This document shows, piece after piece, positions 1 to 34,616 of a stretch of DNA of 34,616 nt; positions within the stretch are counted from its first letter, which is position 1; each line of letters starts with the position of its first letter. Both the position numbers and the translations under genes were made by a program. The DNA is taken from NCBI GenBank assembly GCA_015522195.1, contig WAMS01000099.1, positions 1 to 34,616 of the forward strand, in the 5' to 3' direction. The notes under the pieces are model-generated. The model saw nothing but the letters and a program-made list of their open reading frames with translations, was not told the DNA's origin and did not search any database. The DNA is from Geoglobus sp. GTDB lineage: Archaea > Halobacteriota > Archaeoglobi > Archaeoglobales > Archaeoglobaceae.

Positions 1-2
1 GA

Positions 3-170
3 ACTCTCAGGAGCTGGAGCAGGAAGGAGCTTGAGGAGGAGCTCAGAATGCGTGAGAGGGTTCTTCAGTACATGCTTGACAACAGCATAAGGGATTTCAG
101 GGAGGTGGCAAGGATAATTCAGACGTATCAGGTTGATCCGGAGAGGGTGGTGATGGAATTTGGTCTTTAG
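3..170 (+). CDS. Type II/IV secretion system ATPase (GspE/TadA/FlaI-like), C-terminal fragment, truncated by window start
   Basis: Open frame from position 3 to TAG 168-170: TRSWSRKELEEELRMRERVLQYMLDNSIRDFREVARIIQTYQVDPERVVMEFGL*. This resembles archaeal secretion ATPase C-termini and lies directly upstream of a T2SF-type membrane protein. Confidence 0.75.
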   Translation, partial: TLRSWSRKELEEELRMRERVLQYMLDNSIRDFREVARIIQTYQVDPERVVMEFGL

Positions 171-2064
171 AAATGAGAACCAGATAACAAAGCTGGCATA
201 CAGATTGTTTGGTGAAAGAGCCAGAATCAAGCTGTCCGATTACTACGATCTCGGCCAGAAATTACAGCAGGCTCTCATAAACATACCTCCAGATGTTTAC
301 GTGGCAACACAGATTCTCTTTTCATTTATAATGGCAGTAATAGGTTTGATCGTGGGAGCGATTGTTGCGTTCCTCCTCTACTTCTTTTTCGAAATTCCCA
401 AGTTTGACATATACTTCCCTGAACCGTTTCTAACATTCTGGCTCACATACAGGAAATTCTTTATCAGCATAATATCAGCTCTATTTATCGCCATTATATT
501 TTACATGATAGGGCAGCTGATTTTCAAAATCTATCCCGGATACATTGTAAGTGACAGAAAAAGCAAGATAGACAAGCTCCTTCCAAATGCCACCACCTTC
601 ATGTACTCACTCAGTTCCGGAGGAATGCCACTGATACAGATATTCAAGTCGATCTCATCATACGAAGATGTTTACAGTGAACTCGCCAAGGAGTTTGGCA
701 GAATTGTCATGGAAATTGAAGCTCTCGGGATGGATCTCAGAAGCGCTCTGACCAAGGCAATTGAGCTGACTCCTTCAAAAAATCTTTCCGATCTCTTTCA
801 GGGTTTGATAACCGTTATAGAAAGCGGAGGTGATGTAACATCCTATTTCAGAGAGAGGGCTGACTATTACCTGGAAATGGCAAGGCAGGACCAGAAAAAC
901 TTTCTTGATTTCCTGAGTCTCATGGCTGAAAGCTACATAACTGCATTTGTTGCAGGGCCTCTGTTTCTGATAATAATCCAAACAGTTATGGCAGTTATGG
1001 GAGAGTCTGATGTCAATCTGCTTTACGCTGTGGTCTACATGATAATCCCAGTTGGTGCATTCTTTTTCGCTGTTGTTATAAAACTGATAAGTCCTGTGGA
1101 AGTTGGAAGAGCCCCGCTTATCAAGGAAAAAAATATTATCGAGCGAGATATTGACGAAACAATACTCAAAAAATGGAGATCATGGAAAACAAAAAAGACA
1201 CTCAACCCAAAAAAGCTCCTGATTGACCATCCTGAAATTGTTTTCATCTTCTCAGTTCCAGCAGCCATTGTTTTTGCGGTGCTTGGAATAATGCTCTATC
1301 CATTCTCCCCAACAATAGACTGGCTATTTCTTGTGGATGATCACATCTTCATCTCAATTGTGATCGCCCTGCTACCTTACGCAATTGCCTATCAGATCCA
1401 TAAAAGGAGAGTTGGGATGGTGCTCAAGCTCACACCTGTATTCCTAAACAGAATCGCATCAATGAACGAAAGCGGTATGAGCGTTACAAGAGCCATCAGA
1501 ACTCTTGCAAGAACAGATACAACACCACTGAAAAAAGAAATAGAAAAAATAGAAAAGGATCTGGAGTGGAATGTCAGCCTCATGGATGCGCTTATAAGAT
1601 TTGCCAACAGAATGAGAACCTATGAACTGACGAGAACAATTGTTCTGCTTGTTGAATCTCTCAGAAGCACGCCCAATGTTACTGAGGTTCTCAGAATTTC
1701 GGCCATGGATGCAAGCAATGCAGAACTCCTCAGAAGGGAGAGAATAAAGAACATGTCAATGTATGTGATGATAATCTACATAAGCTTCTTTGTGTTCATA
1801 GGGATAGTTTACATAATCTCGACAACCTTCCTCTCAGTTCTGGCAGAGAGCACATCAAAGATAGCAACAGGAGGGGGATTTATGGGTATGGGGGCAATAG
1901 ATGAGGAATTCTACAAGGGTATATTCATGCATGCTGCTGTTTTTCAGGGGATATTTGCGGGGCTTGTTGCAGGGGTTATGGGCGAGGGAGATTTCTCATC
2001 TGGAGTGAAGCACAGCCTTATAATGCTTCTTTTCGCATACTTTCTATTCACCCTTTTCATTTAA
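160..2064 (+). CDS. Type II secretion system F / TadC / FlaJ-like membrane protein (two T2SF-like halves)
   Basis: 634-aa ORF overlapping the ATPase stop. Contains two halves with multiple TM segments and T2SF-like motifs ('LPNATTFMYSLSSGGMPLIQIFKSIS', 'LTPVFLNRIASMNESGMSVTRAIRTLA'). Confidence 0.85.
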   Translation: MVFRNENQITKLAYRLFGERARIKLSDYYDLGQKLQQALINIPPDVYVATQILFSFIMAVIGLIVGAIVAFLLYFFFEIPKFDIYFPEPFLTFWLTYRKFFISIISALFIAIIFYMIGQLIFKIYPGYIVSDRKSKIDKLLPNATTFMYSLSSGGMPLIQIFKSISSYEDVYSELAKEFGRIVMEIEALGMDLRSALTKAIELTPSKNLSDLFQGLITVIESGGDVTSYFRERADYYLEMARQDQKNFLDFLSLMAESYITAFVAGPLFLIIIQTVMAVMGESDVNLLYAVVYMIIPVGAFFFAVVIKLISPVEVGRAPLIKEKNIIERDIDETILKKWRSWKTKKTLNPKKLLIDHPEIVFIFSVPAAIVFAVLGIMLYPFSPTIDWLFLVDDHIFISIVIALLPYAIAYQIHKRRVGMVLKLTPVFLNRIASMNESGMSVTRAIRTLARTDTTPLKKEIEKIEKDLEWNVSLMDALIRFANRMRTYELTRTIVLLVESLRSTPNVTEVLRISAMDASNAELLRRERIKNMSMYVMIIYISFFVFIGIVYIISTTFLSVLAESTSKIATGGGFMGMGAIDEEFYKGIFMHAAVFQGIFAGLVAGVMGEGDFSSGVKHSLIMLLFAYFLFTLFI

Positions 2065-2841
2065 TGCAATAAACACGGCAGACAGAATCATGGCCGCACC
2101 TGCAAGCTGTAAACCGGAAAGAATTTCGCTGAATGCCAGATAGCCAACCATGCCTGCAGTAACAGGTTCTATCAGCGCAATTATGGGACCCTTTTCAACC
2201 CTGACCCTTGCCATTCCGTAGCTCAAAAGAATAAATGGAATCGCAGTTGGAATTAGTCCAAGACCGAGAATCAGAGGTATGCTGCCCGTCTCAAATCTGA
2301 AGAAGGGTACAAGGATTGTCATACCAACTGCAAGGTTGGAAAAGGTAATCTGAATGGGACTGTAGGTCCTTCCAATCTTGCTGAGCATGATAAAAACACC
2401 TGCATAAGCAACACCCGATAGAATACCAGAAATCAAACCTATATTAAGTTCCTTTTCCGGCAATAAAAGGAGATACAATCCAGCAATCCCTATAACAAGA
2501 GAGATGACAGAGTTTTTTGAGATTCTCCCCTGAAAAATGGAGTAAACCATCACATAAATCGGTGCCATGTAAAGAAGCAACGCAGCCATTGCAGCGCTCA
2601 GGTGCGTGATGGCAGTAATGTACAGAAAAACCTCGGTGACGTTAAACAAACCAAGCATGACAAGACTGATGCTGAAAACAGGCCTTTCCCGCCTAATGAG
2701 TAAAAAAAGGCCAACAAAGAATGCACCAAAAAACATTCTGTAAAAGGTGGATGAAACCGGTGGGAGTGAAAGCGATTTTATGAAAAACGGTAAAGTTCCC
2801 ATCATCACTGCTGAGATGAGTACAGCTCCTTCACCTCTCAT
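2044..2841 (-). CDS. EamA/DMT-superfamily permease
   Basis: 265-aa, ~10 TM protein with EamA-like repeats ('SAAMAALLLYMAPIYVMVYSIF', 'PTAIPFILLSYGMARVRVEKGPIIALIEPV'). Confidence 0.85.
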   Translation of the reverse strand: MRGEGAVLISAVMMGTLPFFIKSLSLPPVSSTFYRMFFGAFFVGLFLLIRRERPVFSISLVMLGLFNVTEVFLYITAITHLSAAMAALLLYMAPIYVMVYSIFQGRISKNSVISLVIGIAGLYLLLLPEKELNIGLISGILSGVAYAGVFIMLSKIGRTYSPIQITFSNLAVGMTILVPFFRFETGSIPLILGLGLIPTAIPFILLSYGMARVRVEKGPIIALIEPVTAGMVGYLAFSEILSGLQLAGAAMILSAVFIALNEKGE

Positions 2842-2900
2842 TATGATTAAAAAAACAGATTGATCATATTTAATTTTATGTTCACAACATCTGTGAAGAT

Positions 2901-3209
2901 GGTGGGCACGCCTCGGGTCGACCCTTCCAGCAGAGAGCTACCCCTCCGGCCTCCATCCTCCCCGCTCCCCTGGAAGCGCTGAGCGTCCGGGGTGAGCCTG
3001 CTCCCTTCCGGGCCTGAGCCAGTGCCCCCGGCAAATACGGTGGACATCTCCTCCGAGAAGCCCGACCGTAACCGTCAGCCCTCCAGGACGGGGATTCTAC
3101 GAAGGCCGGAGGTTCACTCCCTGCCTTCCAGGTCTTCCCTCGGCTTCGGCTCCCGCGTATCGGCGATTTCGGGTTACAGGGGACGCCGAACCCCCCAGCC
3201 TAGCCCACC
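2901..3209 (-). ncRNA. ffs: Archaeal signal recognition particle RNA (7S/SRP RNA)
   Basis: GC-rich block in an AT-richer context. The minus strand reads GGTGGGCTAGGCTGGGGGGTTCGGCGTCCCCTGTAACCCG... (Alu domain with TGTAAC). It contains GCTCAGGCCCGGAAGGGAGCAGGCTC (helix 8 signature) and ends ...GCCCACC, complementary to the 5' GGTGGGC. Length is about 309 nt, with TATA (TTTTATAC) about 25 bp upstream. Confidence 0.95.
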
Positions 3210-3230
3210 GAAAATCATTACAGAGGATGG

Positions 3231-3238
3231 GTATAAAA
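3231..3238 (-). promoter_or_regulatory. TATA box of the SRP RNA gene
   Basis: Minus-strand TTTTATAC centred about 25 nt upstream of the SRP RNA 5' end defined by the terminal helix. Confidence 0.7.
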
Positions 3239-3252
3239 CATTAATCAATCAT

Positions 3253-3543
3253 TCATTTCTCAGCCACAAGGCTGGCAAGAATTTTCCCCTCCTCAGTCAG
3301 AGTGAGAACTTCATCAGATTCGTCAACACACCCGCTGTTCCGAAGCACATCGATGTGATACCTGAGTATCCTCTCGTCAACATTCAAGAGCTTTTTTAGC
3401 TCTGAAAAATTCATATCACCTTCAATCATATGTTTCAGGATTTTTCTTCTTATGGAGTTGTTTATTGCCATTTTAAATCTTCTTCTGAATTCTTCTGCTT
3501 CTTCAGGAGATCCAGCACTTATCCAGTCTTCAAATCTCATCAA
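3253..3543 (-). CDS. Winged-helix DNA-binding transcriptional regulator (ArsR-like fold)
   Basis: 96-aa ORF with wHTH pattern 'NSIRRKILKHMIEGDMNFSELKKLLNVDERILRYHIDVLRNSGCVDESDEVLTLTEEGKILASLV'. Confidence 0.8.
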   Translation of the reverse strand: MMRFEDWISAGSPEEAEEFRRRFKMAINNSIRRKILKHMIEGDMNFSELKKLLNVDERILRYHIDVLRNSGCVDESDEVLTLTEEGKILASLVAEK

Positions 3544-3609
3544 TTCTCTCTCAGAACATGTGGAGATTAATTTTTCCCCTCACTATTTGGGAAGTCTGTA
3601 TACTTCAGA

Positions 3610-3898
3610 ATGGACAGTATTGCACCGTGCTCCGGTATTGACTTGCAGAGCCAAGGTGGAAAGTGCGCATTTACAGGAATGTAATCGGTGAAATTTGAAA
3701 ACCCTGAAAATAAATGGATGCATATTCTTGATGAGCTAAAAAGGACTGAAATTCCCTAAGAACACTGTACAAAAGATGCCATCAGATGATGTAAAGAGAT
3801 TCAGAATATTCCTGGAGGAGAGGAGAATAAAAAAACCAGAGGAGCGTGTTGCTGGGGAGATGGTGAAGCTGGCTGGTAGATTACTGACAGAGAATTGA
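3610..3898 (+). pseudogene. Probable decayed small gene (one in-frame TAA and one frameshift)
   Basis: ATG 3610 frame reads MDSIAPCSGIDLQSQGGKCAFTGM*SVKFENPENKWMHILDELKRTEIP* (TAA at 3682 and 3757). The +1 frame continues from 3758 as KNTVQKMPSDDVKRFRIFLEERRIKKPEERVAGEMVKLAGRLLTEN* (TGA 3896). The composition is protein-like across both breaks. Confidence 0.5.
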
Positions 3899-3979
3899 GA
3901 GTTGATGTGAAAACCGAGCCCTTTCAGAGCCTGAAAAATGGGAAACTTATTTAAATAATATTTCAGGATGTTTATCAAG

Positions 3980-4885
3980 ATGATTGAAACCTGGGAAGAA
4001 TACAGGATTATCAATTCAGCACTGGAAGAGCTCGTGAATGGTCTCAGAACCCTTCCTAAGGTAAAAAAAGCTGTCAACCACCTCATAAAAGCCGGTGGAA
4101 AGAGAACAAGACCCATAATCGTTCTTTTAAGTGGAAAGCTTGGAGGCGGGGATTACAGATCCCTGATTGACATGGCCCTTGCTGTCGAGCTCATCCATAC
4201 TGCAAGTCTTGCCCATGATGACATTATAGACAGAGGAGTCGTCAGGAGAAATGTGGAGACATTGAACGTTAAATATGATCCAGCCCTTGCCATGCTTGTT
4301 GGAGACTGGCTAATTTCAAAATCGGTTGAACTCACATCCAAATATGGAAATGAAGTCGTGAAAAATTTTGCCCGCACGGGAATGGTTATGAGTGAAGGAG
4401 AAATAATGGATGTTTACAGCCTAAAAGAAGAATTTGGAGAAAATGAATACTACAGATGTATCGAATCCAAAACTGCGTCTCTATTTGCCTATGCAGCCAA
4501 AAACGCCTACAAGTACATTACAGGTGATGAAAGGAAAGCAGAGATACTTTATCAGTATGGATTGAATCTCGGAAGAGCTTATCAGCTTGTAGATGATTTT
4601 CTGGAGTTTCTTGACATCTTTGAAGATAAAAAAAGCGAGTTTGAATCGACGACACTTCCAATGCTTCTTGAAAGAAAGTTCGGTTTTGAGGAATCTGTTA
4701 AAATGATGCTGAATCTTATCAGAGAATTCATAGAGAGGAGTAAAAAAGCATTGGAGGTATTTCCGTCATCTGAAGCGAAGGAAAAGCTCATCTACCTTAT
4801 AAACTACATGACTGTTGACATGATAAGGAACTATGCTTCAAAAGACGGGAGGATGGTGTCACTTATAGAGTCTCACTATCTTTGA
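3980..4885 (+). CDS. Polyprenyl synthetase family protein (geranylgeranyl/farnesyl diphosphate synthase-like)
   Basis: Aspartate-rich motifs 'HTASLAHDDIIDRG' and 'LVDDFLEFLD', plus 'GGKRTRP'. The ATG at 3980 fits a leaderless start about 28 nt after TATA (TTATTTAAATAATA); the ORF track begins at 3968. Confidence 0.9.
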   Translation: MIETWEEYRIINSALEELVNGLRTLPKVKKAVNHLIKAGGKRTRPIIVLLSGKLGGGDYRSLIDMALAVELIHTASLAHDDIIDRGVVRRNVETLNVKYDPALAMLVGDWLISKSVELTSKYGNEVVKNFARTGMVMSEGEIMDVYSLKEEFGENEYYRCIESKTASLFAYAAKNAYKYITGDERKAEILYQYGLNLGRAYQLVDDFLEFLDIFEDKKSEFESTTLPMLLERKFGFEESVKMMLNLIREFIERSKKALEVFPSSEAKEKLIYLINYMTVDMIRNYASKDGRMVSLIESHYL

Positions 4886-5497
4886 CGAGTTTTTCAGAGC
4901 TCTCTCCACGTCATCCACTCCCGACCCCTTCAGAATCTCAACAGCCTGTTTTTCCAGAATAAAATCAGATGGCGAGTGGGCATCTGTGTTTATCACCAGC
5001 TCAACCCCAAACTCCTGCGAAATTTTTGCAACATGACCGTTCGTGAGGCAGTGACCTCTTCTTGAAGTTATCTCAAAGAAAACCCCGTTTTCAGATGCTT
5101 TTTCAGCGGTTTTTTCATCCACAAGACCGGGATGAGCGAGTATGTCTATCTCTTCCTGAACCGACACGAAATTGGTTCCGCTTCTAACAGGCTCGACAAG
5201 CGTTTCACCATGAACAACAACAAGCTCAGCTCCGATTTTTCTTGCAGTTTTAACGGCCCTTGGTATGAGTCTTGGAGGGAGGTGTGTTAGCTCAATACCT
5301 GCAACCATTGTCAGCCCGTAATCATCTGCATGTTCCTTGAATTTCAGCATTGAATTTACTATGAATTCCATGTTTGAAAAATCAGCATGATCAGTTATGG
5401 CAAAGGCCTCATGTCCCAGCTCTGAAAGTCTTCTTGCTATTTCTGAGGGTATGAGCTCACCATCACTGAATACTGAATGGATGTGGAGGTCTATCAT
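4859..5497 (-). CDS. PHP-domain phosphoesterase (histidinol-phosphatase-like)
   Basis: 'MIDLHIHSVFSDGELIPSEIARR...ITDHADFSN...VVHGET...ILAHPG...INTDAHSPSD' matches PHP metal-binding motifs. Confidence 0.9.
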   Translation of the reverse strand: MIDLHIHSVFSDGELIPSEIARRLSELGHEAFAITDHADFSNMEFIVNSMLKFKEHADDYGLTMVAGIELTHLPPRLIPRAVKTARKIGAELVVVHGETLVEPVRSGTNFVSVQEEIDILAHPGLVDEKTAEKASENGVFFEITSRRGHCLTNGHVAKISQEFGVELVINTDAHSPSDFILEKQAVEILKGSGVDDVERALKNSSKIVRLYK

Positions 5498-5534
5498 ACA
5501 AAAGGATTAAATAGGGAGGGATAATAATCTTTCT

Positions 5535-5825
5535 GTGGCGGGAATAAGGAGACTCGTACTTGATGTTCTGAAACCACATGAACCCAGCAACCTGTTGCTT
5601 GCAAAAATACTCAGTGAACTCGATTTTGTTGATGGAGTCAACTTGAGCCTCTATGAGATCGACCAGAACACTGAAAACGTGAAGATAACAATAGTCGGGG
5701 ATGAGATGGATTTTGAAGAGATAAAAAGAACCATAGAAAGCCTTGGAGGGGTAATTCACAGTGTTGATGAAATTGTAGCAGGAAAGAGGATAGTTGAGAC
5801 CGTGCTGACTGAACAGGACAGGTAA
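5535..5825 (+). CDS. DUF211 family protein (GTG start)
   Basis: 96-aa '[85 protein letters not shown]' is typical of DUF211. Confidence 0.85.
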
Positions 5826-5889
5826 GGAATATTTTTTATCTGGTTCCAAATCGAAAATAATTTATTTGTTTTATCTTACTCTTGCAATA

Positions 5890-7479
5890 ATGGATCTGAA
5901 CATCTGCATATCAGGTGCCGCCGGCGATGGTGTTAAGGAGGCTGGAGAGCTTTGTGGAAGGATTTTTGCGGATCTGGGATACAACGTATTCATCTATCAG
6001 GAATACCAGTCCATAATCAGAGGTGGTCACAACGCAAGTGTCGTCAGAATCTCAGATAAAAAAATCCACTCCCACAGGAAATATTATGAGCTTCTCATCT
6101 GTCTTGAGGATTACATTTACAGAATGCATTCACCCTACCTCAGAGGAGATGTGATATTCGACTCCAAATTCTCATGTGAGGGGATAGGTATTCCAATGAC
6201 AGAGATCGTAAAAGAGGAGCATGAACCAATGATTTTCAGAAACGCTGCATCAATTGGAGCTCTTTCAGCATATTTTGGCATAGATTTCGATACTGTTGAG
6301 GTAATGTTCAGAGAGAGATTCGGAGAAAAGGCAGAAGATGATATAGTGATTGCAGGAAGTGCTTATGAATATTACATGAAGAATTACAGCCCGAAGATGG
6401 AGATAAAAAGAAATGGACCCGGGAAAAAACTGGTTTCAGGAGCAGTTGCAGTTTCAGAAGGAATGGTTAACGCTGGACTCGAATACTACTACGCATATCC
6501 CATGACACCTGCATCTCCAGTTCTTCACTACCTTGTCAGAAGAAAAGGGGTCGTGGCATACCAGCCTGAAAGTGAAATTTCAGCAATATCGATGACAGTG
6601 GGGTCTGCAATTGCAGGAAAGAGGAGTGCAACCGGTACAAGTGGAGGGGGATTTGCACTGATGTGTGAGTCAATAGGAATGGCTGGAATTGCAGAGATAC
6701 CTGTTCTGATAATTGAAGCCCAGAGATCCGGTCCATCAACAGGGATGGCAACATACAGCGGACAGGAGGACCTTGAGTTTGTTCTCCATCCATCTCATGG
6801 GGAGTTTCCACTTGTTGTTGCCAGCCCCTACTCCATAGAAGATGGATTCAGGATGGCCGGAGAGCTTCTGAACCTTGCATGGAAATACCAGACTCCAGCC
6901 ATACTTCTAACAGACAAGCATCTTGTTGAGAGCATAGAAACGGCATCAATCGATGAAAATTCGGTTAAAAAACAGGATATTGCCATAATTGACAGAAGTG
7001 AGGAAATTGTTAAGAGATACAGAATTACCGAAAGTGGAGTGTCGGATTATGCAGTTCCCCCGGCAATTGTCAAAATCAATTCAAATGAGCACGATGAATT
7101 TGGTCTGACCACAGATGATGCAGAAATCAGAAAGAAGATGCATGAGAAGAGAATGAAAAAGGACAAATTGATTGAGAGAGAAGTTTCTGACTCCGCCTAT
7201 CACCTGTTCTTCAGGGGACAGGAATGCATTGTAACATGGGGCTCAACATTCGGTGCTGTTTACGAGGTTGCTGAAGAACTGGGATACAGGGTGGCAGTTA
7301 TCAGATACATGAGACCATTTATTCCACCAAAACTAAGAAAGGCTGTGGTTGTAGAGTCCAACTACACAGGACAGCTTGCAAAAATGCTGAGAGAGAAGGC
7401 TGACATCGAAGTGGAAAGCATACTGAAATGGGATGGAAGACCATTCACACCTGAAGAATTGAGAGAAAGACTGGGGTGA
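5890..7479 (+). CDS. korA: 2-oxoacid:ferredoxin oxidoreductase, fused gamma-alpha subunit
   Basis: N-terminal gamma-type domain 'ICISGAAGDGVKEAGELCGRIFADLGYNVFIYQEYQSIIRGGHNASVVRIS' followed by an alpha domain ('YYYAYPMTPASPVLHYL', 'GTSGGGFALMCESIGMAGIAEIPVLIIEAQRSGPSTGMAT'). The start at 5890 is more probable than the track start at 5866. Confidence 0.88.
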   Translation: MDLNICISGAAGDGVKEAGELCGRIFADLGYNVFIYQEYQSIIRGGHNASVVRISDKKIHSHRKYYELLICLEDYIYRMHSPYLRGDVIFDSKFSCEGIGIPMTEIVKEEHEPMIFRNAASIGALSAYFGIDFDTVEVMFRERFGEKAEDDIVIAGSAYEYYMKNYSPKMEIKRNGPGKKLVSGAVAVSEGMVNAGLEYYYAYPMTPASPVLHYLVRRKGVVAYQPESEISAISMTVGSAIAGKRSATGTSGGGFALMCESIGMAGIAEIPVLIIEAQRSGPSTGMATYSGQEDLEFVLHPSHGEFPLVVASPYSIEDGFRMAGELLNLAWKYQTPAILLTDKHLVESIETASIDENSVKKQDIAIIDRSEEIVKRYRITESGVSDYAVPPAIVKINSNEHDEFGLTTDDAEIRKKMHEKRMKKDKLIEREVSDSAYHLFFRGQECIVTWGSTFGAVYEVAEELGYRVAVIRYMRPFIPPKLRKAVVVESNYTGQLAKMLREKADIEVESILKWDGRPFTPEELRERLG

Positions 7480-7484
7480 TTTAA

Positions 7485-8234
7485 TTGCTGAAAAAGATAG
7501 AGTGGTGCCCGGGATGTGGCAATTTTGGAATTTTGAAGGCATTCAACACCACAGTCGAAAAACTCAGCAACAGTGGAATCGATAGGGGAAGAATTGTGGT
7601 TGTGGCCGGGATAGGATGCCACGGGAAACTTCCAGATTACGTGGAGCTTCCCAGCTTCCACACCATCCACGGCAGGGTTCTTCCTGCTCTGACAGGAATA
7701 AAGCTTGCAAATCCTGATCTTTTTCCGGTTGGATTTTCAGGTGATGGAGACGCCATGAATGAGGGACTTGAACATCTCCTCCATTCCGCAAAGAGAAACA
7801 CTGACGTTACACTTTTCATGCATAATAACGGTGTTTTTGGACTTACAACAGGACAGTTTACAGCTACAACGCCGAAAGGTGTCAGAACCAGAACAACCCC
7901 TTACGGGAATCCTGAAGAGCCTCTCAATCCATCCCTCATAGCTCTCGTTTCAGGTGCAACTTTTGTTGCAAGAGCCTTCGCGGGAGACATGAAACAACTA
8001 TCTGAGATCATGTTTGAGGCGGTGATGCATAAAGGATTTTCCTTTGTCGAGATTCTCCAGCCCTGTGTGTCCTTCAACAACACCTGGGATTACTACAGAA
8101 AGAATGTTAAAAAAATAAAGACTCCGGAGAATTTCAGTGATGCGGTGAGAATATCGATAGATACACTGAACACAGGTATAATTTACAGAACGGAAAGAGA
8201 AACTTTTGAAGAGGCGATGATGAGAACAAAATGA
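7485..8234 (+). CDS. korB: 2-oxoacid:ferredoxin oxidoreductase, beta (TPP-binding) subunit (TTG start)
   Basis: 'WCPGCGNFGILKAF', 'GIGCHGKLPDY', 'TIHGRVLPALTGIKLANPDLFPVGFSGDGDAMNEG', 'MHNNGVFGLTTGQ' TPP-domain motifs. Confidence 0.9.
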   Translation: MLKKIEWCPGCGNFGILKAFNTTVEKLSNSGIDRGRIVVVAGIGCHGKLPDYVELPSFHTIHGRVLPALTGIKLANPDLFPVGFSGDGDAMNEGLEHLLHSAKRNTDVTLFMHNNGVFGLTTGQFTATTPKGVRTRTTPYGNPEEPLNPSLIALVSGATFVARAFAGDMKQLSEIMFEAVMHKGFSFVEILQPCVSFNNTWDYYRKNVKKIKTPENFSDAVRISIDTLNTGIIYRTERETFEEAMMRTK

Positions 8235-8359
8235 AAACCACTCTTCTTTACTGGCGGGGAAAATTTTAAAGCACCCTGCTTCAGACACCTGAATCAAAAA
8301 AAATTATATTACCGAAGAAAAATCAGATTGAGTTGAAACAATAAAAAGGGGTAAGGATC

Positions 8360-9529
8360 ATGAGGTTCTTTGCAATTGGATTCGGACAGGCAGGCGGAAA
8401 AATACTCGATCTCTTTGTTGAAAATGAAAAGCTGAGAGGCTCCAACACACTGAAAGCCATTGCAATCAACACGGCCAGAACCGATCTGATGGGTTTGAAA
8501 TACATCCCGCCAAATAACAGGGTTCTGATAGGGCAGACCACTGTAAAAGGCCATGGAGTTGGCACAGACAACAAGCTGGGAGCCAAGATAGCTCAGGAGG
8601 AGATTGACACAGTACTGAATGCCATTGATGAACTTGGAACCCACGAAATCGATGCCTTTCTCATCATAACAGGACTCGGTGGTGGAACGGGAAGTGGTGG
8701 AGCACCTGTTCTTGCAAAATACCTGTCGGAAATGTACTCCGAACCTGTTTACGCAGTTGGTGTTTTGCCTGCACCTGAAGAAGGGAAGCTCTATTCCCTC
8801 AATGCTGCAAGAAGCATGGTTACCCTCATGAAGTATGTTGAAAACCTGATTCTTGTAGATAATGGAGCATGGAGATTTGAGGGGCTGAGCCTAAAGGAGA
8901 GCTATACAAAAATAAATGAAGAGATCGTAAGAAGACTTGCGGTGCTTGCAAGAGCAGGAGAACCAATTGAGGAGGGAATGGTCGGAGAGATGGTCGTTGA
9001 TAGCTCTGAAGTAATAAATACTCTGAGAGGAGGAGGAATATCCTCAATAGGATATGCCACACTCCCTATTTACGAAAAGAAAAAGTCAGGGATTTTTGGC
9101 CTGATCAGAAAAAAAAGCACGCCTGTTGTCACAGCAGAGGAGGATAAATCAACCAAGATAGCCACCCTTGTCAGAAAGGCTGCACTGGGAAGACTTACAA
9201 TTCCGTGCAACATAGGAAGTGCTGAAAGAGCCCTCGTTCTTGTTGCAGGTCCTCCTGAAGAGCTTGACAGAAAGGGAATTGAAAAAGCAAAGCTGTGGCT
9301 TGAAGATCAAATATCGGGAGTTGAAGTCAGGGCAGGTGATTATCCAACAAGAAGGACAAAATACGTTGCTGCACTGGTTGTTCTGGCAAACGTAACGGAT
9401 ATACCAAGAGTGAAGCAACTGCAAAAGCTTGCTTCTGAGGCGAAAGATGAGGTAGAGGTTGCAGAAAAAGAGAGAATCGAGAAGACAATAGCCCTTTTTG
9501 AAGACGAGGATCTTGAGCCCCTATTTTAA
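8360..9529 (+). CDS. cetZ: Tubulin/FtsZ superfamily protein, CetZ-like
   Basis: N-terminal nucleotide-binding 'MRFFAIGFGQAGGKILDLF'; tubulin signature 'ITGLGGGTGSGGAPVLAKYL'; 'AINTARTDLMGL'. The pattern is closer to CetZ than to FtsZ1/2. Confidence 0.82.
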   Translation: MRFFAIGFGQAGGKILDLFVENEKLRGSNTLKAIAINTARTDLMGLKYIPPNNRVLIGQTTVKGHGVGTDNKLGAKIAQEEIDTVLNAIDELGTHEIDAFLIITGLGGGTGSGGAPVLAKYLSEMYSEPVYAVGVLPAPEEGKLYSLNAARSMVTLMKYVENLILVDNGAWRFEGLSLKESYTKINEEIVRRLAVLARAGEPIEEGMVGEMVVDSSEVINTLRGGGISSIGYATLPIYEKKKSGIFGLIRKKSTPVVTAEEDKSTKIATLVRKAALGRLTIPCNIGSAERALVLVAGPPEELDRKGIEKAKLWLEDQISGVEVRAGDYPTRRTKYVAALVVLANVTDIPRVKQLQKLASEAKDEVEVAEKERIEKTIALFEDEDLEPLF

Positions 9530-10921
9530 CTGACAAATTTTTTTGATTGCGTAAGGAATTCTGTCAATAACATCCATTGCTGTAAAGCAATAGCCCATCT
9601 CACCAAAACACATATCTCCAGCCAGTCCTGTTACAAAAGCAGCAGAGCATGCTGCCCTGAAGGGGTCATCGTTCAATGCAAACAATGCTCCTGCAACTCC
9701 TGCCAGGACATCTCCTGTTCCGCCAACAGTCATTCCTGCATTTCCTGTTCTGTTTATCTTAAGCCTTTCACCATCAGATATTATATCCTCCCTTCCCTTT
9801 AACAGCAGGGTAGCCTTTACCTTTTTTGAGACTTTCCTGACGCTTTCCTGATCGGCATCCATGCCAAACACCCTGATAAATTCTCCCCTGTGGGGAGTAA
9901 GGATGGAATCGCATCTCAGATTATCGGTAAGTCCTCCGGCATCCACCACCATTTTATCTGCAGTCTTCGAGATCTCCTTGGCGATCTCTCCTTTCTTCAA
10001 TGTGCCCATTCCGAAAACCACAACATCATGCCTTTCAGCAAGGTCAGCAATTTCAGGAACACTTTGCATGGATATTGTACTGCCTTCGAGCATCACAGGT
10101 ATGATCTCCGGAGAAAAAGAACTCACCTGATAGTATACTGACTCCGGTACTGCAAGGGTCACAAGATCCGCACCTGCTTTCAATGCTGCAAGTGCAGATA
10201 GAAATGGAGCTCCAACATACTCCCCACCACCAACAACAAGAACTTTTCCATGATCGCCCTTGTGTCCGTCTGAAAATCTCCTGAATGTTATTCTGAAATC
10301 CCCGGGTCCGACAAGCCTCTCAAATAAATCTGGAATCCCAATGTCCTTTACAACTATCTCACCAGTCACATCCTCGGCTTTGATGAGACCGGGTTTCATC
10401 CTGTGAAAGGTAACTGTCAGATTTGCTCTTACAGCCTCTTCATATCTTCCGGTATCTGCATCAACTCCTGTAGGAACGTCAACTGATACAGTAAAAGAGT
10501 CTGACGCATTTATTTCCTCAACAATTGTTCTGTAAGGCTCTCTCAGCTTTCCTCTGAATCCTGTGCCAATCAGGGCATCAACTGCAATATCTGAATCTGA
10601 ATGTTCATGCTGTCCCCATTTTGATATTGAAAAGCCCGATTTTTTCAGTATTTCAAGATTTTTCAGAGCTATATCGCTTCTGACCTCCCCAGAAAGCACT
10701 ATTTCAACATCAAATCCTCTGAGGAATCTTGCTGCCACAAACGCGTCTCCACCGTTGTTTCCTGTACCTGCATAAATAACGACTTTCCCGCAATCAAACC
10801 TGCTGGCAATTTCCTCTGCCAAACCTCTTCCTGCATTTTCCATGAGCTGAAGTCTTGAAAGACCAAAATATTCACAGTTCAGATCTAAAGCATACATCTC
10901 CTGTGACCCGATTGTTTTCAT
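9521..10921 (-). CDS. nnr: Bifunctional NAD(P)H-hydrate epimerase / ADP-dependent NAD(P)H-hydrate dehydratase
   Basis: 466-aa protein. YjeF_N domain ('QLMENAGRGLAEEI', 'GTGNNGGDAFVAARFL') fused to a carbohydrate-kinase-like C-terminal domain ('GDHGKVLVVGGG', 'GNAGMTVGGTGDVLAGVAGAL'). Confidence 0.93.
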   Translation of the reverse strand: MKTIGSQEMYALDLNCEYFGLSRLQLMENAGRGLAEEIASRFDCGKVVIYAGTGNNGGDAFVAARFLRGFDVEIVLSGEVRSDIALKNLEILKKSGFSISKWGQHEHSDSDIAVDALIGTGFRGKLREPYRTIVEEINASDSFTVSVDVPTGVDADTGRYEEAVRANLTVTFHRMKPGLIKAEDVTGEIVVKDIGIPDLFERLVGPGDFRITFRRFSDGHKGDHGKVLVVGGGEYVGAPFLSALAALKAGADLVTLAVPESVYYQVSSFSPEIIPVMLEGSTISMQSVPEIADLAERHDVVVFGMGTLKKGEIAKEISKTADKMVVDAGGLTDNLRCDSILTPHRGEFIRVFGMDADQESVRKVSKKVKATLLLKGREDIISDGERLKINRTGNAGMTVGGTGDVLAGVAGALFALNDDPFRAACSAAFVTGLAGDMCFGEMGYCFTAMDVIDRIPYAIKKICQLK

Positions 10922-10994
10922 TGTTCAATGGTGTTTTTCAATTCTATTTATAGCTTATCTTTATTGCGTTTAATCTTCCAACCATAAAGTTTAA

Positions 10995-11008
10995 ATATCG
11001 AACGATAT
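10995..11008. promoter_or_regulatory. Palindrome ATATCG-AA-CGATAT overlapping the promoter of the rubrerythrin-like gene
   Basis: Perfect 6-bp inverted repeat with 2-nt spacer, adjacent to and overlapping TTTAAATA (TATA-like), 12 bp upstream of ATG 11020. Confidence 0.5.
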
Positions 11009-11019
11009 AAGTTAATAAC

Positions 11020-11442
11020 ATGGTAGAGTTTGGTGACAATAAGAACAAAATAGGGATTGCAAAAGGAACCGAGTTTGAAGAGTACAACGAAAGAGAGTTT
11101 ATGGGAGAGTGCATGGAGGTTGGACTTTACCTTGCAATGGCAAGACAGGCAGAAAGAGAGGGATACCCTGAAGTTGCAAACATACTTGTCAGATTTGCCA
11201 TGGATGAGGCATACCATGCATCAAGATTTGCTGAACTGAATGGGAAGATAAAAGACACGCTGAAGGAGAGTCTTGAGTACATGCTCAACGGAGAAATGAA
11301 GGCAAACGTCCACAAAAGACGGGTTGCAGTTGAGGCAAAGGAAAAGGGACTTGATGAGGTTCATGACATCTGGGATGAAGCATCGAGAGATGAATACAGA
11401 CATGCAGAAGCACTTAAGGGAATACTTGAGAGATACTTTTAA
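11020..11442 (+). CDS. Rubrerythrin / ferritin-like diiron protein lacking a rubredoxin domain
   Basis: 140 aa with ferritin-like motifs 'ECMEVGLYLAMARQAEREGYPEVANILVRFAMDEAYHASRF' and 'EASRDEYRHAEALKGIL' (two ExxH-type pairs). No CxxC rubredoxin module is present. Confidence 0.85.
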   Translation: MVEFGDNKNKIGIAKGTEFEEYNEREFMGECMEVGLYLAMARQAEREGYPEVANILVRFAMDEAYHASRFAELNGKIKDTLKESLEYMLNGEMKANVHKRRVAVEAKEKGLDEVHDIWDEASRDEYRHAEALKGILERYF

Positions 11443-11479
11443 GAATTAAACCTATATACTCCATTTCTCAAATTTTTTT

Positions 11480-12541
11480 GTGGATTCAATCTACCTCCCA
11501 CTCCACCACGGAAAGGCACCTCACTGGCTTCTGTCCAGAATGAAAAAACTTGCAAAACCGCTTTTACTTCTGATTGTTGATGAATTTGGTGAAGATGAAC
11601 TTCTCAAAAGACTCTCAGATCCTGTATTCTTCCAGTGCCTCTCCAATGTTCTCGGGTTTGACTGGAACTCATCAGGCTCGACAACCGTTCTGACAGGAGT
11701 GCTAAAGTCTGTGCTCAACACTGAAGATTTTGATATCAGAATTGCAGGTGGAAAGGGTAAGAATGCAGTCAACACAGTAAATGAAATTGAAATTCTTTCG
11801 GAAAAGAGCGAAATCAGAGAAAAGAGTCTGAAAGAGATTGTGAAAGCCAGCAGGCTTTCTGCAAAGATAGACAGTGCTGCCCTTCAGGACGGATACTCCC
11901 TGTACCACCACTGCATTATCTTTACAAAAAAGAACTGGGTTGTTGTGCAGCAGGGAATGAACGAGGATATCGGACTTGCAAGAAGGTATCACCACATGGG
12001 AAAAATTTCAGCCGAAGAGCCTCATTCAGGAATAATAAGCCAGAGATTCGAGAACTCCGTTATGGATCTCACTTCGAGAAAGAGCAGAGATGCAAGAAAG
12101 ACAATTCTGGATGTTGTGAACGACGGAACGTACAGATTTGACTTTTCAAAAATTCTCTCGATGAAGGCATACAGGGAGAGCATGATTCCCGTAAGGGTTG
12201 ACTGGAAAGCCCTCGAAAAAGCCTATAATCTCCAGCCAGAGAACTTTGAAGATTTCATTCTAATCAGAGGTATTGGAAAATCTGCTTTAAGGGCTCTGGC
12301 ACTCATTTCTGAGCTCGTGTATGATACAGAATACAGCAAAAAGGATCCCGCAAAATTCTCATTTGCTCTGGGAGGAAAGGACGGTGTGCCGTTTCCCGTT
12401 GACAGAGAAGCCTATGATGAAGTTATTTCTTTCATGGAATCTGCAGTCAGACAAGCCGAAATTTCAGATTTTGAGAAAAGAGGTATGCTTGAAAAGCTCT
12501 TCAGATCAATACCTTCCCGAAGTAAAAGCCATCAAGAGTGA
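11480..12541 (+). CDS. DUF763 family protein (GTG start)
   Basis: 'LPLHHGKAPHWLLSRMKKLAKPLLLLIVDEFGEDELLKRLSDPVFFQCLSNVLGFDWNSSGSTTVLTGVLK' is characteristic of DUF763. Confidence 0.9.
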   Translation: MDSIYLPLHHGKAPHWLLSRMKKLAKPLLLLIVDEFGEDELLKRLSDPVFFQCLSNVLGFDWNSSGSTTVLTGVLKSVLNTEDFDIRIAGGKGKNAVNTVNEIEILSEKSEIREKSLKEIVKASRLSAKIDSAALQDGYSLYHHCIIFTKKNWVVVQQGMNEDIGLARRYHHMGKISAEEPHSGIISQRFENSVMDLTSRKSRDARKTILDVVNDGTYRFDFSKILSMKAYRESMIPVRVDWKALEKAYNLQPENFEDFILIRGIGKSALRALALISELVYDTEYSKKDPAKFSFALGGKDGVPFPVDREAYDEVISFMESAVRQAEISDFEKRGMLEKLFRSIPSRSKSHQE

Positions 12542-13112
12542 AAGCTTCAAATTCTCTAAGGTGCCTGAAAATAAATCCCGCAGGTTTTTCAAGATTGACC
12601 GCTGTTGAGCTGCAGTACTCATTGAATGCAGGCATTACAATATATTCCCTTCCATCGGATTTGCCGTAAAGCCATGCACGCTCCTTCACACCTCCAACCT
12701 TATCCTGAATGAAAACTGCCGGATGGGTGTGGGCAAGAATTATCCTCTTTCCATCCATCATGTCCCCGTATTTTCTGTGACCGTGTGCAAAAACCGTATT
12801 TCCATCTCTGAAATATCCATGAACTTCAGCAATCTGATCCAAATGACCATCATGGTTTCCTCTGACAATTATAAGCTCCGAAACGCACTCTTCAAGATAT
12901 CGGATCAATCTTCCCGCAGAACCGAGCTCCGTTTTTCCAAGCCTGTGTTTCAGATCACCATTTATAATGAGTCTGCTGGCTTTGCTTTTCTCGTACAGAT
13001 CAACAAGTCTTTCAAGAAACGTGAGATCAGGGAAGCCAAGTATTCCAATGTGAAGATCAGCAACAGCCATGTTTTTTCCGATTAAAAGCACTCCATCAGA
13101 CGAGATTTTCAT
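12501..13112 (-). CDS. Metallophosphoesterase (ICC/Lhr-associated-type calcineurin-like phosphoesterase)
   Basis: 'MAVADLHIGI', 'INGDLKHRLG', 'VRGNHDGHL', 'FAHGHRK', 'LAHTHPA' metal-binding motifs. Confidence 0.9.
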   Translation of the reverse strand: MKISSDGVLLIGKNMAVADLHIGILGFPDLTFLERLVDLYEKSKASRLIINGDLKHRLGKTELGSAGRLIRYLEECVSELIIVRGNHDGHLDQIAEVHGYFRDGNTVFAHGHRKYGDMMDGKRIILAHTHPAVFIQDKVGGVKERAWLYGKSDGREYIVMPAFNEYCSSTAVNLEKPAGFIFRHLREFEAFTLDGFYFGKVLI

Positions 13113-13576
13113 CTCTCTTCCAGCTCCCCTTCAACATCATCAACGAGATCGATGACATTGAGTCCAATTTCTGCAGCATGTATCAGAGCAACAACCTCTA
13201 TGTTCATCACATTGCCGAGGCTGAGCTGTTTCAGGTTTATGTCTGCTATGATCCTGTTTCTGTCCCTTCCAGTTGCCGATGCAATTCTGTCAACAGTTCT
13301 CTCAAAAACACTTTCATCAGAGAAGATTCTGTTAACATCCGGTTTAAAGTCCGGCTCGACAGCCTCCTCATCAATCTCAAAAGAAGGTTCCATTATCCCA
13401 TTTATCTCTTTCAGCAAACCCTTCCTTTCAGCATGCTCGACAACTTTCTTACTGGTCTCGTGTGAAAAATACTTCAGATCAAATGAAAGAGTGTATGTCA
13501 GCTCCTTTCTGTCCATCTTCCTTTTTCCCTTTGATTTGAATGCAGATGCTATAGTTTTTTTCAGCATCACTTTCAA
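13109..13576 (-). CDS. DUF2240 family protein
   Basis: 'KKTIASAFKSKGKRKMDRKELTYTLSFDLKYFSHETSKKVVEHAERKGLL' resembles archaeal DUF2240. 4-bp overlap with the downstream phosphoesterase. Confidence 0.8.
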   Translation of the reverse strand: MKVMLKKTIASAFKSKGKRKMDRKELTYTLSFDLKYFSHETSKKVVEHAERKGLLKEINGIMEPSFEIDEEAVEPDFKPDVNRIFSDESVFERTVDRIASATGRDRNRIIADINLKQLSLGNVMNIEVVALIHAAEIGLNVIDLVDDVEGELEER

Positions 13577-13640
13577 AAATACCGGAACGTAAGATAACCA
13601 TTACGATGCCTTTATAAATGGTTCCACAACCTTAACATTG

Positions 13641-14336
13641 ATGTTCACACTTGAAGTCAAGGATGTTATCAGGCAGAACAGGGACACTGCAACAATAAGG
13701 TTTTCAGCATCCATGAGATCGTATCCCGGACAGTTCGTGATGCTCTACCTCTTCGGATACGAGGAAATACCACTGAGTCTCTCATCACCAGATTCGATCA
13801 CAGTCAAGGGTGTCGGAGAGACCACAAATGCACTTTTAAAGGTTAAGGCTGGAGATGTTCTCGGGGTGAGAGGGCCATTTGGGAATCCCTTCTCTCCGTC
13901 AAAAAAAGCCCTGATAGTTGCTGGTGGTATTGGCATTGCCCCGATGGCTTTTCTGTATGACTCGCTGAAAAGATTTGGAGCTGAGATAAAGGTTATTTAC
14001 GGTGCCAGATGTGGAGAAGATCTGATTTTCAGAGATAAGTTCAAAAACACAGCTTTTTTCACCGAAGATGGGAGCTTTGGAAATTCAGGAACTGTCGTTG
14101 ATGGAGTGAAAGAAGAGGATTTGGATCAGTACGAAAGGATATACGTTTGCGGGCCCGGTGGAATGATATCCGAGCTTCTTGAAGTTTTCAAAAGAGAAGG
14201 AGCATTAAGCAAAACTGAATTTTCTCTTGAAAGAATGATGAGATGTGGTATTGGTGTATGCGGATCGTGTGTACTGGATAACGGTCTCAGAGTTTGTGCT
14301 GATGGACCAGTTTTCAAGGGAGACGACATAATCTGA
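13641..14336 (+). CDS. pyrK: Dihydroorotate dehydrogenase electron transfer subunit PyrK-like
   Basis: FAD-binding 'YPGQFVMLYLFGYEEIPLSLSS', NAD-binding 'ALIVAGGIGIAPM', 2Fe-2S 'MMRCGIGVCGSCVLDNGLRVCADGPVF'. ATG 13641 lies about 25 nt after TATA (TTTATAAA). Confidence 0.9.
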   Translation: MFTLEVKDVIRQNRDTATIRFSASMRSYPGQFVMLYLFGYEEIPLSLSSPDSITVKGVGETTNALLKVKAGDVLGVRGPFGNPFSPSKKALIVAGGIGIAPMAFLYDSLKRFGAEIKVIYGARCGEDLIFRDKFKNTAFFTEDGSFGNSGTVVDGVKEEDLDQYERIYVCGPGGMISELLEVFKREGALSKTEFSLERMMRCGIGVCGSCVLDNGLRVCADGPVFKGDDII

Positions 14337-14338
14337 GG

Positions 14339-15151
14339 TCAGTATAGGATGTCGAGAGGTGGCATTTTCAGAATTCGTCTTTCCTCTGCCATTTCAAAGA
14401 GAGTTTTCATTGCTTCAACAACTGATTCAGGCATGGAGAGAGTGTAATGATTTACATACATCATTGCAAACTTTTTTGCAGTGTTGAAATCCATTCCCCT
14501 CGCGTATTTCATCGCGTATGTCATCGCCTCATCAGGGTTTTTCAGAGAAAATTCTATGCTCTTCTTCATGATCATCAGGAACTTTTTCTGCATTTCTTCA
14601 GGAAGCTTTCTGGAAATGGCATTTACACCGAGAGGCATCGGGAGTGATGTAATGTCATGCCACCACTCCCACAGATCAAGAACTTTAACAAGACCGTGAT
14701 CACGGTATGTGATCTGACCCTCGTGAATGAGCAGTCCTGCATCAACATCTCCCCTCTTTACCGCATCAATTATACGGTCAAATTTCATTTCCACGGCAGT
14801 AAAATTGTTAACGGAGAGCATCAGATAGAGGTTTGCCGATGTATACTTTCCCGGAATTCCAACCTTGGCATTATCAAGATCAATTTCATTCCTTGCCACA
14901 ACCACCGGACCGTACCCGTCACCAACACTCGCCCCTGAAGACAGAATTCTGAAATTTTCGTGGAGGTAGGCGTATGCATGTACTGACATTGCGGTGACAT
15001 GGACACTGTCTGAGAATGCCATTCTGTTCAAGGTTTCAATGTCCTCAATAATGTGCTCAATTTCCAGATCGGTCTGGATTTTATTTTCCATCATGGCATA
15101 GAACATGAAAGCATCATCTGCATCCGGAGTGTGAGCAATTCTCAGCTTCAT
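14339..15151 (-). CDS. mqnD: MqnA/MqnD family protein, MqnD-like (futalosine menaquinone pathway, 1,4-dihydroxy-6-naphthoate synthase-like)
   Basis: 'MKLRIAHTPDADDAFMFYAM', 'SVHAYAYL', 'GDGYGPVVVA', 'KVGIPGKYTSANLYLML' match the MqnD-type periplasmic-binding fold. Confidence 0.78.
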   Translation of the reverse strand: MKLRIAHTPDADDAFMFYAMMENKIQTDLEIEHIIEDIETLNRMAFSDSVHVTAMSVHAYAYLHENFRILSSGASVGDGYGPVVVARNEIDLDNAKVGIPGKYTSANLYLMLSVNNFTAVEMKFDRIIDAVKRGDVDAGLLIHEGQITYRDHGLVKVLDLWEWWHDITSLPMPLGVNAISRKLPEEMQKKFLMIMKKSIEFSLKNPDEAMTYAMKYARGMDFNTAKKFAMMYVNHYTLSMPESVVEAMKTLFEMAEERRILKMPPLDILY

Positions 15152-15191
15152 GAAGTCTGGAAAAAAAGAGGTTATATTACTTTAACTCCCG

Positions 15192-15830
15192 TTATCTCGA
15201 GATCATTTCCATGCCAATATCCACCTTGAAGTATTCCATTCCAGGCTGAATTTCAGGGATTACACTCTGAACTATGTGGAATTCGTATATTTCCTCACCA
15301 AAGCTGAAGTACTCATCCTGCTTTTTCATCACAATGGCAACGTCAAAGAGGCTTGAAATGATAGACCTCTCAATGTCAGTATAGCTTCCAAAGTTTGTCA
15401 GAGCGTAAACCCTGACACGGTCTCCGGCTCTCTCGAGTATATCGAAGATCAGCCTGGGATGATCTTCTGAGATGATTTTCAGATGAGATCTGCAGACAAT
15501 TATGAGAGTGCCTTCAAGAGTTTCAATGTAATCGAGAAGTCTTTCGGTATCGTCATAGCTGTAAACTCTGCTCACACCCTCACCATATCCGTCTCTGTTC
15601 ACCAGAATGATCTCATTTCCTGAAAGATCAAGATTCAGGTACTCAGATACCATCCTCAGCTGTCTCATTGTATTGTTTGAAAAAAGCAGTATATGGGCAG
15701 ATTCTCTGCCGGCTATAAGTTTTTTGAGAAGTGCAATGGCCGGATATATGTTCTCGTAAAAGATCACTGTTCTGCAGTTTTTCTGTTCGATTTTCTCAAG
15801 CTTGTTGAGGATGCTGTCAAGTCCCCCCAT
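15192..15830 (-). CDS. Uncharacterised protein, possibly a degenerate RecA/KaiC-like (DUF257-like) fold
   Basis: 212-aa intact ORF with alternating alpha/beta character and good codon usage. No intact Walker A is seen. Family assignment is tentative. Confidence 0.6.
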   Translation of the reverse strand: MGGLDSILNKLEKIEQKNCRTVIFYENIYPAIALLKKLIAGRESAHILLFSNNTMRQLRMVSEYLNLDLSGNEIILVNRDGYGEGVSRVYSYDDTERLLDYIETLEGTLIIVCRSHLKIISEDHPRLIFDILERAGDRVRVYALTNFGSYTDIERSIISSLFDVAIVMKKQDEYFSFGEEIYEFHIVQSVIPEIQPGMEYFKVDIGMEMISR

Positions 15831-15908
15831 ATCTGCAAGTAAACATTGGCAAACATTAATTTTTCCTTAATGATGAGATTCTGTTTTTATTTTTCATCAA
15901 CCAAAACA

Positions 15909-15916
15909 TTTATCTA
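15909..15916 (+). promoter_or_regulatory. TATA-like element upstream of the GC-rich hairpin
   Basis: ACATTTATCTA, about 26 bp upstream of the hairpin 5' arm at 15938. Confidence 0.35.
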
Positions 15917-15937
15917 CAACTTCAGCGATAAAATTAA

Positions 15938-16003
15938 TGGGGTGCCGTATGCATGTTTCTTAGCGATCCCGCCGCCACCGATACGTTTTAATGGCACCCC
16001 ACA
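15938..16003 (+). ncRNA. Candidate structured small RNA (9-bp closing stem TGGGGTGCC/GGCACCCCA, ACA 3' of the stem); strand and class uncertain
   Basis: Perfect 9-bp inverted repeat, 15938-15946 and 15993-16001, around a 46-nt GC-rich interior in an AT-rich intergenic region. A TATA-like element sits about 26 bp upstream on the + strand. Confidence 0.45.
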
Positions 16004-16062
16004 AATGGTTTTTTATACTCAATCTAAAGTGTTTTAAATTCTCCATCCAACACAATTCTGAG

Positions 16063-17205
16063 ATGTCGCTGATAGTCAGTCCCCTGATTGAAAATGGGAG
16101 GATAAAGAGCATCAGTGTTGAGGTAAGATACCCCTCTGAAAAAAAGAATTTAACATTCTATGACGGACTCGATGAGCCGAGAGTATCCTCAGACCTTCCA
16201 GCTTCATTCCGAGGACTTTTCTACCTTGTCTCCTTCAAACCAAGCAAAGTCGTAATGATAAGAGATATTCTTGGTTCCAGGCCCATTTACTACAATCAGA
16301 AGCTTGAAATGGCATCATTCAGCAAATTCGTACCCGGCTTTGGAGAGCTCATGCCCGGAGAGTACGTCGAAATCGGGTATGATGGTGAGATAATTCAGCA
16401 AAACCATACCGATTTTTTTGATGTCTTTACCATTGCCGAGTTTGACTACAGCGAAACTCAAGAAAGAATTATACGATCCCTTGAAAAGGTCAAAGTCAAA
16501 AACGCATGCATAAGCTTTTCAGGTGGTGTCGATTCATCATTTCTTGCTGCATTTTATGATGTTCCACTCATTGCTGTAACAGCTTCAAAGGATGAGAAGA
16601 ACAGAATTCAGGACTCGGCAAAGAAAATGGGAAGAGAGGTTGAAATTTTTGAATTTGATGAGCAAACTGTGGCTGAAGAACTCGGAAACATTGTCAGTGC
16701 GATAGAGACAACAAATCCCCTGCAGGTCTCAATTGCAGTGCCAATATACCTTGCAATCAAATTTGCAAAGAATCTCGGCTTCAGTGAAATAGTCCTGGGA
16801 CAGGGTGCAGACGAGCTGTTTGGAGGCTACAAGAGGTATGAAAATGTTATTGGGAAGAACTTGGAGAAGGCAATTGTTGATGATATAATGAATCTGGGAA
16901 AGAACAATCTTGTCAGAGATACCAAGATCTCCTATTACCTTCAGATGAAAACGGTGACACCTTATCTGAGCTTTGACATAATAGAATCTGCACTTTCGAT
17001 CCCTCCAGAACTCAAGGTGAGGAGAGAAGGTGGAATTATAACAAGAAAATACTTCCTTAGAGAGATGGCGAGAAAGTTCATACCTGCTGAGGTTGCTTAC
17101 AAGGAGAAAAAGGCAATACAGTACTCAACAAAAACATACTCAATTATCGAAAGACTTGCCAAAAAAAGTGGAAAGAGCATACCAGAATTCCTGAAGGGAT
17201 TGTGA
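16063..17205 (+). CDS. Asparagine synthase-like protein (degenerate N-terminal domain + AsnB-type ATP-pyrophosphatase domain)
   Basis: PP-loop 'CISFSGGVDSSFLAAF', 'VLGQGADELFGGYKRYE', C-terminal 'EVAYKEKKAIQYST'. ATG 16063 is more plausible than the track start at 15991, which would cover the hairpin. Confidence 0.85.
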   Translation: MSLIVSPLIENGRIKSISVEVRYPSEKKNLTFYDGLDEPRVSSDLPASFRGLFYLVSFKPSKVVMIRDILGSRPIYYNQKLEMASFSKFVPGFGELMPGEYVEIGYDGEIIQQNHTDFFDVFTIAEFDYSETQERIIRSLEKVKVKNACISFSGGVDSSFLAAFYDVPLIAVTASKDEKNRIQDSAKKMGREVEIFEFDEQTVAEELGNIVSAIETTNPLQVSIAVPIYLAIKFAKNLGFSEIVLGQGADELFGGYKRYENVIGKNLEKAIVDDIMNLGKNNLVRDTKISYYLQMKTVTPYLSFDIIESALSIPPELKVRREGGIITRKYFLREMARKFIPAEVAYKEKKAIQYSTKTYSIIERLAKKSGKSIPEFLKGL

Positions 17206-17585
17206 TGGTGGTAAGAATTGAATGCCTCAAGCATAATTGCTGTGAGTGCTGCATGGAAACAGAGATGCAGTTAAGCGATAAAGATGTGAAAAGACTTGAA
17301 AAGATCGGGTTTAAGCGGGATGAATTCAGCACTGTGATTGATGGAGTTAGAGTTCTGAGAAATGTTGATGGAAAGTGCTTCTTTCTCAAAAATGGGAAAT
17401 GCGGTGTTTACAGACAGAGGCCCCTGGGATGCAGACTGTATCCTGTTGTTTACGATGTTGATGAGGGGAAGGCAGTAATCCACAGTTTCTGCCCTTACAG
17501 ACATGAAATAAAAAAATCCACAGTAAAAAAGGTGGAAAGAATTCTGATCAGGCATATAGCTGAGGTTTTTGGGTATCTGCCATGA
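17202..17585 (+). CDS. YkgJ family cysteine cluster protein (putative Zn/Fe-binding)
   Basis: 'CLKHNCCECCMETEM', 'CFFLKNGKCGVYRQRPLGCRLYPVV', 'FCPY' cysteine pattern. Confidence 0.88.
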   Translation: MMVVRIECLKHNCCECCMETEMQLSDKDVKRLEKIGFKRDEFSTVIDGVRVLRNVDGKCFFLKNGKCGVYRQRPLGCRLYPVVYDVDEGKAVIHSFCPYRHEIKKSTVKKVERILIRHIAEVFGYLP

Positions 17586-19464
17586 ATCCGAGTCTCTTTC
17601 TTTTTTCAGATATCACCCTATCAAGCATCTCTGCTGCCTTTTTCATGTCTTCTTCCACAATTATCTTCCCTCCTGTGAGCTTCTCAACGTCTTCTGTGAA
17701 AAGCCTGACGGCCTCATCACTTCCTGTTATCGGTGGTGTTGGTGAGACATGGACTGTCAGACCATACGCAACTGCAAATACTGCATCTATGGTTGCCTTC
17801 TGCTCCATGTATTCCGGAGCAGTCACCACAACCGGCAGATCCGGAATATCCTGGCCCATGTAATCTGAAATCAACTTGAGCATGTATGCCGCCCTCCCAG
17901 TATCTGTGCATGTACCAAAGCTCAGAACAGGTGGTATGTTCAGCTCAATACAGAGATTTCTGAGATTCTTTCCAGCAAAGTCAAGAGATGACATGGATGT
18001 GATTCCTGCCTGTTGGAGTGCTGCATTTCCACATCCCATCGAAATGACAAGGATGTCTCTTTTTATCAACTCCTTTGCCATTTCGACAGTACATGAATCA
18101 TGGGAGCCATTTTTCAGTGTTGAACAGCTGACAAGAGCTGCAATTCCCTTCAGTCTCCCCTCTTTCAGGGCAGTCAACAGATTTTCCATGTTATTTCCGA
18201 AGGCTTTCATTATTGCTTCAGGTGAAAATCCAACCGTAATTTCCTTCCTGCTATCGATTCTGACAGGATTGATCCTTTTCCTCCTTTCAGTAAAATTCTC
18301 GATTGCCATATCTATAAGCTTCATCGCAATCTCCTCAACCTTTTCGGGGGAGTAATCAAGACCCTCATCTATACCTCTGAGCCTGACAAGTTTGCTCACA
18401 GGAACGATCTTCACACCGAATCTCTGGTATTCAGTGAGGCTCGGAACGGTGCAGTTCATATCAGCCGCAAAGACATCTATTCCTCCCATGGCAAGCACAT
18501 ACTCCTGTACAATCCAGTTTCCAACAATTCCAGCAAACACATGGCTCTCGGTTCTCTGCAAAACCTCCTGACCTGTTTCAATGAATCCAACTATTCTGAG
18601 CCCCTTAGCACCTGCTCTTCTTGCTCTTTCCTGAATCTCATCTCTCCCTGCAAGTTTCAGCAGAGCCATTGCAACAAACGGTTCGTGACCGTTTACGGCT
18701 ATGTTCACAAAATCAGGGTCCACAACTCCAAAATCTGCATAACCTTTGTGGGGAGATGGTGTGCCAAAAAGTATGTCGTGAATCATCTCCACTGCAATCT
18801 GAGACGCGAGACACGTGGCAATTCCACTCCTCATGCTTTTGAGAGCAAGACTCACATAATTTGTGTCAACATTGGTCATTGAAGAGGTGCCCATTGTAAG
18901 CAGCTCATGGAAAACACCGCACGGAATCAGATTCAGCTTTTCCCATACCTCCTTTCTCTTTTCCGGAGTGAACGCAAGTACAAGTCTGCTTGTCTCATGG
19001 GAGCTCAGATCTGAAACTATGAAATCAGCGATCTTCACGGCAAGCTCCTCAACTGTCTCACCATCCAAGCCCAGCTGCTCTGCAAACCATCTCAGTTTTT
19101 CTGGCTCTTTTATCTCAAAAGGGGTTTTCCCCTCAGCGGTAGCCCTGAGGGTTTTTGCCGCCTCAATCGCATGATACGTGTATGCCTCTGTACCCAGCAT
19201 ATTCAGGTGGACAAAGTTTCTGACAACCATTCCGGCTGCATCTATACCACATGCTCCATACTCCTTTCCATTTCCTATTCTGCACGGTCCCATGCTGCAG
19301 AGCTGGCAGCTAAGCCCCTGCATGCAGTAGAAGCACCTTCCCCTTTCCTGAGCTCTGAATCTGTCAGCGATGTTGGTAATTCCGAGCTTGCTGACAGAGC
19401 TGTACATTCTCTCCACAGATTCGTGATGGCTTACAGACCCTTTCCTTTTCATGATTTGGAGCAA
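17548..19464 (-). CDS. cooS: Anaerobic carbon monoxide dehydrogenase catalytic subunit CooS (divergent)
   Basis: 638 aa. B-cluster region 'SCQLCSMGPCRI...GACGIDAAGMVVRNF'; 'NGHEPFV'; 'DMNCTVPSLTEYQ'; 'SCSTLKNGSHD'; 'SMGCGNAALQQAG'; 'SFGTCTDTGRAA'. Confidence 0.92.
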   Translation of the reverse strand: MLQIMKRKGSVSHHESVERMYSSVSKLGITNIADRFRAQERGRCFYCMQGLSCQLCSMGPCRIGNGKEYGACGIDAAGMVVRNFVHLNMLGTEAYTYHAIEAAKTLRATAEGKTPFEIKEPEKLRWFAEQLGLDGETVEELAVKIADFIVSDLSSHETSRLVLAFTPEKRKEVWEKLNLIPCGVFHELLTMGTSSMTNVDTNYVSLALKSMRSGIATCLASQIAVEMIHDILFGTPSPHKGYADFGVVDPDFVNIAVNGHEPFVAMALLKLAGRDEIQERARRAGAKGLRIVGFIETGQEVLQRTESHVFAGIVGNWIVQEYVLAMGGIDVFAADMNCTVPSLTEYQRFGVKIVPVSKLVRLRGIDEGLDYSPEKVEEIAMKLIDMAIENFTERRKRINPVRIDSRKEITVGFSPEAIMKAFGNNMENLLTALKEGRLKGIAALVSCSTLKNGSHDSCTVEMAKELIKRDILVISMGCGNAALQQAGITSMSSLDFAGKNLRNLCIELNIPPVLSFGTCTDTGRAAYMLKLISDYMGQDIPDLPVVVTAPEYMEQKATIDAVFAVAYGLTVHVSPTPPITGSDEAVRLFTEDVEKLTGGKIIVEEDMKKAAEMLDRVISEKRKRLGFMADTQKPQLYA

Positions 19465-19515
19465 AAGCTGACTTAATAATTTTATTTTCCCTAAATTATT
19501 CGGATTTTAAATATT

Positions 19516-20139
19516 TTAAAAATAATGATAAATTATTAATAATTCTGTAACAGAAAAAATAATCAGAGTCGTAAGCAGATAAAGGCCGAGAGTTCTGGTT
19601 TTGAATTTTTTCAGTAGGGGCACTGCAAGTGCGGCTGAAAAAACCGAAAGCAATGGTTCAATCAGCAAAGATGCAGGAACGAAAACGAGGAACGCGAGTA
19701 AAGCGGTTCTCCTGTCTTCATAAATCAGAGAATCAGCTATCAGAACATATGCAAGGGCAAAAGAGACGAAAAGTAAGTGATATTCAGGATACGGAATGTA
19801 AACTGAAGGTAGAGCAGTAAGAACAGAGGAAAAGATAACATACTTCCTGAAGTCGTTTCGAAAAATCATGGATAGAAGAAATGGAACTGAATACACAAAT
19901 ATCAGAGGGGTGTCAAGGGCGGTGTAAAGTATAATCACACCGGCAATTCCAAGAACTGCATAATCTGCAATTTCTGCTTTTTTCACGAAAATAACCCTGT
20001 GTCCACTTCCGACTGCAAGAATAACCATGAGAGATGCAATCAACTCTGAAATACCGAGCCATGGAGCTGACAGAATGATGGATGATAGCCAGATTGAAGT
20101 CGCACCGTGCATCCTTGGAAAAATGTCCTTAAATGACAC
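19516..20139 (-). CDS. Uncharacterised multi-pass membrane protein
   Basis: 207-aa ORF, strongly hydrophobic with several predicted TM stretches. No family recognised. Confidence 0.55.
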   Translation of the reverse strand: MSFKDIFPRMHGATSIWLSSIILSAPWLGISELIASLMVILAVGSGHRVIFVKKAEIADYAVLGIAGVIILYTALDTPLIFVYSVPFLLSMIFRNDFRKYVIFSSVLTALPSVYIPYPEYHLLFVSFALAYVLIADSLIYEDRRTALLAFLVFVPASLLIEPLLSVFSAALAVPLLKKFKTRTLGLYLLTTLIIFSVTELLIIYHYF

Positions 20140-20183
20140 AAAGAAATTCTGACAGAAGATTTAACAATGTTTCCCCTAAAAAA

Positions 20184-20369
20184 TTAGGATTGGGCAGAAT
20201 AGTAGCATCTTTTCGGACTTGTAACCTTACCCTCCTTTTTGAGCTTGTTTATTATTTTGGTCACTTCCTTGCTGTCAATTCCTGAGATCTCGGCTATTTC
20301 CTTTGTCCTCAGTGGTTTTCCTGCAGTCTTCAAAACCTCCAAAATTTTCTCTTCGGACATGTTCATCAC
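20184..20369 (-). CDS. Small winged-helix DNA-binding protein
   Basis: 61 aa: 'EEKILEVLKTAGKPLRTKEIAEISGIDSKEVTKIINKLKKEGKVTSPKRCYYSAQS', a typical wHTH. Confidence 0.8.
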   Translation of the reverse strand: MMNMSEEKILEVLKTAGKPLRTKEIAEISGIDSKEVTKIINKLKKEGKVTSPKRCYYSAQS

Positions 20370-20700
20370 CTTATTCCCGTAATCTAATTTCGTAATTTAA
20401 ACTTTTCTGTATCGATTGCGAAATGGAAGTGAACTGTTGAGACATCTGATTCTCAATGAAAAGTCAGGTGATCCGAATTGATTAAATTCCAAAAATACGT
20501 GCTTCAAAAGGGTATTTTTCATTTCCATGGTCATAGGGATAGCCAATTGAAATTTTCAGGATGAGCTGCTCTTTCTTGTACTGCTGCTGAGTTTCCACAG
20601 GAAATGATGGGGTGAGTGTTATGCCGGAAGGTCGAATTTTCGAAAGGTATTTATTACGGCGAATTATGTCTTTTTCGTGGAAATAAGGGGTGGATGAGCT

Positions 20701-21117
20701 ATGGAGAGGAAAATCAGGGTTCTTGTTGCCAAACCCGGGCTTGATGGTCATGATAGAGGTGCCAAGGTTATTGCGAGAGCTTTGAGAGATGCCGGGTTTG
20801 AGGTTATATACACCGGAATCAGAAGAACTGCTGCTGAAATTGCAGAGACCGCATTGCAGGAGGATGTGGATGTTCTTGGGCTGAGTATTTTGAGCGGAGC
20901 GCATCTCGAGCTAATTCCCCTTGTTATTGATGAGTTAAAGGCGAGAGGTCTTGAACCGGGTAAAGACCTGCTTGTTATTGCTGGAGGTATAATTCCCTCT
21001 GAAGATGTTCCGGAACTTAAAAAAATTGGTGTTGCAGAGGTTTTTGTTCCCGGAACTCCCATGTATGAGATTGTTGAATTTATAAGAAATAACGCCGGAA
21101 AGAAGGTGATAGCATGA
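20701..21117 (+). CDS. mcmA2: Methylmalonyl-CoA mutase small subunit (cobalamin-binding domain)
   Basis: '[64 protein letters not shown]' is the B12-binding DxHxxG motif. Confidence 0.95.
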
Positions 21118-21509
21118 TAAAAAAGATAGATCATATCGGTGTTGCGGTAAAGGATCTTGAATCTGCCATGGAACTCTATAAAAAACTTGGTTTTGAGATT
21201 GAGGGGATTGAGGAAGTTAGAGAACAGAAGGTAAAGGTTGCGATGCTTCCTGTAGGTGAGAGCAAGATAGAGCTTATTGAAGCCACATCTGACGACAGTG
21301 TCATCGCCAGATTTGTTGAGAAAAAAGGAGAGGGCATTCACCACATAGCAGTTAATGTTGACGACATTGAAAAGGCACTGGACAGTGCAAAGGCTCAGGG
21401 ACTCCAGCTTATTGATGAAAAACCCAGGATTGGAGTTGGTGGCAAAAAGATAGCATTTGTTCATCCAAAAAGCACAAAGGGCGTGCTTCTTGAATTTGTG
21501 GAGGGATGA
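21114..21509 (+). CDS. mce: Methylmalonyl-CoA epimerase
   Basis: '[27 protein letters not shown]...[18 protein letters not shown]...GVLLEFVEG', a VOC-fold MCE signature. Confidence 0.95.
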
Positions 21510-23062
21510 AATTGAAGAAAGAACTTGTTGAAGACCTTTATCAGAGAAGGGAAAGAGTAAAACAGATGGGGGGAGAGGAAAAGATCAGAAAACAGCATGA
21601 TGCAGGAAAACTTACTGCAAGAGAAAGAATCGAGCTTCTCTTGGATCCCGGAAGCTTTGTGGAGATAAATCCTTTTGTTGAGAAAAGAAATACCGATTTT
21701 GGTCTTGACAGGGTTGATCTCCCAGCAGATGGCGTTATCACGGGATACGGAACCATAGATGGCAGGCCTGTTGCGGTCTTTGCACAGGATTTCACGGTGA
21801 TGGGAGGTAGTCTTGGAGAGATGCATGGATTCAAGATAGCCAGCATCCTTGACTTTGCAATGAAGGTCGGAATCCCGGTGATCGGGCTGAACGATTCAGG
21901 AGGTGCAAGAATTCAGGAGGGAGTTGATGCCCTGAAGGGATATGGAGATATATTTTACAGAAACACTCTTGCCAGTGGTGTTATCCCCCAGATAAGTGTT
22001 ATCCTTGGCCCATGTGCGGGAGGAGCTGTATACAGTCCTGCAATTGGGGATTTCATTGTGATGACAAAGAATGCCGGATGCTATATGTTCATCACAGGAC
22101 CAAATGTAATAAAAACGGTCACAGGAGAGGATGTTACACCACAGGAACTTGGTGGATGGGAGGCACATGCCGTAAAAAGCGGAAATGCCCATCTCGTTGC
22201 AGAAGATGATGAGGAGGCAATGCAGATCGTCAGAAAGCTTGTGAGCTACCTTCCTCTTAACAACCTGGAAGATCCTCCTGCTGTTGAGACTGACGACAAT
22301 CCTGGAAGAACGACTCCAGAAATCTATGAAATCATCCCCGACGATCCAAACAAACCCTACGATGTGAGAGATGTGATAAGAGCAGTGGCTGACAGTGGAG
22401 AGTTCTTCGAAATCCATGCAAACTATGCCCAGAATGCTGTGGTGGGATTTGCAAGAATGGATGGTAGGAGTGTTGGAATTGTTGCAAACAATCCGAAATT
22501 TTTTGCTGGAACCCTTGATGTGAACAGCAGCGACAAAATTGCCAGATTTGTCAGGTTCTGCGATGCTTTCAACATACCTGTAATAACATTCGTCGATGTT
22601 CCGGGTTATTTACCAGGAGTTCAGCAGGAGTATGGTGGGATAATAAGGCATGGTGCAAAGGTCCTCTATGCATACAGTGAAGCAACGGTACCTCTTGTAA
22701 CGGTAATACTGAGAAAGGCATACGGCGGAGCTTACCTTGCAATGGGAAGCAAACACCTTGGTGCAGATGTTGTTTATGCCTACCCTACAGCAGAAATAGC
22801 AGTCATGGGTCCGGAAGGTGCTGCAGAGATTGTATTCAGGAAAGAAATCGCAAAGGCTGAAGATCCCTCCACAGTCAGAGAGGAGAAGATTCAGGAGTAC
22901 AGGGATAAATTTGCCAACCCGTACAGAGCTGCCTCAAGAGGCTACATCGATGATGTTATAGATCCAAAATTCACAAGGGTGAAGATCATATCAGCTCTCA
23001 GAATACTCGATACAAAGAGAGAGAAGCTTCCACCCAAAAAACATGGAAACATACCTCTGTGA
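21506..23062 (+). CDS. Propionyl-CoA carboxylase / methylmalonyl-CoA decarboxylase carboxyltransferase subunit
   Basis: 518-aa carboxyltransferase: '[51 protein letters not shown]', '[59 protein letters not shown]'. Confidence 0.95.
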
Positions 23063-23071
23063 GGTGATCAG

Positions 23072-23203
23072 ATGAGTCCGGATGAGTTTTTAGCTGCCAT
23101 AACAGCCATACACAGATACATGGAAGATCATTCAGAGAAACCAATCGAGATAAAGCCAAGAAGCAAGGTATGGAAGATTTTTGCAAGAGTTCCCGGGTGG
23201 TAG
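23072..23203 (+). CDS. Small 43-aa protein, probable accessory (delta/epsilon/PccX-like) subunit of the acyl-CoA carboxylase/decarboxylase
   Basis: Not in the ORF track (under 60 aa). ATG 23072 to TAG 23201: MSPDEFLAAITAIHRYMEDHSEKPIEIKPRSKVWKIFARVPGW*. Preceded by GAGGTGATC (RBS-like), abutting and co-oriented between the carboxyltransferase and biotin-carrier genes. Confidence 0.75.
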   Translation: MSPDEFLAAITAIHRYMEDHSEKPIEIKPRSKVWKIFARVPGW

Positions 23204-23204
23204 A

Positions 23205-23861
23205 ATGCCGGTCTATGACGTGATCGTGAAGGACAGAACATTCAGGGTCGAGGTTGAGGAGATCTCACAGAACAGGTTCAGGGTAATAATCAACGGCAGA
23301 GAAGAAATAATAGAGATGTCTGAAAAAGTCATAGAGATCAAAAAAGAGAAAAAGGATGATTCTGCCCCGGCAGTGGTAGAGGGTGGTGAGATAAGGGCTG
23401 AAATGTCCGGAACTGTTGTGAAAGTTCTTGTCAGGAAGGGAGATCGGATTGAAAAAGGGCAGGCCCTGCTTGTTCTTGAGGCTATGAAAATGGAAAATGA
23501 GATTGCAAGTCACATAAGCGGGATCGTTGTTGATATTCCTGTTGCCGATGGTGATAAGGTTCAGGCAGGAGATGTATTGGCTGTGATATCCCCGGATCAG
23601 TCAGAATCCAGTTCCGGATCTCAAAGCAGGTCATCATCCTCTCAGGATGGCAGTGTTGTCAAATCTGAGATGGCCGGCACGGTTGTCAGGGTTCTGAAAA
23701 AAGAGGGTGAAAATGTCAGGTCAGGTGAAGCCGTGCTGGTACTTGAGGCTATGAAAATGGAAAATGAGGTTTCAAGCCCCGCTGATGGAGTTATTACAAG
23801 GATATTTGTTGACGAGGGCAGCAGGGTTCAGATTGGAGATCCGCTCTTTTCACTTTCATGA
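23205..23861 (+). CDS. Biotin carboxyl carrier protein with two tandem biotinyl domains
   Basis: '[17 protein letters not shown]' and '[17 protein letters not shown]' each carry a biotinylation motif, separated by the Ser-rich linker '[22 protein letters not shown]'. ATG 23205 ([10 protein letters not shown]) follows the 43-aa ORF stop directly. Confidence 0.93.
23475..23768 (+). repeat. Intragenic direct repeat: 27-nt identical copies (23475-23501 and 23742-23768) coding LEAMKMENE
   Basis: CTTGAGGCTATGAAAATGGAAAATGAG occurs twice, 267 bp (89 codons) apart and in frame. Confidence 0.95.
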
Positions 23862-25519
23862 GGGGTGAGAATGTGGGAAAGAGAGAATGGGAAGAAAGAT
23901 ACGTGAAACCACTGCTTGAAAAAGCTCCGGAGCGGAAAAAGGAGTTCAGAACATCAAGTGGATTTGTGATAGACAGGGTTTACACCCCTGAAGATGTGAA
24001 TCCCGACTATGAAGGCATGCTAGGATACCCAGGTGTGTATCCCTTCACCCGTGGTGTTTATCCGACAATGTATCGCGGCAGATTGTGGACAATGAGGCAG
24101 TACGCTGGATTCGGTACTGCTGAGGAAACAAACGCAAGATATCGATACCTGCTCGAGCAGGGACAGACAGGTCTGAGTGTTGCCTTTGATCTCCCCACCC
24201 AGATAGGGTATGACAGCGATCATCCAATGGCTCTTGGAGAGGTTGGAAAGGTTGGTGTGGCCATCGACACCCTTGAAGATATGGAGATTCTGTTTTCAGG
24301 CATTCCCCTCGATAGGGTTTCCACATCCATGACAATCAACTCCACCGCAGCTCAGATTCTGAGCATGTACATTGTTGTTGCAGAAAGCCAGGGTGCTGAC
24401 AGAAAAATACTCAGAGGAACTGTTCAGAACGACATGCTCAAAGAGTACATAGCAAGGGGAACATACATATTTCCTCCAGAACCGAGTCTGAGGCTTGCAA
24501 CTGACATAATAATGTTCTGTGCGAATGAGGTACCAAAGTGGAACTCAATAAGCATCTCTGGCTATCACATGGAAGAGGCTGGAGCAACCCCGGTACAGGA
24601 AGTCGCCTTCACCCTCGCAGATGGTATTGAGTATGTGCAGAGAGTAATTGACAGAGGGATGGATGTTGATGCATTTGCCCCAAGACTCAGCTTTTTCTTT
24701 TCAGCAGGAAACAATCTCATTGAGGAGGTGGCAAAATTCAGGGCTGCAAGAAGGCTCTGGGCAAGGATAATGAAGGAGAGATTCAATGCCAGAAATCCAA
24801 GGTCCCAGATGCTCAGATTTCACGTTCAGACAGCTGGTTGCACACTAACTGCCCAGCAGCCAGAAAACAACATAATACGAGTGACCCTGCAGGCTCTCGC
24901 AGCAGTTCTTGGTGGAGCTCAGAGCCTGCATACAAACAGCTTTGATGAAGCATTAAGCCTCCCGACCGAGAAAGCTGTCAGGATAGCGCTTAGAACACAG
25001 CAGATAATAGCTGAAGAAAGTGGAGTTGCAGACGTGGCAGATCCAATGGGAGGTGCGTACTACCTTGAATGGCTCACAGAAAAAATTGAGGAGGAGGCCA
25101 TGAAATACATTGACAGGATTGATGAAATGGGTGGTGTGATAAGGGCAATTGAAAGTGGATACATTCAGAGGGAGATCCAGAAATCTGCCTATGAAAAGCA
25201 AAAGGCAATTGATGAAGGTGAACTTGTGGTTGTCGGGGTGAACAAATACAGAATGGATGAAGATATAAAGGCTGAGATACTAAGAATCGATCAGGAAATT
25301 GTCAGAAAACAGGTGGAGAGAACAAAGAGATTCAGGGAGAACAGGGATAGCAGGAAGGTGGAGGAGGCAGTTGAAAAACTCAAAAAAGCTGCTGAAGATC
25401 CTGAAAAAAATCTCATGCCTCACATTCTTGATGCTGTTAAGGCGAGAGCAACACTTGGCGAGATGACAGATGCGCTCAGAGAGGTATTCGGGGAGTACAG
25501 GGCTCCTCAGATATTCTGA
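23858..25519 (+). CDS. mcmA1: Methylmalonyl-CoA mutase large subunit
   Basis: '[77 protein letters not shown]', '[17 protein letters not shown]', '[16 protein letters not shown]'. Confidence 0.97.
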
Positions 25520-25522
25520 TAG

Positions 25523-26101
25523 GTGGTGATTCTGGACAGATTTTTTATACTGCTCATACCCCCTTTTCTCGGAGCGTTCATAGGATACCTCACTAATGTT
25601 GTTGCAATAAGACTGCTTTTTCATCCAAAAAAACCCGTAAAAATCCTTGGGATTAAATTTCAGGGACTCATCCCTGCGAAAAGTGATGAACTTGCAAGAA
25701 GGTTCATAGATATAGTAAGCGATTATGTGGAGAAAGAGGATTTCAGAGAGCTCATACATGAGGCCATAGACAAAACATTCAGAGAATCCAGATTTGCAAA
25801 AGTACTTGGAAGCCAGCCTGTTATTGCAATTCTGGAAAAATATGGATTCAGAGAAAAAATTGCAGATCAAATATCTGAAATTGTATCAAGAGCTCAGGCA
25901 AGACTCACCTCGTCAATAGTAGACAATATGGACTTCAGAAAATTCTTAGAAAAGAAGATAGCTGAGTTCAGTGAGGAGGAGGCTGAGCTCATTTTCAAAA
26001 AATTTGCAAAAAACGAAATGAGATTTATCGAGATGTCAGGAGCGTTTCTTGGTTTTATCATTGGACTTGTCCAGAGCATCATCTTCATGGTAGCATACTA
26101 A
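25523..26101 (+). CDS. DUF445 family membrane-associated protein (GTG start)
   Basis: 'PPFLGAFIGYLTNVVAIRLLFHPKKPVKILGIKFQGLIPAKSDELARRFIDIVSDYV' is typical of DUF445. Confidence 0.88.
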   Translation: MVILDRFFILLIPPFLGAFIGYLTNVVAIRLLFHPKKPVKILGIKFQGLIPAKSDELARRFIDIVSDYVEKEDFRELIHEAIDKTFRESRFAKVLGSQPVIAILEKYGFREKIADQISEIVSRAQARLTSSIVDNMDFRKFLEKKIAEFSEEEAELIFKKFAKNEMRFIEMSGAFLGFIIGLVQSIIFMVAY

Positions 26102-26629
26102 GATGTAATGAAATGGATAGATTTCAGGACATTCAACAAATCTGAAGTTTCTTTCAGCCATTTTCAGCATTTCCTGCTTTTCAATCCTCTCCTCCACAGG
26201 TGGCCCAAGTTCTGTCTCAATCTTCTTCCACTCAATTACCACAACAACCCTCGCGTTCCGGCTCCATTCCAGAAACCTTTCCGGTTCGTCAACCTCATGC
26301 AGAACATTTGAGAAAAGAATGAAATCTATCTCGAAGTCAAAGTTCTGCGGAGTATCTGAGATAATTATGCCAACATTCTTCACACCCCTCTTATCAAGTT
26401 CCTCCCTGAGAATTGATGCCATCGAGACCTTGGCTTCAACTGCATACACCCTCCTGAAATGTTTCGCAAGAACTTCAGTAAAGTATCCTGTTCCTGCTCC
26501 ATAATCAACTGCAGTGTCCCTGTACCTTAATCTTGAAAGAATCTCTCTCCCAAAAACATCTACAGGGAGAATTTTTTTCCTTTTCTCGCTTCTGAGCACA
26601 TCAGGATCACCTGAGAATATGTGTGGCAT
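26036..26629 (-). CDS. Class I SAM-dependent methyltransferase
   Basis: 'RYRDTAVDYGAGTGYFTEVLAKHFRRVYAVEAKVSMASILREEL...ILFSNVLHEVDEPERFLEW', SAM motifs I-IV. Confidence 0.87.
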   Translation of the reverse strand: MPHIFSGDPDVLRSEKRKKILPVDVFGREILSRLRYRDTAVDYGAGTGYFTEVLAKHFRRVYAVEAKVSMASILREELDKRGVKNVGIIISDTPQNFDFEIDFILFSNVLHEVDEPERFLEWSRNARVVVVIEWKKIETELGPPVEERIEKQEMLKMAERNFRFVECPEIYPFHYILVCYHEDDALDKSNDKTKKRS

Positions 26630-26671
26630 ATCTCTTAACAGAACACTGATTATAAAAAATGCATCCGCGAT

Positions 26672-27253
26672 TCAGAACTGCCTCACAGTATGGATTATTC
26701 TGTGGATCGTCGTAACGAAACTCAGAACTCCAATTATGGCCAAGGTCTCAAGATAGTATCCAAGCAGAATTCCGATCATTATCAGAACAATTCTTGTATC
26801 CCTGCCTGCTATCCCGACCTTGCATTCAGCTCCTTCCGCTTCTGCCATTGCTCTTGAAATGCTCACACCAAAAGAGAACGTCAGTGCAGCAAATCCTGCA
26901 AGCCAGAGTTTTTCCGGATTCAGAGCAACAATGGCAGTGATCAGTGCAGCATCAACGAACCTGTCAAAGACCCTGTCAATAAAGGCTCCGTATCTTGTAA
27001 CCTTTCCGCTCATTCTCGCCAGATCTCCATCAACGCAGTCAAATATCTGGGAAATAAAGAGGAGAGCGACTCCAGCATATATCCTGCCGAACCCGATCAG
27101 CACAGCCGAAATTATTCCGATAATGAATGACAGGTAGGTTACTGCGTTGGGACTGACATCAAAATTCATCAAGAATTTTGCAATCGGTCTTGAAAACCTC
27201 CTGTAGACCAAATTGGTGATCACATACTCAAACTGGATCCTACCACCTCCCAC
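26672..27253 (-). CDS. CDP-alcohol phosphatidyltransferase family protein
   Basis: Signature D-x2-D-G-x2-A-R-x8-G-x3-D-x3-D: 'DCVDGDLARMSGKVTRYGAFIDRVFD'. Confidence 0.9.
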   Translation of the reverse strand: MGGGRIQFEYVITNLVYRRFSRPIAKFLMNFDVSPNAVTYLSFIIGIISAVLIGFGRIYAGVALLFISQIFDCVDGDLARMSGKVTRYGAFIDRVFDRFVDAALITAIVALNPEKLWLAGFAALTFSFGVSISRAMAEAEGAECKVGIAGRDTRIVLIMIGILLGYYLETLAIIGVLSFVTTIHRIIHTVRQF

Positions 27254-27301
27254 CTGTGTTTTTTACAAAATGTTTAAATAAATTTCATCTGAAGTCTTTT
27301 C

Positions 27302-28036
27302 ATGAGGGCGATCATCCTTGCAGCAGGAATGGGCTCAAGACTTGAGAAAATAACTGAAAAAGTTCCAAAAGCACTTGTAGATGTTGGGGGAAAACCATTA
27401 CTTGCCCATTCCCTCAGTACCCTTATTTCAGAGGGTATAACCGATTTCATAATAGTCACCGGGCACAAAGCTTACAAGATAAGGGAGTACATCGAGGAAA
27501 ATTTTGGAGGGATAGATGTGGAATACATTCACAACAACAGATATGATGAAACCAACAACATATACAGCCTCTATCTTGCAATAAAAAATATAAACGCCCC
27601 TTTTTACATCCTCAACTCTGACATCATATTTCATCCAGGAATCTTTGCCATGATACATTCCAGTCAGAAAAAGAACCTCACAATATCTGTTGACTTCAGG
27701 GAGAACCTTGGGAAGGAGGAAATGAAGGTGAAGGTTGAGGGTGAGAGAGTCATTGCAATCAGCAAAAAACTCGATCCGGCTGATTCAGATGGAGAGTACA
27801 TTGGCATAACAAAGGTTACAGAGAGATCAGGAGATCTGCTTCTGGAATGTGTATCAGAGACTATGGAGGTTCATGGCAAGCGGGTTTTTTACGAACATGC
27901 ATTTCAGAGGATGATAGATAGGGGTTACGAAATCAATTACTCAAAAACATCAGGACTGCCATGGACAGAGATAGATACCATCGAGGATCTTGTTTTTGCG
28001 AGAAAAAGGGTTTATCCGGCAATTATGGAAGAATAA
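27302..28036 (+). CDS. NTP transferase (LicC / inositol-1-phosphate cytidylyltransferase-like)
   Basis: 'MRAIILAAGMGSRLEKITEKVPKALVDVGGKPLLAHSL', 'YDETNNIYSLYLAI', 'YILNSDIIFHP', 'TEIDTIEDLVFAR'. Confidence 0.87.
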   Translation: MRAIILAAGMGSRLEKITEKVPKALVDVGGKPLLAHSLSTLISEGITDFIIVTGHKAYKIREYIEENFGGIDVEYIHNNRYDETNNIYSLYLAIKNINAPFYILNSDIIFHPGIFAMIHSSQKKNLTISVDFRENLGKEEMKVKVEGERVIAISKKLDPADSDGEYIGITKVTERSGDLLLECVSETMEVHGKRVFYEHAFQRMIDRGYEINYSKTSGLPWTEIDTIEDLVFARKRVYPAIMEE

Positions 28037-28080
28037 AAATCCAATACCGAAAAACAGCTTGAAATCCAGAGAATCTGTTC

Positions 28081-29109
28081 TCAGCTTCTCACCTGTTCAA
28101 CCACAACTTCGTAATCCCTCTCCACCTCCCTCAAAAACTGTTCCGTGGTGTAACCTTTTCTGTAAACAAGAAGCGATGCTCCACCAGCACCGACACCTTC
28201 TTTGACAAACCCCTGTCCATAAGCTCTCAATCCTGCTTTTGTTGATTTTTCAAGCCCGGGATCGCTTGCAATCACATCTGTAGCAGAGATCTCAGCTATA
28301 TCCGATGTTTTATCCTCAGCCACGTACTTTGTTGTTACAATGTGCACTTCTGCATCGGGATTAAGTGCATTCACAATCTGTGAAACTGCAGCCATCTGAG
28401 TGCCTCCTGCAAGTATCACGTGTTTTGCAAACCCGGTTGATATTCCAGACACAGTTACAAGAACAGGGTCTCCAACCTCGGCCATAATTTCAAGAGGGTC
28501 ATCGCTTTCAACCCTTGAAACTGCCATATCCATAACTCTGCGCTTGATGTCAACGGGGTTTTCAGGCATGCTGGAGGACACCTTTGGATCCAGACCCATT
28601 GCCTTCAGAACCGCTCCTGCCGTTGTTGTTCCGGCAGGTATGCTCTCTCCAATCACCAGTACATCAAATTCCTTGGACAGTTCCTTTCCAAGAATTTTTC
28701 CATAGTTAAATGTTCTCTTCACATCTTCCAGATCCATTGCACTTTCTTCTGCTATATTCCTCCCAACTGGTGCATTGACAGTCCAGTAAGGCATCTTCGG
28801 CTTCTCAATCAGACCGCTGTCGACAACGAAAAGCGGAACATGTGTGAGTCTCAGTGCGGTGTATGTTATCAGAGCTGGAGTTGGTTTCCCATCAGGGGTT
28901 GCCGGAGGGAACGGTATGCTCTTGCAGTACCCGTAACAGAGTAGCTCAGCATCGGCAGGTGGTGTAAACTTGATAAGTTCAGGACTCTCTCCTGCAACTG
29001 TTATTCCTGGAATTTCTGCAGTCATCGTGTTTCCTATGCACAGGACAAAGGCCACATTTCCATCAAGCAGATCTGAAAAGTCCGTACCCTTTATCACCCT
29101 GTAGCTCAT
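28081..29109 (-). CDS. cobT: Archaeal CobT-like protein (nicotinate-nucleotide-dimethylbenzimidazole phosphoribosyltransferase-related, UPF0284)
   Basis: 'LLCYGYCKSIPFPPATPDGKPTPALITYTALRLTHVPLFVVDSGL', 'VIGESIPAGTTTAGAVLKAMG', 'ILAGGTQMAAV' match archaeal CobT-related proteins. Confidence 0.82.
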   Translation of the reverse strand: MSYRVIKGTDFSDLLDGNVAFVLCIGNTMTAEIPGITVAGESPELIKFTPPADAELLCYGYCKSIPFPPATPDGKPTPALITYTALRLTHVPLFVVDSGLIEKPKMPYWTVNAPVGRNIAEESAMDLEDVKRTFNYGKILGKELSKEFDVLVIGESIPAGTTTAGAVLKAMGLDPKVSSSMPENPVDIKRRVMDMAVSRVESDDPLEIMAEVGDPVLVTVSGISTGFAKHVILAGGTQMAAVSQIVNALNPDAEVHIVTTKYVAEDKTSDIAEISATDVIASDPGLEKSTKAGLRAYGQGFVKEGVGAGGASLLVYRKGYTTEQFLREVERDYEVVVEQVRS

Positions 29110-29139
29110 GGCAGAAGTGAGAAAAGACTGATTATAACA

Positions 29140-29173
29140 CTTATTTTTGTATTACTTATGTAATACGGATAAG
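29140..29173. promoter_or_regulatory. Interrupted palindrome between divergent cobT and polB
   Basis: GTATTAC-TTAT-GTAATAC (29149-29166, perfect 7-bp arms) flanked by outer CTTAT (29140-29144) and ATAAG (29169-29173). Confidence 0.5.
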
Positions 29174-29234
29174 GAGAGTTAAGTGTTTCTCCACACGGAA
29201 GGGTTAAAATATTGTCACGGTGAAGTTAACATGA

Positions 29235-31586
29235 ATGGAGGGCTGGCTGATTGATGCAGACTACATAACTGAAAATGACAGAGCTGTAGTCAGGCTCTGG
29301 TGTAGAGATGACGATGGAATTTTTGTTATACATGACAGAAATTTCACCCCGTATTTCTACGTCATTCCATTTGAGGATTTTGATCCAATGAAGGTGGTAG
29401 CTGAAACAAAAAACAGAGTTATCAGGCCTCAAAATGCTGATGTTGTGGAGAAAAGAATATTTGGTAAGAAAATGGATGTCTACAGGATATATGCAAAACA
29501 TCCTCAGGATGTTCCGAAGCTGAGAGAAGCTTTCAGAGCATACGGAGATGTTAGAGAGGCAGACATTCCTTTTGCATACAGATACCTGATTGACAGGGAT
29601 CTTGCATGCATGGATGGAGTTGTGGTGGAGGGCACATTAAAAACAGAGAAGGGAATCAGAGTTGTTGAGGCAGAAACCATAGAAAGAAACAAGAGAGATG
29701 GTTTTCCGGAGCTGAGAGTTCTTGCTTTTGATTGTGAGATGCTTACAGAATTCGGTATGGCCGATGCTGATAGAGATCCGATTATAGTAATAGGCATCAA
29801 GATGGGTGACTTTGAAAAGATAATCCATGGAGAGGAAAGGGAAATAATAGGAAGATTTGTCAGAATTGTAAGAGAGCTTGATCCGGACATAATCGTTGGT
29901 TACAATCAGGATGGATTTGACTGGCCATATCTGAAAAAAAGGGCTGAAAAACTTTCTATCAGACTTGCCATAGGCAGGGATGGAAGTGAACTGACATTCA
30001 GAGGGGGGAGGCCAAAAATAACGGGAAGGATGAATGTTGATCTTTACGACCTTGCAATGAGACTGGATGTGAAGGTGAAAAAGCTTGAAAATGTGGCAGA
30101 GTTTCTGGGCAGAAAGGTTGAGATTGCCGATATAGAGGCAAAGGATATCTACAGAAAATGGATTTCTGGAGACAGGGAAAGTGTCTTCAGGTATTCCAAG
30201 CAGGACATCATGAACACATACTACATTGCCGAGGAGCTTCTGCCAATGCATTACGAACTTTCCAAAATGATAAGACTGCCTGTTGATGATATAACAAGAA
30301 TGGGAAGAGGGAGACAGGTTGACTGGCTTTTGCTGAGTGAGGCTTTCAGGCTTGATGAGATTGCACCGAGTCCAAGTGAGATAGAGGAAAGTTATGAAGG
30401 GGCATTTGTACTCGAGCCTGAACGAGGATTGCATGAGAACGTTTACTGTCTTGATTTTGCATCCATGTATCCATCGATAATGATTGCCTTCAACATATCT
30501 CCAGACACGTACGTTTCAGGCAGATGTGATGACTGCCATGTCGCTCCCGAGGTTGAGCACAGATTCAGGAAGGAACCTGATGGATTTTTCAAAAGGATAT
30601 TGCAGAACCTGATAGAGAAGAGAAAGGAAATAAAGACAAGAATGAACATGACCGAAAGAGGGAGTGTTGAATACCGCCTTTTGGACATACAGCAGCAGAC
30701 CCTGAAAATCCTCACAAACTCATTTTACGGATACACCGGATGGAGCGGGGCGAGATGGTACTGCAGAGCATGTGCCGAGGCAACAACAGCATGGGGCAGA
30801 TACTTCATAAGAAAATCAGCTGAGATCGCAAGGAATATGGGTTTTCAGGTTCTGTATGGGGATACCGACAGCATTTTTGTCAGAAAAGAGGGTTTTAGCG
30901 GAGATGACCTTGAAAGAGAGGTTAAAATACTGATAAACAGGATCTCCCAGGAGCTGCCTGTAACAATCGAAATCGATGAGATATACAGGACGGTATTTTT
31001 TGTTGAGAAAAAGAGATACGCCGGACTCACAGCCGATGGAAGGCTCGTGGTAAAGGGTCTGGAAGTGAGAAGAGGGGACTGGTGTGAGCTTGCAAAAGAG
31101 GTTCAGAAAGAAGTTATTGAAATGATACTGAAAGAAAAAAATCCTGAAAAGGCAATGAGATATGTCAGGCAAGTAATAGACAGAATAAAAAATGGAGAGT
31201 ATCCTCTTGAAAAATTTGTAATATACAAGGGGCTCACAAGAAGGCCATCAAAGTATGAAAGCATGCAGGCACATGTTAAGGCCGTACTCAAGGGACAGGG
31301 ATTTGGATACGTGTATCCCGTGGGCACAAAGGTCGGTTATGTTGTTGTTGAAGGATCAGGCAACGTTGGAGACAGAGCATACCCGATCGAGCTGGTAGAG
31401 AGTTTTGATGGAAGGTTTGTAGAGCTAAAAACTAAGTTCGGAACGGAAAAGAAGAGAATTGACAGGGAATACTACATAAACAATCAGATAATTCCCAGTG
31501 TGATGAGAATTCTCGAGAGATTTGAATACAGTGAAGCATACATCAAGGGAACTCACCAGCAAACATTGGATTCGTTTTTTGGATAG
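29235..31586 (+). CDS. polB: Family B DNA polymerase (PolB) with C-terminal PIP box
   Basis: Exo motifs 'LAFDCEML', 'GYNQDGFDWPYL', 'YSKQDIMNTYYI'; Pol motifs 'DFASMYPSIM', 'KILTNSFYGYTGW', 'YGDTDSIFV'. Ends 'QQTLDSFFG*' (QxxLxxFF). Confidence 0.97.
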   Translation: MEGWLIDADYITENDRAVVRLWCRDDDGIFVIHDRNFTPYFYVIPFEDFDPMKVVAETKNRVIRPQNADVVEKRIFGKKMDVYRIYAKHPQDVPKLREAFRAYGDVREADIPFAYRYLIDRDLACMDGVVVEGTLKTEKGIRVVEAETIERNKRDGFPELRVLAFDCEMLTEFGMADADRDPIIVIGIKMGDFEKIIHGEEREIIGRFVRIVRELDPDIIVGYNQDGFDWPYLKKRAEKLSIRLAIGRDGSELTFRGGRPKITGRMNVDLYDLAMRLDVKVKKLENVAEFLGRKVEIADIEAKDIYRKWISGDRESVFRYSKQDIMNTYYIAEELLPMHYELSKMIRLPVDDITRMGRGRQVDWLLLSEAFRLDEIAPSPSEIEESYEGAFVLEPERGLHENVYCLDFASMYPSIMIAFNISPDTYVSGRCDDCHVAPEVEHRFRKEPDGFFKRILQNLIEKRKEIKTRMNMTERGSVEYRLLDIQQQTLKILTNSFYGYTGWSGARWYCRACAEATTAWGRYFIRKSAEIARNMGFQVLYGDTDSIFVRKEGFSGDDLEREVKILINRISQELPVTIEIDEIYRTVFFVEKKRYAGLTADGRLVVKGLEVRRGDWCELAKEVQKEVIEMILKEKNPEKAMRYVRQVIDRIKNGEYPLEKFVIYKGLTRRPSKYESMQAHVKAVLKGQGFGYVYPVGTKVGYVVVEGSGNVGDRAYPIELVESFDGRFVELKTKFGTEKKRIDREYYINNQIIPSVMRILERFEYSEAYIKGTHQQTLDSFFG

Positions 31587-31626
31587 ATCCAAAAAATGAT
31601 AAGACCTTACGGCAGAATTTTAAGCA

Positions 31627-32151
31627 ATGAAAGTCATGGTGGGAACCAAAAATCCGGTAAAGGTTATGGGTGTCAGGAGAGCATTCAGCAGGTACTTTGA
31701 TGACGTTGAGGTTCTTTCAAAAGATGTTGCATCTGGAGTGGGTGAGCAGCCTTTCAATCAGCAAACAGTTACTGGAGCAGTAAACAGAGCAAAAAATGCT
31801 TACTCTGAAGACTGCAGCTTCTCTGTCGGGATCGAAGCCGGTCTTTTTTCATGCTCCAGTACCATCACAGGTTACATTGATTTTCAGGTGGCATGTATAT
31901 TTGATGGAAAAAGATACACCATAGGTTTTGGTCCGGGATTTGAATACCCCCCTGCTGTTGTAGCTCTGGTGCTGGAAGGCAGAGCTGTTGGGAGTGTCAT
32001 GGAAGAACTCACCGGAATGAAGGAGCTTGGAAGGAAAAAAGGGGCAATCGGATACCTTTCAAAAGATGTGATAAAAAGGGAAGATCTGACCGAAATTGCA
32101 GTGACGATGGCCTTAATTCCCTGGATAAACAGAGACATTTACGGATTATGA
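31627..32151 (+). CDS. Inosine/xanthosine triphosphatase (YjjX/DUF84 family)
   Basis: 'MKVMVGTKNPVKVMGVRRAFSRYF...GVGEQPFNQQTVTGAVNRAKNAY...FSVGIEAGLF' NTPase motifs. Confidence 0.9.
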   Translation: MKVMVGTKNPVKVMGVRRAFSRYFDDVEVLSKDVASGVGEQPFNQQTVTGAVNRAKNAYSEDCSFSVGIEAGLFSCSSTITGYIDFQVACIFDGKRYTIGFGPGFEYPPAVVALVLEGRAVGSVMEELTGMKELGRKKGAIGYLSKDVIKREDLTEIAVTMALIPWINRDIYGL

Positions 32152-32993
32152 GGGTCATAACAGAGTTTGATCCCTGGAAATCAAGAATCTGTACATGTCC
32201 CAGGAAATACTCCTTCAACCCATACACAGGATGTGCCCATCACTGCATTTACTGTTACTCCACATACATTCCCGATTTTTACAGGCTTAGACAGAAAAAG
32301 ATGCTCCTACCAAGACTTGAAAGGGATCTGAGAACTCTTCCAGAAAATGCTCTGATTTCAATGTCCAACAGCAGTGATCCATATCCTCCAGTTGAAAAGG
32401 AGCTTGAACTGACAAGAAAAGCAGTTGAAATGATCTCTGAAAGGAACCTGAGACTTCTTGTGGTGACGAAGAGCGATACTGTTGTCAGAGATGCTGATAT
32501 TCTTGAGAGAATGAGATCCGCAGTTTCAGTTACCATAACCACTCTCAGCAGCGAAACAGCCTCAGTCCTTGAACCAGATGCACCTGCCCCATACAAAAGG
32601 ATTAGGGCTCTCAGGAAAATAAAAAACAGTGGAATTCCTGCGATTTTGAGACTCGATCCTGTAATTCCATCGATCAATGATCATGAGATTGAAAAGCTAC
32701 TTGAAAAAGCCAGTTTCGTTGACCATGTGGTCTCTTCCACCCTGAAGCTCAGAGGTGACTCTTACAGAAGAATGATCGCTGCCTTCCCTGAACTTAAAGA
32801 GAAGCTGAGAGAGATGTATTTCAGAGAGGGAGAGAAACTGGGAAATAGCTGGTACATGAAAAAAGAGATCAGAAAGAAAATCCTGCAAAGAGTTGCAGAA
32901 AAGTGCGAAGAGCTTGAAATTAGCTATGGATTTTGCAGAGAAGGACTGTTCTTTAAATCCAGGAGCTGTGATGGATCTCATCTGATTCAGTAG
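32148..32993 (+). CDS. Radical SAM protein, spore photoproduct lyase (SPL)-like family
   Basis: 'FNPYTGCAHHCIYCYSTYIPDFYRLRQKKMLLPRLERDL' (CxxxCxxC) and 'ISMSNSSDPYPPVEKELELTRKAVEMI' match archaeal SplB-like proteins. Confidence 0.9.
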   Translation: MRVITEFDPWKSRICTCPRKYSFNPYTGCAHHCIYCYSTYIPDFYRLRQKKMLLPRLERDLRTLPENALISMSNSSDPYPPVEKELELTRKAVEMISERNLRLLVVTKSDTVVRDADILERMRSAVSVTITTLSSETASVLEPDAPAPYKRIRALRKIKNSGIPAILRLDPVIPSINDHEIEKLLEKASFVDHVVSSTLKLRGDSYRRMIAAFPELKEKLREMYFREGEKLGNSWYMKKEIRKKILQRVAEKCEELEISYGFCREGLFFKSRSCDGSHLIQ

Positions 32994-33062
32994 CTCCTCA
33001 ATTAGGCACTGGAAAAGCCCGGTGAATTGGCATTCAGGCATGTCAAGGCTGTTAATGAGCGT

Positions 33063-33485
33063 TCACAGCACAATCATGACAGTGACTGTGATGTACGATG
33101 CACCATTGAGGATTGCGGATATGATGAGACATTGAATGAAGCTCACATTGAGGGTTATTCTGTATACAGCCGCCTCAATAAGAGCTGACAGCACATAACC
33201 TGCTGCAATCCATACATGAATTTCTGCATTGTATGGACCCGGGACGATAATTCCTGCTGTTGAACTCAAAACATTTGCGAGTACAACAGCTGCAATTCCC
33301 TTCAAAAAAGAAACATTTAGTCTGACAGTTTTCTGGATCAAAAAGAATGCTGCAATCTCAACAGAGATTATCAGGGGAATGTATGGAACGAATAGAAACG
33401 TTAGCGGAAACAGAACATCTCCCTTAGCTCTGGAAATCAGGAAAATGGTTGAAAGTAAACAGAGCACTCCTTTCCCGATACCCAT
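33063..33485 (-). CDS. Uncharacterised small membrane protein
   Basis: 140-aa ORF with about 4 hydrophobic segments. No family recognised. Confidence 0.5.
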   Translation of the reverse strand: MGIGKGVLCLLSTIFLISRAKGDVLFPLTFLFVPYIPLIISVEIAAFFLIQKTVRLNVSFLKGIAAVVLANVLSSTAGIIVPGPYNAEIHVWIAAGYVLSALIEAAVYRITLNVSFIQCLIISAILNGASYITVTVMIVL

Positions 33486-33547
33486 GCCAGTTTTTAAGCA
33501 TGAAATAATTCATAAAACTTTCATGCTGAAGTGACACAAGATGATGT

Positions 33548-34405
33548 TTATTTGTACCCGTAAAACCCCCTTCCGGTTTTCCTTCCAAGCAGCCCAGCAC
33601 TAACCATCTGCTTCAGCAGGGGACAGGGTCTGTACTTGTCGCCAAGCTCTTTATGCAGTGTTTCGATTGCTGCCAAGCAAATATCAAGGCCAATCAAATC
33701 AGCAAGCTCTAAGGGGCCCATTGGAACGTTTGTGAAAAGTCTCATTCCCCTGTCTATTTCTTCCTTCGTGGCTATGCCTTCGTAAAGCACCCAAATTCCT
33801 TCATTGATCCAGGGCATGAGTATTCTGTTTGAAATAAATCCGGGAGAATCCCTGCAAACCACCGGCTCCTTTTCAAGTTTCTTTGTAAACTCAACAGCAA
33901 AGTCCAGGGTCTCATCGCTTGTCAGCAGACCCCTCACCACCTCAACACCTTTCATCAAAGGTACGGGATTCATGAAATGGATTCCTACAAAATTTTCGGG
34001 CTTTCTTGTTACGGATGCCATGTCTGTTATGCTGAGCGTGGAGGTATTGGATGCAAAAACGGCATCCCGTCTCCTCACAATCTCATCAAGCTGCCTGAAA
34101 GTTTCCTTTTTTGTAACCATGTCCTCTATTATTGCTTCAATAATAACATCTGCATCTGCAAGATCCTCGAGCTTTGTTGTGGGTTTTATTCTGCTGGTAA
34201 TGTCATCAACGTCCTCTTTCAGTTTTCCCTTAGCTGCAAACCTCTCAAGACTTTTTCTTATACTGCTAAGTCCCCTGTTAAGAAATTCGTACTCTATATC
34301 TCTCAGAACAACTTCAAATCCTGCCATCGAACATACCTGGGCTATTCCAGAGCCCATCGTTCCTGCACCAAGAACGCCAACAACCCTAACATCCTCAACC
34401 TTCAT
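33548..34405 (-). CDS. hbd: 3-hydroxyacyl-CoA (3-hydroxybutyryl-CoA) dehydrogenase
   Basis: '[30 protein letters not shown]', '[14 protein letters not shown]', '[19 protein letters not shown]', '[12 protein letters not shown]'. Confidence 0.96.
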
Positions 34406-34414
34406 TCTTCCACC

Positions 34415-34616
34415 TCAAATCCTAATTTTTCCGGTTATCCTGCGGGATATTACAATTTTCTGTGCTTCACTTGTCCCCTCATAGATCGTTCCAACCCTTG
34501 CATCCCTGTAATATCGCTCGACATCATACTCCTTACTGAATCCGTATCCACCAAATATCTGTACTGCTTCGTATGTAACCTTTACTGCTGTTTCAGTTGC
34601 GAAAAGTTTTGCCGCA
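34415..34616 (-). CDS. Acyl-CoA dehydrogenase, C-terminal portion (truncated by window end)
   Basis: Minus strand encodes ...[66 protein letters not shown], the canonical ACAD C-terminus. Confidence 0.95.

Follow-up and report, generated by a model that had tools for sequence, protein, structure and literature searches.

Two genes in the window, i.e. the whole stretch of 34,616 nucleotides of Geoglobus sp. DNA that was analysed, raise a question by the way in which they are arranged: the gene for a carboxyltransferase (CT) and the gene for a biotin carrier (BCCP) leave a gap between them, and this gap holds an open reading frame for only 43 amino acids. Is this ORF a gene, and if so, what could such a small protein do between two subunits of a biotin-dependent enzyme? 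An earlier note on this DNA had proposed a tiny structural or assembly subunit with the CT as its partner.

A short gene behind the carboxyltransferase

The ORF is part of an operon with the order B12-binding subunit of methylmalonyl-CoA mutase, epimerase, CT, 43-aa ORF, BCCP and large mutase subunit (Table 1). The CT reaches 972 bits with TIGR01117, slightly below the cut-off of 999, and its closest solved structure is 1vrg. The ORF itself lies where the earlier note had placed it, with the ATG start and the translation quoted there and with a good upstream signal, and its stop codon (TAG, 23201-23203) does leave a single base before the ATG of the carrier. Motifs resembling the ribosome-binding site of the window (GAGGTG/GGTGGT) are present upstream of most orthologues.

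Table 1. Features of the operon and of the 43-aa protein in the window
Feature	Position	Strand	Evidence or remark
Methylmalonyl-CoA mutase, C-terminal/B12-binding subunit	20701..21117	+	TIGR00640, 4e-56
Methylmalonyl-CoA epimerase	21114..21509	+	TIGR03081, 2e-50
Carboxyltransferase (CT) subunit, 518 aa, MmdA/PccB type	21506..23062	+	PF01039, 2e-210
Ribosome-binding site of the 43-aa ORF, GAGGTGATC	23061..23069	+	overlaps CT stop TGA 23060-23062
43-aa ORF, probable free-standing helix + hook subunit	23072..23203	+	ATG start; translation, conservation, dN/dS
Ala-rich amphipathic helix, residues 3-20 (PDEFLAAITAIHRYMEDH)	23078..23131	+	conservation, predicted helix; E5, F6, A12 invariant
Hook: linker and invariant W34-K35-xxx-R39	23132..23200	+	conservation; W34 codon 23171-23173
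Biotin carrier (BCCP), 218 aa, two tandem biotinyl domains	23205..23861	+	
Four-stranded N-terminal sheet of BCCP, residues ~1-39, proposed helix acceptor	23205..23321	+	conservation, orthologue model, stand-alone sheet ORFs
Methylmalonyl-CoA mutase, large subunit	23858..25519	+	TIGR00641, 7e-271

The 43-aa ORF is a genuine conserved protein-coding gene that has been overlooked by gene finders. A search with the single sequence matched 28 relatives at E < 0.01 (a 29th match, L029, is spurious and corresponds to an ArgS-like frame), and a profile search found the ORF in 42 of the 55 genomes of the family (E <= 6e-16). When the profile was run over 394 genomes of the phylum, the ORF was not found outside its family; the next best match had an E-value of 0.0016, and the matches with E > 1e-3 are spurious. 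The orthologous gaps preserve the frame, and selection on it is purifying; these are the two properties on which the earlier note had made its proposal depend. Compared to the nearest sister genomes, the differences at codon positions 1/2/3 amount to 6/1/21 and 3/3/19, and dN/dS is 0.03-0.26 in 12 of 15 pairs from the same genus, with dS saturated in the other three. That the ORF gives no separate protein, being a read-through extension of the CT, a leader for translational coupling or a chance frame, is hardly to be credited, since in many genomes it is indeed in frame with the CT across the stop at a spacing of 9 nt, but in others it is out of that frame (spacings of e.g. 5, 8, 11, 20, 22 and -4 nt) and has its own start codon, and its amino acids are conserved while the third positions are close to saturation; with both arrangements at spacings from -4 to 22 nt (loci whose CT was included), the ORF is not a read-through tail.

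The relatives have the ORF in the corresponding place between the CT and BCCP genes: in 38 loci it stands behind the CT and is followed, as far as the contigs reach, by an ORF that opens with the N-terminal strands of BCCP. Among 24 sampled genomes of the family, the small ORF is present in 17 of the 20 that have the CT and in none of the four that lack it (p 0.003). As to the three exceptions, one has a contig that stops within the CT gene; in the other two, the CT is located among other genes and has no carrier behind it. The loci L230 and L231, from two genomes of the family, have a CT with neither carrier nor small ORF behind it; by sequence reading, a ketoacyl/HMG-CoA-synthase-like gene lies upstream of this CT.

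The carrier of the window contains two EAMKM sites; among the operon carriers, tandem biotinyl domains occur only in loci of the window's genus, and genome G030 also has a two-domain carrier, away from its small-ORF locus. The two domains are the only biotinyl domains detected in the window genome (G000, a 1.65-Mb assembly that is 92% complete), and the carrier may thus also serve the PYC_OADA-type CT. Elsewhere in the window (17548-19464, minus strand), a 638-aa ORF reads by eye like the catalytic subunit of carbon monoxide dehydrogenase.

Helix and hook as a recurring module

Six residues of the 43-aa family are invariant, i.e. E5, F6, A12, W34, K35 and R39, and they fall into an N-terminal helix and a C-terminal hook. 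The helical moment of residues 3-20 is 0.43, as compared to 0.22 for shuffled sequences (p 0.023). The protein has no membrane helix (the highest Kyte-Doolittle mean over 19 residues is -0.07), as the earlier note had claimed. The "Trp-rich tail" that it had expected comes down to one invariant tryptophan, W34, because the second (W43, in PGW) is limited to the window's genus. Nothing significant was obtained from Pfam, NCBIfam or PDB sequences, whether the query was the ORF itself, the profile built on it or the combined profile.

The module is not confined to the free protein. The window genome encodes one biotin carboxylase (BC), which ends in ...DEIVFVAVSAVMACIDSRETEGLVETRTSQSWKVYSRLKNMGWL, and this lone BC (L182 4972-6543, G000:C125) bears helix and hook as its C-terminal tail; the OadG proteins of relatives end in ...SEKEIIAIISAIQHFKAFYETGVREVKTSENWRKYARIEQVR. 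In hhalign comparisons, whose E-values assume a database with a single entry and for which the tails had first been chosen by eye, the free ORF matched the BC tails at 1.2e-6 and the OadG tails at 1.3e-8, and BC and OadG tails matched each other at 2.6e-9. Less biased is a genome-wide run of the BC-tail model on 12 genomes, which matched, apart from BC itself, the tail of OadG (6e-5 and 2.8e-4, in two genomes that have no BC) and the free small ORF (9.1e-4 and 9.5e-4, in two others). The matches of a combined model over 295 genomes are almost confined to the free ORF, the BC tail and the OadG tail within the family; the assignment to OadG or BC is in part based on frame length alone. As judged from these profile comparisons, the free ORF, the BC tail and the OadG tail carry homologous helix + hook modules, and two or three of these forms are found per genome. 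The full W..R motif is present in 11 of 14 BC tails from genomes with the free ORF and in one of five from genomes without it (p 0.04, tails classed by eye). One genome without detected BC has an OadG-carrier-OadB operon (L136 1492-3329) in which the OadG tail is the helix-hook module. A match of the BC-tail profile to human KCNQ1 (WKIYIR, E 0.003) covers a stretch of 20 residues and was discarded as chance.

A probable role in holding carrier and carboxyltransferase together

The 43-aa protein probably serves the methylmalonyl-CoA/propionyl-CoA CT-BCCP complex as a soluble assembly subunit, namely as the free helix + hook of a split BT-like domain, and its most likely task is to tether the biotin carrier to the CT by the predicted binding. 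The Ala-rich helix would pack on the four-stranded N-terminal sheet of BCCP, and helix and sheet together would represent a split form of the BT/PT-like domain (helix, hook, beta-barrel) of PCC, MCC and two-subunit pyruvate carboxylase. The W34-K35-xxx-R39 hook would anchor this assembly on the CT, and in this way the carrier could be kept at the CT with no covalent link to BC.

The folding of the helix with the BCCP N-terminus is suggested by structure prediction. For a fusion of the ORF with the first ~50 residues of BCCP, AlphaFold gave helix 3-21 a pLDDT of 83-86 and the four strands 81-86 (pTM 0.57); the modelled sequence is that of a sister genome's orthologue (L147, 70% identical) with its natural in-frame TGA read through, an arrangement that imposes proximity, and a lone helix can reach a high pLDDT as well. 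A Foldseek search of the model against 350,542 PDB chains returned biotin-dependent carboxylases in the first nine places (eight by a conservative count): three chains of two-subunit pyruvate carboxylase (5ks8), four of MCC (9tqc), and the ACC entries 5csl and 8xl0. None of the E-values is significant by itself (best 0.08, none of these below 0.07), and the MCC matches span 85-86 columns of the 95-residue model. No match to BT domains was obtained at the level of PDB sequences, the sequences of these domains being too divergent. In the two-subunit pyruvate carboxylase of M. flagellatus, four-stranded sheets of the CT-BCCP linkers enclose the Ala-rich C-terminal helix of BC, and the holoenzyme is not formed upon deletion of this helix or with A465R (PMC5059739). 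Moreover, the archaeal genes, helix-hook followed by sheet-BCCP, are arranged like the domains in the alpha chains of such carboxylases (helix, hook, barrel, BCCP).

A different reading is that of a clamp of the MmdE/OadG type, with helix and Trp binding the CT directly and no helix-sheet domain with BCCP. The module is homologous to the OadG tail, the small ORF lies immediately behind the CT in every locus, and selenomonads have MmdE-like ORFs in the equivalent place. Joined to a single CT chain through the in-frame TGA, however, the ORF gave a helix pLDDT of ~50 and no confident docking, as against 83-86 with the BCCP N-terminus, and sheet-only ORFs have been retained beside the helix gene; we therefore consider the direct clamp unlikely. 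The hook is mostly disordered in both models (pLDDT <50) and was placed against neither partner. In GCC and MCC, the Trp of the BT hook is buried in the CT, between its N and C domains (PMC4673880), and the tail of OadG is required to retain the alpha subunit and has been proposed to form, by its helix, a PT-like unit with it (PMC7274780). The partner named in the earlier note thus has to be qualified: the evidence points first to the N-terminal sheet of BCCP, and a contact of the W-hook with the CT is likely by analogy with GCC and MCC. We infer this hook-CT contact, the stoichiometry, and a single socket for the free helix-hook, the BC tail and the OadG tail. The more general proposal of a structural or assembly subunit is supported by a conserved gene, the lack of a TM helix and the module shared with the cytoplasmic tail of OadG.

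The retention of the sheet-only ORFs comes from a divergent CT clade (g8, G030, g12), in which the helix gene is followed by an ORF for the sheet alone (38-45 aa), with no biotinyl domain. Divergent CT, helix-hook ORF and sheet-only ORF are found together in L235 (5435-7535), L154, L156, L157, L164, L167-L169, L172 and L180. The one CT of this clade that was compared, that of L235, is 47% identical and has lost conserved and catalytic stretches (e.g. GGARIQEG is changed; GSCHGMFCYAEA), and these genomes retain a single carrier gene at another site. As the helix and sheet ORFs are paired with no biotinyl domain, they have stayed together after the locus lost its biotin function. By sequence reading, genes like those for 2-oxoacid:ferredoxin oxidoreductase are next after the sheet ORF in L235; a locus of this type is possibly a biotin carboxylase-derived complex that has been repurposed without biotin.

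Which reaction the complex catalyzes can be approached from the gene sets of the genomes. Neither OadB nor OadG was detected in the window genome. OadB is absent from the complete genomes G006 and G016, which both have the small ORF, and is found in some relatives; in two g3 genomes, it occurs without BC. In G016, the presence of CT, ORF, carrier and BC and the lack of a PYC_OADA domain, OadB and OadG argue for a propionyl-CoA carboxylase. As the small ORF occurs in genomes with differing sets of BC and OadB, the subunit belongs to the CT-BCCP core rather than to one direction of the reaction.

A further idea, which we consider rather unlikely, is that one socket on a common CT-BCCP core accepts the free helix-hook, the BC tail or the OadG tail as exchangeable plugs; if it were true, the seated plug would decide between ATP-dependent carboxylation, decarboxylation with Na+ pumping, and carboxyl transfer between substrates. 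Less probable again than the direct clamp is a regulator that sits in the socket of the BC tail (or OadG tail), with the CT-BCCP core acting as a transcarboxylase or standing by for BC or OadB/OadG to take the place of the regulator. That the module exists as a free protein and as a part of both BC and OadG, with two or three forms in a genome, would suit such a regulator, as would the free module in the complete genome G016 next to BC, CT and BCCP; the tails, however, differ enough in sequence to fit different partners, and we regard the regulator, which is in any case compatible with an assembly role, as quite improbable.

Relation to known small subunits

With the probable assembly subunit, the central pathway for propionate and odd-chain substrates of this archaeal family gains a missing component, which would be left out if the enzyme were reconstituted from the annotated genes alone. 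The assembly of archaeal two-subunit carboxylases had been left open, since their tails differ (PMC5059739), and the helix-hook and sheet pieces are testable parts for this question. Moreover, MmdE-like clamps, OadG tails, archaeal BC tails and the BT domain may be tied into one short module that the libraries searched do not recognise.

Comparable small ORFs exist in bacteria. On 80 bacterial and archaeal CT loci, the archaeal profile has eight of its 20 best matches immediately after the CT (p 2.6e-11, 11,822 ORFs), as compared to a mean of 0.2 and a maximum of four for column-shuffled control profiles; this ranking is suggestive of a kinship with the bacterial small subunits but is no proof of it, because Ala-rich helices are alike in composition. 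With comparable ORFs ranked above chance in bacterial CT loci, the archaeal subunit is not a new category. Desulfobacterales loci (L039, L043, L048, L052, L063 and L094) have ORFs of 69-75 aa after the CT, with an Ala-rich helix, a W..(S/T)GR motif and a tail rich in Met, Gln and Arg; the one tested (L063) had no match in Pfam or NCBIfam.

The actinobacterial ACC epsilon subunit (AccE/PccE, PF13822) is likewise encoded by a small gene directly behind the CT, as in the 38 archaeal loci, and in S. coelicolor this gene follows at 9-17 bp (PMC13118682). None of 26 members of the archaeal family matched PF13822 at E <= 10. Like the 43-aa protein, MmdE and MmdD of the Na+-pumping methylmalonyl-CoA decarboxylase (NF047904, NF047902) are tiny subunits whose genes adjoin those of MmdA and the biotin carrier, and the MmdE-like ORFs of selenomonads (L058, L069) have a helix and then a W...R motif; the window protein did not match NF047904 (cut-off 65 bits), and of 26 relatives a single one gave a match, at E 0.15 and below this cut-off. 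In contrast to the MmdE system, the window genome lacks OadB/OadG and gives no evidence of a Na+ pump. A small third subunit of an archaeal propionyl-CoA carboxylase is PccX of Haloferax mediterranei.

With the tail of OadG/MmdD (PF04277), the 43-aa protein shares the helix + WKxxxR module, homologous by the hhalign comparison given above (database of one), although it did not match PF04277 itself; unlike OadG and MmdD, it is separate, soluble and devoid of a transmembrane helix. The BT and BT-like domains of PCC, MCC, GCC and two-subunit pyruvate carboxylase present helix, buried-Trp hook and beta-sheet in the same order (PMC5059739, PMC4673880), whereas in the window the proposed counterpart would be split over two small genes, and a second helix-hook is carried by BC.
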